Below are positions 1-64,000 of a stretch of 64,000 nt of DNA, in pieces. The position numbers and the translations under genes were made by a program. The stretch comes from Bacteroidetes bacterium ADurb.Bin012. GTDB taxonomy: Bacteria; Bacteroidota; Bacteroidia; Bacteroidales; TTA-H9. Numbering within the stretch: position 1 is the first letter of the stretch; each line of letters begins with the position of its first letter. The DNA is taken from positions 1 to 64,000 of the forward strand of contig MWFC01000002.1 of the NCBI GenBank assembly GCA_002071415.1, written 5' to 3'. The notes below the pieces were generated by a model. It was not told the origin of the DNA and made no database searches. It saw nothing but the letters and a program-made list of their open reading frames with translations.

Positions 1-149
1 TTATCCGACTGAATCTCATCGAGTTTACCCAATATATGGATAATGCGGTGACGGATCTTATTGCCAATGCGGTAACTTTCACAAAGCTTGTAGTAGTGGT
101 AAAACTTGCCGGTATTTTTATCTTTCTTATCTGCTGTTTTGATAAACAT
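1..149 (-). mobile_element. N-terminal fragment of an IS transposase, cut by the window edge
   Basis: Reading the minus strand from the ATG at 149 gives an open frame of 49 codons to the window edge with no stop. It begins MFIKTADKKDKNTGKFYHYY and continues with a basic segment ending in ILGKLDEIQSD. This start resembles the N-terminus of IS1634/IS4-like DDE transposases, as far as I recall the family; I could not search. No catalytic residue lies in this part. The element continues to the left of the window, so its terminal repeats, target duplication and intactness cannot be judged. It could also be a decayed copy. Confidence 0.6.
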
Positions 150-653
150 GTTACAAAGATATTTTGATAAAGATGCGGCAAAGATATAACAAGGAAAAAT
201 AAGAACCAAATAATAGGCAAACTTTCTGGGACTACAAAAATTATTAAAAATTTAAATATTTAATAATCAGTAACATAACATTTAAAATCATAGCAAAAAC
301 CCTATTTTCCCTTGTTTTTTCAGGGTAAAATGCTCAAGTTGGGTTAAGATACGTAATTATCAATTATCGAGAAACATGAGCTTGAGGGAAGTTCTCCTTG
401 TTCTCATCCGAAATCCCTTGATGGAATAGAGGATGAGAACTTAGAAAAAGTAATGTCTGACGTTGAAACATTTCCACAACCATCATCGGTATAACAATCA
501 CTGTCGGTTGTTCATTGTCGATGCAAAGTTCTTTAATTTTTTAAATTTTGTAAAACTTTCTATACGATTGTTTGAATAATAGGAAGTTAAGCCAGTTAGC
601 TAAATGGAATAAGAATAATTTATATGTAATATCTCTAAAGATTAATTTCAGAC
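150..653. other. Intergenic region beside the IS fragment
   Basis: About 500 AT-rich bases with no credible gene. It probably includes one end of the IS element, but the boundary cannot be defined without the other end. One perfect 10-bp inverted repeat is listed separately at 400-440. Otherwise I see nothing. Confidence 0.5.
400..440. repeat. Perfect 10-bp inverted repeat (hairpin)
   Basis: GTTCTCATCC at 400-409 is matched by GGATGAGAAC at 431-440, with a 21-base loop. No T-run follows on either strand, so it is not a standard intrinsic terminator. It may be a protein-binding site or part of the neighbouring IS end. Confidence 0.5.
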
Positions 654-684
654 TTTGTACTTTATAAGAGATTTTTTACTTTTG
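654..684 (+). promoter_or_regulatory. Bacteroidota-type promoter for the secreted Asp-box protein
   Basis: TTTG at 654-657 and TACTTTTG at 677-684 are separated by 19 bases. This matches the known Bacteroidota consensus TTTG-N19-21-TAnnTTTG. The expected start of transcription is near 690, about 30 bases before the ATG at 719. Confidence 0.75.
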
Positions 685-718
685 TTGGCAAACATTCAAC
701 CCACTAAAAAATTCAACC

Positions 719-2560
719 ATGAAAAAACTCTTTACTATCACGTTCATCTTACTCATTGGCCTGCAGGCATGGTCAACCGCCAGGGTTATTCCCTCGAAAG
801 AAATCAGGCAAAAGTCAGTAAAAATCAAACACCAGCGTCCTATTAAAAATATTGACAACATATATGGGATGCTAGAGAATCCTGGTTTAAAAAGTATAGT
901 GGCTTACCCGGAAGCCGATTTAGGTGTTACTCAATATGATCTTCAAACTAACTCCACTTTGGGCAATCGCTTTTACATGTATCCCGAAGGTCAGATGGTT
1001 CATGTTTGGACTATAGGAATGACTCCAACCAGTTATCCCGACAGAGGAACTGGTTATAATTATTGGGATGGTACTTCATGGCAGCCAGCACCTACGAGTC
1101 GTATCGAAAGTTCGCGTACAGGCTGGCCAGGATATGCACCAGCAGGAGCCAACGGAGAAGCCGTGATTGCCCATCGATCATCCGATCTTCTTTTTTCTTA
1201 TCGAGAAAACCGTTTTTCGGGCTCGTGGATTCAGACTCCCATAGCTGGCCCTATAGGAACCGAACCTGCCTGGCCACGTATGATTGCTTCTGGCCCTGAT
1301 AACCAGTATCTCCACTATATAGTAAATAGCTATACCGAATATAACGGTCAGGGCATGGCTTTGCTTTATTCTCGTTCATTGGATGGGGGGCAAACCTGGG
1401 AAATCCAAAATGCTATCATTGAAGAATTAGGCCCTGAATATTATTACGAAATAGGAGCCGATGCATACGTAATGGCATCTCGGGGAGAAACCGTAGCATA
1501 TCTCATTGGGAGACCATGGATGGACCTCGTTCTTATGAAATCAAACAATAATGGCGAAACCTGGCACAAAACCGTCATCTGGCAACATCCCTATCCATTC
1601 TATGATTTTACCTATGTCACTGATACCTTCTATTGTGTGGACAACTCCATTGCCTTGACTATCGATAAGGACTACATGGTACATGTAGCCTTCGGAATCA
1701 ATAAAGTTCAAGGAAATAGTGATGGAACCTATTATTTATATCCTTACGTAGACGGTATCGGATACTGGAATGAATCTCGCCCTCCCTTTTCTGATAACAA
1801 AATGGCTCTTTGCCCTTATGGCTTCGAAGGTTCGGAAATGATAGAAAATTACAATCTTATCGGCTGGAGTCAGGATTTGAATGGTAATGGACAATTAGAT
1901 TTTCAGAGTGATCTATTATATTATAGGTCTATTGGACTTTCTACTATGCCAAGCATTTACGTGGATGATCAGGATAATGTTTATGTGGCTTATGCCTCTA
2001 CTACCGAAGGTTATGATAATGGAACCAATAATTTCAAACATATCTGGATGAGGGTAGCATCTAATAAAGGTGAATTATGGTCAGGCAAATTTATCGATAT
2101 TATGAGCGACATTTCGCATATCTTCGACGAAGGAATCTGGCCTCAGTTAGGGCAACTCTCCGACGATAATGTGTATTTGGTTTACAATGTTGACCCGCAT
2201 CCAGGTCTTGCTCTTGATGGAGATCACGATCCGGTTGATAATCACCAATTGTTTGTATCTATTCCTAAAAATCAGCTCGGTGTGGGCATCCATGATATAG
2301 AACTGACTAACATTTCGAAACCTTACCCCAATCCTGCTTCCGATAAAGTCTTCGTATCTGTCGACCAAAAGGCTGCAGCTAATGTTTCAGTAGAACTTAC
2401 CAACCTTGCCGGTCAAATCGTAAAACGTTGTGATTACGGAAATAAAACTGCCGGAACTCATTTGCTCTCCATTAATACATCTTCTTTAAAATCAGGGTAT
2501 TATTTATTGACAGTTTATTCGGGTACTCAAACGGTTACTTATCCTGTTCTTATTCAGTAA
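719..2560 (+). CDS. Secreted Asp-box (BNR-like) protein with T9SS type A sorting domain
   Basis: This 613-residue protein starts with a clear signal peptide (MKKLFTITFILLIGLQAWS). The middle looks like a sialidase-type beta-propeller: Asp-box-like motifs are LDGGQTW near residue 222, NNGETW near 277 and a weaker NKGELW near 449. The last 80 residues are a T9SS type A C-terminal domain, with YPNPASDKVFV near residue 537 and a final beta-rich segment ending TVTYPVLIQ. The protein is therefore probably exported by Sec, secreted by T9SS and left on or released from the surface. I see no FRIP motif or other sialidase catalytic set, so a glycosidase function is not supported. It has its own promoter and terminator, so it is probably monocistronic. 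Confidence 0.8.
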   Translation: MKKLFTITFILLIGLQAWSTARVIPSKEIRQKSVKIKHQRPIKNIDNIYGMLENPGLKSIVAYPEADLGVTQYDLQTNSTLGNRFYMYPEGQMVHVWTIGMTPTSYPDRGTGYNYWDGTSWQPAPTSRIESSRTGWPGYAPAGANGEAVIAHRSSDLLFSYRENRFSGSWIQTPIAGPIGTEPAWPRMIASGPDNQYLHYIVNSYTEYNGQGMALLYSRSLDGGQTWEIQNAIIEELGPEYYYEIGADAYVMASRGETVAYLIGRPWMDLVLMKSNNNGETWHKTVIWQHPYPFYDFTYVTDTFYCVDNSIALTIDKDYMVHVAFGINKVQGNSDGTYYLYPYVDGIGYWNESRPPFSDNKMALCPYGFEGSEMIENYNLIGWSQDLNGNGQLDFQSDLLYYRSIGLSTMPSIYVDDQDNVYVAYASTTEGYDNGTNNFKHIWMRVASNKGELWSGKFIDIMSDISHIFDEGIWPQLGQLSDDNVYLVYNVDPHPGLALDGDHDPVDNHQLFVSIPKNQLGVGIHDIELTNISKPYPNPASDKVFVSVDQKAAANVSVELTNLAGQIVKRCDYGNKTAGTHLLSINTSSLKSGYYLLTVYSGTQTVTYPVLIQ

Positions 2561-2634
2561 ACCATATCAAGAGGCGGTTATTCTCGATGAAATTCTTTCA
2601 TCATAGAATACTCTGACCGAATTCAGCTTTTAAC

Positions 2635-2700
2635 AAAACCCTGTCAGAGCAAAGGTTATCAAAATTCACCAATTTTGGGATTCTTTGACAGGGTTTTTTT
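2635..2700 (+). terminator. Intrinsic terminator of the Asp-box protein gene
   Basis: AAAACCCTGTCA at 2635-2646 pairs with TGACAGGGTTTT at 2686-2697, followed by more T. The loop contains a second small hairpin (AAAATT/AATTTT). The run of seven T after GGG fits a rho-independent terminator. Confidence 0.8.
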
Positions 2701-2918
2701 AATGAATTTCAAAAAAGACACCCTACCAACGAAATGAACAAGAAAATTGAATATATGATAAATTTTTCAAGCACTTTGAACGATTTTCTTGTTAATGGCT
2801 TTTCGATAAACTGAGCGTAATGGCAACTGCAATGAGACTATCCTAAAAATTCGATAAGAAAATTATTTCGCAATACCTTACTTTAAATTGTTTTATCGCA
2901 TATTCCATCTACTTCCTT

Positions 2919-2926
2919 TAATTTTG
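2919..2926 (+). promoter_or_regulatory. -7 box of the cupin gene
   Basis: TAATTTTG matches TAnnTTTG. No exact TTTG lies at -33. Transcription would begin near 2933, which favours the ATG at 2942 over the possible start at 2888 that lies upstream of the box. Confidence 0.5.
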
Positions 2927-2941
2927 AAAATTCATTCCATT

Positions 2942-3427
2942 ATGAGTTTAATAGCAATTACCAACCCACATATCGAAGAGCTTATAAGAGCAGCACAAAA
3001 AAGCAAACGTGGACGTATAATATTCAATTATCACACTTATGCTGCAGATCCTGTGCAACGGATGTTGAATGCCATAGAACCAGGTTCGTATGTACAACCT
3101 CATAAACACGAAAACCCAGATAAGTCGGAAGTTTTCATTATTTTAAAAGGGAGGATAGCTGTAATTATCTATGATGATACGGGTGAAATCGATGATTTTA
3201 TCATTCTTGACCGGGAGGAAGGACACTTTGGAGCCGAAGTTCCTCCTCGCACATGGCATTCCATTATCGCCCTCGAGTCTGGGACGGTAATCTATGAAGT
3301 AAAACACGGTCCTTACGATCCAACTACCGACAAGGTATTTGCTCCCTGGGCTCCTGCAGAGAACCATCCACAAGCTGGTGAATTTTTATTGCAGGTAACC
3401 AAAAAATTGAATAGGTTTGTCGAATAA
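2942..3427 (+). CDS. WbuC-like cupin-fold metalloprotein
   Basis: 161 residues. The cupin core is visible: PGSYVQPHKHENPDKSEVF supplies the first metal-binding motif (two His, a Glu near the end), and VPPRTWHSIIALESG supplies the His of the second. This pattern is typical of the WbuC family, small cupins that are often near polysaccharide genes but have no settled function. No polysaccharide genes lie nearby here. The start at 2942 gives a normal N-terminus (MSLIAITNPHIEEL); the frame extends to 2888 but that start precedes the -7 box. mscL follows after 24 bases, so the two may be co-transcribed. Confidence 0.7.
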   Translation: MSLIAITNPHIEELIRAAQKSKRGRIIFNYHTYAADPVQRMLNAIEPGSYVQPHKHENPDKSEVFIILKGRIAVIIYDDTGEIDDFIILDREEGHFGAEVPPRTWHSIIALESGTVIYEVKHGPYDPTTDKVFAPWAPAENHPQAGEFLLQVTKKLNRFVE

Positions 3428-3451
3428 ATTTCTAATAATAACTTATCGATT

Positions 3452-3868
3452 ATGAGCCTGTTACAAGAATTCAAAACCTTTGCCATGCGTGGCAATGTAA
3501 TAGACATGGCCGTTGGAATTATCCTCGGTGCAGCTTTCGGGAAAATTGTTTCTTCACTTGTAAATGACGTAATTATGCCACCTATTGGTCTTCTAATCGG
3601 AGGGATAAATTTTACCGATATCAAAATCACCCTTAAGTCAGCCGCTTACAATGGAAGCAATCAATTAATTCCTGCCGTAACATTGAATATCGGCAGCTTC
3701 ATTCAAACGCTGGTTGATTTCATTATTATTGCTTTTGCCATTTTTATGATGATCAAGGCGATGAACCAATTTCATAAAAAGAAAGAAAAACCTGCCTCCG
3801 TTCTTGCTCCTTCTAATGAAGAAAAACTACTAACCGAAATCCGCGATATACTAAAAACAAAAAAATAA
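3452..3868 (+). CDS. mscL: Large-conductance mechanosensitive channel MscL
   Basis: 138 residues, the usual length. The N-terminus ([20 protein letters not shown]) is the conserved MscL signature: a short amphipathic helix followed by TM1 with the glycine/alanine-rich constriction ([19 protein letters not shown]). TM2 follows the periplasmic loop ([19 protein letters not shown]), and a charged cytoplasmic helix ends the protein ([16 protein letters not shown]). The homopentameric inner-membrane channel opens under membrane tension and releases solutes during osmotic downshock. It lies 24 bases after the cupin gene and converges on the anti-sigma gene. Confidence 0.95.
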
Positions 3869-3944
3869 TACCTAAAAATTAATATATCATTAAAAATGGT
3901 CATCGATAAAATTTTCAAAATACTTCCTATGTGCAGAATAGATT

Positions 3945-3978
3945 GAAAGGCTGCGAGCATCACTGCTGGCAACCTTTC
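3945..3978. other. Hairpin between convergent genes
   Basis: GAAAGG at 3945-3950 pairs with CCTTTC at 3973-3978, with further partial pairing inside. It sits between the 3' ends of mscL and the anti-sigma gene, where a terminator is expected, but no T-run follows on either strand. Confidence 0.3.
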
Positions 3979-4009
3979 TCTGATCTCAGTAAATAGGTAT
4001 TTTTGGGCT

Positions 4010-5059
4010 TTAAGGAAGTAATGTCAGTGTACCGAAGAACGCCCTTTTATGTGAAATGGGATCAGTATATCGTATTTGGTAAATGTATATACCCGAAGGG
4101 GCACGACTGCCATGAATCCGGCCGTCCCACCCAGAATGAATGTCCTTAGACTGGAAGACCAATTCACCCCATTGCGAGAATATCTTCATTTCAAATTCTG
4201 CTAAACCTTCGGCTTCTACCTTGTAAATGTCATTAAAACCATCGTTATTAGGAGAAAAAGCCTTAGGAATGTATATAGAACAATTAAGTAAGCGAATGTC
4301 GAAAGTTTGTTTTACCTTTTTCCCGTCGGGATTGACGAAATTTACGTCGAAGAGACTATTTTCGAGTGCCTGAAAAGTAATAGCTTGAGTTTGTGCTCCA
4401 TTGTTCCATTTATAATTCTGACCGTCCCCGGCATTCAGAAATACTTCCTCTCCTTTGCATACGGAAATCACTTGGTAATTAAGGATTTCGGTTTCGATAG
4501 ATTGTATCTGAAGGCTTTCAGCAAAATCCATAGCGGGTTCGATTTCTAAAGGTTCTGTGATTTCAGGCTGTATAGGAAGTTCGGGTTGTGCTTCTATAGC
4601 CTCGGAGATAGACTTCACTGGGAGATTACGGTTTTCATTTATTACAATCGAAGATTCTTGAGAGGGAAAAGGTTTGCTTGTCAGTAATGCGCTTGAATGT
4701 ATAGATGCTGGAATTTCGTTTTTTCGATCAGGTTTATTATTCGAGGAATCAAAGGCAAATGTTTGGGCTTGCTGCGTAATTTTATTTTCAGTTGAAGTAC
4801 TAATCGTTGTTGTATTCTGTACGAAATCATTTTGTAATGTTTGGTTCGATTTTCGAGTCAGAAACACAATGGAGAGCAATGTAGCAATGCCAACTAATGT
4901 AATGGTTATAATAAAGAAACGTTGATGGAAAATATTCTTCACTGGCTTAGGATGACCAAGATACGAAGCGATATTCTCCCAAACCCTTTTAGGAGGAGTT
5001 TCGGCATAATTTTCAAATTTTCCCTTGAAAAACTTTCCTATTTCTTCTTCTTGTCTCAT
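4010..5059 (-). CDS. Membrane-anchored putative anti-sigma protein with T9SS type B sorting domain
   Basis: 349 residues. The N-terminal 45 residues are hydrophilic (KFENYAETPPKRVWENIASY) and resemble the cytoplasmic segment common in Bacteroidota genes placed behind ECF sigma factors. One membrane segment lies at about 48-67 (FFIITITLVGIATLLSIVFL). A Ser/Thr/Glu-rich linker, a probable Ig/PKD-like domain (about 195-258) and a gliding-motility type B (CHU_C-like) C-terminal domain (259-349, containing PKAFSPNNDGFND, FSQWGELVF and GWDG) follow. With no cleavable signal peptide, the C-terminal domain should sit in the periplasm. The gene overlaps the upstream ECF sigma gene by four bases, which supports a regulatory pair. 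The anti-sigma role is inferred from position and topology only; a gliding-motility-like surface protein is the alternative. Confidence 0.65.
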   Translation of the reverse strand: MRQEEEIGKFFKGKFENYAETPPKRVWENIASYLGHPKPVKNIFHQRFFIITITLVGIATLLSIVFLTRKSNQTLQNDFVQNTTTISTSTENKITQQAQTFAFDSSNNKPDRKNEIPASIHSSALLTSKPFPSQESSIVINENRNLPVKSISEAIEAQPELPIQPEITEPLEIEPAMDFAESLQIQSIETEILNYQVISVCKGEEVFLNAGDGQNYKWNNGAQTQAITFQALENSLFDVNFVNPDGKKVKQTFDIRLLNCSIYIPKAFSPNNDGFNDIYKVEAEGLAEFEMKIFSQWGELVFQSKDIHSGWDGRIHGSRAPSGIYIYQIRYTDPISHKRAFFGTLTLLP

Positions 5060-5607
5060 CGTTTAATCGAATTGGTTTGTTTTTCGATACTTAAAAGTTG
5101 TTTCTGAAGGAAGCGGCGGGCATGCATTAGCTGAGTCTTCGAAGTATTGATAGAAATACCCATCAATTCTGATATTTCTTTATGTGTATAGCCTTCGATT
5201 TCGTAAAGGTTAAAAACGGTACGGTATCCTGAGGGTAATTTCTGAACAAGTCTCATAAGGTCTTTCAAATGCAGGCTATCATAATTCATCGCAGCCTGCT
5301 CGATAATTTCACCGGTATTGTCCAAATCGGTCGTAAAGTGTTTTTTTTCTTTTATACAAAAATTGATAGCTGTATTGATCATAATTCTTTTAATCCATCC
5401 TTCTAAGGAACCTTCATTACGAAAATCCTGTAGTTTAGTAAAAACCTTGATAAAACCTTCTTGTAGAATATCGGAGGCCTCTGCGTGGCTGTTTGCATAT
5501 CTTAAACATATCCCAAACATCTTCGATGCATAAGTATCATAAAGGCACTTCTGCATCTTTGCATTGCCTTCCAAACATCCTTTAATCAGAAGAGTTTCAT
5601 CTTTCAT
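5056..5607 (-). CDS. ECF-type RNA polymerase sigma factor
   Basis: 183 residues. Region 2 spans about residues 15-90: YANSHAEASDILQEGFIKVF is the core-binding and -10-recognition segment, followed by GSLEGWIKRIMINTAINF. Region 4 spans about 120-172, with LPSGYRTVFNLYEIEGYTHK and the helix-turn-helix EISELMGISINTSKTQLMHAR. It lacks regions 1 and 3, as expected of an ECF factor. The 3' end overlaps the start of the putative anti-sigma gene in an ATGA-type junction, so the two should be translationally coupled. No exact TAnnTTTG box was seen in the 104 bases upstream. Confidence 0.9.
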   Translation of the reverse strand: MKDETLLIKGCLEGNAKMQKCLYDTYASKMFGICLRYANSHAEASDILQEGFIKVFTKLQDFRNEGSLEGWIKRIMINTAINFCIKEKKHFTTDLDNTGEIIEQAAMNYDSLHLKDLMRLVQKLPSGYRTVFNLYEIEGYTHKEISELMGISINTSKTQLMHARRFLQKQLLSIEKQTNSIKR

Positions 5608-5711
5608 GAAAGTTTCCTGTTTAATTGAGACATAAAAATTAAAAAGAAGGTTGTATGAATAATTAATTTTTTAGAATATGTTATAAGGAGGTTTTTTTGT
5701 TTCCTGAAATT

Positions 5712-8525
5712 TCAAAAGCTGAAATCGGCCCTTAGAATGACATCCACCCGCCAAGATTTTTGTTGAGGTAAATAGCTCGATCGAATAGTAAAAGATACAG
5801 GCATGGGCAACCTCAAAATATAAAATTCTCCTGTCAATTCTATGCCTATGCTTCTATACCATTTTTCATTCCAATAAGCAAGGTCGCCATTAAGGCCACC
5901 ATATATTCTTTTACAATAAAATAATGAACTAAAATTCAAATCGGGATACATCAATGGAGTTCGCCAAGAAAACTGTGATGAAAATATAGATCCATAACCC
6001 AAATTAGTGTATCCTCTTGGCATTGAAATAGAATGCGAAAAAACATAATGTTTTAAATTCTGGTTTTCGAATCCGACATAAAATTTAAATCCGTCGTGCT
6101 TTCCACATGCAGGGGTATAAAATGAGGCTTCGGCGGCTAAGCCTTGCAGTCTGTCAATATTTTCCATCGGAGCCAGACGCAGTAGACCGTAAAAAGTCTG
6201 TCCCCATTGTGGATAAATATGTTGTGAGGTTGATTTGAAAATCCTTGACCAGAAAAATTCAAAATTCATAGTGAAGAAAGAATCATCGAGCCTCAGTGAA
6301 GGGCCATCTTTATATTCATCTACCCAAATGGAAGAGAGACCCATGCGAAATGAAATGTTTTGTTGCCAAAGTCTTTTCAACCAATGCCACGGGAAAGTAA
6401 GATTAGCCTTCATTTCTAACACCTGAGCCGGATAAATTTCATTATGATCCTGAGGTAGCTCATTGTGGTTGATACTATGATTATTTGTCTTATAAAATGC
6501 ATCGAGTCCAAAAATCGGATAAAAACCTCTGTATTGATAATTCAAGAACCATTGATTGGTTTCTTCTTGGATGAGATATTCATAGCCACCTCGTAGTATA
6601 GAAGTATTTAGGAGGTTTTGCGACATAAGGGTGAAACCTGGATTTATGGTGGCATCATCAGGTGAAATGGAGACTGGACCATAACTATGAAAATTAAATA
6701 GATGCGAAGATTTTTTATATGGTGTAATCTGATCCCGAGTTGAGTTTGTATCTTCATTATTAGAAAAAGTGTAGGTGTAGTCCATGCATGGAAGGCTGTG
6801 CTGATTATCACTCATCCAGTATCCTCTAACTTCTTCCCATAGTAAAGAATCGGAAGGAACAATTGTGAGTTTATAGCCATCGAGGGTGTAATCGGCATAG
6901 ACTAAACGTTTTCTATGAGAATCCCATACAGCGTAATCAGCGCCATATTGGGCTTGTGTAAGACAGAAAGTTTTTTGGGAACTAATTGAATAGGCCATAA
7001 TTTGTGGTTTTTGCTGGTAAGCCCCCGAAAAAAAGATAGTATCTCCCTTTCCAAAAAGCCTGTAAACAGGGTTAAAGGTATAGTTCGTGAGTTGTTGGAT
7101 TGATTTAAGTTGGATATCTCCCATTGCAAGAGCCTTACCTTGATCTCCAGCCAACCAGAAAACTATCTGCTGGTTATTCACTTGCCAACGTGGGCATTCT
7201 ATTGTTTCGTCTATTGGAGCATCAATAGTACTCATTATCTGATTTGTGCCCAAATCAATGACATTTAAAACAGAAATTCCATTCTCTTTAATTTCTACTA
7301 ATGCCATTTTGGTTTTGTCGAGCGACACATCAGGCGAAAAAAGAAGGTTATGGGTTTTTATTTCGGAATATTTTTCCTTGTCGTGCTTGTAAATTCCAAT
7401 ATTTGAGGAACTCTTATGCTGCCACCGCCCATCGGGTTGCTTCACTATCATTATTGTAATTGAATCGCAGGTACTTACTGATTCAGGCAGGTAATAACCC
7501 GGAATAAATATAACCTTTTGCTCACTCTCGGAATTTATCTCGATCAATCGATCGATTTCACCCAACTTTTGCTGGATGCAAATTATACTGTTTCCTATGA
7601 AACCGGTAGGAATGTAGTTGGTATATTCAGAGATTTTAAAGATGGATGATTTTATATATTCGTTGCTATAATGAGCGTATTCTTTCATTTGGGAATTTCT
7701 TAGAAGTTGTGAAGGGGTTATTCCAGTCTCTTTTTTGAATCCATGTGTAAAAGCCCGTGGTCGCCATGGTTGATGGGCGGCTTTGTCAAGGCCTTTGTAA
7801 AAGATATCGTCACCGTATTTTAAATTTGCGTTCGAAATGAGGCGAGCACCCAAAACATAACGATCGGGAACAAAGTCGCGATATGAGCCAAAATAAGATT
7901 TATCATAGGAATAATGGATTCCTGCGCTCCATTGAGCATTTTGCTGAAGAAAGAAAAAAGGATCTCTCAATCGGCCGGAATGAGAAAATACACTTTCGGC
8001 CCAAACAGCATCACCTTCTATAAACCATAATGGCAAATGCAAGCCGAGTACAAGGCCATGAGCTTGTTGCCCAAATAAATACGATAAGACTCTGGTGAAA
8101 CCTGTATTCAAACTGTTAATCTGAACAAAATGTCTGGATTCGTGTAAAGCTAAATAATTATGCCATGAAATAGTGGACAAATCCTGAGGAGGTGTGGTAA
8201 ATATCTCCATACGGGCAGGAGCCCATGAAACCCACGCATTCGAAGTGAGTGTTCGAGTATGTAATAAAACATCGAGCCGGGATAACTTCAAATTTCGAGT
8301 ATAATATTTGTTGCTCAGCACTTCTTTCAATGCCTGGCTGCATTTTCTTCCTAATTCTTCTTCACCTTTGGGAAATACTACCCGATTCTGAGGTGATTCG
8401 ATTTGCTGCCATTGGATATATGATGGGTCTTCTCCACTATAAAAAAACTGAGCTTCAGAATTTTCATGAAGAAAAAACGAAAATATCATGAAAAAACAGG
8501 CAGGAATGCAATGATTTGAATGCAT
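5712..8525 (-). CDS. Large envelope protein with HExxH peptidase-like domain, TolB-like propeller and probable outer-membrane barrel
   Basis: 937 residues from the ATG at 8525, which gives a signal peptide (FFMIFSFFLHENSEA). The frame runs on to a TTG at 8609, but that N-terminus is not signal-like. The N-terminal third holds HESRH at residues 128-132 with LPLWFIEGDAVWAE downstream (Glu170 and Glu177), the layout of a gluzincin-type (clan MA) zinc peptidase. The middle third has repeated blade-like segments typical of TolB/WD40-like propellers (about 330-600). The last third has alternating aromatic-rich strands and ends in a short strand (WRVDVILRADFSF) with a terminal Phe, as in outer-membrane beta-barrels. 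A surface-facing peptidase or lipid/protein-processing role is inference. I do not recognise a named family. Confidence 0.65.
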   Translation of the reverse strand: MHSNHCIPACFFMIFSFFLHENSEAQFFYSGEDPSYIQWQQIESPQNRVVFPKGEEELGRKCSQALKEVLSNKYYTRNLKLSRLDVLLHTRTLTSNAWVSWAPARMEIFTTPPQDLSTISWHNYLALHESRHFVQINSLNTGFTRVLSYLFGQQAHGLVLGLHLPLWFIEGDAVWAESVFSHSGRLRDPFFFLQQNAQWSAGIHYSYDKSYFGSYRDFVPDRYVLGARLISNANLKYGDDIFYKGLDKAAHQPWRPRAFTHGFKKETGITPSQLLRNSQMKEYAHYSNEYIKSSIFKISEYTNYIPTGFIGNSIICIQQKLGEIDRLIEINSESEQKVIFIPGYYLPESVSTCDSITIMIVKQPDGRWQHKSSSNIGIYKHDKEKYSEIKTHNLLFSPDVSLDKTKMALVEIKENGISVLNVIDLGTNQIMSTIDAPIDETIECPRWQVNNQQIVFWLAGDQGKALAMGDIQLKSIQQLTNYTFNPVYRLFGKGDTIFFSGAYQQKPQIMAYSISSQKTFCLTQAQYGADYAVWDSHRKRLVYADYTLDGYKLTIVPSDSLLWEEVRGYWMSDNQHSLPCMDYTYTFSNNEDTNSTRDQITPYKKSSHLFNFHSYGPVSISPDDATINPGFTLMSQNLLNTSILRGGYEYLIQEETNQWFLNYQYRGFYPIFGLDAFYKTNNHSINHNELPQDHNEIYPAQVLEMKANLTFPWHWLKRLWQQNISFRMGLSSIWVDEYKDGPSLRLDDSFFTMNFEFFWSRIFKSTSQHIYPQWGQTFYGLLRLAPMENIDRLQGLAAEASFYTPACGKHDGFKFYVGFENQNLKHYVFSHSISMPRGYTNLGYGSIFSSQFSWRTPLMYPDLNFSSLFYCKRIYGGLNGDLAYWNEKWYRSIGIELTGEFYILRLPMPVSFTIRSSYLPQQKSWRVDVILRADFSF

Positions 8526-8848
8526 AGGCAAGAAATTAACAGCGAAACTACCTAATATTCTATAATCCCAGATTATTTCTTCTTCCCCTGAAAAATGGGA
8601 ATGTCGCAAATCCTGCTGAAAGATTCCTTCCTCATTCGAGAATGCCTCATGGTTGTATTTAAAAAAGTTTACATGGTGGTATTTGGTTCCGAGTGAATTA
8701 TGTAATATTTCTAATATTGGGTACTTTTTATTTATACGGATATCGTTTTTATGATTTTATAAATTAATCAAGATGAGTTGGTTCATGAATTTGCTTTTTC
8801 GATAATGAGTGTTGGATGGAAAAGGTTTATAAAAGAGATATAAAAAAA
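8526..8848. other. Intergenic region
   Basis: AT-rich, between two minus-strand genes. The first 84 bases could be read as an N-terminal extension of the upstream-transcribed envelope protein from a TTG, which I reject. I see nothing else. Confidence 0.4.
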
Positions 8849-9574
8849 TTACAGGTTTTTATGGGATAAGTCAGGATAGAACAATTCAAAAAAATAATTC
8901 CAAAGAGCATCATGAGGCGGAGGTGCGATCAGCTCAAGGGGTATGTTTTTTACCGGATGAATCAAAATGAGTTTGAGACTATGCAAATGGATAAAAGCAC
9001 TGTCATTGCTTCTTGGGAAACCATATTTGAGGTCGCCTTTGATGGGGCAACCTATATGAGCTAATTGGGCTCTGATTTGATGATGGCGGCCAGTATGGAG
9101 CCCTATTTCGAGAAGATAATAATTGACACTTTGTGCCACAATACGATAAGTTAGAGATGCTTCAGAACTTTTTTTAATAGGATGATCGAATACGATGGTT
9201 TTGTTTTTCTGTTTATTTCTCCAAACATAGTTGACGAGTGTATCATTTTCTTTTGGAGGTTTATTTTTAACAATAGCCCAATACGTTTTCATAATTTTCC
9301 TTTCCTGAAGCATAGCATTGAGCCGTTCGAGGGCTTTGCTTGTGCGGGCCAAAATGATAGCTCCACTTACGGGACGGTCGAGTCTATGAACAACCCCAAG
9401 AAATACATTTCCTGGCTTATCGTATTTCTGGGCTATATAATCTTTGGCAATTTCAACGAGGGGTTTATCTCCTGTTTTATCTCCCTGTACGATTTCGCCA
9501 GGAAGTTTGTTGATAACAAGCAGGTGGTTATCTTCATATAAGATACGTTGCGAAAGATCGATAAATTTCGCCAT
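8849..9574 (-). CDS. RluA-family pseudouridine synthase
   Basis: 241 residues from the ATG at 9574; a TTG at 9592 would add six residues and nearly touch panB. The catalytic motif HRLDRPVSGAIILART contains the invariant Asp that attacks the target uridine. The N-terminal ILYEDNHLLVINKLPGEIVQ and the downstream GRHHQIRAQLAHIGCPIKGD are standard RluA-family motifs. No S4 RNA-binding domain precedes the catalytic domain. The target (23S rRNA or tRNA) cannot be told from sequence alone. It lies 20 bases downstream of panB in the same direction and is probably in its operon. Confidence 0.9.
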   Translation of the reverse strand: MAKFIDLSQRILYEDNHLLVINKLPGEIVQGDKTGDKPLVEIAKDYIAQKYDKPGNVFLGVVHRLDRPVSGAIILARTSKALERLNAMLQERKIMKTYWAIVKNKPPKENDTLVNYVWRNKQKNKTIVFDHPIKKSSEASLTYRIVAQSVNYYLLEIGLHTGRHHQIRAQLAHIGCPIKGDLKYGFPRSNDSAFIHLHSLKLILIHPVKNIPLELIAPPPHDALWNYFFELFYPDLSHKNL

Positions 9575-9594
9575 AGATGAAAATCCTTGCAAAC

Positions 9595-10419
9595 TCAGTA
9601 TTGTTCACGGGCATTGGGAAAGTCGAGGTTTTTCACGTCTTCTATATAGGTTTGAATGGCTCCTTTTATTTCTTCATACAAGTTGTGGTAGCGACGCAGA
9701 AAACGAGGAGAAAATTTGATAGTAATACCCAACATATCATGCAAAACCAATACCTGTCCATCCACGCCAGAACCAGCACCAATGCCAATAATCGGGCATT
9801 TTACCAATTGAGTAACTTCGGCACCCAAAGCAGCAGGAATTTTTTCGAGCACGATAGCAAAGCAACCCGCTTTTTCGAGCAATTGGGCATCTTCTTTCAG
9901 TTTGTTGGCTTCGGTTTCTTCTTTGGCCCTAACTACATAAGTACCAAACTTATGAATAGATTGAGGCGTCAATCCTAAATGGCCCATCACGGGAATGCCA
10001 GCCGAAAGTATTCTTTCCACACTTTCTATGATTTCTTTGCCTCCCTCAATCTTAATGGCATTGGCACCACTTTCCTTCATGATGCGAATGGCCGAAGCCA
10101 AAGCCATCTTAGAATTTCCCTGATAAGTACCAAAAGGCAAATCTACAACGACTAATGCTCTTTGTACGGCACGCACTACCGAGCTGGCATGATAAATCAT
10201 TTCGTCAAGCGTAATAGGAAGAGTAGTTGTATAACCTGCCATTACATTGGAAGCACTATCGCCAACCAGAATCACATCTATCCCGGCAGCATCGAGAATT
10301 CCAGCCATCGAATAATCATAGGCCGTAAGCATGGCTATCTTCTCGCCCTTTAGTTTCATCTCCTGAAGTACGTGAGTGGTGATCTTCGTATATCGCTGTG
10401 AACCAAAACTTTCATTCAT
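9595..10419 (-). CDS. panB: 3-Methyl-2-oxobutanoate hydroxymethyltransferase
   Basis: 274 residues, typical length. It transfers a hydroxymethyl group from methylenetetrahydrofolate to 2-oxoisovalerate, giving ketopantoate, the first committed step to pantothenate and CoA. Conserved segments are [30 protein letters not shown] (metal-binding Asp54), [24 protein letters not shown] and the catalytic-Glu region [11 protein letters not shown], then [23 protein letters not shown] start at 10419 with a -7 box at 10445-10452. No panC or panD in the window. Confidence 0.95.
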
Positions 10420-10444
10420 AATCAGATTCTTTGAAAAATTTATG

Positions 10445-10452
10445 CAAAATTA
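10445..10452 (-). promoter_or_regulatory. -7 box of panB
   Basis: On the minus strand the bases read TAATTTTG, matching TAnnTTTG, 25 bases before the panB ATG. No exact TTTG is present at the -33 position. Confidence 0.5.
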
Positions 10453-11159
10453 TTAAAAATAATTGCCTTGATTTAAATGTTTTGAAATTAAGTTATGCTT
10501 GTGGGTATGTTCTTATTCCTTATCGCAAAATTTACAGTTAATAATAAAAATCTAACAGTTTCAGGCTCGTATGGTAAAAGCGAAAAAAGCCAAAATCTAT
10601 GAATAATAAGTCATTCCAAAAATAGTGTCTGCAAGCCATTTTTAAACAGTGGATTTTCGAAAAATTGCTTGTAAAGCCAGACAGTCGGTCATAAATTCAA
10701 AGTTTATATTGCTCGGTTTCCCCTCACGTTGGAGAGGGGCTGCAATAATGTAAGCATGGAGATATTCTTCGAAGTTGGGTAAATCTTCTTTGTTTTGAGC
10801 AATACTTTACAAACTATTGAAGAGTTCCATTGTTTTTTTGCCCCTTTTTGTTAAAATAATTGTAGTTAAAGGTCATTATCCGAAGGTGTCCTTCGTTGGT
10901 TAAAATTGGTCATGCGCGAAAAAGTCATAAATTTGTTGTTGAAAAGGATAGAATTAATATTGGGATTAATTTACAAACTATGCTGGATGATGATTTTTGT
11001 TTTTTCAATAATTTTTAATAATTTAAGAAGAATATTATATATTTTGAATCAATAAAATATTTATATGAATATTTTGGTAAGATGTTTATATAGAGTCTGT
11101 CTATAGGCACGTATGTCCAGATATTATTTCCTTCCACTGCACCTGTCTCTCATTTTTTG

Positions 11160-11167
11160 TATTTTTG
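11160..11167 (+). promoter_or_regulatory. -7 box of the C10 peptidase gene
   Basis: TATTTTTG matches TAnnTTTG, 27 bases before the ATG at 11195. The -33 position has no exact TTTG. Confidence 0.5.
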
Positions 11168-11194
11168 TTACTCGAAAATCCTAATTTCTAACTC

Positions 11195-13300
11195 ATGAAA
11201 CGTTTGTCTTTACTTTTTACCGTGCTTATCTGCTCACTTTATGGATTTGCCCAAATTCTTTCTCTAAAACAAGTGCAAAAGGTTGCTCAAACATGGTTTC
11301 AACAAAGACTGCCCAGTGATTTTCCAGAATTTTCGATCAAAGAAACACTTCCCGTCATTAATGAAGGCGATACCTTATTTTATGCCGTTAATTTCTATCC
11401 AAAGGGATTTGTCATGATAAGTGCTTCTAAAAAACTGCATCCCATACCTGCCTATAGTTTCGAGTCATGGTACACGTCAGAAAACCAACCTGAGAATGCA
11501 AAAGCCTGGATCGAACAATATATTCATCAGGCAGTGTATGCCCATCGGACGAGCTCCATTCCTAATCAGGAAGCTGCTCGGCAATGGGAAAGGCTCTTAG
11601 ATTTAGAGCAAGGATCGAAAATCAAGTTCAGTGGAAAATCGGTCGAGCCTCTTACTTGTGCTGATTGGAACCAAGATTGGCCTTACAACGAGATGTGCCC
11701 GGTCGATCCCGCCGGACCCGGCGGACATTGTTATGCAGGATGTGTATCAACAGCCATAGGTTTAATTATGTATTACTATCGCTGGCCTGATACTGGCGTA
11801 GGTTATTATTCTTACACTCAATCACCTTATGGTCTCCTGGAAGCCGATTTTGGTAATACCCATTACGCATGGGAAAAGATGACCAATAGTATAAATGAAT
11901 CCGATTCGGCCATTGCACAATTGCTCTATCATATCGGTGTTTCGTGTGATCTGGTTTATGGACCTTATGGCTCGGGAATGTATAATCACAAGGCAGCTAA
12001 CGCCTTTCGAACACATTTTAAATATTCTCCTGAAACACAATACGTTTATAGAGACAGCACCACTATGGATTGGGACAGTTTGTTAACCACGCATCTCGAC
12101 CGAAAGATGCCCTTATATTATGCAGGCTGGTCGGTGCCCGATATCAATGGTCATGCTTTTGTGTGTGATGGTTATCAGGGAACTGGATATTACCATTTTA
12201 ATTTTGGTTGGGGAGGCTCATTCAATGGCTACTATTATACCAATAACCTTACACCCGGAGGCAGCAACTTCAATTTAGCTCAGGAAATCATCATCAATTG
12301 CCATCCTGATACAGTCGATTATATCTATCCCAATCCTTCGAACGAGCCCGAAAATCTTACCTTCAGGATGGGAAGCATCGACGATGGGAGTGGGCCACGC
12401 TATCCACATGCAGTGATGTCGAAGCAATGGCTCATTTCTCCGCAAAATCAGATAGATTCTATTTCGAGCATCACCATCAATTTTCATCGTTTCGACCTTG
12501 ACCCTGGACAGGCCTTTCTATATATTTATGATGGTCCCACTTCTAATGATTCTCTTTTAGGTTCGTTCAGTGGAAATGTACTTCCACCTTCCCTCACTTC
12601 TTCGTCCAATCAGGTTTATATTGAATTTTTGAGCCCACCTCAATCTTCTCATGATGGTTTCTTTGCAACTTACTCGAGTACTCAGCCTATTTGGTGTAGT
12701 GGAACTACCACATATACCGAACCTTACGGAACCATCAGCGATGGTTCGGGAAAATTCTGGTACCGAAACCGAAGCATCTGCCTTTATAAAATTATCCCGC
12801 CTAATGCTCAACAGGTCGCTATTTATTTTACGAAATTCCTCACGGAAGCCGATCATGACAAGGTAAAAATCTTCGATTATTCCTCTGGCCAATTACTGGC
12901 AGAATATTCCGGACATTACGATCCCAACTCCCCTCCCCCACCCGTTCTCTCACCCAGCGGAAAAATGTATATCACCTTCAATAGCAATAACACCATACGT
13001 GATGATGGTTGGGAGGGCTATTATGAAAGCTATTTTGTAGGGCAAAAAGATGAATTGGAACATCATGTGAGAATTTTCCCTAATCCTGCTCAAAATATAA
13101 TCTGGATCGAACTCCTGGCCGAATTGCATCCTACCCGCTTAACCATATTGAACGCTATAGGACAAATCGTTTCGGAACTCATACTTACTAATAACGAGCA
13201 ACCTATAGAAATTTCTGTCAAAAACCTTCAAAATGGTTTCTACATCTTAAATATTCAATGTGATGACCAACAATTTACAGGAAAAATCCTGAAGTATTGA
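11195..13300 (+). CDS. Secreted C10-family (streptopain-like) cysteine peptidase with CUB-like domains and T9SS type A signal
   Basis: 701 residues. Signal peptide: MKRLSLLFTVLICSLYGFAQ. A propeptide-like region follows (about 21-140). The peptidase domain has the C10 nucleophile motif GGHCYAGCVSTAIGLIMYYY (Cys183), catalytic His320 in NGHAFVCDGY and then YHFNFGWGGSFNGYY. These positions are close to SpeB (Cys192, His340 by its numbering). Two CUB-like modules follow (about 400-500 and 505-615). The last 75 residues are a T9SS type A domain (VRIFPNPAQNIIWIEL). Expected to be a secreted or surface-bound protease for protein degradation, matured by propeptide removal. It converges on recF and has its own -7 box. 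Confidence 0.85.
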   Translation: MKRLSLLFTVLICSLYGFAQILSLKQVQKVAQTWFQQRLPSDFPEFSIKETLPVINEGDTLFYAVNFYPKGFVMISASKKLHPIPAYSFESWYTSENQPENAKAWIEQYIHQAVYAHRTSSIPNQEAARQWERLLDLEQGSKIKFSGKSVEPLTCADWNQDWPYNEMCPVDPAGPGGHCYAGCVSTAIGLIMYYYRWPDTGVGYYSYTQSPYGLLEADFGNTHYAWEKMTNSINESDSAIAQLLYHIGVSCDLVYGPYGSGMYNHKAANAFRTHFKYSPETQYVYRDSTTMDWDSLLTTHLDRKMPLYYAGWSVPDINGHAFVCDGYQGTGYYHFNFGWGGSFNGYYYTNNLTPGGSNFNLAQEIIINCHPDTVDYIYPNPSNEPENLTFRMGSIDDGSGPRYPHAVMSKQWLISPQNQIDSISSITINFHRFDLDPGQAFLYIYDGPTSNDSLLGSFSGNVLPPSLTSSSNQVYIEFLSPPQSSHDGFFATYSSTQPIWCSGTTTYTEPYGTISDGSGKFWYRNRSICLYKIIPPNAQQVAIYFTKFLTEADHDKVKIFDYSSGQLLAEYSGHYDPNSPPPPVLSPSGKMYITFNSNNTIRDDGWEGYYESYFVGQKDELEHHVRIFPNPAQNIIWIELLAELHPTRLTILNAIGQIVSELILTNNEQPIEISVKNLQNGFYILNIQCDDQQFTGKILKY

Positions 13301-13340
13301 ATATAGAAAAACCACAAAAAGGGAAATACACTCTAAAAGT

Positions 13341-14456
13341 TCAAATCAGGTCAACTTCTTCCAGCTCTCCATTTCTAACCATAAATATCTTATGGTGGAT
13401 GGGATTCTCGATGAAAATATTATAAACTCGATTTGCCTGTGTATCGGTAATGAAAACCTGGCCAAAGTTTTCACTTCCTACAAGGCGAACTATTGTTTCA
13501 ACCCTGCATTCATCGAGCTTATCGAAGATGTCATCAAACAGAAGAATTGGCTTGATGCCGGTCAATTCTCTGGTAAATTCGAACTGTGCTAGCTTTATGG
13601 CTACAATGAAAGATTTTTGTTGACCCTGTGAACCAAATCTCTTGATAGGATAATTTTCGATAATGAACTCCAGATCATCTTTATGAATACCTCCATTGGT
13701 ATAACGAGTCAGGCGGTCGCGATCGAAATTTTCGCAAAGCAGTGTTTGCATAGGCTTTTCTGCAAGTTGACTCACATAGTGAAGGCTTATTTTTTCCTTT
13801 TCGGCTGATATAAGGTTGTAATACTTTTCGAAAATCGGGACAAATTGATCGATGAATTTCTGGCGTTTTTCGAAAATACGATTTCCCGGGCCAATCAATT
13901 GAGGATTGTATATTTCGAGCATTTCGGGATCGAAACGGCCAGAATCGGCAAACTGACGAAGCAATAAGTTACGATTGGCGAGCGCTTTGTTGTAAATGAG
14001 CAGATCATCGAGATAAGGATGGTCGAATTGGGAGATCACTCCATCGATGTATTTACGACGAGCCTCACTTCCATCGTAAATCAAATCATTATCATAAGGA
14101 GAAAGCATCACCAGAGGAATCAATCCTATGTGATCGGCCATCCGTTCGTAACGTTTTTCATCGAGCGAGAACTCCTTGGCATGCCCTTTTTTCTGAATAC
14201 AATGTACTTTATTTTCAAGGCTACTATCCATCACGTAATCTCCATGTATTGCAAAAAATTCTTCACCATGGAGGATATTTTGAACATCCATCGAATTGAA
14301 ACATGAACGAGTAAACGAAAGATAATAAATAGCATCGAGGATATTGGTCTTTCCGGCTCCATTTTCTCCTATAAAACAATTGATCTTTGGAGAAAAATCA
14401 ACTTCCAGCTCACCAAAATTCTTAAATTGAATCAGATTTAAGTGCCTCAGCCACAT
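13341..14456 (-). CDS. recF: DNA replication and repair protein RecF
   Basis: 371 residues. RecF is an SMC-like ATPase that helps load RecA at single-strand gaps with RecOR. The N-terminus LRHLNLIQFKNFGELEVDFS leads to the Walker A motif GENGAGKT at residues 30-37. The signature motif appears in FGSQGQQKSFIVAIKLAQFE and Walker B in PILLFDDIFDKLD. It lies 19 bases after ispH on the same strand. A TATTTTTG box sits only four bases before the ATG (see 14461-14468). Confidence 0.95.
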   Translation of the reverse strand: MWLRHLNLIQFKNFGELEVDFSPKINCFIGENGAGKTNILDAIYYLSFTRSCFNSMDVQNILHGEEFFAIHGDYVMDSSLENKVHCIQKKGHAKEFSLDEKRYERMADHIGLIPLVMLSPYDNDLIYDGSEARRKYIDGVISQFDHPYLDDLLIYNKALANRNLLLRQFADSGRFDPEMLEIYNPQLIGPGNRIFEKRQKFIDQFVPIFEKYYNLISAEKEKISLHYVSQLAEKPMQTLLCENFDRDRLTRYTNGGIHKDDLEFIIENYPIKRFGSQGQQKSFIVAIKLAQFEFTRELTGIKPILLFDDIFDKLDECRVETIVRLVGSENFGQVFITDTQANRVYNIFIENPIHHKIFMVRNGELEEVDLI

Positions 14457-14460
14457 GCTG

Positions 14461-14468
14461 CAAAAATA
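14461..14468 (-). promoter_or_regulatory. -7-like box immediately before recF
   Basis: On the minus strand TATTTTTG ends four bases before the recF ATG. If used, transcription would start at or inside the first codon, giving a leaderless message. It may also be chance, since ispH is directly upstream and could supply read-through. Confidence 0.3.
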
Positions 14469-14475
14469 CGATACT

Positions 14476-15360
14476 TTAAGTTAGGTCGAAGGCATTCTCG
14501 ATTAACCTTGCAATTTCGTGCATAAGCCATGGGGGTGTACTTGTAGCTCCACTAATGCCTATGGTCTCTACCTTTCCCCAATCAATTCCTATTTTCTGAA
14601 AATCAATGTCTTGAATTCCAGAAATAAAAAAAGTTCGTTCGTTGATACTTTGGGCAGTTTGATAGAGCACCTTGCCATTTGAACTATTTTTACTGGCAAC
14701 GAAAAACAAAACATCCACAGAAGCTGCAAACTCCTTAATACTCTTCATTCTGTTACTTACCTGACGGCAAAAACTTTTATGGATAATAAGATTTTGACCC
14801 GTTTCGGTATACATTTCCCTCAATTTCTCGGCGATTTTTTCGAATTTTCCTGCATCCATGGTAGTTTGGCTAAATAAATGTGCCGGACGTCGTGCATCAA
14901 TAGTTTGCAAATCGTCGAGATTTTCCACAATAATCCCATTATTATCGACTTGACCATTCAATCCTATGGCTTCCGCATGTAAAGGCTTGCCAAAGATGAT
15001 CATTTGTACTCCTTGATCTTTCCCACTTTGCCATGCTTTCTTCATTTCTTCCTGAAGTCGCTTAACGATTGGACAAGTAGCATCTATGAGCTGAACACTA
15101 TTTTCGGCCGCAATTCGATAGGTCGAAGGAGGCTCGCCATGAGCACGCAAAAGCACTGCCTTCCCTTTTAAATCAGGAAACTGTTCAATAGAAACCGTCT
15201 TTAAACCCAAATTCTCTAATCGCTCTAATTCGGCCTCATTATGCACCATTTCACCCAGGCCTAATAATTCATGACCCCTTTGCAAGTGTTCCTCCGCCGT
15301 CTCAACCGCTTTAATTACTCCAAAACAAAATCCACTGTTGGGATCAATGTTCACTTTCAT
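14476..15360 (-). CDS. ispH: 4-Hydroxy-3-methylbut-2-enyl diphosphate reductase
   Basis: 294 residues. IspH is the last enzyme of the MEP pathway and makes IPP and DMAPP using a [4Fe-4S] cluster. The three cluster cysteines are Cys12 (NSGFCFGV), Cys96 (IDATCPIV) and Cys198 (KSFCRQVSNR). Substrate-binding His40 (MVHNEAE) and His74 (RAHGEP) are present, and the C-terminal GISGATSTPPWLM matches the conserved Ser/Thr region. It starts with ATG at 15360; a TATCTTTG box lies about 130 bases upstream. Confidence 0.95.
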   Translation of the reverse strand: MKVNIDPNSGFCFGVIKAVETAEEHLQRGHELLGLGEMVHNEAELERLENLGLKTVSIEQFPDLKGKAVLLRAHGEPPSTYRIAAENSVQLIDATCPIVKRLQEEMKKAWQSGKDQGVQMIIFGKPLHAEAIGLNGQVDNNGIIVENLDDLQTIDARRPAHLFSQTTMDAGKFEKIAEKLREMYTETGQNLIIHKSFCRQVSNRMKSIKEFAASVDVLFFVASKNSSNGKVLYQTAQSINERTFFISGIQDIDFQKIGIDWGKVETIGISGATSTPPWLMHEIARLIENAFDLT

Positions 15361-16003
15361 TAGTCTATCGAGTTTCCCTATTCATTGTTCTACCCAAGAT
15401 TCAATCTGCAAACTCAATCATCTTATCAACCAGTACGAGACTTCTTAGTTCGAACGTCGAAAAAATTTCAATCATAAAAATATTCTACAAAGATACGAAC
15501 ACCTCCGAAGGACTCCACATCAATTATGATTTTCCACCCCGAGATAAAGAAAAAGCCTTCGATATTATTGTGTCAATACCTAAATGATGTCGACCATTTT
15601 TTAAGCTAGTCATGGGGGATGCGAGAGAAAAATTCACTCATATAATCGCAGATATTCACAGAAAATCAGCTTTAATCAGCGAATTAAATCATTGGCATTG
15701 AAAATCAGCGCGAGGAAATGCTGGTGCCCATTATCTCTAAAAAGCCGATAATTAATAAATAACGATTCATCTCCAAATTTATATTATAATAGAAATAATA
15801 ATGTAATTTCCTCATAAAAAATAAGGAGGATTTGAGCAGGTTCAGCTATCAGGTTATATCCAACCTCTTGATAAACCAAGTTATATTTCCAGGCAGATGA
15901 TAGCTATTCTCCTTCTCCATACTTCAAGTTTTAAACTCAGGTCGTGGTTTCCTCTCGAAGAAAATACTCGAAATCCAAAAACGCTTGCTGCAATAACAAG
16001 AAA
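15361..16003. other. Intergenic region, about 640 bases
   Basis: No credible gene. A minus-strand -7 box for ispH (TATCTTTG, plus coordinates 15488-15495) lies here. Around 15660-15715 the heptamer AATCAGC occurs three times, like decayed short repeats. A 72-codon frame at 15944-16162 mostly overlaps mltG and is rejected. Confidence 0.4.
15488..15495 (-). promoter_or_regulatory. -7 box upstream of ispH
   Basis: The minus strand reads TATCTTTG, a common form of the Bacteroidota -7 element. The leader to the ispH ATG would be about 120 bases. Confidence 0.45.
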
Positions 16004-17083
16004 TCAGTAAACACCCAATTTATTCAAGGCCTGGCGATATTTCTCCGCATTTTTTCGGTGTTGTTCGTGCGAAGCAGTAAAATAGTGGTATCCCGACATA
16101 TCCTCTCGTGCGCAGAAAAAAAGGTAATTGTTCTTTTCGGCATTCAACACAGCATCAATTGAGGCAATAGAAGGAATACAGATAGGTCCTGGAGGTAAAC
16201 CTTTATATTTATAGGTATTGTAAGGCGAATCGATTTCTTTGTGAATTCCCATCACTCTTTTGATGGACCAATCGCCAATGACATATTTGAGAGTAGGATC
16301 TGCTTGGAGGGGCCAACCTAGTTTCAAACGGTTGAGATATACTCCGGCCATACGAGATTTTTCATCGTTTTTATTGGTTTCTTGTTCGATAATTGAGGCA
16401 AGAGTAACCACTTCGGTGATGCTTAATCCAAGGTTGCGGGCTTTTTCGAACCGTGTACTGTCCCAGAATATCTTATGTTCCCGATACATCCTATCCATAA
16501 ACGATTCAGCCGAAGTATTCCACCAAAACTCATAAGTGTTGGGGATAAACAAGACAAACACATTATCGCTGTTTAAATTATATTTTCTCAAAAACTCATT
16601 GTCATTCATTAAACGTATGAGAGTTGCCGAGTCGGCTTCGATTTGCTGCGAAATTCGTGAAGCCAATTGTTCTTTCGAGCGCATATTGTTAAATACAAGT
16701 TGTACAGGCACCTGATGTCCTCCCGAGAGCATGCGTATAAGTTCGAGATTGCTCATTTGGTTGGTCAAAGGGTAGCGCCCGGGAATAACATGCTTATCGA
16801 GCTTGCGCTGGCGCGCTAACCATTCGAAAGTTTTCCTGTTGACAATCAGGCCTCTCTCATACATCATATTCTTCAAATCTTCAAAATTAGAGCCCGTAGG
16901 AATATTTATATAAACTATGTTTTCGCCCTTTGTCCATACATTCGGCTTAAACAGGGCAGAATAAAGACCATAAGCTATGATGAGTGCTAAAACAATGCAA
17001 ACAATCAATACTCCAAAAATGATCTTTTGCCCTGAAGTTCGCCTCCGCCTCGAAGAATACTTATTTTTTACATAATATGCCAT
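16004..17083 (-). CDS. mltG: Endolytic murein transglycosylase MltG
   Basis: 359 residues. MltG cuts nascent peptidoglycan strands in the periplasm and is anchored in the inner membrane. An Arg/Lys-rich cytoplasmic stub (KYSSRRRRTSGQK) precedes a single membrane helix at about 24-45. A LysM-like region (IPTGSNFEDLKNMMYERGLI) is followed by the YceG catalytic domain, with the catalytic Glu in VTLASIIEQETNKNDEKSRM and the conserved GVYLNRLKLGWPLQADPTL and SPYNTYKYKGLPPGPICIPS. It is the third gene of a dapF-GNAT-mltG run with gaps of only 2 and 3 bases. Confidence 0.95.
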   Translation of the reverse strand: MAYYVKNKYSSRRRRTSGQKIIFGVLIVCIVLALIIAYGLYSALFKPNVWTKGENIVYINIPTGSNFEDLKNMMYERGLIVNRKTFEWLARQRKLDKHVIPGRYPLTNQMSNLELIRMLSGGHQVPVQLVFNNMRSKEQLASRISQQIEADSATLIRLMNDNEFLRKYNLNSDNVFVLFIPNTYEFWWNTSAESFMDRMYREHKIFWDSTRFEKARNLGLSITEVVTLASIIEQETNKNDEKSRMAGVYLNRLKLGWPLQADPTLKYVIGDWSIKRVMGIHKEIDSPYNTYKYKGLPPGPICIPSIASIDAVLNAEKNNYLFFCAREDMSGYHYFTASHEQHRKNAEKYRQALNKLGVY

Positions 17084-17086
17084 ATC

Positions 17087-17617
17087 TTAAATGGTTTGAG
17101 GATTGAATAATTGCAAGAAAAGCTCATCTTCCCATTGGTTGTGTTTGATGATCCATTCTTTTTTCCGGCCGGTGACTTCGAATCCAAATTTTTCGAAAAG
17201 TTGGATGCTGGCTTCATTCGAGACGAGGATATTGCAGTATAGCTGATGAAGCGCTAAAACCCGAAAGCAATGCTGGATCAATAGCTGAAGTGCTTCGCTA
17301 GCGAAGCCCTGTCTTCGTTCTTTCTGTTCGATGGCAACACCCACACCAGCTCTCCGGTTCAAGGGATCGAACTCGAAAAGGTCTATCAAACCTACGGGGC
17401 GCTTATCGCGAAGAGTTTCTATCACCAAGCGGAGTTCACGACTACCATAAATATCCTGTATGCTTGCATTCAAAACATATTGTTCGATGGCATAGCGTGA
17501 ATAAGGTGTAACCGTTTGCGTAACCCTCCATAAGGAAGGATCATTTTCGAAATGAAAAATCCAGTCAGCATCTTCCATTTCCAAAGCCCTAAGACGAATA
17601 TTATCTCCCTGTATCAT
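17087..17617 (-). CDS. GNAT-family N-acetyltransferase (RimJ/RimL-like)
   Basis: 176 residues. It begins IRLRALEMEDADWIFHFEND, the usual opening of RimL/SpeG-type GNAT proteins, and has the acetyl-CoA loop in GVGVAIEQKERRQGFASEAL. SNEASIQLFEKFGFEVTGRK is the conserved C-terminal helix and strand. Substrate is unknown: polyamine, ribosomal protein N-terminus or small molecule are all possible. It sits between dapF and mltG with almost no spacing, so it is surely co-transcribed with them. Confidence 0.9.
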   Translation of the reverse strand: MIQGDNIRLRALEMEDADWIFHFENDPSLWRVTQTVTPYSRYAIEQYVLNASIQDIYGSRELRLVIETLRDKRPVGLIDLFEFDPLNRRAGVGVAIEQKERRQGFASEALQLLIQHCFRVLALHQLYCNILVSNEASIQLFEKFGFEVTGRKKEWIIKHNQWEDELFLQLFNPQTI

Positions 17618-17619
17618 GA

Positions 17620-18414
17620 TTATATCGAATATTTTCCAGTAAATACAAAAGTGGCAAGCCCTGTAAGATTAATGTGAATAAATTTTTCATCTGCCTTTTC
17701 AAAATCCACTGTCAAATTACCTCCTCTCGTAAAAACCTCTACCGGACCTCTGAGCAAATTCTTATTAAGACTCCAGGCTAAAGCCGAGGCCGTAACACCA
17801 GTTCCACAACTTAAAGTTTCTGCTTCTACGCCTCTTTCGTAAGTTCTAACGAAAATACCTTCCGAAGTTTCACATACAAAATTTACATTGATTCCTTCGT
17901 TCGTATAGGGAGATCGATAACGGATTTTCCTGCCCTCTTTTTTCACATTGAATTTTCGAAGATCAGAATATTCCATAAAACGTACCAAATGTGGCGAACC
18001 TGTATCGAGTAAACAATCAGCCCCAACGAAATGATATAATTCCACATCATTCAACGATAACTCTATTAGGGTATCATGCTTATCTACTTCTAATATCCTC
18101 GCAGTATGAAGTCCATCGACTGCTTTAAAAATTGCATTTTGTTGAATAATCCCCAGCTTTTGAGCAAAAGCCACGATACATCGCCCTCCATTGCCGCACA
18201 TGGTAGCTTGGTTGCCATCAGAATTGAAATAAAGCATTTCGAAATCAAATCCATTAGCCTTGTTCAGTAAAATCAGGCCGTCAGCTCCAATCCCAAAACG
18301 GCGATGGCATAAGTTAGAAATGAATTCTTTATTCACTGAAAAAAAGTCAGTTCGGTTATCTATCAATATGAAATCATTCCCAGTTCCATGATATTTGGCA
18401 AAATTTACAGTCAT
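17620..18414 (-). CDS. dapF: Diaminopimelate epimerase
   Basis: 264 residues. DapF interconverts LL- and meso-diaminopimelate for lysine and peptidoglycan synthesis without a cofactor. Both active-site cysteines are present: Cys73 in ATMCGNGGRC and Cys203 in TLSCGTGVTASA. The N-terminal KYHGTGNDFILIDN motif is standard. It heads the dapF-GNAT-mltG operon. A TAATTTTG box lies about 75 bases upstream on the minus strand (18488-18495). Confidence 0.95.
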   Translation of the reverse strand: MTVNFAKYHGTGNDFILIDNRTDFFSVNKEFISNLCHRRFGIGADGLILLNKANGFDFEMLYFNSDGNQATMCGNGGRCIVAFAQKLGIIQQNAIFKAVDGLHTARILEVDKHDTLIELSLNDVELYHFVGADCLLDTGSPHLVRFMEYSDLRKFNVKKEGRKIRYRSPYTNEGINVNFVCETSEGIFVRTYERGVEAETLSCGTGVTASALAWSLNKNLLRGPVEVFTRGGNLTVDFEKADEKFIHINLTGLATFVFTGKYSI

Positions 18415-18487
18415 TTGTTCACATCAATTAAACCACATTAAACTTATATTAAAAAGCCTCGAATTTAAACAGAAATGAAAATATTGT

Positions 18488-18495
18488 CAAAATTA
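18488..18495 (-). promoter_or_regulatory. -7 box of the dapF operon
   Basis: The minus strand reads TAATTTTG, matching TAnnTTTG, in the divergent spacer between dapF and the HtrA gene. No exact -33 TTTG. Confidence 0.4.
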
Positions 18496-18574
18496 CCGAA
18501 GCGAAATTAGTATGAAAATGAATCAAGGTATAAAAATTGAATGAAATTTGTAGAATAAAAAAATAGTTAAAAGT

Positions 18575-20053
18575 ATGAAAGTTATATTTAAAAATTTAAA
18601 AATCAATGACATGAAAAAATATCTTTCCTTGTTGCTTGTAGCTATTATAGGTGGGATGATGGCGGTAGGTATTTATAAAGCTGTTGAACCCAAGCAATCG
18701 GATCTCCAAAATAGAGAAATAATTCCGGTGCAGCAAGTTAGCCTTACGGATGCGCATGCCATGCCTCTGCCCGATTTTGTCGAAGCAGCCAACATGTCGG
18801 TTCATGCCGTAGTCCATATTAAAGCAGAATTTGCGAGGAAAAACTCTCTTTATGAAGATTTTTTCGAAAACTTTTTCACTCCTTTCAGCCGACCTCAACC
18901 TTCGCAACCTATTATTGGGACAGGTTCAGGCGTAATCATTTCACCTGAAGGCTATATTGTTACCAATAACCACGTTGTACAGGATGCCATCAATTTAGAA
19001 ATTACCCTCAACGATAAAAGAGTTTACAAGGCTAAAATCGTGGGTACGGATCCCTCGACTGATTTAGCCTTAATAAAAATTGACGAAAACAACCTTCCTT
19101 ATCTGGTTTATGGCAATAGTGATGATTTAAGGGTGGGGGAATGGGTTTTGGCAGTTGGAAATCCATTTAATCTGACCAGTACAGTTACGGCTGGGATCGT
19201 TAGTGCCAAAGCAAGAAACATCAATATTTTAGGCGATCGAACGGGTCAAACCATCGAATCTTTCATACAAACCGATGCCGCAGTCAATCGTGGCAACAGT
19301 GGTGGAGCACTCGTCAATACACGAGGTGAATTGGTTGGTATCAATGCTGCTATTGCATCCGGCAACGGGTTTTATACGGGTTACTCCTTTGCTATTCCTA
19401 TCAATCTTGTTCGCAAGGTTGTGAAAGACCTTCTGCAATATGGCGAAGTCCAGAGAGGTTATATTGGTGTTCAATTTCAGGAAGTGAATGCAGAATTGGC
19501 TAAGAAGAAAAAACTCGACAAGATCAAGGGAGTCTATGTTTCTGGTGTAACCGAAAATAGCTCGGCCGAAAAGGCAGGTATCAAACCCGGCGATGTTATC
19601 GTGGCTATTAACAACAGAGAGGTCAATAGCAATTCGGAACTGTTGGAAATTATTGGTCAATATAGTCCCGGCGATAAAATCAAACTGACCATCGAAAGAA
19701 ATGGTGAACCTAAAACTTACGACATTACCTTGACTAATGAAAAAGGAACTACCGAAAGAATAAAACATGAAGAAGCTTCATTCATTGAAAATCTTGGTGC
19801 TTCCTTTCGACCTGTTCCCGATGAAATAAAGAAACAATTGGGCATACAATCGGGACTCGAAGTAACTGAATTACGTCCCGGAGCTCTGTCTGCCATTGGA
19901 ATCAAGAAAGGATTCATTATTACCCGAATCGATAGGGTAAGAGTGAACTCAGTAAAAGATATAGAGGATGCCTTGAAAGACAAACGCGGAGGCATACTCA
20001 TCGAAGGTATTTATCCAAATGGCGTAAGAGCATACTATGGACTCGGATTATAA
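18575..20053 (+). CDS. HtrA/Deg-family periplasmic serine protease
   Basis: 492 residues from the ATG at 18575; a second ATG at 18611 (MKKYLSLLLVAIIGGMMAVG) would give a more usual signal or anchor sequence and may be the true start. The trypsin-like domain carries His133 (VTNNHVVQ), Asp163 (STDLALIKID) and Ser242 (NRGNSGGALVN), counted from 18575. A PDZ domain covers about 290-385 (GYIGVQFQE to KLTIERNG) and a second, shorter one about 405-490. It degrades or refolds misfolded envelope proteins. A hairpin after the gene is its likely terminator. Confidence 0.93.
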   Translation: MKVIFKNLKINDMKKYLSLLLVAIIGGMMAVGIYKAVEPKQSDLQNREIIPVQQVSLTDAHAMPLPDFVEAANMSVHAVVHIKAEFARKNSLYEDFFENFFTPFSRPQPSQPIIGTGSGVIISPEGYIVTNNHVVQDAINLEITLNDKRVYKAKIVGTDPSTDLALIKIDENNLPYLVYGNSDDLRVGEWVLAVGNPFNLTSTVTAGIVSAKARNINILGDRTGQTIESFIQTDAAVNRGNSGGALVNTRGELVGINAAIASGNGFYTGYSFAIPINLVRKVVKDLLQYGEVQRGYIGVQFQEVNAELAKKKKLDKIKGVYVSGVTENSSAEKAGIKPGDVIVAINNREVNSNSELLEIIGQYSPGDKIKLTIERNGEPKTYDITLTNEKGTTERIKHEEASFIENLGASFRPVPDEIKKQLGIQSGLEVTELRPGALSAIGIKKGFIITRIDRVRVNSVKDIEDALKDKRGGILIEGIYPNGVRAYYGLGL

Positions 20054-20535
20054 ATAAATAGATTCACCTTGCAATCATATAACAAGGGTTTCTTGACTTA
20101 TACAGAGAAACCCTTTGCCATTGTATTTTACATCGTAAATCTCTTTCAGTTCAAACTGTAAAACATTTGATTTATATCAAGTATTCCATTTGAAATCTAA
20201 TTTTTTCAAAAAGGGGAACTCGAAACACATCTATTCACTAAATATAAGTCGAATTTCATTTTTCCTTTCTTTGAGGGATTAGCTATAGTTTCTTACTCGA
20301 AATATGAATCATAAATCAATACAATTTTCATCGAATTTTTATACAGAAATGAATTTCAAGAGGTTAAAAATTTAATTCAAAGGTGAGGAAAACGAATTCA
20401 GGCATAATATTTGCTAAGAAACGGCGCATGTAGAGGTTTCAATAAATTTTAACAAATTTCAAGGATAGATGTAACCATTGAACCAATAAAACTGTCAATT
20501 GTTACGTTAGGATTCGTAATTCGTAAATATATACA
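20054..20535. other. Intergenic region between the HtrA gene and rpoD
   Basis: About 480 AT-rich bases with no gene. It holds the hairpin at 20084-20115. The rpoD promoter must lie here, but I found no exact TAnnTTTG; the nearest is an imperfect TAATATTTG near 20405. Confidence 0.4.
20084..20115 (+). terminator. Hairpin terminator after the HtrA gene
   Basis: AAGGGTTTC at 20084-20092 pairs perfectly with GAAACCCTT at 20107-20115. The following bases are only moderately T-rich. Confidence 0.55.
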
Positions 20536-21402
20536 ATGAGGCAACTTAAAATTGCAAAATCGATTACAAACCGCGAGAATGCATCACTTGACAAATATCT
20601 TCAGGATATTGGCAAGGAAGAGATGATTACGGTGGAAGAAGAAGTGAAATTAGCCCAAATGATCCAGGAAGGCGATCAGAAGGCGATGGAGAAGCTATGC
20701 AAAGCCAATTTAAGATTTGTAGTTTCGGTAGCCAAGCAGTACCAGAATCAAGGTTTAAGCTTGCCGGATCTGATTAGTGAAGGTAACGCCGGATTAATCA
20801 AGGCAGCGCAAAAATTCGATCCCACCAGGGGGTTCAAGTTTATTTCGTATGCTGTTTGGTGGATTCGACAGAGCATTCTTCAGGCTTTAGCCGAGCAATC
20901 GCGCATAGTAAGGTTACCTTTGAACCAGGTAGGTTCGCTCAATAAGATCAAAAAGGAAGCATCAAGATTAGAGCAAAAACTCGAAAGGCCACCTTCAGCG
21001 GAAGAGCTTGCCGAAGCCATGGATTTATCGGAAAGCAAAGTAGATGCCGTGCTGAAAGTAAACACACGTTATGTATCAATGGATGCACCTCTGCAAGACG
21101 ATGAAGACACCAAGTTTATTGATGTATTCGTCGCAGAAGATACTCCTGCTACCGACGAAAACTTGATCAATGAATCGCTGAAAGCCGAAATAGATCGTTC
21201 GCTCTCGACTTTGTCACCCAAAGAGCGTGAGATTATATGTCTCTACTACGGCATTGGGCAAAATTACGCACTTACTTTGGATGAAATAGGAGCTAAATTC
21301 AATCTGACCCGCGAAAGGGTTCGCCAGATTAGGGAAAGAGCTATCAGGCAGTTGAAGCATACCTCGAGAAGCCGTTTGTTAAAAGCCTATTTAGGACAAT
21401 AA
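20536..21402 (+). CDS. rpoD: Primary sigma factor RpoD of the Bacteroidota type
   Basis: 288 residues, the short form used as the main sigma factor in Bacteroidota, lacking the long region 1.1 and non-conserved region of the E. coli protein. It starts [20 protein letters not shown] and shows region 1.2 ([20 protein letters not shown]), region 2 ([40 protein letters not shown]), region 3 (about 130-200) and region 4 with the helix-turn-helix ([20 protein letters not shown]). It recognises the TAnnTTTG/TTTG promoters seen across this window. A strong palindromic terminator follows. Confidence 0.96.
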
Positions 21403-21429
21403 GTCCTTCCATCGGGATGGTAAAAACCG

Positions 21430-21466
21430 AAAATGGCCGTTACTTGATCAAGTAACGGCCATTTTT
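21430..21466. terminator. Bidirectional terminator between rpoD and gap
   Basis: A perfect 36-base palindrome: 18 bases (AAAATGGCCGTTACTTGA) followed by their reverse complement, with A-run on one side and T-run on the other. It can end both the plus-strand rpoD and the minus-strand gap transcripts. Confidence 0.9.
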
Positions 21467-21489
21467 ATTCACCAAATTCGAGTTCCGAC

Positions 21490-22506
<1,017 letters not shown>

Positions 22507-22521
22507 TTAATTTTTTCGCTG

Positions 22522-22529
22522 CAAAGATA
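22522..22529 (-). promoter_or_regulatory. -7 box of gap
   Basis: The minus strand reads TATCTTTG, 27 bases before the gap ATG, a good fit to TAnnTTTG with a leader of about 20 bases. No exact -33 TTTG. Confidence 0.55.
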
Positions 22530-22724
22530 ACAACTTCATTTCTATCGTTCATGTGATTTTGCCTCTCTTTCATAAATAAATGATTAACAATACCTTAATT
22601 TCAGGTTCCTTCAAATTTAACCTTTTCATTTATTAAAAAATATCTCTCTTAAAAACAAAATTTTACGCCCTCTGAATATTTAAATAAAAAATTCATACTT
22701 TCGTTGATGTATTAACCTGAAACC

Positions 22725-24764
22725 ATGCTAAGAGAGAATCCTATATTAAAGCTTTTTATCCCTCTGATAACAGGAATTCTTTTAAGTATTTATTTCTCGA
22801 GAATAAGATTCTCTCCCATTTTATGTGGAATAATATTCTTAATTGCAGCTATATATCTGCTTTTCTTCTACATCCGGCTTTCTTACAAGAATCAGTGGAT
22901 CTATGGACTTATGATTCATATTTTGATGTTTCTATCTGGAGTATCCGTAGTTAGCCTTAGGGAATTATCATTCAAACATGAACATTTTTCATCGGACAAA
23001 ACATCGGAATATTTTCAGGCTATAATTGAAGATTATCCTCAAGCCAAGGCAAAATCGTATAAAGTAATTGTAAAAATTTATGGTTTATACGACTCTGCTC
23101 GATGGAAGCCAGTTTCGGGGAAGATCATGACTTATCTCGAAAAAACTCCCGAAGCTGGTGAATTGAAGCCGGGTACACGCATATTATTCAAAGGCAATTA
23201 TTTCGAAATCGCTAATTCTGGTAATCCAGGAGCTTTTGATTATAAGAGTTATCTGGCTCGCAGAGGAATTTATCATCAATTGTATCTAAGTCAAAACGAT
23301 TGGAAAGTCATTGGTGATGCTCATGCTTTCAGCATAAAAACCCTATCTGCAAAGGCCAGAATGCAATTGCTCAAGATGATGAAAAATAGCGGTGTGAGCG
23401 GAGATGAATATAGCGTAGCAGCAGCCATTTTATTGGGCAATAGTGATTATCTAGACCAGGAACTAAGGCAAAAATATTCTGGCTCGGGAACCATGCATAT
23501 TTTAGCCGTTTCAGGTTTACATGTTGGGATTATCTACCTGATTCTGTTTTACTTGCTGGGTTTTTTATCCAAAATTCCGCATGGGAGGCTTATTAGGTCA
23601 ATTATAGTGGTTTTTGCCATTTGGATTTACGCCCTTATTACTGGTTTAAGTCCTTCGGTTACAAGAGCAGCTACGATGTTTTCGTTTGTTTCGATGGGAG
23701 AAATCTTCAAACGGAGAACGCCCATCTTCAATACTCTTGCTGCCTCGGCCTGCTTTATTCTTATTTTCAATCCATTTCTTATTCAGGAAATCGGATTTCA
23801 ACTTTCTTATTTGGCGGTATTAGGAATTGTGGTTACCCAACCCGGAATCTATCGAATGCTAAATTTCAAAAACAAAATTGCCGATAAAATATGGGGACTG
23901 ATTTGTGTATCTATTGCGTCACAAATAGCCACTTTTCCCCTCGCTTTATTTTATTTTCATCAATTCCCTGTATATTTCATCATTTCTAATCTACTGGTAA
24001 TCCCAATTTCTTATGTTATTATGATGCTTGGCGTTGCCTTCTTTATGATTCTACCATTTGGTCATGCAGGATTTTATGCCGGCAAAGTTCTTTCGGGCTC
24101 TATCTGGCTGATGAACCAGAGCGTAGGTTGGGTAGAAAGCTTGCCAGGAGCGGTTGCATCAGGTATCTACATAACAGCCGCTCAATATCTTGTTCTCTAC
24201 TTTGTTATTATCATGCTGATTCTATTCTTCTCCAAAAACATCAAGTCTTATTTCCAAGCAGCATTAGCCGGAATTTTCCTATTTTTCTTCATAGATACTG
24301 CCGATAGACTCTATCGTAGTAGGCAGCAGAGTATGTATGTAATGAATTCGCCACGCATCAAAGGGCCATGGTTAGTCAACGGTATTGATGGTCTACTTTT
24401 TACATCTCCTTCCGAAGGATACAGTGAAAGTCAACAGATTCAACAATCACTGAAAATCAAAAATATACAGATTCTTTCAGAAAGCAATTTACTAAGATGG
24501 AACGGTAAATTGATTTACTATATTCCCGATGGGACCACTTATGCAGATCAAAGCCCGGTAAAACCAGATTACTGTATCATTTCAGGGAATCCTGCCTTTC
24601 ATGTTCAGGAATTTTTGAGTCATATTCATCCTCAGATGATCATCATGGACGGAAGCGTACCCCGGTGGATTTGTACAGAATGGGAAAAAACATTGAAGGA
24701 ACTCGATGTATCCTATCATGCAGTACCTCTGGATGGTGTATTACGAATCGATTTGAGCGAATAA
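22725..24764 (+). CDS. ComEC/Rec2-family DNA-uptake channel protein
   Basis: 679 residues. ComEC forms the inner-membrane channel for incoming single-stranded DNA in competent cells. Two or three N-terminal membrane segments precede a DUF4131-like soluble region (about 75-205), and the Competence domain has the hallmark AAAILLGNSDYLDQELRQKY and GTMHILAVSGLHVGIIYLIL, followed by about eight more membrane segments to about residue 525. The C-terminal part (about 540-679) corresponds to the metallo-beta-lactamase-like domain but shows no HxHxDH motif, so nuclease activity is unlikely. The last 24 bases overlap the 3' end of alaS on the other strand. Confidence 0.9.
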   Translation: MLRENPILKLFIPLITGILLSIYFSRIRFSPILCGIIFLIAAIYLLFFYIRLSYKNQWIYGLMIHILMFLSGVSVVSLRELSFKHEHFSSDKTSEYFQAIIEDYPQAKAKSYKVIVKIYGLYDSARWKPVSGKIMTYLEKTPEAGELKPGTRILFKGNYFEIANSGNPGAFDYKSYLARRGIYHQLYLSQNDWKVIGDAHAFSIKTLSAKARMQLLKMMKNSGVSGDEYSVAAAILLGNSDYLDQELRQKYSGSGTMHILAVSGLHVGIIYLILFYLLGFLSKIPHGRLIRSIIVVFAIWIYALITGLSPSVTRAATMFSFVSMGEIFKRRTPIFNTLAASACFILIFNPFLIQEIGFQLSYLAVLGIVVTQPGIYRMLNFKNKIADKIWGLICVSIASQIATFPLALFYFHQFPVYFIISNLLVIPISYVIMMLGVAFFMILPFGHAGFYAGKVLSGSIWLMNQSVGWVESLPGAVASGIYITAAQYLVLYFVIIMLILFFSKNIKSYFQAALAGIFLFFFIDTADRLYRSRQQSMYVMNSPRIKGPWLVNGIDGLLFTSPSEGYSESQQIQQSLKIKNIQILSESNLLRWNGKLIYYIPDGTTYADQSPVKPDYCIISGNPAFHVQEFLSHIHPQMIIMDGSVPRWICTEWEKTLKELDVSYHAVPLDGVLRIDLSE

Positions 24765-27371
24765 TTGTTTGGCTTTGTCAAGAAGTTCTGACACGCCTTT
24801 TGTAAACGAACCTCCGGCAGTTACAAACCCAGCTTGGCCTCCTCCACTTCCTTTGATGCAGGGAGACAAGACTTTGACCAGTTCCCTGGCATCCACCTTC
24901 CCCGTCTCGATTAATTCATCACTAACAATCAAGCTAAATCCGGGTTTGTTTTGATTTATATAAGCAATCAGGCCTACAAAGGGAGAAAAACGCCGTTTTA
25001 AATCGAAAAGCAAATCTTTAGCCATTTGTACATCCACATCGAGCTCTATGCTCAAAAAATTGATCCCATTGGCCTTTTTAATATTTTCAGAAAGAATTTG
25101 CAGAAGCGAATTTATTTTATACAGGCGCAGGTTTTCGACTTCAAGAGTTAATTTTTGTTTTTCTTCCAGAAGATTCTTCACACCCTTTAATGCATCGACA
25201 GGATTTTTTACGAGGGTTTTTATTTCTTCGAGAATTTGCAGCTGTTGATTATAAAATGCCACGGCTACTGTGCCCGTAACGGCTTCGATTCGGCGGATAC
25301 CAGCAGCTATACCGGTTTCAGAAATAATTTTTATCAATCCAATCTGTCCTGTTGCTTTCACATGAGTTCCCCCACACAATTCGACCGAATACTCTGGATC
25401 GAAAGCCACCACCCTAACCATTTCGCCGTATCTTTCTCCAAAAAGTGCCATGGCTCCCATTTTCTGAGCTTCTTCCATTGGAAGGTTTCTCCATTCCTTC
25501 AATGGCAGGTTTTCCCAAATTTTTCCGTTGGCCATGGCTTCAATCTTCAGAATTTCATCGGAGGTTAAGCGTGTAAAATGAGAAAAGTCGAAGCGCAAGC
25601 GATTTTCGTCCACCAATGATCCCTTTTGTTCTATATGAGTTCCTAAAACCTTTCGTAAGGCTGCATGAAGCAAATGAGTAGCACTGTGATTATTAGCCGT
25701 AAGCCGGCGTTTTACTTCATCTACCTTTAAAAGCACTGGTTGACTCACATCCAACGGAAGACGTGAAACGATATGAATTACAAGATTGTTCTCTTTGATT
25801 GTGTTTTCTATTTCAATTTTTTCATCTCCAGCGATTATCCATCCACGATCGCCAACCTGTCCGCCCGATTCTGCATAAAAAGGAGTATGGTTGAAAACAA
25901 TCTGGAAATATTGTTTCTTGGCCGTGGACACATACCGATATTTGATGATTTCGGCTTCGGCCTCCAGTGTATCGTATCCTATGAAAGTAGTTTCACCAAG
26001 GCCCGAAACTACCTCTATCCAATCATCGGTATTTATTGCAGCATCAGCACGCGAACGTTGTTTCTGCTCTTCGAGGTGCTGATAAAACGAAGGCATATCT
26101 ACTTCCCAACCTTGTTCAGCAGCCATCAATTGGGTTAGATCGATCGGGAAACCATAAGTATCGTAAAGTTCAAAGGCAAAGTTGCCATCGATGATGCCTT
26201 TCGACTGATTATTTGAGATATAGGAATTGAATTTTTGAATTCCCGATTCGAGAGTTCGTAAAAAATTGGCTTCTTCTTCGGCCATCACATTGCTAATTAG
26301 TGATTCATGGGCAATTAATTCGGGGAAAAACGATCCCATTTGATCTCTCAGAATGGGAACCAAAGAAACCATAAATGGTTGACGAAATCCCAAAAAATTA
26401 TAGCCATAACGAACTGCGCGTCGTAAAATTCTCCTAATCACATATCCTGCCTTGTTGTTGGATGGAAGCTGACCATCGGCTATTGCAAAGGCCACCGCCC
26501 TCAAGTGATCGGCTATGACTCGCATAGCAACATCAATTCTGGGATCGCTACCATAATACTTGCCCGATAATTTTTCAATTTCTCGAATAATAGGTTGAAA
26601 AACATCGGTATCATAGTTGCTTTGCTTGCCTTGCAATACCATGCATAATCGTTCGAGACCCATTCCTGTATCGACATGGCGGGCTGGAAGTTGCTGCAGT
26701 TGACCATTAGCCATACGATTGAATTCGATGAAAACCAGATTCCAAATCTCGATTACCTTAGGATGCCCCTTATTGACCAAAGTATATCCGGGTACTGCAT
26801 TCCTTTCTTCTCCCGAACGAACGTCAATATGAATTTCCGAACATGGTCCACAAGGGCCGGTGTCACCCATTTCCCAAAAATTATCTTTTTTCCCTCCGAA
26901 CAGAATCTTTTCTTCAGTCTGATAATGTTGCCAGATCTTGTATGATTCCTGATCGGGAGGTAAATAGTCGGCATCATCTCCCTGAAAAACCGTAACATAA
27001 AGCCGGCTCCCATCAATTTTGAAAACTTCAGTAAGCAGCTCCCATGCCCATGCAATGGCCTCTTCCTTAAAGTAATCACCAAACGACCAGTTTCCCAACA
27101 TCTCAAACATGGTATGGTGATAGGTATCATGACCCACCTCCTCCAGATCATTGTGCTTACCAGAAACTCTAAGGCATTTTTGTGTATCTGCCACACGGGG
27201 GAAAACAACTGGCCGATTGCCCAAAAAAATATCCTTGAATTGATTCATGCCTGCATTGACAAACATTAAGGTAGGGTCATTCTTGACTACCATTGGTGCC
27301 GAAGGCACTATTTGATGCTGTCGCTCAGCAAAAAAATCCAGAAAAGTTTTACGTATATCCGCTGATTTCAT
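24741..27371 (-). CDS. alaS: Alanine--tRNA ligase
   Basis: 876 residues, full length. The class II catalytic core begins MKSADIRKTFLDFFAERQHQ and includes the motif 2 region (HHTMFEMLGNWSFGDYFKEE). The editing domain has the zinc ligands HSATHLLHAAL and VELCGGTHVKATGQ. The C-terminal DHHA1 part ends with GSGGGQAGFVTAGGS. The gene converges on comEC with a 24-base overlap of the coding ends. It starts 216 bases from the divergent M23 peptidase gene and has its own -7 box. Confidence 0.97.
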   Translation of the reverse strand: MKSADIRKTFLDFFAERQHQIVPSAPMVVKNDPTLMFVNAGMNQFKDIFLGNRPVVFPRVADTQKCLRVSGKHNDLEEVGHDTYHHTMFEMLGNWSFGDYFKEEAIAWAWELLTEVFKIDGSRLYVTVFQGDDADYLPPDQESYKIWQHYQTEEKILFGGKKDNFWEMGDTGPCGPCSEIHIDVRSGEERNAVPGYTLVNKGHPKVIEIWNLVFIEFNRMANGQLQQLPARHVDTGMGLERLCMVLQGKQSNYDTDVFQPIIREIEKLSGKYYGSDPRIDVAMRVIADHLRAVAFAIADGQLPSNNKAGYVIRRILRRAVRYGYNFLGFRQPFMVSLVPILRDQMGSFFPELIAHESLISNVMAEEEANFLRTLESGIQKFNSYISNNQSKGIIDGNFAFELYDTYGFPIDLTQLMAAEQGWEVDMPSFYQHLEEQKQRSRADAAINTDDWIEVVSGLGETTFIGYDTLEAEAEIIKYRYVSTAKKQYFQIVFNHTPFYAESGGQVGDRGWIIAGDEKIEIENTIKENNLVIHIVSRLPLDVSQPVLLKVDEVKRRLTANNHSATHLLHAALRKVLGTHIEQKGSLVDENRLRFDFSHFTRLTSDEILKIEAMANGKIWENLPLKEWRNLPMEEAQKMGAMALFGERYGEMVRVVAFDPEYSVELCGGTHVKATGQIGLIKIISETGIAAGIRRIEAVTGTVAVAFYNQQLQILEEIKTLVKNPVDALKGVKNLLEEKQKLTLEVENLRLYKINSLLQILSENIKKANGINFLSIELDVDVQMAKDLLFDLKRRFSPFVGLIAYINQNKPGFSLIVSDELIETGKVDARELVKVLSPCIKGSGGGQAGFVTAGGSFTKGVSELLDKAKQLFAQIDS

Positions 27372-27508
27372 TATTTAATTCGTTCCTTTCAATTAAACCA
27401 TCATCTTTTGAAAAACTCATAAATAAATATATGTGCCAAAACAGGAACATCCATAAGAATCAAACCTTCAAAATACTTTATATATAAAAATTTTCCCTTT
27501 AAAGGGCG

Positions 27509-27516
27509 CAAATTTA
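27509..27516 (-). promoter_or_regulatory. -7 box possibly serving alaS
   Basis: The minus strand reads TAAATTTG, matching TAnnTTTG, with a leader of about 130 bases to the alaS ATG. It lies 11 bases from the plus-strand box of the divergent M23 gene. Confidence 0.4.
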
Positions 27517-27527
27517 CGTGAAAATAT

Positions 27528-27535
27528 TATTTTTG
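27528..27535 (+). promoter_or_regulatory. -7 box of the M23 peptidase operon
   Basis: TATTTTTG matches TAnnTTTG, 51 bases before the ATG at 27587. No exact -33 TTTG. Confidence 0.5.
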
Positions 27536-27586
27536 CGATCGAAGATGATTTTAAATCATTCAATAATTAAAAAAATCTGAAGCATT

Positions 27587-28576
27587 ATGAGACGAAAAAT
27601 ACGATATTACTTTGATCCACTTTCATTAACGTATCAGATCATCCCTGTCAGATTTCGCGATCGTTTAAAAAGAATTCTTTACATTCTGGCAACGGGTCTG
27701 GTATTCTCAGCTGTTGTTATTGCACTTGCCTTCAAATTTTTATCTTCACCAAAAGAAAGAATTCTTCAACGTGAGATCGAACAATACAAGGTTCAGGTTC
27801 AAGCCATGAACTATGAGCTCGACCAGATGCAAAAGATTTTGACAGACCTTCAAAACCGTGACGACAATATCTACCGCGTAATTTTCGAAACAGAACCAGT
27901 TCCGGCCAGTATAAGACAAGCAGGAATAGGCGGGGCAAACCGTTATCAGAATTTCGAAGGCAGTGATAATTTTGCCTTGCTATTAGAAACCGCTAAAAAA
28001 CTCGACCGGGTAAAGAGCCAGATCTATGTGCAGTCGAAATCCTTCGATGAGGTCTTTGAAATGGCCAAGAAAAAGGAAGCTATGGTTACGGCTATTCCTG
28101 CAATACAACCGGTAAGCAAACGTGATTTGAAATATATTTCTTCATATTTTGGTTACAGAATCCATCCTTTCTATAAAACCGTGATGTTTCATGAAGGCAT
28201 TGACTTTACCGCTCCCAAAGGAGCCAAAGTTTACGCTACGGGTGATGGAGTGGTAAAAGAAGCTTCTTTAATCAATCTGGATGGATTTGGCAAAAAAATT
28301 ATCATCGAACACGGATTTGGTTATCAAACGATTTATGCTCATCTGAATTCATTCAATGTAAAACCTGGTCAAAAGGTAAAACGCGGTGATATAATTGCCA
28401 CTGTGGGAACCAGCGGGCTTTCAACTGGACCACACCTGCACTACGAAGTCATTTACAACCACCAGAAAGTAAACCCGGCCTATTTTATGTTCGACCTCGA
28501 TCCGGCTACCTTCCAGGAAATTATCCGTCAATCATCGGATTACAAAGAATCTTCAAATATACCTGTGGGTGAATAA
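27587..28576 (+). CDS. M23-family (LytM) metallopeptidase, membrane-anchored
   Basis: 329 residues. A cytoplasmic N-terminus (RRKIRYYFDPLSLTYQIIPV) is followed by one membrane helix at about 31-50 and a coiled coil (about 58-90). The LytM domain (about 185-305) has the zinc ligands in MFHEGIDFTAPKGAKVYATG and GPHLHYEVIYN. The presence of the full His/Asp/HxH set suggests an active peptidoglycan endopeptidase rather than a degenerate activator. It is followed by a MerR regulator after 31 bases and a DUF2784 protein, probably one operon. Confidence 0.92.
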   Translation: MRRKIRYYFDPLSLTYQIIPVRFRDRLKRILYILATGLVFSAVVIALAFKFLSSPKERILQREIEQYKVQVQAMNYELDQMQKILTDLQNRDDNIYRVIFETEPVPASIRQAGIGGANRYQNFEGSDNFALLLETAKKLDRVKSQIYVQSKSFDEVFEMAKKKEAMVTAIPAIQPVSKRDLKYISSYFGYRIHPFYKTVMFHEGIDFTAPKGAKVYATGDGVVKEASLINLDGFGKKIIIEHGFGYQTIYAHLNSFNVKPGQKVKRGDIIATVGTSGLSTGPHLHYEVIYNHQKVNPAYFMFDLDPATFQEIIRQSSDYKESSNIPVGE

Positions 28577-28607
28577 TTCCCTTTCATCTTTATCTCTTAC
28601 TCTATTC

Positions 28608-28949
28608 ATGACTTCCCAAAACAATCAGAAAAAAAAACAGCATCTTTATTATACGATTGGTGAAGTAAGCAGAATGCTCGACGTAAATCCAAGTACGCTG
28701 AGGTATTGGGAAAAGGAATTCGATGGTATTCATCCATATCGCAACCGTAAAGGAACTCGTTTCTATCATACGGAAGATGTGGAAACGCTTCGATTAATTA
28801 AATATTTACTCAAAGAAAGAGGATTTACTATTGCAGGAGCACGCGATTACCTGAAAACCAGTCGAAGCCATGTCCTAAGAAACATGGACATTGTCGAAAC
28901 CCTGAAAAATATCAGGGAATTTCTTATCCAGCTTCGCAATAATCTTTAA
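28608..28949 (+). CDS. MerR-family transcriptional regulator
   Basis: 113 residues from the ATG at 28608. A GTG at 28569 inside the preceding gene would add 13 residues and is less likely. The winged helix-turn-helix is clear: YTIGEVSRMLDVNPSTLRYW, then a wing (HPYRNRKGTRFYHTEDVETL) and the second helix pair (LLKERGFTIAGARDYL). There is only a short C-terminal helix and no cysteine pair, so it is not a metal-sensing type. The effector and targets are unknown. Confidence 0.9.
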   Translation: MTSQNNQKKKQHLYYTIGEVSRMLDVNPSTLRYWEKEFDGIHPYRNRKGTRFYHTEDVETLRLIKYLLKERGFTIAGARDYLKTSRSHVLRNMDIVETLKNIREFLIQLRNNL

Positions 28950-28957
28950 GGTGTTCT

Positions 28958-29371
28958 ATGTCCTTTTATCATCTACTCGACTGGTTTTTTACCATTTTCC
29001 ATTCGTCTCTGATGATATTCAATCTTATAGGATGGTGTTTTACTAAACTGCGTAAGCTGAACCTCATTACTTTGTTACTTACTGCTTCAATGTGGACAAT
29101 TGCAGGCATTTGGTATGGCTTGGGTTACTGCCCGCTTACCGATTGGCATTATGATGTTTTGAGATTACTGGGTTATCAAAACCTTCCAAATTCTTATCTC
29201 CAATTCATTACACATCGACTTACAGGCATAAACCTCAGTACGCCCGTTGCAGATATCATTACCGTGAGTGGTCTTATTTTATCTTTAGTCATATCTATCA
29301 TCCTTAATTATCGTGACTATCAAAACAAAAGGAAAGCACGAAAAGAAACTCCAAAGATTTTAGAAGATTAA
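28958..29371 (+). CDS. DUF2784-like integral membrane protein
   Basis: 137 residues with four hydrophobic segments (about 7-27, 33-55, 70-95 weak, 98-118). The segment WYGLGYCPLTDWHYDVLRLL matches the conserved CPLT motif of DUF2784 membrane proteins as I remember that family. No function is known. It begins eight bases after the MerR stop, so it belongs to the same transcript, and converges on hldD. Confidence 0.65.
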   Translation: MSFYHLLDWFFTIFHSSLMIFNLIGWCFTKLRKLNLITLLLTASMWTIAGIWYGLGYCPLTDWHYDVLRLLGYQNLPNSYLQFITHRLTGINLSTPVADIITVSGLILSLVISIILNYRDYQNKRKARKETPKILED

Positions 29372-29402
29372 GGAACCCAATGAGGATTTGCGAAGGGCCG
29401 AT

Positions 29403-30377
29403 TCAGTAATATTTTTGATATTTCAAGAATCTCCCAACATAGTCGATAATTCCATCGTACAAAGAAGTAAAATCTGGAGTAAGACCTGTTGCCTGAATTT
29501 TGCGAATATCGGCCTGAGTAAAATACTGATATTTATCCCGAATATCTATAGGAGTATCAATAAATTCAATAGCTGGTGAAAACTCAAGTGCCTCGAATAC
29601 AGCCTCCGCAACTCTGAGAAATGGTTCAGCCTTACCTGTTCCCAGATTATAAATTCCCGAAACGGGTCTATGTTGCCAGAACCGAATCAGGGTTTCTATC
29701 ACATCGAAAACATAAACAAAGTCTCTTTTCTGCATGCCATCGGCATAATCAGGCCTGTGCGAACGAAACAGCCTTACTTTACCTGTATTCCTGATTTGAT
29801 TTGCCGAATGAAAAACTACTGATGCCATCCGATGTTTATGATATTCGTTAGGCCCATAAACATTAAAAAATTTAAAACCAGCCCAAAAAGGAGGAGTGAT
29901 GTTCTGCTGAAGAACCCATTTATCGAATTCGTTCTTCGAGATGCCATAAGGATTTAATGGCCGAAGAAGAGGAATAAGATGATGATCGTCGCTGTAACCC
30001 AACTCTCCAGCACCATAAGTAGCTGCGCTCGAGGCATATAATAAAGGAATCCGATATTGGCTGCAAAAATTAAAAATCTGTTTGGAATAAGTGAGATTGA
30101 GGGCATCGAATACTTTTTCGTTCATTTCGGTAGTATCGGTACGGGCGCCCAAATGAAAAACAACCTCGATATCGCACGAACACTCATGAACCCCTTGCAA
30201 AAAATCTTCTCTGGGTATGCACATCTCATATTTTTTATTTACCCAATTGGGTTCTTTTAAAATTGAGGAAAAATCATCTACCAAAATCAGATTTTCGTAA
30301 CCCAATTCATTCAATTTACCCACAAGGCAGCTTCCTATAAAGCCTGCAGCTCCCGTAACGATAATTTTTTTTTGCAT
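29403..30377 (-). CDS. hldD: ADP-L-glycero-D-manno-heptose 6-epimerase
   Basis: 324 residues. An extended short-chain dehydrogenase that epimerises ADP-heptose for the lipopolysaccharide inner core. The N-terminal NAD(P) motif is KIIVTGAAGFIGSCLVGKLN; the catalytic Tyr and Lys are in NPYGISKNEFDKW. HLGARTDTTE and YASSAATYGAG and the heptose-specific GFKFFNVYGPNEYHKHRMAS separate HldD from other sugar epimerases. It lies 48 bases after mqnB on the same strand. Confidence 0.92.
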   Translation of the reverse strand: MQKKIIVTGAAGFIGSCLVGKLNELGYENLILVDDFSSILKEPNWVNKKYEMCIPREDFLQGVHECSCDIEVVFHLGARTDTTEMNEKVFDALNLTYSKQIFNFCSQYRIPLLYASSAATYGAGELGYSDDHHLIPLLRPLNPYGISKNEFDKWVLQQNITPPFWAGFKFFNVYGPNEYHKHRMASVVFHSANQIRNTGKVRLFRSHRPDYADGMQKRDFVYVFDVIETLIRFWQHRPVSGIYNLGTGKAEPFLRVAEAVFEALEFSPAIEFIDTPIDIRDKYQYFTQADIRKIQATGLTPDFTSLYDGIIDYVGRFLKYQKYY

Positions 30378-30425
30378 TTCGATGAAAAAAATGAATCAAT
30401 CTATCAGATCAAAAAATTATACACT

Positions 30426-31112
30426 TTAGCGCGGAAGCACATTTAGGGCTTCGTGAACGGAATAGGTGAGATTTTGAATAGCTTTTTCGATGTCCCATCC
30501 TTCTTCGTCGGGAGGGCCAATATAATTCGAAACTGCTCTTAATTCGATAAAAGGCACTTCACTGGCAAGGCAGCTAAAGAAAAATGCTCCTCCTTCTTGA
30601 GTTTCGATATCGGCCTCTATATTGGAATGATAAGTATTGAGACGCCTTCCCGTAAGATTTACCAAATTAACCGTAGCTCCGCGAGCCGTTGCCAGATTCT
30701 TGAACCCCATTACCTGATTATAATGAGGATTCTGCAACACAGTATTCTTGCATGCGGTAGGCAAACTGGTATCGAACCCCATGTCCTGTAAATACTTAAA
30801 TCCAGCATCATCACTCATCCCAAATTCTGGGAAAAATTCCTCACTTACGTTGAGCACCGTACCCGGAGAAAATTCCTTTCGAAAAGAACTGCATATTCCT
30901 GCATCGAGCACCAAATTGTATTGAGTATTTCGCAGAGCTTTTCCTACTCCAAAAGCAGTGGCTACCATGCCCATACCCGTTACTAATACATCGATGCGAT
31001 GCTCACCGTATCGAAAAGAATAATTGTTTCCAGAATACTTGCGTAAAAAGGTAAACCCGTCCATCAAGGGCTTTGCTTCCAGCCAAGTAGCTGTAACTAA
31101 TAAGATACGCAT
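30426..31112 (-). CDS. mqnB: Futalosine hydrolase (nucleosidase family)
   Basis: 228 residues. The fold is that of MTA/SAH nucleosidases: VLVTGMGMVATAFGVGKALR, then LVLDAGICSSFRKEFSPGTV and ATARGATVNLVNLTGRRLN, and the C-terminal FIELRAVSNYIGPPDEEGWD with the catalytic-Asp-like region. The glycine-rich VLDAGICSSF and SNYIGPPDEEGWD resemble MqnB of the futalosine menaquinone pathway more than MtnN. It would cleave futalosine to release hypoxanthine. No other mqn genes are in the window, so the assignment rests on sequence alone. Confidence 0.75.
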   Translation of the reverse strand: MRILLVTATWLEAKPLMDGFTFLRKYSGNNYSFRYGEHRIDVLVTGMGMVATAFGVGKALRNTQYNLVLDAGICSSFRKEFSPGTVLNVSEEFFPEFGMSDDAGFKYLQDMGFDTSLPTACKNTVLQNPHYNQVMGFKNLATARGATVNLVNLTGRRLNTYHSNIEADIETQEGGAFFFSCLASEVPFIELRAVSNYIGPPDEEGWDIEKAIQNLTYSVHEALNVLPR

Positions 31113-31541
31113 TGTAAAGGCTTTATAAAATTACTCGAATATATCTCCACTGATTACAAACCCCATTTCGGGGGCAAAACTACAAAAATAAAATTATCGT
31201 AAGGGTATTCTTGGCTCGTTCTCTTTAAAATTCTTGAGATGATTCTAAAATTCTTCGTTCGCATGCAAAATTACGATATTTCTTCGATCTACGCAAAATA
31301 ATGTTGTAAAAAACGGGGTGCATAAATTCTTCCTGGCAAACAATCCACTGCTTCAGTTACAAAAGAAATATCCTCAATCTATGACATTTGGGGGCATTTA
31401 AAAAAGCAAATTCACTACAAAATTCAACTATTTGTCATAAAATATCTTACCATAACAACGCTCCTCTGGAAGAAAAGTTTAGCTACTTCAAGATTTATTG
31501 AATCATCATTTGAGGCAGAATAATCGATTTAAGGCAAAAAT
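31113..31541. other. Intergenic region
   Basis: About 430 bases, AT-rich. Two adjacent minus-strand -7 boxes lie at 31175-31190 and a third candidate at 31266-31273 (TAATTTTG). No gene seen. Confidence 0.4.
31175..31190 (-). promoter_or_regulatory. Tandem -7 boxes upstream of mqnB
   Basis: Read on the minus strand, TATTTTTG is followed directly by TAGTTTTG; both match TAnnTTTG. They would give leaders of about 50-65 bases to mqnB. Confidence 0.5.
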
Positions 31542-32183
31542 TTATCTATTTTCTCGATCGAGTGAGGAGATTATTTCGCAAAACTCACTCACAATCATTG
31601 CAGTAGCACCCCAAATCCTCACCTCTTCTATAAAATAAGCTGGAGCTTTATAGCTATCCCCTGCCGATGAAGTAAAAACTTCAATGCGCCGGTGATTTCT
31701 ATCCAAAATATCATTGAGTCGAACCCTGATCACTTTCTGTACCTCGTCGGGTTGAGGTCGAAAATGATCGCAGCCATCGGCAAATCCTATAAATGGATAA
31801 ATCATAAAATTGCTCGTGGGAACGTATAAGGGGGTAAGCTGACCCAAAACCTTCAAATGATTGCATTTTAAAGCAATTTCTTCGGTAGCTTCGCGCAAAG
31901 CAGTATCCAGCAATGTTTTATCATGAGGTTCGCGACGTCCGCCAGGAAACGAAATCTGACCCGAATGCGGCCCATCATCTTCAGTTCGTTGAATGAAAAC
32001 AATTTCATAATCGGCTGAGTTTTTAACCAAAAGCAATAAAACCGCACTCTCGATGGGCACCATATCTGCAGGAGGAATATGAACTCTCCCGGTTGGTGCC
32101 ATATTTTTCTGAGCTTCCCAGCCAGGTAAATGATACGAAAGCCTTCCCTGCAACTCATCAATATCGAGTGTAAAATTTTTCAC
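31542..32183 (-). CDS. Nudix hydrolase, CoA-pyrophosphatase-like
   Basis: 213 residues. The Nudix box is visible as GQISFPGGRREPHDKTLL continuing into ALREATEEIAL; the REATEE part supplies the metal-binding glutamates. The upstream IQRTEDDGPHSGQISFPGG and LGQLTPLYVPTSNFMIYPFI fit the NudL/CoAse subgroup, which hydrolyses CoA and acyl-CoA to phosphopantetheine derivatives and ADP. Substrate is not proven. ATG start at 32183; no close neighbour on the same strand. Confidence 0.88.
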   Translation of the reverse strand: MKNFTLDIDELQGRLSYHLPGWEAQKNMAPTGRVHIPPADMVPIESAVLLLLVKNSADYEIVFIQRTEDDGPHSGQISFPGGRREPHDKTLLDTALREATEEIALKCNHLKVLGQLTPLYVPTSNFMIYPFIGFADGCDHFRPQPDEVQKVIRVRLNDILDRNHRRIEVFTSSAGDSYKAPAYFIEEVRIWGATAMIVSEFCEIISSLDRENR

Positions 32184-32535
32184 GATTTACTTTCTTTATT
32201 CCAGAAAACCTTAGAGTAATTAATTCCTATTTTTAACAACACAAAATACACTTTTGTTGCAAATAATACATATTTGTAAAATTACGAACAATATCCTCAA
32301 TAAACAATAGAACAGGATGGTATCTTTATAACAAAAGAATTCTCGACCTTAAAATACTGTCCTATTCTTCTTCATCAGGAATAATGAGAGAACAGAAATT
32401 TCTCTCTTCATTATTGCCGGACTCGGACATGAATCGATAGTGAAGTCATCCGAACATAAAACTTCATTTATCGAAAATGTTCGAGACATTGAATTTTTCC
32501 GTACTTTTATGGCCGGTAAGATTTGGGAGGATTAT
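32184..32535. other. Divergent intergenic region upstream of clpS
   Basis: AT-rich with no gene. A near-consensus -7 box TACTTTTA at 32502-32509 precedes clpS. A GTG-start extension of clpS to 32440 would run through this box and is rejected. Confidence 0.45.
32525..32530 (+). promoter_or_regulatory. Strong Shine-Dalgarno site of clpS
   Basis: GGGAGG sits five bases before the ATG at 32536. Such a site is rare in this window, where most genes have A/T-rich leaders, and it decides the start against upstream candidates at 32440 and 32509. Confidence 0.6.
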
Positions 32536-32808
32536 ATGGAAGAAACCAAGGAAAAAACTATTGCTCAAGAGGTAACAGGGGTAATAGGGGTCAAGGATCT
32601 GATCCTATTCAACGATGATGTGAACACCTTTGAATATGTGATAGAATGTTTGATGGAAGTTTGCCAGCACACCCTCGAACAAGCGGAACAATGCGCTACT
32701 ATTGCACACTTGAAGGGGAAATGCCCCATAAAAATGGGATGTTATGAGGAACTTAAGCCTATATGCGATGAATTGATCCGACGTAAATTAACCGTCGCAA
32801 TCAAATAA
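32536..32808 (+). CDS. clpS: ATP-dependent Clp protease adaptor ClpS
   Basis: 90 residues from the ATG at 32536. ClpS delivers N-degron substrates to the ClpAP or ClpCP protease. The conserved LILFNDDVNTFEYVIECLME forms the N-degron binding pocket (Asn-Asp pair), and AHLKGKCPIKMGCYEELKPI continues the fold. Length is normal with this start; the longer reading would add 32 atypical residues. nfeD begins four bases after its stop, followed by floA, so the three genes may form one operon. Confidence 0.92.
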   Translation: MEETKEKTIAQEVTGVIGVKDLILFNDDVNTFEYVIECLMEVCQHTLEQAEQCATIAHLKGKCPIKMGCYEELKPICDELIRRKLTVAIK

Positions 32809-32812
32809 TCCC

Positions 32813-33277
32813 ATGAGTTGGAGTATTATCATCATTTTAATTGTAGTAGGGCTTATATTTATGGTCCTCGAAATTCTGGTGATTCCCGGAACTTCGGTAG
32901 GAGGTATTATTGCACTGGCATGTGTAGGCATTGCTATATGGCAGAGTTTTGCTGCCCATGGAATGATAGCCGGTTCGATCACTTTAGGTATTACATTGGC
33001 TGTCAGTTTCATAGTGCTCTATTTTTCTTTGAAGTCGAATACATGGAAGCGGCTCATGCTAACCCAGCAAAATACGGCCAAGGTGAATGTCATCAATGAA
33101 GACATCGTAAAACCCGGTATACAGGGGTTAACCCTTTCACGACTGGCACCTGCTGGAAAGATCGAAATTGAAGGTCAGGAATATGAAGCTCATACATTCG
33201 GAGAATATGTCGATCCTGGCCAAAAGGTGATAGTCGTAAAGATAGAATACAATAAAATTTATGTAAAACCAATTTAA
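32813..33277 (+). CDS. NfeD-family membrane protein
   Basis: 154 residues. Three membrane segments (about 4-26, 28-47 and 50-72) with the typical [17 protein letters not shown] motif, then an OB-fold domain (about 95-153: [20 protein letters not shown] to [14 protein letters not shown]). This is the short NfeD1b-type without the serine peptidase domain. Its partner, the flotillin-like FloA, begins ten bases downstream; the pair is a standard operon. Confidence 0.92.
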
Positions 33278-33287
33278 TCAACATTTT

Positions 33288-34292
33288 ATGTCTAGTACAC
33301 TATTAATTATTATTATAGGGCTGGTAGCTCTATTCGGTTTATGGATTATTTTTTACTTTATTCCTGTAGGTTTATGGTTTTCAGCTCTGGTGAGCGGAGT
33401 TAGAATCTCTTTGATACAGCTTATTTTGATGCGATGGAGAAAAGTACCTCCCTCGGTCATTGTTAATAATTTGATTGCTGCCACAAAAGCTGGATTGAAG
33501 ATCAATGCTAATGATCTTGAAACACATTATTTAGCTGGAGGACGCGTAAAATCAGTGGTCAATGCTTTGATCTCTGCCGAAAAAGCCAACATGGGTTTGG
33601 ACATCAAGACGGCCACAGCCATCGATTTGGCTGGAAGAGACGTATTTGAAGCCGTACAAATGTCGGTTCAGCCCAAGGTAATCGATACTCCTCCAGTTAC
33701 GGCCGTTGCGAAAGATGGGATTCAACTTATAGCCAAAGCCAGAGTAACCGTGAGAGCAAACATCAGGCGACTGGTTGGGGGTGCAGGCGAAGAAACTATA
33801 CTAGCCCGAGTAGGAGAAGGCATAGTTTCGAGCATTGGCTCGGCCGAAAGCCATAAAATCGTGCTCGAAAACCCGGATTCCATCTCTAAACTGGTGCTGC
33901 AAAAAGGACTGGACTCAGGCACGGCCTTCGAAATCCTTTCTATCGATATTGCCGATATCGATGTAGGGAAGAATATTGGAGCCGTTCTTCAGATGGATCA
34001 GGCCAATGCCGATAAAAACATCGCTCAAGCCAAGGCCGAAGAAAGAAGGGCTATGGCAGTAGCACTCGAACAGGAAATGAAGGCAAAGGCACAAGAAGCC
34101 CGCGCTAAGGTCATCGAAGCAGAATCGGAAATCCCTAAAGCCATTGCCGAGGCTTTCCGCAACGGCAACTTGGGCATCATGGATTATTACCGTTTCGAAA
34201 ACCTGAAAGCAGATACGAAAATGCGCGAAAGCATTGCCACCCCACCCGCTAAACCTAAAAATACCAAAGATGACGACTTGACACAACAGTAA
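33288..34292 (+). CDS. floA: Flotillin-like protein FloA
   Basis: 334 residues. A membrane hairpin at the N-terminus (about 5-45), then the SPFH domain ([40 protein letters not shown]) and an Ala/Glu-rich coiled coil (about 230-295: [20 protein letters not shown]). It organises membrane microdomains. The C-terminus is a charged tail ([11 protein letters not shown]). It follows nfeD in the usual order; a bidirectional terminator lies about 130 bases after the stop. Confidence 0.93.
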
Positions 34293-34420
34293 TGAGAGAT
34301 CGGTGGATGGTGATTAGTGGATGGCGGTTAGAGTTTGTGAGTTGTAAGTTGTGTGTTATAAGTTGTTAATTGGTTATCAATTTGTCAATAGGCGTTTTAC
34401 GTATTCCATTAGCTTATTAA

Positions 34421-34462
34421 AAACGCACTGCGCGTTATCAATTTACAACACGCAGTGCGTTT
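34421..34462. terminator. Bidirectional terminator between floA and the tricorn-like protease gene
   Basis: AAACGCACTGCG at 34421-34432 pairs perfectly with CGCAGTGCGTTT at 34451-34462, with an 18-base loop. A/T-rich runs flank both sides, so it can end the plus-strand floA transcript and the minus-strand protease transcript. Confidence 0.8.
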
Positions 34463-34463
34463 C

Positions 34464-34483
34464 ATTTATTTATTTATTTATTT
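34464..34483. repeat. Five-copy ATTT microsatellite
   Basis: The tetranucleotide ATTT is repeated five times between the terminator stem and the stop codon of the protease gene. Copy-number variation here would not change a protein. Confidence 0.6.
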
Positions 34484-37400
34484 CGATTTATCTGGATAAG
34501 GTGGAACAGGTGGGAACTGTTCGGGCCAGTTTTGCAATTCCTCGAGTATTACCTCGATAGCCTTATTTAATTGCTCATCTACTCCCTCGTATTCTTTAGC
34601 CGGATCGTTCCATATTTCTATGTCGGGTTCAACACCATAACCTTCAATAATGAAGGATTTTCCTTCCACATCATAAGGAGCAAATTCGGGCTTATTGAGC
34701 ATGCCACCATCTATAATGGGCAAAGTACCACGAATTCCGACTACACCTCCCCATGTACGCTGTCCAACGGTTTTCCCCAATTTATAATATTTAAACTGAT
34801 AAGGGAAAAGGTCGCCATCCGAGGCTGAATAGCGGTCAATAAGCAAAACCTTTGGACCCCAAATCATTTGTGAAGGACGTGTAGTAACCGCTCCATTCCT
34901 TTGAACACTGAATGTAGCCACTTCTCGCCTCAATCTTTCGATAATCATAGGAGAAACATTTCCACCTCCATTGCCACGGTCGTCTATAATCAAGGCGCGT
35001 TTATCCAGTTGGGGGTAGAAATACTTTGCAAACTCGTTCAATCCTGCAATCCCCATATCCGGAATATGGATATACCCAACTTGCCCATTGGTAGCTTTGT
35101 TAACCTTTTCGATGTTTGATCTAACCCAGTTAAAATAATACAAACCCGATTCGCTTTCGATGGGTTTAATAATCACTTTTCTGGCTGCTGAAGGATCGGG
35201 AGTAGAAGCAACGCTCAGTTCAACCAAGGACCCTGCCTTACCTACCAAAGAAGTGTAAATATCAAGCATTTGATTGGTAGGTTGGCCATTCACCTCAAGA
35301 ATAAAATCGCCTTCCTGAATATTTAAGCCCGGCTCGGTAAGGGGAGAGCGCAAAGAAGGATCCCAATTTTCTCCAGACAGTATTTTATCAATTTTAAAAT
35401 AACCTGAAGCATCCTTACTCAAACGCGCCCCCAGAAGCCCAGTTTTTATTCTTTGAGGTTCGGGTTTGTCGCCACCCCCCACGTAAGCATGTCCAATATT
35501 CAACTCACCAACCATTTCACCAATAATATAATTCAAATCATTGCGATTGTTAACATACTTTACCATGGGTTCATATTTCTGATAGATGGCTTTCCAATTT
35601 ACGCCATGCATGTTGGGATCATAGAAAAAGTCGCGCATCTGTCGCCACGACTCCTTAAAAGCCTCGGCCCACTCCTGCTTCACATTCACAAAAACCTTCA
35701 TATCTGATAAATTGAGGGATTCTTCTGGTTGAATCTTTGATTGAGGGGCGTCAATAATATAATATTTCCCTCGAGCAGCAATCATCATCTTCTTACCATC
35801 TGGAGCAAGAACAAAGGCATGGTACTCTCCAATAACGGTTTCCTTCTTATTATTCAAGTCGAAATAACAAAGCAAGGCTTTCGATTCCTTAGAATTAGTA
35901 CGATTGTAATATATCCCTTTTTCGGTAGGTGCAAGATTCCAGAAACGACCGGGATCGACTTCAATGGCAATAGAACGGGTTTCGATCCCATCGAAATCGA
36001 TCTTAACCTCAGGGGAGGCCTTAGGCGATTTAGTTTCGTCCTTTTTTGCCTGAGGCTCTGGTTTCTTTTCTATGGCAGAAGCATTCAATTCCGTGGTTGG
36101 GGCAAAGGGAGAAGTTGTAAGTTTTGATAAAGGAACCAGATAAATTTTCTGCATGTCGATGTAAGCATGATTCCATTCTGTCCATGAATAAATGGGATTG
36201 AACTCACGGTTGGAAGCGAAATACAGATATTTCCCGTCAGGGCTGAAAGCTGGAGAGGTGGCGTCGTACCAACGATCAGTTGCAAAATGTTTTTCGCCCG
36301 TAGCAACTTCATAAACAAAAATACGAGACGATGTGCGAGTAGAAGGTAAAGTATAGGCAATCCAGCGATTATCGGGTGACCATGTAAATGAATTGAATTC
36401 ACCTTCAAGGGTCTGGTCAACCAGCGTAATCTTCTTTGTATTTACATCGATGTATTGCAATCGCTGCAGTTTATCCGACCATAAAATCTTTTTGCTGTCG
36501 GGTGACCAAAGCATAGAATATTTATAAGTATCCCCTAAATGTGTAAGTTGTTCAGCTGTTCCACTTCCATCGGCCGGTTGAATATATATCTCGTCTTCAC
36601 CGTTTCTATCACTGATATAAGCGATGTATTTCCCATCGGGAGAGCAAGCAATATCACGTTCGTGAATTGCCGAGGTAGAAGTAAGGTTGAATGTTACACC
36701 TTCTTTGGCAGGAACAGAAAATATATCACCACGAGCATCGAAAAATGCTCTCTTTCCGTCGGGCATCATGTCCCATGAGTTGATGCTTTTCGAAGCATCT
36801 TTCCAAGTATCACGACTTAAAAGAAAATCATCTCCCAGAAGAATATTTACCCTTTGTGCCCGGCGGGTTTTCAAGTCAAAAACATAAATATATCCTCCAT
36901 TTTCGTATATGATGGCATCGTCGCCAAGACTTGGAAATTTAATATCAAATTCCGTATAATTTGTCAATTTCTCGGTTTGACTGGTTTTTATGTTATAGCA
37001 GAAAAGATTCATAGTTCTGTCTCTATCGGAGAGGAAATAAATAAAATCATCTTTCCACATGGGGAAGATATCCTGATGGATATTATTAGTAATATTTTGA
37101 GTTTTTTTAGTTTTAAAGTCATAAATCCAGACATCATCGGCCATGCCGCCCTTATAATATTTCCAAGTTCTGAATTCTCTAAATACCTGATTGAAGGCTA
37201 ATTGTGACTTATCGGGAGAGTAGGAGCAAAAGCCACCCGAGGGCAGTGGAACTTCCTGGCTCAGGCTTCCTTGAATATTTACCACGAAAAGCTGTCCTTT
37301 AAAATCGTTGAAGCTTTGTTTGCGTGAGCGATATACAATGGATTCGTTATCGCGCCATGTCATTACGATGTTATTTGGCCCCATACGGTCAGAGATATCA

Positions 37401-37738
37401 TCGCGCTGTAAAGTTGCCGTATAAGTCAAGCGACGGGGAACGCCACCTTCGGCAGGGATAACGTAAACTTCGGTATTTCCGTCGTATTGTCCGGTAAAGG
37501 CGATCCATTTCCCATTGGGTGAAAAGCGTGCAAACATTTCATAGCCATTAGCATCGGAAGTAAGTTTACGGGCAATACCCCCAGATTTATCTACAGTATA
37601 AAGGTCGCCTGCATAGCTAAAAACAATCTGATTTCCATGAATGGTTGGAAATCTCATTAATCTTCCTTCTTCCTGAGCTTTCAATCCAAATGTGATGAAT
37701 ATCAGGAAAACGAACAACAGGTTAGCAATTTTTCTCAT
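34478..37738 (-). CDS. Tricorn-like S41-family peptidase, periplasmic
   Basis: 1086 residues from the ATG at 37738, which gives a clean signal peptide (MRKIANLLFVFLIFITFGLKAQ); the frame extends upstream to 37834 but that start lacks it. Two propellers follow (about 25-330 and 335-560; FSPNGKWIAFTGQYDGNTEV and similar blades), then a charged linker, a C1 helical region, a PDZ domain (about 775-860) and the S41 catalytic core. His750 (NIGHAYVGGG), Ser973 (YSASDGDLFP) and the C-terminal Glu in GYGVEPDIE match the tricorn tetrad, while the residue before the His is Gly rather than Ser. It should cut peptides in the periplasm. No proteasome genes nearby. Confidence 0.9.
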   Translation of the reverse strand: MRKIANLLFVFLIFITFGLKAQEEGRLMRFPTIHGNQIVFSYAGDLYTVDKSGGIARKLTSDANGYEMFARFSPNGKWIAFTGQYDGNTEVYVIPAEGGVPRRLTYTATLQRDDISDRMGPNNIVMTWRDNESIVYRSRKQSFNDFKGQLFVVNIQGSLSQEVPLPSGGFCSYSPDKSQLAFNQVFREFRTWKYYKGGMADDVWIYDFKTKKTQNITNNIHQDIFPMWKDDFIYFLSDRDRTMNLFCYNIKTSQTEKLTNYTEFDIKFPSLGDDAIIYENGGYIYVFDLKTRRAQRVNILLGDDFLLSRDTWKDASKSINSWDMMPDGKRAFFDARGDIFSVPAKEGVTFNLTSTSAIHERDIACSPDGKYIAYISDRNGEDEIYIQPADGSGTAEQLTHLGDTYKYSMLWSPDSKKILWSDKLQRLQYIDVNTKKITLVDQTLEGEFNSFTWSPDNRWIAYTLPSTRTSSRIFVYEVATGEKHFATDRWYDATSPAFSPDGKYLYFASNREFNPIYSWTEWNHAYIDMQKIYLVPLSKLTTSPFAPTTELNASAIEKKPEPQAKKDETKSPKASPEVKIDFDGIETRSIAIEVDPGRFWNLAPTEKGIYYNRTNSKESKALLCYFDLNNKKETVIGEYHAFVLAPDGKKMMIAARGKYYIIDAPQSKIQPEESLNLSDMKVFVNVKQEWAEAFKESWRQMRDFFYDPNMHGVNWKAIYQKYEPMVKYVNNRNDLNYIIGEMVGELNIGHAYVGGGDKPEPQRIKTGLLGARLSKDASGYFKIDKILSGENWDPSLRSPLTEPGLNIQEGDFILEVNGQPTNQMLDIYTSLVGKAGSLVELSVASTPDPSAARKVIIKPIESESGLYYFNWVRSNIEKVNKATNGQVGYIHIPDMGIAGLNEFAKYFYPQLDKRALIIDDRGNGGGNVSPMIIERLRREVATFSVQRNGAVTTRPSQMIWGPKVLLIDRYSASDGDLFPYQFKYYKLGKTVGQRTWGGVVGIRGTLPIIDGGMLNKPEFAPYDVEGKSFIIEGYGVEPDIEIWNDPAKEYEGVDEQLNKAIEVILEELQNWPEQFPPVPPYPDKSK

Positions 37739-37883
37739 TTCAAAAGCTTTAAAAATTTGAAGGCATAAAGTTATTGAAAAAGACCTTTCAAGTATGCAAA
37801 AAAAATGACAATAAATTAAAAAAGGCCATATCACTCCAGATACAGCCTTTTTGATTAACCAAAACCTAAAATTATGAAAACAC

Positions 37884-38366
37884 TTAGAGATTTGCGTATT
37901 CGTTGATGATTCCCTTCACATCTTCGGGAGCTACACGTCCATAAACTTTTTCGCCTATCATGACGACAGGTGCCAGACCGCAGGCTCCCACACATCTGAG
38001 GCAAGACAAAGAAAAGCGACCATCGGGTGTACTTTCGCCCACCTGAATATTCAGTTGTTTGCGAAACTCATCGAGAACCTTCTCTGCCCCTCTCACATAA
38101 CAAGCCGTTCCCAGACATATAGAAATAGAGAACTTCCCCTTGGGTACCATCGAGAAAAACGAATAAAAGGAAACAATACCATACACATGGGCTACCGAGA
38201 CATTCAATTCCTTAGCTACTACTTCCTGTACTTCGGCCGGAAGGTAACCAAAAATTTCCTGAGCCTTGTGTAGAACATTGATGAGTTCACCTTTATCGTT
38301 ATTGAAGGATTTACAGATATTTTTCAGTTGCTGGACTTTCGATTCGGGTAATTTAATGACAGCCAT
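37884..38366 (-). CDS. hydC: NuoE-like [2Fe-2S] subunit of the hydrogenase
   Basis: 160 residues with the thioredoxin-like [2Fe-2S] domain. Ligand pairs are in ICLGTACYVRGAEKVLDEF and LSCLRCVGACGLAPVVMIG. The helical N-terminal part (LINVLHKAQEIFGYLPAEVQ) is standard for 24-kDa subunits. It is the last gene of the operon, 34 bases after hydA. Together with HydB it should pass electrons between NAD(H) and the hydrogenase subunit. Confidence 0.9.
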   Translation of the reverse strand: MAVIKLPESKVQQLKNICKSFNNDKGELINVLHKAQEIFGYLPAEVQEVVAKELNVSVAHVYGIVSFYSFFSMVPKGKFSISICLGTACYVRGAEKVLDEFRKQLNIQVGESTPDGRFSLSCLRCVGACGLAPVVMIGEKVYGRVAPEDVKGIINEYANL

Positions 38367-38400
38367 TTTGTGTAATGTTTTTTAGTGAATAAGAGAATAT

Positions 38401-40170
38401 TTATTCGATCACAATTTGGGTACTTTTATCGAAATACTGCGTATGCAGTAGATGATGCGACATTTCGCTGAGTGGTTGTCCGAGAAATTCCTCATATAAT
38501 TGAATAATATAAGGATTTTCGTGAGATTTACGAAGGGCTTTGTTGCGGTCTTCTTCATAGAGAGCTTTTTGTCTGGCTTTAAGTATTGAAGCATCACCAT
38601 GATGAAGAGGTTGACCACCACCTCCAATACATCCGCCCGGGCAAGCCATGATCTCGATGGCATGATATTGCGACTTACCGTCTCTTACTTCCTCGAGCAG
38701 TTGGCGTGCATTCCCCAATCCATGGGCAATGCCTATACGCAGTTCCAAACCGTCGAAATTCACGGTAGCGGCTCTCACTCCTTCGAGCCCTCTCAGCTCC
38801 TCGAAGTCGACTCTGGGTAAAGGCTTTTTCGTATAAAGTTCATAAGCTGTTCTAACGGCCGCTTCGATCACTCCTCCAGTGGTTCCAAAAATGACTGCAG
38901 CTCCCGTCGATTCCCCCAAAGGACGGTCGAAATCGCTTTCGGGAAGCGAGTTGAAATCAATATTGGCCAGTTTAATGAAATTAGCCAGTTCACGAGTAGA
39001 AAGCGAAAAATCAACATCGGGATTTCCATCGGTCAAAAATTCTGACCTCTGGCATTCATATTTCTTAGCCAAACAAGGCATAATGGATACTACTACCAGA
39101 TTATTACGATCGATGCCCAGTTTTTTGGCGAAATAAGTTTTTGCTATTGAACCAAACATTTGCTGAGGTGAACGTGCCGTGGAAGGAACATCCTTCAATT
39201 CAGGGAAATTATGTTCAAAAAAATTTACCCATGCAGGACAACAAGAAGTAAGTATAGGAAGCCGTACATTTCTGTCGCCTGATAAATATCTGGTGAGACG
39301 GTCGAGGAGCTCACTGCCTTCTTCCATAATCGTAAGATCAGCGGCGAAATCGGTGTCGAAAACATAATCGAATCCTAATTCGCGCAGTGCGGAAACCATT
39401 TTCCCTGTCACCAGGGATCCGGGTTCGAGGCCAAATTCTTCTCCTAAAGCCGCCCTAACAGCCGGAGCAGTTTGTACTATCACAGTTTTGGTTGGATCAG
39501 CCAAAGCCGAAATTACCTGACGGGTGTTGTCCACCTCGGTAAGTGCACCCGTTGGACAAACTGCTACACATTGGCCACAATAGGTACATGGAGATTTTTC
39601 GAGATTCATTTCGAAAGCCGGTGCTACAACTGCCATAAACCCTCTGTTAATGGCCGAAAGGGCACCTACGGTTTGAATATCGTTGCACATCATTTCGCAC
39701 CGTCTGCACAGGATGCATTTATCCACATCGCGAATTATGCTTGGAGATGTATCCTTGCGGTAAGTAGATTGTTCGCCTTGATAGGGAATATCTCGGATTC
39801 CCAAACGATGAGCTAAGCTTTGTAGTTCACAATTGCCCGACTTTGGACAAACCAGACAATCAAAAGGATGGTCGCTGAGGATGAGTTCCATTACGGTACG
39901 GCGAGCATTCAATACGCGAGTGCTGTTGGTTTTGACCACCATACCTTCGGTTACTTCAGTAGCACACGCCGGAGCAAGATTTCTACGGCCCTGAACCTCA
40001 ACCACACAAATACGGCAACCACCTGGTTTGTTTTCGATATTCATTCCCTCCAGATTGAAATAACAAAGTGTTGGGATCTCGATGCCCACTTTTCGGGCAG
40101 CATTCAAAATACTGGTTCCTTTTTCTACCTCGACTGATTTTTTATCTATGGTTAGTTTTACGAGTTCCAT
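38401..40170 (-). CDS. hydA: [FeFe]-hydrogenase catalytic subunit
   Basis: 589 residues. Domains in order: an N-terminal plant-type [2Fe-2S] domain (about 1-80, IPTLCYF and GGCRICVVEV), a His-Cys [4Fe-4S] region (HPFDCLVCPKSGNCELQ), a two-cluster ferredoxin domain (CILCRRCEMMC and CTYCGQCVAVCPTGAL), then the H-cluster domain. The H-cluster motifs are intact: TSCCPAW at 308-314 with the proton-relay Cys, MPCLAKKYE with Cys366, and MACPGGCIGGGGQP with Cys510 and Cys514. It catalyses reversible H2 formation. With NuoE- and NuoF-like partners it fits the multimeric, probably electron-bifurcating group (A3). It has no extra C-terminal [2Fe-2S] domain. No maturases (HydE, HydF, HydG) are in the window. 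Confidence 0.96.
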   Translation of the reverse strand: MELVKLTIDKKSVEVEKGTSILNAARKVGIEIPTLCYFNLEGMNIENKPGGCRICVVEVQGRRNLAPACATEVTEGMVVKTNSTRVLNARRTVMELILSDHPFDCLVCPKSGNCELQSLAHRLGIRDIPYQGEQSTYRKDTSPSIIRDVDKCILCRRCEMMCNDIQTVGALSAINRGFMAVVAPAFEMNLEKSPCTYCGQCVAVCPTGALTEVDNTRQVISALADPTKTVIVQTAPAVRAALGEEFGLEPGSLVTGKMVSALRELGFDYVFDTDFAADLTIMEEGSELLDRLTRYLSGDRNVRLPILTSCCPAWVNFFEHNFPELKDVPSTARSPQQMFGSIAKTYFAKKLGIDRNNLVVVSIMPCLAKKYECQRSEFLTDGNPDVDFSLSTRELANFIKLANIDFNSLPESDFDRPLGESTGAAVIFGTTGGVIEAAVRTAYELYTKKPLPRVDFEELRGLEGVRAATVNFDGLELRIGIAHGLGNARQLLEEVRDGKSQYHAIEIMACPGGCIGGGGQPLHHGDASILKARQKALYEEDRNKALRKSHENPYIIQLYEEFLGQPLSEMSHHLLHTQYFDKSTQIVIE

Positions 40171-40199
40171 GTTTCGAAATTTGTTAAAGATTCAACATT

Positions 40200-41993
40200 T
40201 TATTGAAGTAAAACGGCGTTGAATTTGCACTTTTCCATACAAGTTCCACACTTGATGCAAATTTCCTGATTGATTGTATGAGGCCCCTTACGTTCGCCAG
40301 ATATAGCATTTACGGGACAGGCTCTTGCACACGCCGTACATCCCGTACAGGCTTCAGGATCGATTACATACTTCATGAGGCCCTTGCATGAACTTGCCCT
40401 GCATTTCTTGTCGATTACATGCTCGACGTATTCATCCCAGAAATTGTCGAGGGTAGAAAGTACGGGATTAGGTGAAGTTTGACCCAATCCGCAAAGGGAA
40501 GTATCCTTAATGACTTCGCTGAGATTCTTGAGTTTGGCCAGATCCTCCGTGGTGCCTTCTCCTTTAGTAATCTTATCGAGGATTTCGTATAAGCGTTTAT
40601 TCCCAATTCGACATGGAGAGCATTTCCCACACGACTCATCCACTGTAAATCCAAGATAAAACTTAGCAATGGAAACCATACAATCGTCTTCATCCATTAC
40701 GATCATCCCGCCCGAGCCCATCATCGAGCCGGCAGCCAACAAGTTATCGTAATCGATTGGCGTATCGAGATGACGAGTCGTAAGACAACCTCCTGAAGGA
40801 CCACCCGTCTGGACGGCTTTAAACCCCTTTCCTCCCCTGATGCCTCCACCAATCTTAAAGATTACATCTCGAAGGGTCGTTCCCATGGGAACTTCTATCA
40901 AGCCTACATTATTGATCTTACCGGCAAGTGCAAATACCTTGGTCCCTTTCGATTTTTCCGTTCCAATAGAAGCAAACCATTCAGGCCCTTTATTGATAAT
41001 AACCGGAATGTTGGCGTAAGTTTCTACATTGTTCACATTGCTCGGCTTTCCCAGAAAACCATGTTCAGATGGGAAAGGGGGTTTGAAGGTAGGTTCACCT
41101 CGTTTCCCTTCCATGGAATGAATCAACGCGGTTTCTTCTCCGCAAACAAAAGCTCCAGCCCCATATCTTAATTCTATATCAAAATCGAACCCCGAATTAA
41201 AAATATTTTTACCAAGTAAACCATATTCTTTAGCTTGATTAATAGCTATTCTGAGACGTTTAATGGCCATAGGATATTCTGCACGAATATAAACCAGCCC
41301 TTTGCTGGCGCCTGTACAATACCCATTGATAGCCATGGCTTCGATGACCGAATGAGGATCGCCTTCCAGAATGGAACGATCCATAAATGCACCCGGATCG
41401 CCTTCATCAGCATTACAAATCACATACTTTTGGTCTGATTTTACTTTTGCCGTAATTTCCCATTTCAAACCTGTGGGGAAACCACCACCTCCACGCCCAC
41501 GTAATCCCGACTTCTTAATCATTTCGATGACCTGCTGTGGAGTGTATTCAGTAAGGCACCTGCAAAGAGCTACATACCCATCGCGAGCAATGTATTCGTC
41601 AATATTTTCCGGATCAATAAAACCACAGTTTCGTAAAGCTATCCTTATCTGTTTTTTCTGAAAACCGATCTCTTTGCTACCTGTAGCAAGAAGTTCTTTT
41701 TCAGGTTCAAGATAAAGCAAACGTTCGACCCGACGACCATTTAAAACATGTTCTTTCACAATTTCTTCGGCATCTTCAGGCTTCACGTGAATATAAAAAG
41801 TATTACCGGGAATCACCTTCACAATAGGACCCTTATCGCAGAACCCAAAACAGCCCGTTGACACTACTTTGACTTCATTTTCTAAGCCATTGCGTTCAAG
41901 GGATTCCTCAAGAGCATTTCGTATAGATTCACTCTCCGACGAGCGACATGTTGTCCCTCCGCAAACCAGTAAATGCATTCTGTATTTTGCCAT
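40200..41993 (-). CDS. hydB: NuoF-like flavoprotein subunit of the hydrogenase
   Basis: 597 residues. An N-terminal thioredoxin-like [2Fe-2S] domain (LVCGGTTCRSSES and STGCFGFCDKGPIVKV) is fused to the NuoF core. FMN and NADH sites are in GLRGRGGGGFPTGLKWE and CNADEGDPGAFMDRSILEG, with GAGAFVCGEETALIHSMEG. A [4Fe-4S] site follows (ESCGKCSPCRIGNKRLYE with SLCGLGQTSPNP), then a C-terminal two-cluster ferredoxin (CTGCTACARACPVNAIS; CIKCGTCMEKCKF). It would take up or deliver electrons at NAD and, in bifurcating enzymes, couple NAD(H) and ferredoxin. It lies 25 bases after the ferredoxin-like gene. Confidence 0.95.
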   Translation of the reverse strand: MAKYRMHLLVCGGTTCRSSESESIRNALEESLERNGLENEVKVVSTGCFGFCDKGPIVKVIPGNTFYIHVKPEDAEEIVKEHVLNGRRVERLLYLEPEKELLATGSKEIGFQKKQIRIALRNCGFIDPENIDEYIARDGYVALCRCLTEYTPQQVIEMIKKSGLRGRGGGGFPTGLKWEITAKVKSDQKYVICNADEGDPGAFMDRSILEGDPHSVIEAMAINGYCTGASKGLVYIRAEYPMAIKRLRIAINQAKEYGLLGKNIFNSGFDFDIELRYGAGAFVCGEETALIHSMEGKRGEPTFKPPFPSEHGFLGKPSNVNNVETYANIPVIINKGPEWFASIGTEKSKGTKVFALAGKINNVGLIEVPMGTTLRDVIFKIGGGIRGGKGFKAVQTGGPSGGCLTTRHLDTPIDYDNLLAAGSMMGSGGMIVMDEDDCMVSIAKFYLGFTVDESCGKCSPCRIGNKRLYEILDKITKGEGTTEDLAKLKNLSEVIKDTSLCGLGQTSPNPVLSTLDNFWDEYVEHVIDKKCRASSCKGLMKYVIDPEACTGCTACARACPVNAISGERKGPHTINQEICIKCGTCMEKCKFNAVLLQ

Positions 41994-42018
41994 TTTTTAT
42001 GGTGTTTTACTACTTATG

Positions 42019-42408
42019 TTATATGGTGTGATAATTCACGGGAATGATCCCATCGATGAGTTCGCCGTTTTTAATGTATCTTTCGATGATTTCATCGGCT
42101 TTCCTGACGTTAACCTTGCCAAATACGATCGGTTCTTGACCGGGAAGTTTTACTTCTATCGTAGGTTCAGCATAACTGTAACCCATATCTCCGGTTTGAG
42201 TAACCACGGCTTCGATGTTTCGTTTTTCAAGCTCATCCCTTAAAAAGGTCATCACTTCTTTCGCACCCGAAGCAATCCCGCTTGTGCCAAATCCAACTTT
42301 TATCTGAACTACCTTTGATGGATCGAAGCTCTTCTCACGAAATTGAATCCTTTTCCCAAAATCTTCCTTTATTTTCCTTAAATCTTCAAATGACTTTATC
42401 TGAGACAT
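42019..42408 (-). CDS. HndB-like small subunit of the hydrogenase, lacking all cysteines
   Basis: 129 residues, first gene of the operon. It aligns by eye with the thioredoxin-like [2Fe-2S] subunit found in multi-subunit NAD-linked hydrogenases (KVGFGTSGIASGAKEVMTFL; VVTQTGDMGYSYAEPTIEV; VFGKVNVRKADEIIERYI). Where cluster ligands are expected (TCG, GC and YC in related proteins as I recall them) this protein has TSG, GD and YS. The whole sequence has no cysteine, so it cannot bind the cluster. A structural role in the complex is inferred. The start at 42408 is an ATG; the operon's -7 box lies 85 bases upstream. Confidence 0.85.
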   Translation of the reverse strand: MSQIKSFEDLRKIKEDFGKRIQFREKSFDPSKVVQIKVGFGTSGIASGAKEVMTFLRDELEKRNIEAVVTQTGDMGYSYAEPTIEVKLPGQEPIVFGKVNVRKADEIIERYIKNGELIDGIIPVNYHTI

Positions 42409-42734
42409 GTGGTGGATATTTTTAAGGTTTATGATGTTAAAATTAACACAATCAATTTCTTAATTGCTAAATCTTCAACTTAAATTTCCTGTGCAAAGAT
42501 AATTAGAAGTTTTCTTTATTTGTTAAAAAAATAACAATGTTAATAAAATAACAGTAATTTAAAAGAATTCTAAATAAGGACGATCGATAATGTATTCAAA
42601 ATAAGTATTTTAAATACTAATTCGCAAAATTATGCAATGTTTTATTCCTTTGTTTATCAAAATTACATTTAACTTCGTATAAAACAAATTTCACTTGCAT
42701 CTTCATTATGCTTAAAAATTGTTTCATGTTTTCG
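42409..42734. other. Divergent intergenic region
   Basis: AT-rich spacer between the hydrogenase operon and the lipoprotein gene. It contains the operon's -7 box (42494-42501) and, for the plus strand, only an imperfect box (TAACTTCG near 42669). No gene seen. Confidence 0.45.
42494..42501 (-). promoter_or_regulatory. -7 box of the hydrogenase operon
   Basis: The minus strand reads TATCTTTG, matching TAnnTTTG. No exact TTTG at -33. The leader would be about 80 bases, long enough for regulation, but I see no known riboswitch in it. Confidence 0.5.
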
Positions 42735-43766
42735 ATGAATCGCTTCCAATGGAGATTTAAGATTTTCGGTCTTCTGACCATTGGGCTTACTTTACAAAGT
42801 TGTATTACACAGCGCAAAATCAGCTTCTCGACTTTGACACCTGCCGAAATTACCCTATCTCCTGAAATATCGGAAGTTTGTCTGATTAATCATGGTATTT
42901 CTGAACCAGAGGATTCGAATGGAGTTTTTTATGGATTTGCCGGACAACTATATTATGATTCGACCAAATACGATACCTTAATATCATGGGCGGTAATGGA
43001 TGGTTTGACCGATGGTTTTGCAACCTCGCAGCGATTGGTAATATCAGGGGAACCTCTTTTATGGCTACGTAGCAGTATTGAAAAGGAAACTTTTGCATTC
43101 ATTTCCGATACAATGATGGATTCTTTTTGCCCTTCCAACATTGCCGATGCTTCATTGATCATCGATAAGATGAGTATATTCGATAATTTCGACTATTTTT
43201 TGATGGATAACGGATTGTATTATATGCAATTAACTGCTCTGGCAGCAATAGGTTTCCAGTTTTACGACTTGCAAAACAAACAATTAGTCGACCAATATAT
43301 TTCGATAGACACTCTTTCATATTCGACTTATGGTTATTCATGGGAAAAAACCATCGCCACTCTGCCAGGAAGAGCAGAACTTTACCAAGACATTGCTTAC
43401 GATATTGGGAAAAAATATGCATGGCGTCTCACGCCAGGACTAAAAAAGCATCAAAGATTCTATTACCTCACTAATGATAAAGACATTCAAAAAGGACACG
43501 AATACGCCAATCAGGGTCTTTGGGCTACCGCTGCCCGATACTGGATAAAGTTGACCGATAATAAAAACAAACGCAAGGCATATTTATCAGCTTTTAACAT
43601 GGCTCTGGCAAGCGAAATGGAAGGTCGGCTCGATATTGCCCTCTACTGGATAGATAGAGCCCTCGAAAAATACCACACCGCAGAAGCTGTGAAATATAAG
43701 ACCATACTCGAACAACGACAGAAAGATTTAGATTTATTGATTAAACAAATGAGCATTAACCCTTAA
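42735..43766 (+). CDS. DUF6340-like lipoprotein with C-terminal TPR-like repeats
   Basis: 343 residues from the ATG at 42735; ATGs at 42708 and 42726 would add nine or three residues. The lipobox is LTLQSC with the lipidated Cys at residue 23, so the protein is membrane-anchored outside the cytoplasm. Motifs such as TPAEITLSPEISEVCLINHG recall Bacteroidota lipoproteins grouped as DUF6340, by memory only. The C-terminal 100 residues look like TPR helices (HEYANQGLWATAARYWIKLT; RLDIALYWIDRALEKYH). Function unknown. The PPC-domain gene follows after 12 bases. Confidence 0.65.
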   Translation: MNRFQWRFKIFGLLTIGLTLQSCITQRKISFSTLTPAEITLSPEISEVCLINHGISEPEDSNGVFYGFAGQLYYDSTKYDTLISWAVMDGLTDGFATSQRLVISGEPLLWLRSSIEKETFAFISDTMMDSFCPSNIADASLIIDKMSIFDNFDYFLMDNGLYYMQLTALAAIGFQFYDLQNKQLVDQYISIDTLSYSTYGYSWEKTIATLPGRAELYQDIAYDIGKKYAWRLTPGLKKHQRFYYLTNDKDIQKGHEYANQGLWATAARYWIKLTDNKNKRKAYLSAFNMALASEMEGRLDIALYWIDRALEKYHTAEAVKYKTILEQRQKDLDLLIKQMSINP

Positions 43767-43778
43767 TTATTTTCAAAA

Positions 43779-44213
43779 ATGGAATTTGAACAAGATAATG
43801 AGCTAATTGTGATAAGACTCTGGAAGGACGAGGAGATTCTATCGTCCCTGACTGAGTTTTGTAACAGCCACCAAATCAAGGCAGGTTGGATTTCTGGAAT
43901 TGGTGCAGCCGAAAAAATTATTGCAGGTTATTATGATTTTATCAGGAAAGAATATGTTTGGAAAGAATTCGAAGGAGTGCATGAAATTGTCCCCCTAACG
44001 GGAAATATCAGTCAGATAGGGGAAAAGGTGTTTTTGCATTTACACATCAATTTCACCGATCATGACTTAAGCTCTTATGGAGGGCATTTAAAAAGTGCCA
44101 TTGTGAATCCCACCCTCGAAGTAATAGTTTGCAAGCTCACTCGTCCTCTTGTCAGATTCTACGATATAGAAACAGGTTTATACTTGCTAAAATTATCCAA
44201 TAACAATATTTAA
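43779..44213 (+). CDS. PPC (DUF296)-domain protein
   Basis: 144 residues, all one PPC domain. The three putative metal-binding histidines lie in FLHLHINFTDHDLSSYGGHL (HxH, then GGH), and AGWISGIGAAEKIIAGYYD is the conserved first half. In plants this domain is fused to AT-hooks; bacterial stand-alone forms are trimeric and have no settled function. It has no AT-hook or membrane segment. Probably in an operon with the lipoprotein gene. Confidence 0.85.
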   Translation: MEFEQDNELIVIRLWKDEEILSSLTEFCNSHQIKAGWISGIGAAEKIIAGYYDFIRKEYVWKEFEGVHEIVPLTGNISQIGEKVFLHLHINFTDHDLSSYGGHLKSAIVNPTLEVIVCKLTRPLVRFYDIETGLYLLKLSNNNI

Positions 44214-44229
44214 TTTATCGTAAGATGAT

Positions 44230-44263
44230 AAAAACAAACCCCCGAGTTTCGCAACTGGGGGGT
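44230..44263 (-). terminator. Intrinsic terminator of the minus-strand RNA
   Basis: ACCCCC-G-AGTT at 44238-44248 pairs with AACT-GGGGGG-T at 44253-44263 around a TCGC tetraloop. On the minus strand it is followed by TTTGTTTTT. On the plus strand no T-run follows, so the direction is minus. Confidence 0.75.
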
Positions 44264-44438
44264 AGTTAAGTAGTCTTTAACCAAATCCTGTAAGAAAAAA
44301 GTACAGGTATGTATTCCATCCTGATGTGTCTAAATTCCACAACAACGGTTAGTTGTTGTAACCAAAACCATGAGTTCTTTTAACACATCACTTCTTTTGA
44401 GGCAATAACCTCCTTATGGTTTAACAGTGTTTATAAAA
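44230..44438 (-). ncRNA. Probable structured small RNA with its own terminator
   Basis: On the minus strand about 205 bases can fold into a series of helices. They are TGATGTGT/ACACATCA (plus 44322-44329 with 44383-44390) enclosing an 8-bp hairpin ACAACAAC/GTTGTTGT (44339-44346 with 44352-44359), then CCTGTA/TACAGG (44287-44292 with 44302-44307), GTTAA/TTAAC (44265-44281) and a terminal GC-rich hairpin followed by a T-run. A small GAGG/CCTC hairpin (44399-44412) lies near the 5' end. A TATCTTTA -7-like box lies at plus 44445-44452. Both neighbouring genes are on the plus strand, so this is not a leader or 3' end of either. It contains no open frame of note. I do not recognise the family; 6S RNA, tmRNA, RNase P and SRP RNA do not fit by eye. 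Confidence 0.6.
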
Positions 44439-44444
44439 ATATTA

Positions 44445-44452
44445 TAAAGATA
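44445..44452 (-). promoter_or_regulatory. -7-like box of the small RNA
   Basis: The minus strand reads TATCTTTA, one base off TAnnTTTG, placing the start of transcription near 44438. No -33 TTTG found, so this is weak. Confidence 0.35.
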
Positions 44453-44684
44453 ATTGTAAAACATTGAAATTCAGTATATAAATATTTCGATTCGGTTTTA
44501 GGTATACTTAGAAAGATAAGGTAGCTTCGATGTCCTAAAACTTAATGAATGGATTGATAAAAGATAAATATCTTATCACTTTTCCAGAAGTTTATATCAT
44601 TCATTAATATGATTATATATCCAAAATCAAAGAACTTCAATTTAACATTTTAGTCAATATACCAGAACTTTATTTAATTAAACC

Positions 44685-44736
44685 ACCCCGGACGTCGAGT
44701 GCCGCGAGCGAAGCGAGCGGTGTATGGAGACCTCCA
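44685..44736. repeat. GC-rich island with short palindromes
   Basis: In an AT-rich spacer, about 50 bases are strongly GC-rich. They include GCGAGCGAAGCGAGCGG (44703-44719), where CGAGCG and its partial mirror recur, and TGGAG-AC-CTCCA (44725-44736), a small palindrome. It may be a mobile repeat or a protein-binding site. Confidence 0.4.
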
Positions 44737-44801
44737 TTATTTTTGAGATCATATCATAACCCATACCGCGTTCTATGAAAATTTGCTGGAATTTTTTTTG
44801 A

Positions 44802-44809
44802 TATTTTTG
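44802..44809 (+). promoter_or_regulatory. -7 box of the OMPP1 gene
   Basis: TATTTTTG matches TAnnTTTG; a TTTG at 44782-44785 is 16 bases upstream, shorter than the usual 19-21. Transcription would begin near 44816, which rules out the TTG start at 44783 and supports the ATG at 44837. Confidence 0.55.
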
Positions 44810-44836
44810 CCTTCTGATCCATTAATTCCCCTTCGA

Positions 44837-46051
44837 ATGAAAAAATTTAGTCTTCTTTTTATTATCTTAATAACGAGCAGTATAGGCCTGCTTGCAGGCG
44901 GATATCAGGTCAGGTTGCAGGGAGCCCGTCAATCAGGAATGGGCCTTACGGGTACTTCGCTCATCTCAGGGGCAAGCGATATTTTCTATAATCCCGGTAG
45001 TTTAAGTTTTTTATCGAAAAAATTTGAATTTACCGCTGGTACCAATGCCATTTTTTCCAAAATCGAGTTTCGTTCCTTAGAATCAGATTATGTTGCCAAG
45101 ACTAACAATCCTGTGAGTCTGCCATTTTTTTTCTATGGAGCTGGTAAGATTACCGATAAGATAACTGCAGGGTTAGGTATTTATACTCCTTACGGCAGCA
45201 AGACAGACTGGCCTGATGATTGGAGCGGTCGCTTTCTCATTCAAAATATTGCACTGAGCTCCATTTATTTTCAACCTTCTATAAGTTTTCAGATTCTAGA
45301 TAATCTAAGTATTGGCGCTGGCCTGGCCTATGTGATGGGTTCGGTTGACCTGCAGAGAGCACTGCCATATAACGATCGATCATTTGTCAAGCTCAATGGA
45401 AATGCTTCGGCTTTTGGATTTAACATTGGCGTTCTATTCAAGCCTGCAGAATCAATGCATATTGGAATAGATTACCGTTCAAAGATTGAGGTTAAATTGG
45501 ACGATGGCGATGCAAACTTTCGAATACCTGCTTCTCTTGTTTCTATTATCACAATAGAAAATAAATTTTCTTCCTCTCTCCCCCTGCCAGCGAATCTCGA
45601 TTGTGGATTATCATGGCAGATAACACAGAAGTTACTTTTTTCATTCGAAATCAACTGGGTGTTGTGGAATTGTTACGATTCACTGACATTCACTTTTATC
45701 GAAAATGGTGATATGTTGAATAGTATAAATCCCCGTTTATATAGTAATTCAATCATTCCCCGATTTGGATTGGAATATCGGATTCAGCCCAAATTAAAAA
45801 TTCGTACGGGTGCTTATTACGACAATTCTCCAGCCAACGATGAGTACTTTACTCCCGAAACCGTAACACTGAATACTCTTGGATTTACTTTTGGGCTCAG
45901 TTATCATCCAATTGAAAATTTGAATTTTGATTTTTCGTTTGTACAATTAATGGGTATAGAAGGCGAAAAGAAGTATAGTCCGGGTAATTTTGCAGGCAAG
46001 TATCGATCATCGGCCTCTATACCGGGTATAGGAATCTCTTATAGTTTTTAA
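44837..46051 (+). CDS. OMPP1/FadL/TodX-family outer-membrane transport protein
   Basis: 404 residues. Signal peptide: MKKFSLLFIILITSSIGLLA. The mature protein opens GGYQVRLQGARQSGMGLTGT followed by ASDIFYNPGSLSFL, the conserved start of FadL-like proteins (Asn-Pro-Ala/Gly motif). The rest alternates as beta-strands of a barrel and ends PGIGISYSF with a terminal Phe. FadL-type barrels pass hydrophobic compounds such as fatty acids across the outer membrane. The substrate is unknown. A GDSL-type lipoprotein gene begins 18 bases downstream, so the two probably act together. Confidence 0.9.
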   Translation: MKKFSLLFIILITSSIGLLAGGYQVRLQGARQSGMGLTGTSLISGASDIFYNPGSLSFLSKKFEFTAGTNAIFSKIEFRSLESDYVAKTNNPVSLPFFFYGAGKITDKITAGLGIYTPYGSKTDWPDDWSGRFLIQNIALSSIYFQPSISFQILDNLSIGAGLAYVMGSVDLQRALPYNDRSFVKLNGNASAFGFNIGVLFKPAESMHIGIDYRSKIEVKLDDGDANFRIPASLVSIITIENKFSSSLPLPANLDCGLSWQITQKLLFSFEINWVLWNCYDSLTFTFIENGDMLNSINPRLYSNSIIPRFGLEYRIQPKLKIRTGAYYDNSPANDEYFTPETVTLNTLGFTFGLSYHPIENLNFDFSFVQLMGIEGEKKYSPGNFAGKYRSSASIPGIGISYSF

Positions 46052-46069
46052 ATTAAAAATTTCTCCACG

Positions 46070-47500
46070 ATGAAAATACAAGCTCTTTACTCCATTTTTT
46101 TCTTTTCAGTTTTGATGGGGGCGTGTGAACCCAAAACCGAAGAATTTGCTCCCAGCAGAGGTGAAGCAGATTTCTACCATTATGTAGCACTTGGGAATTC
46201 CCTTACTTCGGGTTATGCCGATGGGGCTTTATATAAATCTGCTCAGGCAATGTCATATCCTGCAATTCTATCAGAACAACTCAAGAAGGTTGGTGGAGGC
46301 AATTTTACTCAACCCGTAGTTGACAACGAAGATGGCCTTTTTGCTGGAAAATTATTTCTTGATTACAGTCTAGACTGTAATGGAGAATTTTCCCTTTCGC
46401 CAGTTATATCAAGCGGAAATCCCATAGGTTATCCCTTGGCAATCCGACCTGTTGGTTATTCGGTAGATAATTTCGGCGTTCCAGGTGCCAAAGTAGCACA
46501 TCTTATCTTCCCTGGATATGGGAATCCACAGCGTCTGCAGCAAAATCCACCCACCGCCAACCCTTACTTCGTCAGATTTGCCAGCGATACTGGTACTTCT
46601 GTCTTAGCTGATGCCATGAAACAAAATCCGACTTTTTTTACTCTATGGATCGGCAACAACGATGTGTTAGGTTATGCTACTTCTGGTGGAGAGAATAATA
46701 CAGCCGATGAATCCATAACTCTAGAAGGCAACTTCCACTTTGCCTATGAAACCCTCATCAATACTTTGACCTCAAATGGAGCAAAGGGTGCCTTAGCCAA
46801 TATACCCGACATTACGTCCATTCCGTTTTTTAATACTGTCCCCACAATGGGTCTATATCTTGATGAAAACAGTGCCTCTTCTCTCAACCAAGCATATCAC
46901 CAAGTAGAAATATTCATTCAAAGTCTTGGTTACCCCGATTTTGGTTATGGTTTCCAATTCAAAACCGGATATAATGCCTTTATTATTGAAGACCGTAATT
47001 TTCCATACCAGGTTCCTAAAGCATTGAGGGTTAGGCAAGCCAAACCTGATGAACTCATTTTGTTTACAATCCCTCAGGATTCTTTAAAATGCGGTGGTAT
47101 GGGTTCGTATAATATTGAAAAACAGCGTCCTTATGGCATTCCGCAACAGTTTGTGCTCGATGAAGAAGAAATCGCACAAATTCAAAACGCAGTTAAACGA
47201 TACAACGCCATCATCAACGAGTTAGCCATACAAAAAAATCTCGCACTTGTTGATGTAGCTAACTTGTTGCAACAGGCAAAATCGGGGATTACTTACGATG
47301 GACTGAATTTTGACATCAAATACATCAGTGGAGGGATTTTTTCACTCGACGGTATCCATCTTACCCCTCAAGGTGCAGCAATTGTTGCCAATTATTTTAT
47401 CGAAGCCATAAACAAGCAGTATAAGGCCAGCATACCCAAAACCGAAATTACCCAATATCCAGGTATTAAATATCCAGAAACAATCCCATTGAAAAAGTAA
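46070..47500 (+). CDS. SGNH/GDSL-family hydrolase lipoprotein
   Basis: 476 residues. Lipobox LMGAC with lipidated Cys19. Block I is VALGNSLTSGYADG, with nucleophile Ser44 (GNSL instead of GDSL). Block III is WIGNNDVLGYA, and block V, the catalytic Asp and His, is DGIHLTPQGAAIVANYF. A block II-like Gly (FGVPGAKVAHL) is also present. An esterase or lipase acting at the outer membrane is expected. The gene is paired with the OMPP1 porin, an arrangement that recurs in Bacteroidota as I recall. Confidence 0.88.
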   Translation: MKIQALYSIFFFSVLMGACEPKTEEFAPSRGEADFYHYVALGNSLTSGYADGALYKSAQAMSYPAILSEQLKKVGGGNFTQPVVDNEDGLFAGKLFLDYSLDCNGEFSLSPVISSGNPIGYPLAIRPVGYSVDNFGVPGAKVAHLIFPGYGNPQRLQQNPPTANPYFVRFASDTGTSVLADAMKQNPTFFTLWIGNNDVLGYATSGGENNTADESITLEGNFHFAYETLINTLTSNGAKGALANIPDITSIPFFNTVPTMGLYLDENSASSLNQAYHQVEIFIQSLGYPDFGYGFQFKTGYNAFIIEDRNFPYQVPKALRVRQAKPDELILFTIPQDSLKCGGMGSYNIEKQRPYGIPQQFVLDEEEIAQIQNAVKRYNAIINELAIQKNLALVDVANLLQQAKSGITYDGLNFDIKYISGGIFSLDGIHLTPQGAAIVANYFIEAINKQYKASIPKTEITQYPGIKYPETIPLKK

Positions 47501-47674
47501 TAGCTTAGTATATAAATAAGATCCAGATAATTCCACATAAACTTTTCGTAAAATTAAATAAACTTCATCCATTCAACAAGCTGGTGCTTTTTGACAAGAA
47601 AATTCTTCCAACAGTTTGCACCCCAGTTCAAAATTATACATGGAGCTATTTTTACAAAAAATTTAAAAGGATCA

Positions 47675-47704
47675 TTTGCAATCAAAATAAAACTCTTACC
47701 TTTG
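47675..47704 (+). promoter_or_regulatory. Promoter of rpsT
   Basis: TTTG at 47675-47678 and TACCTTTG at 47697-47704, 18 bases apart, close to the TTTG-N19-21-TAnnTTTG consensus. The leader to the ATG at 47740 is about 28 bases. Confidence 0.7.
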
Positions 47705-47739
47705 CAGCCCAAAATTGAAGAAGTAAAATTAGGAGAAAC

Positions 47740-47991
47740 ATGGCAAATCATAAATCTGCGATCAAACGCATTAAAACCAATCAGAAGAAAAGACTGGCCA
47801 ACAGATATTATTCGAAGACCATGCGTAATAGCGTAAAGAATTTCCGCAAGATAGAGGACAAAGTTACGGCACAGAAAAAACTCCCACAAATCGTTTCAAT
47901 GATTGATAAGCTATCAAAGAAAGGAATCATTCACAAAAATAAGGCTGCTAATTTGAAAAGCAAATTGATGCTCAAAGTCAATACTCTATAA
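47740..47991 (+). CDS. rpsT: Small ribosomal subunit protein S20
   Basis: 83 residues, rich in Lys and Arg, starting MANHKSAIKRIKTNQKKRLA, the standard S20 N-terminus. The protein binds 16S rRNA early in 30S assembly. It is a single gene with its own promoter and a hairpin terminator downstream. Confidence 0.97.
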   Translation: MANHKSAIKRIKTNQKKRLANRYYSKTMRNSVKNFRKIEDKVTAQKKLPQIVSMIDKLSKKGIIHKNKAANLKSKLMLKVNTL

Positions 47992-48050
47992 CAAGTTTCA
48001 AGAAAATTCCTGCTGAATCATCATAAGGTTAAAAGCCTCCTATTTTTATC

Positions 48051-48076
48051 AAATCCCATAAAATTGGGATTTTTTT
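48051..48076 (+). terminator. Terminator of rpsT
   Basis: AAATCCCA at 48051-48058 pairs with TGGGATTT at 48065-48072, with T-run after it. Standard rho-independent form. Confidence 0.8.
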
Positions 48077-48220
48077 ATCTTTAATTATTGACCATTCCCC
48101 TTCGTTTCATTATAATTACCAAGGGAATAATTTTTAAAACCTATCGAAATTTTTTCTATCGGTTTGAAAAAACTGGTCAAACAAAAGATGAGCTGATAAT
48201 AAGCCCAATACTGAAATTAT

Positions 48221-48266
48221 AAAAAAAGCGTTTGAATTAACTGCTATAACAGAATAATCAAACGCT
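48221..48266 (-). terminator. Terminator of eno
   Basis: On the minus strand AGCGTTTGA and TCAAACGCT form a 9-bp stem (plus 48227-48235 with 48258-48266) followed by seven T. It closes the enolase gene and perhaps the whole ribosomal transcript. Confidence 0.8.
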
Positions 48267-48341
48267 CGGAGTATTACAAATAAGTCTTTTATACCTATTC
48301 CAAAATATTGGGAGATGTATCGATTTTTTGATTAGAAATCC

Positions 48342-49652
<1,311 letters not shown>

Positions 49653-49717
49653 TTATGTTTGAATACCCTAAAAAATTCACAAAGATGGAGATATCTGGCA
49701 TTTAATTTCGATCGGTT

Positions 49718-50206
49718 TTACTTAATGGTTTCCTTTTTTTTCGGAGTTTTTGGCTCGTCAGATGTGCCGGTAGTACCTCTTTTGCGGCCTCCTCGGCGTG
49801 TACGCTGAGTTTTGCCGGTTTTTGGAGTTTTTCCTGTCAACATCAATTCGTTGAAATCAACCAGTTCCATCATGGCAATTTCTGCTCCATCGCCCTTTCT
49901 GAAACCTAATTTCAAAATACGGGTATAACCTCCTGGTCGGTTCATAATTTTTGGGGAGATAACCCGGAAGAGTTCAGTAACGGCTTCCTTATCCTGAAGA
50001 TAACTAAAGACAACTCGACGGTTATGAGTAGTATCCAGTTTGGAGCGGTTGATCAAGGGTTCGACATAAGTGCGGAGTGCCTTTGCCTTAGCCAGGGTAG
50101 TAACTATCCGCTTATGCTTTATGAGCGAAGTAGCCATATTAGCTTGCATGGATTTACGATGGGCACTTGTTCGGCCAAGGTGATTAATTTTTTTCCCGTG
50201 TCTCAT
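49718..50206 (-). CDS. rplQ: Large ribosomal subunit protein L17
   Basis: 162 residues. The core [20 protein letters not shown] and the [17 protein letters not shown] region are standard. The C-terminal tail (about 45 residues, with [20 protein letters not shown] and a Lys-rich end) is longer than in E. coli (127 residues), as is usual in Bacteroidota. Four bases separate it from rpoA. Confidence 0.97.
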
Positions 50207-50210
50207 TTTA

Positions 50211-51206
50211 TTAATCCTTATCTAATTTATACTTATCTACTTTCATCCCGAATTCGAGACCTTTACTGGCGATGAGTTCTTCGAGTTCCTGGAGGGATTT
50301 GCGGCCGAAGTTCCTAAATTTCAGCAAGTCGTTTTTGGTGTAAGACACCAGATCGCCAAGAGTTTCAACATCGGCAGCTTTGAGGCAATTAAGAGCTCTA
50401 ACTGAAAGATGAAGGTCGTTGAGTTTAGTTTTAAGTAGTTCCCTCATTTGTTGAATATTTTCGTCGAATTCTTCAGCTGCCGCCTTCATTTCGGGATCAA
50501 GGGTAATTTTATCGTCGGAGAAAAGAAGAAAATGTTGAATGAGGATATGAGCCGCTTCACGAAGGGCATCTTTGGGATGAATTGAACCATCCGTAACAAT
50601 AGTCAGTAGGAGCTTTTCATAGTCGGTTTTTTGTTCTACCCGGAAATTTTCAACCTGATAGCTCACGTTCCTTATGGGTGTATGGATAGAATCCATTGAA
50701 ATAGTTCCTAATGGAGCATTGAGCATTTTATTTTCCTCGGCTGGGACATAACCTCTTCCTTTTCGGATGGTCAAATTAATATTCAATTTTACCGATTTTT
50801 CCATGTTACATATAACAACATCGGGATTCAATACCTGGAATGAAGATAGGAATTTATTAATATCACCGGCAGTAAAAGTTTCTTGACCGCCAATAAATAC
50901 ATGAACATCTTCGCCTTCTTGGTTATTGTCTCCCCGATATTTAAAGCGTATCTGCTTAAGATTAAGAATGATATCGGTAACATCTTCAACTATGCCCGGG
51001 ATCGATGAAAATTCGTGATCTACACCTTCTATTCTTATGGAAGTGATTGCATATCCTTCGAGGGAGCTCAATAATATCCGGCGCAGGGCATTCCCGATAG
51101 TGATGCCGAAACCAGGCTCCAGCGGTCTGAATTCAAACACTCCTTTGGTATCGGAGGCTTGAAGCATGATTACCTTATCGGGTCTTTGAAATGCTAATAT
51201 TGCCAT
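50211..51206 (-). CDS. rpoA: DNA-directed RNA polymerase subunit alpha
   Basis: 331 residues. The N-terminal domain (about 1-235) mediates dimerisation and polymerase assembly, with [20 protein letters not shown] and [20 protein letters not shown]. The C-terminal domain (about 255-315) shows [20 protein letters not shown] and [20 protein letters not shown], the DNA- and activator-binding part. Confidence 0.98.
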
Positions 51207-51249
51207 AGAGTGGTTGTTATCTGATTTTTAAAAGTAAACATAAAAAAAA

Positions 51250-51855
51250 CTACTTGGAGTATAGCTCCACGATCAATTGTTCTTTGATATTTTCGGGAAT
51301 ATCTTCACGGTTGGGATAATTCATGAATTTCCCGCTCATCAAATTCAAATCCCATTCCAACCATGGATAGGGTCGTGTATTATGTGAAAGGCTGTCGGTA
51401 ATCACTTCGAGAGTTTTTGATTTTTCTCTTATGCTTATTATATCGCCTGGTTTCAATAAATAGGAAGGGATATTCACGATTTTGCCATTTACCATGATAT
51501 GACGGTGCGAAACCAGTTGGCGAGCCGAAGCCCTCGTAGGTGCAATGCCTAATCTGAATACAACGTTATCGAGACGTGACTCTATGAGCTGAAGCAATTT
51601 CTCGCCGGTAATTCCTCTCATACGGGCTGCTTTTTGAAATATATTTCTGAACTGGCGCTCGAGAATTCCATAGGTATACTTTGCCTTTTGTTTTTCGGCT
51701 AATTGCATACCATATTCACTTTGTTTTCCACGGCGTCGGCTTTGACCATGCTGGCCAGGAGGATAATTCTTCTTCTCGAAATATCTATCAGGACCATAGA
51801 TCGGGTCCCTGAATCTTCTTGCTATTTTAGTCTTTGGACCAATGTATCTTGCCAT
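51250..51855 (-). CDS. rpsD: Small ribosomal subunit protein S4
   Basis: 201 residues. Starts [20 protein letters not shown] and has the S4 RNA-binding domain ([40 protein letters not shown]). It lacks the N-terminal zinc-binding cysteines of the C+ type. It nucleates 16S rRNA folding and sits between rpsK and rpoA as in most bacteria. Confidence 0.97.
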
Positions 51856-51892
51856 AAGGATTATATTTTAACATATTTTTATATTCGAAGAA

Positions 51893-52291
51893 TCAAACGC
51901 GTCTTCTTTTAGGAGGCCGGCAGCCATTATGTGGCAATGGAGTAATATCGCGGATTTCGGTAACTTCGATGCCCGAAGAATGAATGGTTCGTATGGCAGA
52001 TTCTCGACCTGCACCCGGTCCTTTTACATAAGCTTTTACCTTTCGTAATCCCAAATCGTAAGCTACTTTGGCACACTCCTGTGCAGCTATTTGAGCAGCA
52101 TAGGGTGTATTTTTTTTCGAACCTCTAAACCCCATCTTTCCCGCCGAAGCCCACGATATAACCTCACCATTGTTATTGGTAAGGCTAATAATAATGTTGT
52201 TGAACGACGAATGAATGTATACTCTTCCGGTTGCATCCACCTTTACGACTCTTTTCTTGGTGGATTTCACAGTTTTAGTGCTCTTTGCCAT
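51893..52291 (-). CDS. rpsK: Small ribosomal subunit protein S11
   Basis: 132 residues. [40 protein letters not shown] and the C-terminal [17 protein letters not shown] are conserved S11 segments. It forms part of the 30S platform near the mRNA exit, where it contacts the anti-Shine-Dalgarno end of 16S rRNA. Confidence 0.97.
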
Positions 52292-52333
52292 TTCCTTTAT
52301 TTTACTTTATTATAATCAATTTCCATTATGATA

Positions 52334-52714
52334 TCATCCTTTTGTAGCTTTTTTCTTATTGGCAACGGTTTTTTTCTTGCCTTTGCGTGTGCGGGCATTG
52401 TTTTTGGTTGCCTGGCCGCGTACGGGCAATCCCAGGCGATGACGAATGCCTCTGTAACAACCAATATCCATTAGCCGTTTTATATTCATTTGCACTTCCG
52501 AACGAAGAGCTCCTTCCACCTTATAATGATTGGTAATTATGTTCCGTACTTTGGAAAGTTCTTCGTCGTTCCACTCAGCCACTTTTTTATCATAGTCGAT
52601 TCCAGCCTCGCTCAGAATCTTTCGCGAAGTAGAGCGACCAATACCATAAATATAGGTGAGGCCAATTTCGCCTCTTTTGTTTCTTGGTAAATCTACACCA
52701 GCTATTCTTGCCAT
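52334..52714 (-). CDS. rpsM: Small ribosomal subunit protein S13
   Basis: 126 residues. [20 protein letters not shown], the helix-two-turn-helix region ([17 protein letters not shown]) and the C-terminal [20 protein letters not shown] are typical. A Lys-rich tail ends the protein. It contacts the P-site tRNA and the 50S subunit. Confidence 0.97.
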
Positions 52715-52755
52715 ATTTTGTACTTAATTGAATTCCAAAATTATAAAATTCTTTC

Positions 52756-52872
52756 TTAACCCTGTCTCTGTTTATACTTAGGGTTCTTTTTATTAATCAC
52801 ATACACTACTCCTTTGCGTCTTACAATTTTGCAATCGGGAGTTCTGCGTTTCACTGAAGCTCTTACTTTCAT
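52756..52872 (-). CDS. rpmJ: Large ribosomal subunit protein L36
   Basis: 38 residues, [20 protein letters not shown] then a stretch ending NPKYKQRQG. Too short for common ORF lists but placed exactly between infA and rpsM, as in most bacteria. The zinc-ribbon cysteines of the C+ form are mostly missing: only one Cys (residue 14) is present, so it is a zinc-free type. Confidence 0.95.
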
Positions 52873-52905
52873 AATGGGTCAGATATTTTATTGATTATTA
52901 TTCAA

Positions 52906-53124
52906 CTATTTATAACGAAAAATGATTCTACCTTTTGTCAGATCATAAGGGGTCATTTCAACCTTTACTTTATCACCGGGAAGAATTTTGATATAATGCA
53001 TTCTCATTTTTCCCGAAATATGAGCAATGATTCGATGTCCATTTTCGAGTTCTACTCTAAACATTGCGTTTCCCAAAGCTTCGATCACCGTACCGTCTTG
53101 TTCGATAGATACTTGTTTTGCCAT
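52906..53124 (-). CDS. infA: Translation initiation factor IF-1
   Basis: 72 residues, an OB-fold: [40 protein letters not shown] and the C-terminal [18 protein letters not shown]-1 binds the A site during initiation. It lies one base after map. Confidence 0.97.
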
Positions 53125-53125
53125 A

Positions 53126-53908
53126 TCAATTTTTTCGACTTGTTAAGACTTCATCAATAAAATCGAAAGTCGACAAAATTTGTGCCTTTCCTTTCAAAAC
53201 GACGATATCGTGTTCGAAGTGAGCCGATGGCATCCCATCTTTCGTCCTGATGGTCCAGCCATCCCGATCTTGGATGATGTGCCATGATCCCAAGTTTACC
53301 ATGGGTTCGATAGCTAAAATCATGCCTTCTTGGAGTTTCTGTCCGGTTCCTCTACGACCAAAATTAGGAACTTCAGGCTTTTCGTGCATGTTAGTTCCCA
53401 AGCCATGGCCTACAAGGTCTCTTACAACGGAGTAACCAAAAGATTCGACGTACGATTGTATGGCATGGCCTATATCACCAACACGGTTTCCTGCCACTGC
53501 GGCTTCAATGCCTTTATAAAGTGATTCGAGCGTACGTTGCAGAAGCATTTGAATCCTCGGTTCAATTTCGCCAACAGCAAAGGTATAAGCCGAATCACCC
53601 CAATATCCATTCAAGATAGTCCCACAATCGACTGATACGATATCGCCCTCCTTTAATTCATAATTTCCCGGAATTCCATGTACAACGACGGAATTAACCG
53701 AAATACATAGGGTTTTGGGGAATCCGTTGTATCCCTTAAATCCCGGGAAAGCTCCATGGTCGCGTATAAACTCTTCGGCAATCTTGTCAAGTTCGATGGT
53801 TTTTATCCCGGGCCGGATATGTTTGCCAACTTCCGCAAGGGTCTTACCAACAAGCAAAGAACTTTGACGTACCAACTCTATTTCTTCGGGTGATTTTACA
53901 AGACTCAT
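53126..53908 (-). CDS. map: Methionine aminopeptidase, type I
   Basis: 260 residues. It removes the initiator Met from nascent proteins. The metal ligands are the two Asp in [20 protein letters not shown], the His in [17 protein letters not shown], and two Glu in LAIEPMVN and AHFEHDIVV. It lies between secY and infA as usual; adk, which often sits here in other phyla, is absent. Confidence 0.96.
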
Positions 53909-53922
53909 AATGATACTCGAAT

Positions 53923-55275
53923 TTACATAGCAAAGGAGGTACGTCCCTTTATTCTTCCCGACTTCATCAATCCATCATAATGCCTCATCAGCAGGTGGCT
54001 CTCGATTTGTTGTAATGTATCCAGAACAACTCCTACTAGAATAAGCAAAGAAGTTCCTCCATAAAATTGGGCAAACTGCGAGCTTACTCCGAATAGCCTG
54101 ACGATGGCAGGCATAATAGCAACGAAAGCCAGAAATATAGAACCGGGCAAAGTAATTCTCGACATGACGTTATCAATGAATTCGGCAGTTTTCTTACCGG
54201 GTTTTACTCCGGGAATGAATCCACCGTTTTTCTTCATGTCTTCAGCCATCTGATTATGGTTTACGGTAATTGCTGTATAAAAGTAAGTAAACACTATAAT
54301 TAGAATTGCGAAAACAAAGTTGTACCAAAAGCTATTAATATTGGTAAATGCAGCTGCAAAACCCGTAAGGGTTTCTGAACGAGCAAAACCAGCTATGGTG
54401 AGGGGGAGGAACATAATAGCCTGAGCAAAGATAATGGGCATTACACCGGCAGCATTCACTTTCAGAGGGATGTATTGACGTACACCTCCATATTGCTTAT
54501 TGCCAACGATACGTTTGGCATATTGTACAGGAATTTTACGGGTTCCCTGTACCAACATAATTGTAACTAAGATTACACCGATCAATACGGCGATTTCGAT
54601 AACGAAGAACACCAGCCCGCCGCCTTTTTCTTCCATTCTCGATACAAATTCCCCGGCTAGCGCAAAAGGCAATCTGGCTATAATACCAATCATAATGATA
54701 AGTGAAATTCCATTGCCTATGCCTTTATCGGTAATCCTCTCGCCCAACCACATCACAAACATGGTACCTGCTACCAAAATAACGACACTTGATATCCAGA
54801 AAAAAGTCGTGGGTGAATTACTTGCAGGATTGACGAGCAAAACTGCATCAGGACTTTGATTGATGAGGTTGGCAATATAACCAGGGGCTTGAAGGGCTGT
54901 AACAGCTATCGTAAGATAGCGGGTAATCTGATTGATTTTTTTTCGCCCGCTTTCACCTTCCTTCTGCAGTTTCTGAAAATAAGGAACAGCGATACCCAAA
55001 AGCTGAATAACGATAGAAGCCGAGATGTATGGCATTACTCCAAGAGCAAAGATTGAAGCATGCGAAAATGCTCCACCCGAAAACATATTCAACAGACCAA
55101 GCAAGCCATCTTTAGTTTGGTTTCTAATGGCAGTCAATTGATTGGGATCGATGCCCGGAATGGTAATATAAGCACCCAAACGATATATCAAGATGATACC
55201 CAGGGTATAAAGCAATCTTTGTCGAAGTTCCTCTATCTGGAATATGTTTCTAAGTGTCTGAATAATTTTTTTCAT
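53923..55275 (-). CDS. secY: Protein translocase subunit SecY
   Basis: 450 residues with about ten membrane helices. Starts MKKIIQTLRNIFQIEELRQR and shows LGAYITIPGID (first periplasmic loop and plug region), SASIVIQLLGIAVPYFQKLQ, and the cytoplasmic loops with KRIVGNKQYGG and NGGFIPGVKPGKKTAEFIDN. It forms the Sec channel that also exports the T9SS cargo proteins of this window. Confidence 0.97.
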   Translation of the reverse strand: MKKIIQTLRNIFQIEELRQRLLYTLGIILIYRLGAYITIPGIDPNQLTAIRNQTKDGLLGLLNMFSGGAFSHASIFALGVMPYISASIVIQLLGIAVPYFQKLQKEGESGRKKINQITRYLTIAVTALQAPGYIANLINQSPDAVLLVNPASNSPTTFFWISSVVILVAGTMFVMWLGERITDKGIGNGISLIIMIGIIARLPFALAGEFVSRMEEKGGGLVFFVIEIAVLIGVILVTIMLVQGTRKIPVQYAKRIVGNKQYGGVRQYIPLKVNAAGVMPIIFAQAIMFLPLTIAGFARSETLTGFAAAFTNINSFWYNFVFAILIIVFTYFYTAITVNHNQMAEDMKKNGGFIPGVKPGKKTAEFIDNVMSRITLPGSIFLAFVAIMPAIVRLFGVSSQFAQFYGGTSLLILVGVVLDTLQQIESHLLMRHYDGLMKSGRIKGRTSFAM

Positions 55276-55372
55276 CTGTAATTTAATTGTTTAATTCAGG
55301 CTGAGTGAATACTTTCGGATTGTCTATATGTTCCTTTCTATTGATAATTTCACGATCGGCTTTCATCTGGAA

Positions 55373-55819
55373 TTATATCAAAGTTACTGTACCACCCAAT
55401 GATTCAATGACTTCGCGTGCTTTTTTGGAAAAAGCATGTGCTGTAACATTCAGCTTTGAAGAAATCTGGCCCCGACCAAGGATTTTTACTCTTTCATTCT
55501 TACTGATGAGTCCATGGTGAATAAAAGTATTGAGATCAAAATCGGTGATGGCCCATTTATCCGACAGGTTTTGTAGAAGGTCGAGATTGATGCCGGTATA
55601 TTCCACACGATTGAAATTTTTGAATCCACCTTTTGGAACACGGCGATGCAGTGGCATTTGACCGCCTTCGAAACCAATCTTTCTTTTGTTACCCGAGCGC
55701 GATTGAGCTCCCTTGTTTCCGCGAGTGGAAGTTCCACCACGGCCTGAACCTTGGCCTCTTCCCAAACGTCTTTTCGATTTTACTGATCCTTTGGCAGGTT
55801 TCAGATTACTTAAATCCAT
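55373..55819 (-). CDS. rplO: Large ribosomal subunit protein L15
   Basis: 148 residues. Gly/Arg-rich start (LKPAKGSVKSKRRLGRGQGS) followed by the conserved GFEGGQMPLHRRVPKGGFKN and the C-terminal HAFSKKAREVIESLGGTVTL. It binds 23S rRNA late in 50S assembly. secY follows after about 97 bases. Confidence 0.97.
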   Translation of the reverse strand: MDLSNLKPAKGSVKSKRRLGRGQGSGRGGTSTRGNKGAQSRSGNKRKIGFEGGQMPLHRRVPKGGFKNFNRVEYTGINLDLLQNLSDKWAITDFDLNTFIHHGLISKNERVKILGRGQISSKLNVTAHAFSKKAREVIESLGGTVTLI

Positions 55820-55855
55820 ATTTTTTTCAGTTTTAGATAAATATCAATGAATTAA

Positions 55856-56035
55856 TCAAATTTCTTCAACAGAAACTAAATGAGCAACTTTTCTGACCAT
55901 TCCTAGAATCTGCGGTGTAGCGGTATGTTCAACCGTACGGTTCAAACGGCCAAGTCCCAACGCCTTGAGTGTACGTTTCTGGTCGATGGGTTTTCCAATC
56001 CAGCTTCGAACTTGTTTTATTCTAATTCTTTTCAT
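55856..56035 (-). CDS. rpmD: Large ribosomal subunit protein L30
   Basis: 59 residues from the ATG at 56035 (MKRIRIKQVRSWIGKPIDQK). A TTG at 56062 inside rpsE would add nine residues and gives an atypical N-terminus. The length fits bacterial L30 (about 59). Confidence 0.95.
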   Translation of the reverse strand: MKRIRIKQVRSWIGKPIDQKRTLKALGLGRLNRTVEHTATPQILGMVRKVAHLVSVEEI

Positions 56036-56058
56036 AATGTTTAAAGCATTATAGTAGT

Positions 56059-56577
56059 TCAACCATTGAAAACAGTATCGAGATCCACACCGCGCAACTG
56101 AGCAACAGTATAGGGATCGCGCAGTTGCAACAGAGCATTGATGGTAGCTTTCACCACGCTATGGGGATTGGAAGATCCCTTGCTTTTGGCCAGTACGTCT
56201 TTTATTCCGACACTCTCAAGCACGGCACGCATGGCGCCACCAGCAATGACACCCGTTCCGGGAGCGGCTGGTTTGAGAAACACTACGGCTCCGCTATATT
56301 TCCCTTCCTGAGCGTGAGGAATGGTGCCTTTAATTATCGGTACTCGAATGAGATTTTTCTTAGCATCATCAATACCTTTAGATATAGCAGCCGTAACTTC
56401 CTTGGCTTTCCCAAGCCCATATCCCACAACCCCATTTTCATTTCCTACCACAACAATGGCAGAAAAACTGAAAGCACGACCACCCTTTGTAACCTTTGTC
56501 ACACGTTGAATGCTTACCAGTCTATCTTTGAATTCGATTTCGCTCGATTTTACTCTTCTTATATTTGCGTTAGCCAT
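56059..56577 (-). CDS. rpsE: Small ribosomal subunit protein S5
   Basis: 172 residues from the ATG at 56577; a TTG at 56583 would add two residues. Double-stranded RNA-binding region: [20 protein letters not shown] and [21 protein letters not shown]-terminal [21 protein letters not shown]5 contributes to decoding accuracy. Confidence 0.97.
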
Positions 56578-56586
56578 ATTCAAAAT

Positions 56587-56949
56587 TTAAAAAATTAAAC
56601 CATTTTCTCTTGCGGCATCGGCCAGAGCTTTGACCCTACCATGATAAAGAAAGCCATTACGATCAAAAACAACTGCTGTGATACCTGCTTCGAGAGCTTT
56701 ACGGGCAATTTCAACTCCTACTATGCGAGCTTGTTGTGTTTTGGTCATCTTTTCCCTTGAAAAATCTTTTTGTAAACTCGAGGTAGCAATCAAAGTCTTG
56801 CCTTGGGTATCATCTACAATTTGAGCATAAATTTGGCTATTACTCCTGTATACTGTTAATCTTGGCCTTTCGGGTGTTCCTCTTAAACGTTTGCGGATAC
56901 TCGTTTTTATCCGTTGGCGTCTTTTCAGTTTTCTATTTTTAGTTGACAT
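56587..56949 (-). CDS. rplR: Large ribosomal subunit protein L18
   Basis: 120 residues. The basic N-terminus ([20 protein letters not shown]) and [40 protein letters not shown] are conserved. It binds 5S rRNA with L5. Confidence 0.97.
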
Positions 56950-56971
56950 ATTGCGTTCGAAGTTTTAAAAA

Positions 56972-57532
56972 TTATTTCGATGAGGCTGATTTACCAGCTT
57001 TACGTCTTACTACCTCACCCACAAAACGTATGCCTTTCCCCTTGTAAGGTTCGGGTGGTCTGAAGGAACGGATTTTCCGGGCAACCATTCCCAACAATTG
57101 TTTATCATGCGATTTTAAGATTAGTATAGGATTTTTCCCTCTTACGGTAACGGCTTCGGCCTTAATTTCGGGAGGAAGTTCCAGAAAAAGGCTATGCGAA
57201 TACCCCAACGAAAATTCAAGAAGTTGCCCGCTGACCGCAACTTTATAGCCTACTCCAACAATTTCCTGTTGAATTGTAAAACCTTCGTAAACCCCAATCA
57301 CCATATTATTTATCAAAGAGCGGTAAAGTCCATGTTTTGCTCGCAGATTCTTGTCATCCGGGTTGTCTATTTCGAGTCGAATCTCTCCGCCTTCTATATT
57401 CACCTTAATGGCGGGGTCAATTTTCTGGCAGAGTTCTCCCAGTTTGCCCTGTACAGTAATGAAATGATCGGGGCTGAGCGAAACTTTCACTCCTGAAGGT
57501 ATTTCAATAGGTTTTTTACCAATTCTCGACAT
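56972..57532 (-). CDS. rplF: Large ribosomal subunit protein L6
   Basis: 186 residues. Two repeated domains; MSRIGKKPIEIPSGVKVSLS at the start and the conserved RPPEPYKGKGIRFVGEVVRR near the end. It binds 23S rRNA near the GTPase-associated centre. Confidence 0.97.
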   Translation of the reverse strand: MSRIGKKPIEIPSGVKVSLSPDHFITVQGKLGELCQKIDPAIKVNIEGGEIRLEIDNPDDKNLRAKHGLYRSLINNMVIGVYEGFTIQQEIVGVGYKVAVSGQLLEFSLGYSHSLFLELPPEIKAEAVTVRGKNPILILKSHDKQLLGMVARKIRSFRPPEPYKGKGIRFVGEVVRRKAGKSASSK

Positions 57533-57547
57533 TTTAACTGGTTTTAA

Positions 57548-57946
57548 TTAGCTAATATAACAAATCACTTCACCGCCAATATTTAATTTGCGGGCTTCCT
57601 TATCTGTCATCAAACCTTGTGAGGTAGAGATAATTGCTATGCCAAGGCCATTGAGAACACGAGGCATTTTATCGGCAGAGGTATAAATTCGACGTCCAGG
57701 ACGGCTTATGCGTTTGAGTTCCTTTATAGCGCAAGCCTTTGTTACAGGATGGTATTTCAAGGCGATTTTAATGGTAGAAGGGAATTTATCGTCTTCGAAC
57801 TTATAGTTGATTATATATCCTTTTTCGAAGAGTATTTGTGTCATGCTTTTCTTTATCGTTGAAGAAGGGATTTCAACAATCCTATGGTTGGCGTGGATTG
57901 CGTTTCTCAATCGGGTCAGATAATCTGCAATGGGATCGGTAGTCAT
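57548..57946 (-). CDS. rpsH: Small ribosomal subunit protein S8
   Basis: 132 residues. [20 protein letters not shown] at the start and [20 protein letters not shown] then GGEVICYIS at the end. S8 binds the central domain of 16S rRNA and often represses the spc operon, though no binding site was identified here. Confidence 0.97.
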
Positions 57947-57977
57947 ATATCTATTTATTTTTATTACAAATTGATGG

Positions 57978-58247
57978 TTACCAGCTTGCCTTTTTCACAC
58001 CTGGGATAAGACCAGCCGAAGCCATTTCTCGAAAGTTGATGCGCGAAAGGCCAAAATCGCGCATATAGCCTTTAGGGCGTCCGGTAATCTTACAACGGTT
58101 GTGCAGCCTTACGGGAGAAGCATTGCGAGGAAGTTTCTGAAGGGCTACATAATCACCGGCCTTCTTCAAAGCTTCTCGCTTGGCAGCATACTTTTCATTC
58201 AGCATTTTTCGTTTTACTTCTCGCGCTTTCATTGATTCTTTTGCCAT
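57978..58247 (-). CDS. rpsN: Small ribosomal subunit protein S14
   Basis: 89 residues, the longer zinc-free form: only one Cys, no CxxC pairs. [20 protein letters not shown] and [20 protein letters not shown] are conserved. Confidence 0.97.
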
Positions 58248-58255
58248 AAGCCTGA

Positions 58256-58810
58256 TTATTTTTCATTTTTAAATGGGAATCCAAATGCTTTTAACAATGC
58301 ATAAGCTTCGGCATCGGTTTCGGCAGAAGTAACAAACGTAATATCCATGCCCATAATCTTATTGACTTTATCAATATTTATTTCGGGAAAGATGATTTGT
58401 TCAGAAATGCCGAAGCTAAAATTTCCTCTCCCATCGAAGCCTTTATCGCTAATGCCGTGAAAATCACGAATACGTGGAATGGCAATGGAGATCAAGCGAT
58501 CCAGGAACTCATACATACGAGCGCCTCTAAGGGTTACTTTCACTCCAACGGGCATATTGCGACGCAGCTTGAAGTTGGAGATATCTTTTTTCGATTTGGT
58601 GGCTATAGCTCTTTGGCCAGCTATTAGGGTCATCTCTTCGATGCCAACGTCGATCAGCTTTTTATCGGCTATAGCGTCACCTAAACCTTGGTTCAGTGAA
58701 ATCTTGACCAAGCGTGGTACCTGCATAACAGACTTATAATTAAACTGTTTCACTAATGCAGGGATAATTTCTTCCCGATATTTTTTTTGTAAACGTGGTA
58801 TATAGTCCAT
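58256..58810 (-). CDS. rplE: Large ribosomal subunit protein L5
   Basis: 184 residues. [40 protein letters not shown] and [20 protein letters not shown] are standard. It binds 5S rRNA. Its ATG overlaps the rplX stop by one base (TAATG), so the two are translationally coupled. Confidence 0.97.
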
Positions 58811-59133
58811 TACTTGATTACCTCCCCTGTTTTTATAGCATATCTAACTTTTTTATTGGTTTTGGGGTCAATTTTGTAGCCGATGCGTGTAGGTTTACCT
58901 CCTGGCCCGATGAGCATTAGGTTGGATACATGAACGGGAGCTTCCCGTTTTAGAATGCCACCTTTAGGGGTTTTTGCATTGGGTTTGGAGTGTTTTAAAA
59001 CGAGATTCACTCCTTCAACGATGGCTTTCTGCTTTTCGACGTGTACCTCGAGGACTCTACCCTGACGGCCTTTATCTTCGCCTGTAATTACCATCACCAC
59101 ATCGCCTTTTTTTATGTGAAGTTTCGGCTTCAT
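58810..59133 (-). CDS. rplX: Large ribosomal subunit protein L24
   Basis: 107 residues. KOW motif: [20 protein letters not shown], then [20 protein letters not shown]. It starts 50S assembly. One-base stop/start overlap with rplE. Confidence 0.97.
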
Positions 59134-59152
59134 AGTTTATTTGATTTCAATA

Positions 59153-59521
59153 TTATAACACTTCAGGTGCAAGAGATACGATTTTCATGTATTGTTTTTC
59201 ACGTAATTCCCGGGCTACCGGGCCAAAAATACGCGTACCAGCCATTTCACCGGTATTGTTCAGAATAACACAGGCATTGTCGTCGAAACGGATATATGAT
59301 CCATCGGCCCGCCTGATTTCTTTTTTCGTTCTCACAACAACAGCCTTGGTTACTGTACCTTTTTTGATGGTACCCGAAGGAAGGGCTTTTTTGACGGTAA
59401 CCACGATTTTATCGCCTACCGTAGCATATCGGTGCCCTGTACCGCCCAAAATACGGATACATAGCACTTCCTTGGCTCCACTGTTATCGGCAACATTCAA
59501 ACGAGTTTCCTGTTGTATCAT
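59153..59521 (-). CDS. rplN: Large ribosomal subunit protein L14
   Basis: 122 residues, [40 protein letters not shown], and [20 protein letters not shown]. Located at the subunit interface. Two bases after rpsQ. Confidence 0.97.
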
Positions 59522-59523
59522 AG

Positions 59524-59781
59524 TTATTTTGCTCTTTCAATAATTTCAACTAGTCTCCAGCATTTTTCTCTGCTAAGTGGGCGGGTTTCCATTATCCGAA
59601 CCACATCACCCACATTACAGTCATTATTTTGATCATGTACCTTGAATTTGGTGCTTCGCTTTACAAATTTTCCATATTTAGGATGCATCAAGCGGCGCTC
59701 GACTTTCACAACAATGGTTTTGTCCATTTTATTACTTACTACCACTCCAATTCGTTCCTTACGTAAATTCCTGGTTTCCAT
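59524..59781 (-). CDS. rpsQ: Small ribosomal subunit protein S17
   Basis: 85 residues. OB-fold with [40 protein letters not shown] and [20 protein letters not shown]. It binds the 5' domain of 16S rRNA. Confidence 0.97.
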
Positions 59782-59784
59782 TAT

Positions 59785-59994
59785 TTAACTTGTTTTTTTA
59801 TTCTTTTCGAGTTCACGTTTTTTCAACTCAGTAAGAATGCGAGCAATCGTTTTCCGATTTTGGCGAATCTTCATGGGGTTATCGAGAGGAGAAACTGTAT
59901 GGCTGAGTCGCAAACGCGTCAGTTTTTTCCTTTCTTCCTCGAGCCTTTCAACAAGGTCGTTGGTGGAGAGTTCCTTTATAACTGCCTGTTTCAT
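59785..59994 (-). CDS. rpmC: Large ribosomal subunit protein L29
   Basis: 69 residues, all helical: ELSTNDLVERLEEERKKLTR and NPMKIRQNRKTIARILTELK. It lies at the polypeptide exit near L23. Standard place between rplP and rpsQ. Confidence 0.96.
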   Translation of the reverse strand: MKQAVIKELSTNDLVERLEEERKKLTRLRLSHTVSPLDNPMKIRQNRKTIARILTELKKRELEKNKKTS

Positions 59995-60027
59995 CTTTAA
60001 AAATTTTATGTTTACAAAGCTTGAGGT

Positions 60028-60450
60028 TTATTCTTCAAGATAATCGGGACGTATAACAAATTTCGTTTTGATGGGCAATTTTTGAGCTGCCAGTCGCATT
60101 CCTTCACGGGCAATTTCCAGTGGGATTCCATCGGCTTCGAAAAGGATTCTTCCCGGGGTTACAGGAGCAACATAATATTCTACTGCTCCTTTACCTTTAC
60201 CCATACGTACTTCAGCTGGTTTTTTGGTAATAGGTTTGTCGGGGAAAATACGTATCCAGATTTGTCCCTCACGTTTCATGTGACGTGTGAGGGCTTGGCG
60301 GGCAGCCTCGATTTGTCGTCCGGTAATGAAGGTTTGTTCAAGTGCTTTGAGGCCAAATGATCCAAAAGCAATTTCATACCCTCTCTGGGCATTGCCTTTC
60401 ATCCGGCCTTTTTGCATTTTTCTGTATTTAGTTCTTTTTGGCTGTAACAT
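60028..60450 (-). CDS. rplP: Large ribosomal subunit protein L16
   Basis: 140 residues. [40 protein letters not shown] and [20 protein letters not shown] are conserved. L16 helps place A-site tRNA. Confidence 0.97.
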
Positions 60451-60482
60451 TGTATTACAGGTTTTAATTTTTTACTGATAGA

Positions 60483-61202
60483 TTATTTGCGTTTACCTCT
60501 GGATCGGGGGCGGCTAGTTCCGGGAACAGGCGATCGTTGTTGACGGGTAGCCGACGATGTGGCAAAAAAATCAGGCCTTCCATAAATTTCACCCCGGCAA
60601 ATCCATACTTTTATGCCAATGCGTCCATAAGTTGTATGGGCTTCGTCTCTGGCATAATCAATATCGGCTCTAAGGGTATGCAGTGGAATTCTGCCTTCCT
60701 TGAACATTTCACGACGTGCAATTTCAGCACCACCTAAACGACCCGATATTTGAATCTTGATGCCTTCAGCCCCAATTCTCATGGTATTGGAAATTGCCAT
60801 TTTGATAGCCCTGCGGTAAGATATACGCCGCTCAAGGTCACGTGCTACATTATTGGCCACCAGATAGGCATCCAGATCCGGACGCTTTATTTCACTTATA
60901 TTCAATTGAATCTCTTTGCCGGTAACCTTGTGCAATTCTTCCTTCAACTTATCTACTTCCTGTCCACCTTTTCCTATGATAATTCCTGGCCTGGCTGTAT
61001 GGATAGTAACTGTGATAAGTTTCAAATTTCTTTCGATCATGATTTTAGAAACTCCAGCTTTAGAAAGCCTCGCATTGAGGTACTTCCTTATCTTGAAATC
61101 CTCTATGAGTTTTTGGTCAAACTGACGACCTCCGTACCAGTAGGAGTCCCATCCTTTGATAATGCCAAGCCTAAGGCTTATTGGATTAGTTTTTTGTCCC
61201 AT
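60483..61202 (-). CDS. rpsC: Small ribosomal subunit protein S3
   Basis: 239 residues. [20 protein letters not shown], the KH domain ([20 protein letters not shown]) and the C-terminal [40 protein letters not shown] basic Arg/Ser/Pro tail ends the protein. S3 forms the mRNA entry channel. Confidence 0.97.
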
Positions 61203-61229
61203 TCAATGAATGAATTTATAGTTATTGCT

Positions 61230-61658
61230 TTAATCGGTTATTTCTTCGATTTCGTTTTTATTCGATAGCTGATCGCCCAAAACGAGAGTGATGTGATTGG
61301 AGCGTTTACGAATTCTGTAGCCACGGCCGCGAGGTGCTGGGCGTAAGCGTTTCAATATACGGCCTCCGTCCACGGTAATAGTTTGAATATATAACTGTGC
61401 ATCTTCCATGCGCATACCTTCATGTTTTTGCTGCCAATTTGCGATAGCCGATTTCAGAAGGGTATATATTTGGCTGGCTCCTTCTTGCTTCATCGTATGC
61501 AAAACGATGAGAGCCTTTTCTGCTTGCATGCCACGCACAAGATCAGCTACCAGCCTCATCTTTCTTGGAGAACCAGAGACTTTGGCAAGCCTGGCTGAGG
61601 TTTTTAATTTGTTCTCTGCTTTTCTTAATTCAGCGGATCTACGTTTTCTTGCTCCCAT
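61230..61658 (-). CDS. rplV: Large ribosomal subunit protein L22
   Basis: 142 residues. ARLAKVSGSPRKMRLVADLV is conserved, and the exit-tunnel beta-hairpin is in DGGRILKRLRPAPRGRGYRI. Length includes short N- and C-terminal extensions. Six bases separate it from rpsS. Confidence 0.97.
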   Translation of the reverse strand: MGARKRRSAELRKAENKLKTSARLAKVSGSPRKMRLVADLVRGMQAEKALIVLHTMKQEGASQIYTLLKSAIANWQQKHEGMRMEDAQLYIQTITVDGGRILKRLRPAPRGRGYRIRKRSNHITLVLGDQLSNKNEIEEITD

Positions 61659-61664
61659 GGTTTA

Positions 61665-61937
61665 TTATTTTTTTGCTTTACTACCTGCATGGCCACGGAA
61701 TGTACGCGTTGGCGCAAATTCTCCTAACTTATGACCTACCATATTTTCAGTAATATATACCGGAATGAATTTATTTCCATTATGCACAGCAATCGTTTGA
61801 CCCACAAAATCAGGAGAAATCATCGAAGATCTCGACCAGGTCTTTATGACATTCTTTTTCTTGCTTTCAACCTGATGCAGAACTTTTTTCTCGAGCTTGT
61901 AGTGAATATAAGGACCTTTTTTCAGTGAACGGCTCAT
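61665..61937 (-). CDS. rpsS: Small ribosomal subunit protein S19
   Basis: 90 residues. [40 protein letters not shown] and [20 protein letters not shown] are diagnostic. It lies in the 30S head with S13. Confidence 0.97.
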
Positions 61938-61958
61938 AATTAAACTATTTTGAAACTA

Positions 61959-62783
61959 TTATTTCTTTCTGCGTTCGATAATATATTTAGAAGAAGCTTT
62001 CTTAGGTTTACGTGTTCTGTAGCCTTTAGCCGGAATTCCCTTACGCGAGCGTGGGTGTCCACCCGAAGCGCGACCTTCTCCGCCTCCCATGGGATGATCA
62101 ACGGGATTCATAGCAACACCGCGTGTACGAGGCCGGCGGCCTAACCAGCGTGACCGTCCTGCTTTCCCCGAAACTTCGAGACTATGATCGGGGTTGGATA
62201 CCATGCCAATGGTAGCTTTGCAGGATTGCAATATAAGGCGAGTCTCTCCAGAGGGTAATTTGATAACGGCATATTTCCCGTCGCGCGACATCAATTGGGC
62301 ATAGCTACCTGCACTGCGAGCCATTTTGGCTCCCTGTCCAGGACGCAATTCTATATTATGTATAATGGTACCTAATGGTATTTCACTTAAATACAATGTA
62401 TTGCCGATATCGGGAGATATACCTTTCCCACTCATGATGGATTGACCGACTTTAAGCCCGTTGGGAGCAACAATATAACGCTTTTCTCCATCCTGATATT
62501 CAACCAGGGCTATGCGAGCAGAACGATTAGGATCGTACTCTATGCTCTGAACAATAGCAGGGACAAGTTCCTTATCGCGCTTAAAATCGATAATACGATA
62601 CATGCGTTTATGACCACCACCAAGATAGCGCATGGTCATCTTCCCTGTATTGTTCCTACCACCCGATTTTTTCACGGGAGTCAATAAACTCTTTTCAGGG
62701 TTTTGGGTGGTAATCTCGTCGAAAGCACTTATTACTTTAAAGCGCTGACTCGAGGTGATGGGTTTGAATTTTTTTAAGGCCAT
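61959..62783 (-). CDS. rplB: Large ribosomal subunit protein L2
   Basis: 274 residues. [20 protein letters not shown], the OB and SH3-like folds, and the peptidyl-transferase-associated [20 protein letters not shown] with the conserved His are intact. Confidence 0.98.
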
Positions 62784-62788
62784 TTGTC

Positions 62789-63082
62789 TTAAATGTTGCT
62801 GTAAAAATCGATTTTCTCGCCTTCGGCAAGAGTAATTATAGCTTTTTTATAAGCTCTGGTACGACCGGCAATAATTCCGCTCTTGGTATAGCGGTATTTG
62901 TTTTTGCCTGTAAAGATCATGGTATTGACTTCCAAAATATCTACGCCATAGAGTTCTTTAATGGCTTTTTTGATTTGAATCTTATTGGCTTCGCGCCTCA
63001 CAATAAATCCATAGCGATTGAGTTTCTCGCCTTGGATGCTCATTTTCTCGGTAATCAGTGGTTTTACTATAATGCTACTCAT
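62789..63082 (-). CDS. rplW: Large ribosomal subunit protein L23
   Basis: 97 residues. [20 protein letters not shown] and [20 protein letters not shown] are typical. L23 forms the docking site for trigger factor and SRP at the exit. Confidence 0.97.
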
Positions 63083-63100
63083 TGAGGCAGATTTTTTGTG

Positions 63101-63739
63101 TTAATTTTCTGATTCTGCATAAAGGTTTTCCAGAACAGGTAATGAGCTTTCGAAAAAGATCATCCGGTTAGCTTTGAGGATATCAACGGTGTTCAAATCA
63201 ACTGCGCGCATGATTTTTGCATAGGGGATGTTGCGTGAGGCAAGCAGCAGATTCTGATCGGGTTCATTCACAACAAGAAGACTTCTTTGATCGTTTAGTT
63301 TGAAATTTTTCAGAAACTCGGCATAAGTCTTCGTTTTAGGAGCATCGAAAGTAAAATCCTCGACTATAATAATTCTATTTTCAAGGGCTTTATAGGATAA
63401 TGCCGACAAGCGGGCCAAACGTTTCGTCTTTTTATTCATTTTGAAATGATAATCCCTCGGACGAGGACCAAATACACGGCCACCGCCGACAAACAGAGGA
63501 TTATTGATATCGCCGGCGCGTGCACCGCCAGTACCTTTTTGTATTTTTAATTTACGTGTACTGCCCGACATTTCAGACCTTTCCTTAGTTTTATGTGTTC
63601 CCTGCCGCTGATTGGCCTGTATGTTCTTAACATCGAGCCATATTACATGATCGTTGGGTTGAATATTGAAAATAGATTCGTTGAGAATCACTTTCCGCCC
63701 AAGGTCTTCTCCTTTATAATTATATACTGTTAGCTCCAT
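63101..63739 (-). CDS. rplD: Large ribosomal subunit protein L4
   Basis: 212 residues. [20 protein letters not shown], then the exit-tunnel loop ([40 protein letters not shown]). In some bacteria L4 represses its own operon. The start overlaps the end of rplC by ten bases. Confidence 0.97.
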
Positions 63740-64000
63740 CTTTCAAGTTTTAAATATGAACCATTAGCACCTGGCACTGAGCCTTTCACAACGATAATAT
63801 TATTCTCGGGGATGATACGTAAAATCTTTAGATTAATCATTTTCACCTTTTTGTTTCCCATGTGCCCGGCCATACGCATTCCGGGAAATACACGAGAAGG
63901 GTAAGAAGATGCTCCCAATGAACCAGGGGCGCGTAAACGGTTATGCTGTCCATGCGTTGCATCACCCACCCCATGAAAATTATGTCGGCGTACAACACCC
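63730..64000 (-). CDS. rplC: Large ribosomal subunit protein L3 (C-terminal part; 5' end outside the window)
   Basis: The frame is open from the window edge: [20 protein letters not shown], then [20 protein letters not shown] and [20 protein letters not shown], ending LKLERWS. This is the conserved C-terminal part of L3, roughly the last 90 residues. The start codon, the rpsJ gene that usually precedes it, and the operon promoter lie beyond the window. The last ten bases overlap rplD. Confidence 0.95.

Follow-up and report, generated by a model that had tools for sequence, protein, structure and literature searches.

A conserved small RNA gene of a new family in uncultured Bacteroidales and its possible action at mRNA start codons

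The window, i.e., the whole stretch of 64,000 nucleotides analyzed in this study, belongs to contig C2 of a genome of 2.64 Mb that is 97.7% complete. At approximately 44230–44400 its minus strand carries a small RNA gene with a length, predicted from the sequence, of ~165–170 nt. It is flanked by a gene for a PCC-domain protein (43779–44213) and a gene for a FadL-type outer membrane protein (44783–46051). Both neighbors are located on the plus strand, in agreement with the first-pass annotation, which had described a stand-alone minus-strand RNA of unrecognized family between two plus-strand genes. We are highly confident that this is a real, conserved and previously undescribed small RNA gene; its features are collected in Table 1. 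A GC-rich block (CCGGACGTCGAGTGCCGCGAGCGAAGCGAGCGGTGTATGGAG), part of which is strongly palindromic and which is present as a single copy in the window, lies on the plus strand at 44688–44729 within an otherwise AT-rich intergenic stretch of 300 bp. The minus strand at 37884–41993 encodes a set of genes that resemble, by eye from their translations, NuoE/NuoF-type and iron-only-hydrogenase-like genes, suggesting an anaerobic fermenter as far as these translations can be read.

Table 1. Coordinates of the small RNA gene and its elements in the window.
Feature	Position	Strand	Basis or remark
Small RNA gene (conserved unit)	44230..44402	-	5' end approximate, 44389-44402; identity to sister species 94% vs 56-61% in flanks
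Putative promoter position	44403..44440	-	Aligned to TTAAACCTTTTNGTACCTTTGC with TAnnTTTG box of the second genus
Helix P1, 5' arm (GAUGUGUU)	44382..44389	-	Pairs in 4/4 homologs
Helix P1, 3' arm (GACACAUC)	44323..44330	-	Pairs in 4/4 homologs
Hairpin P2, 5' arm (ACAACAAC)	44352..44359	-	Homolog comparison
Hairpin P2, 3' arm (GUUGUUGU)	44339..44346	-	Homolog comparison
Hairpin P3, 5' arm (CCUGUA)	44302..44307	-	Homolog comparison
Hairpin P3, 3' arm (UACAGG)	44287..44292	-	Homolog comparison
Intrinsic terminator (ACCCCC/GGGGGU hairpin and UUUGUUUUU)	44230..44263	-	Sequence; kept in homologs
Most conserved segment (CUCAUGGUUUUGGUUAC), proposed start-codon seed	44358..44374	-	One variable base among 4 homologs; 15-nt complement at a start codon
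Second conserved segment (AGGAUUUGGUUAAA)	44276..44289	-	Identical in 4/4 homologs

A blastn search of 149 related genomes retrieved three true homologs, one in a genome of the same genus (G001, 90% identity) and two in a second genus of the same family (G004 and G007, 73–74%), while the remaining matches, with E above 0.002, were short and chance-like. The RNA is thus present in four genomes from two genera of one uncultured Bacteroidales family and occupies two genomic positions that are unrelated to each other. In the second genus it is located between genes for an S9-type peptidase and an NTPase-like protein, as named by eye from the translations. Because this second genus carries the RNA at a different locus, it is neither a leader nor a 3'UTR of the window neighbors. 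The first-pass annotation had already argued against a leader from the opposite strand of the neighbors; indeed, the adjacent downstream genes lie on the plus strand, and in both the window and the second genus the RNA is a stand-alone unit without a tie to a same-strand neighbor, next to different genes.

Sequence conservation is, among the sequence-derived indications, the strongest evidence for an RNA gene. Between the window genome (G000) and G001 the RNA is 94% identical, compared to 56% for the 3' flank, 61% for the promoter region and 60% further upstream; the neighboring PCC gene shows 74% identity overall and 58% at third codon positions. The same contrast is seen between G004 and G007, with 97% for the RNA, 88% for the promoter and 52–60% for the other flanks, whereas third codon positions of the neighboring peptidase gene share 48% identity. 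Within-genus identities of 94–97% against 48–58% at the third codon positions of neighbors are indicative of a strongly constrained gene that is missed by annotation based on known RNA families. The boundaries are equally sharp: in the G000/G001 comparison, identity rises to 10/10 where the T-run ends (44230) and drops beyond 44389. The 5' end had initially been placed at 44438, yet the conserved unit stops near 44389–44402, so positions 44403–44438 fall outside the conserved RNA.

A covariance model (R1) built from the four homologs scores 186.5 bits in the window and 162–195 bits in the relatives, all of them members of the training set. In a search of the 149 genomes it found only these four true matches at 162–195 bits, followed by a next best match of 30 bits; the four are true by construction, and the informative part is their gap to the rest. 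The top ones among these other matches, at 30 bits or less, were inspected; some fall within protein-coding sequence, and none has the conserved segments together. With laxer filters, the five other genomes of the family gave nothing above 20.3 bits and nothing credible, although R1 rests on effectively two lineages and more diverged copies could be missed. Among 296 relatives, a pattern search returned four exact matches, and one-mismatch matches lacked other support; no copy was found in viral contigs (exact patterns), phages or plasmids. An intergenic stretch from a different family of the order (L119:1501-1662, minus strand) has GAUUUGGUUAAUA and then a CCCCCGG/CCGGGGG terminator at its end and scores 29 bits to R1; this likeness, limited to the 3' end of the RNA, is probably due to chance.

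The search against Rfam that the first-pass annotation had proposed has been performed, and no family reached its gathering score in the window; with permissive filters the best sub-threshold match had an E value of 0.52. One further sub-threshold match, to cow-rumen-4 (E 3.6), was discarded: it rests on the stretch CAUAAGGAGG, located outside the conserved unit.

The direction of transcription, which had been set by the T-run, is upheld by the presence of this T-run after the GC-rich hairpin on the minus strand and, in addition, by the promoter position in the relatives. In the second genus, TTAAACCTTTTNGTACCTTTGC with the Bacteroidetes −7 box TAnnTTTG, a motif known from published Bacteroidetes promoter work, is found just upstream of the RNA. 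The corresponding place in the window reads TTAAACCATAAGGAGGTTATTGCC and has a degenerate −7 box; a TTAAACC motif is located at 44420–44426. The combination of TTAAAC with a −7 box occurs nowhere else in the window, which leaves alignment as the only basis for judging the promoter. The AAGGAGG motif, initially noted as exposed near the 5' end, lies inside this putative promoter position (44409–44415, minus strand), upstream of the conserved RNA, and none of the three relatives carries it; a function of this motif is not supported. A role in ribosome binding is further disfavored because Bacteroidetes mRNAs lack Shine-Dalgarno sequences, at least in what one report describes (PMC6847099).

With respect to structure, the minus strand between 44225 and 44440 folds at −56.6 kcal/mol compared to −44.6 ± 4.2 kcal/mol in dinucleotide shuffles (z −2.8; 0/200 as good). 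The complementary plus strand folds equally well (z −2.8), and fold energy alone therefore does not fix the strand. The predicted fold reproduces the long stem enclosing a perfect 8-bp hairpin that had been noticed at first sight (GAUGUGUU/GACACAUC around ACAACAAC/GUUGUUGU), as well as the GC-rich 3' hairpin followed by UUUGUUUUU. Three helices and the terminator stem are kept across the four homologs with a few compensatory changes. Helix P1 comprises 7–8 bp in each homolog, with an innermost pair that is U-G in G000, G-C in the second genus and absent in G001. Hairpin P2 varies from 8 bp in the window to 7 bp in G001 and 4 bp in both G004 and G007, while P3 counts 6–7 bp in each homolog and shows G-C/G-U and A-U/U-A exchanges; P3 was compared between the genera by hand since MAFFT mis-registers it. 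The terminator consists of a hairpin of 6–9 bp and a T-run in each of the four. When the hand-corrected alignment of the four homologs was compared to column shuffles keeping gap and identity patterns, its fold had a z-score of −3.1 (2/500 as good), reduced to −2.0 (20/500) without the terminator; the complement of the alignment gave −4.3, and the strand is thus not settled by the alignment fold either. The expectation that the stems would be conserved in relatives is consequently borne out for the main stems, but compensatory changes are few. The core structure is plausible and, apart from the terminator, modestly supported by these predictions.

The best-conserved parts of the RNA among the four homologs are CUCAUGGUUUUGGUYAC, ACACAUCAGGAUGGAA and AGGAUUUGGUUAAA. 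The second conserved segment of Table 1 resembles the first (GGAUUUGGUUA vs. GGUUUUGGUUA), and the first, when reverse-complemented, looks like the start region of a Bacteroidetes gene (ACCAAAACC-ATG). Within this first segment, CUCAUGGUUUUGGUU complements, without mismatch over 15 nt, the region around the start codon of a giant gene of the window genome. This genome contains ACCAAAACCATG twice, once within the small RNA gene and once precisely on the start codon of the giant gene (around C14:45116), where the match reads AACCAAAACCATGAG. The gene copy in the window genome runs off the end of contig C14; its ortholog in G001 (L220:314-12562, plus strand, on G001:C97) encodes a protein of 4083 amino acids that contains PKD repeats as well as a CHU_C type IX secretion signal at its C terminus, shares 67% identity over the N-terminal 57 residues and keeps 14 nt of the match. 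By chance, ~0.019 perfect 15-nt matches would be expected between all 15-mers of the RNA and the start regions of ~2400 genes, a figure that depends on a Markov model of start regions from the window and on an assumed gene number and 20-position search interval. The target was identified after the fact, and the match is suggestive at the level of sequence. In the second genus there is no 12-nt start-codon match despite conservation of the segment, and the giant gene can therefore not account for the conservation across genera. We thus regard the mRNA of the giant protein as a tentative and rather doubtful target in the window genus.

Taken together, the family is new but of a familiar kind, most likely a base-pairing small RNA. 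We propose that it acts in trans as an antisense regulator directed at start codons, a reading to which we assign a probability of roughly 55%. Transcribed from its own promoter position up to the intrinsic terminator, a stand-alone RNA of ~165–170 nt would carry the CUCAUGGUUUUGGUU segment on a scaffold formed by P1/P2, P3 and the terminator. This segment would anneal around the start codon of an mRNA and block ribosome entry, with the mRNA of the giant PKD-repeat, type IX-secreted protein as the best candidate in the window genus. An RbpB-type RRM-domain protein, encoded at C1:17002-17211 in the window genome, could serve as RNA-binding partner; all nine genomes of the family have a gene for an RRM_1 protein. 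The proposed seed is predicted to be only 34–45% unpaired.

It is conceivable, though unlikely, that the RNA acts via a protein instead, with GGUUUUGGUYA and GGAUUUGGUUA as binding sites through which an RNA-binding protein such as RRM_1 is titrated or scaffolded. Conservation across the four homologs peaks in these two similar segments, every homolog genome encodes an RRM_1 protein, and the second segment, when searched as an mRNA seed (TTTAACCAAATCCT), matches no credible start codon. However, the five family genomes where the RNA was not found encode RRM_1 just as well, and each RNA has only two copies of the segment, both predicted to be about half paired. A related notion, that the duplicated GGWUUUGGUYA segments of an undescribed RNA family bind an RRM protein or RNA polymerase and make the RNA a global regulator, appears quite improbable to us.

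We consider it very unlikely that the RNA is a strongly diverged 6S-type RNA binding RNA polymerase. 6S RNA (RF00013) is likewise stand-alone and of similar length. Covariance models of neither RF00013 nor Bacteroidales-1 RNA (RF01693) had a match in the window or in the nine family genomes (G000–G008), implying that 6S may be unrecognized there; a real 6S may, on the other hand, simply escape the Rfam models. The predicted folds of three homologs do not form the rod with a central bubble closed by both ends that typifies 6S; instead of a long end-to-end stem, a short multi-helix fold with a terminator is predicted, and searches of five of the nine family genomes did not recover the RNA.

A short translated leader or peptide gene (ATG GTT TTG GTT ACA ACA ACT ...) has hardly any probability left. 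An AUG with an open frame is indeed present in the conserved segment of all four sequences, but the predicted peptides, of 13, 10 and 29 amino acids, are wholly different after the fifth or sixth residue, the nucleotides remain conserved past this divergence, and no same-strand gene follows downstream; the diverging frames led us to reject it. Non-functional intergenic DNA with a chance fold, which the moderate z-scores of similar size on both strands would allow, can practically be dismissed, since in two independent genome pairs, and at two loci unrelated to each other, conservation far exceeds that of the flanks.

Our preferred reading of a start-codon-directed regulator can be placed next to the systems described so far. 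The biology of small RNAs in Bacteroidales rests on few Bacteroides examples, GibS and FopS among them. With its concrete predicted target, a family conserved in a distant, uncultured lineage offers a test case for the question whether start-codon control of surface proteins by small RNAs extends across the order. Bacteroidales-1 RNA, found in other families of the order, is likewise a structured Bacteroidales RNA (~180 nt), but differs by eye in both sequence and fold.

GibS of Bacteroides thetaiotaomicron is the closest in its organization: like the window RNA, it is an intergenic, conserved single-copy Bacteroidales small RNA with its own promoter, putative in the case of the window RNA, and an intrinsic terminator, and it has been shown experimentally to act on translation initiation regions, the type of pairing proposed here for the window RNA (PMC7366714). 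The published description of GibS also sets it apart, since its seed is single-stranded and located at the 5' end with hairpins following, whereas the proposed seed of the window RNA lies within a stem-enclosed loop; the promoter motif (PM2) differs as well. FopS RNAs, reported to be deposited in Rfam, block surface-protein mRNAs, namely those of SusC homologs, close to the start codon together with the RRM-1 protein RbpB in B. thetaiotaomicron (PMC11697453). They are multicopy, ~65–70 nt long and open at their 5' end, whereas the window RNA is single-copy, ~165–170 nt long and more structured. The likeness lies in the proposed target, a surface-type secreted protein with whose mRNA the window RNA would pair, and in the presence of an RRM_1 protein.
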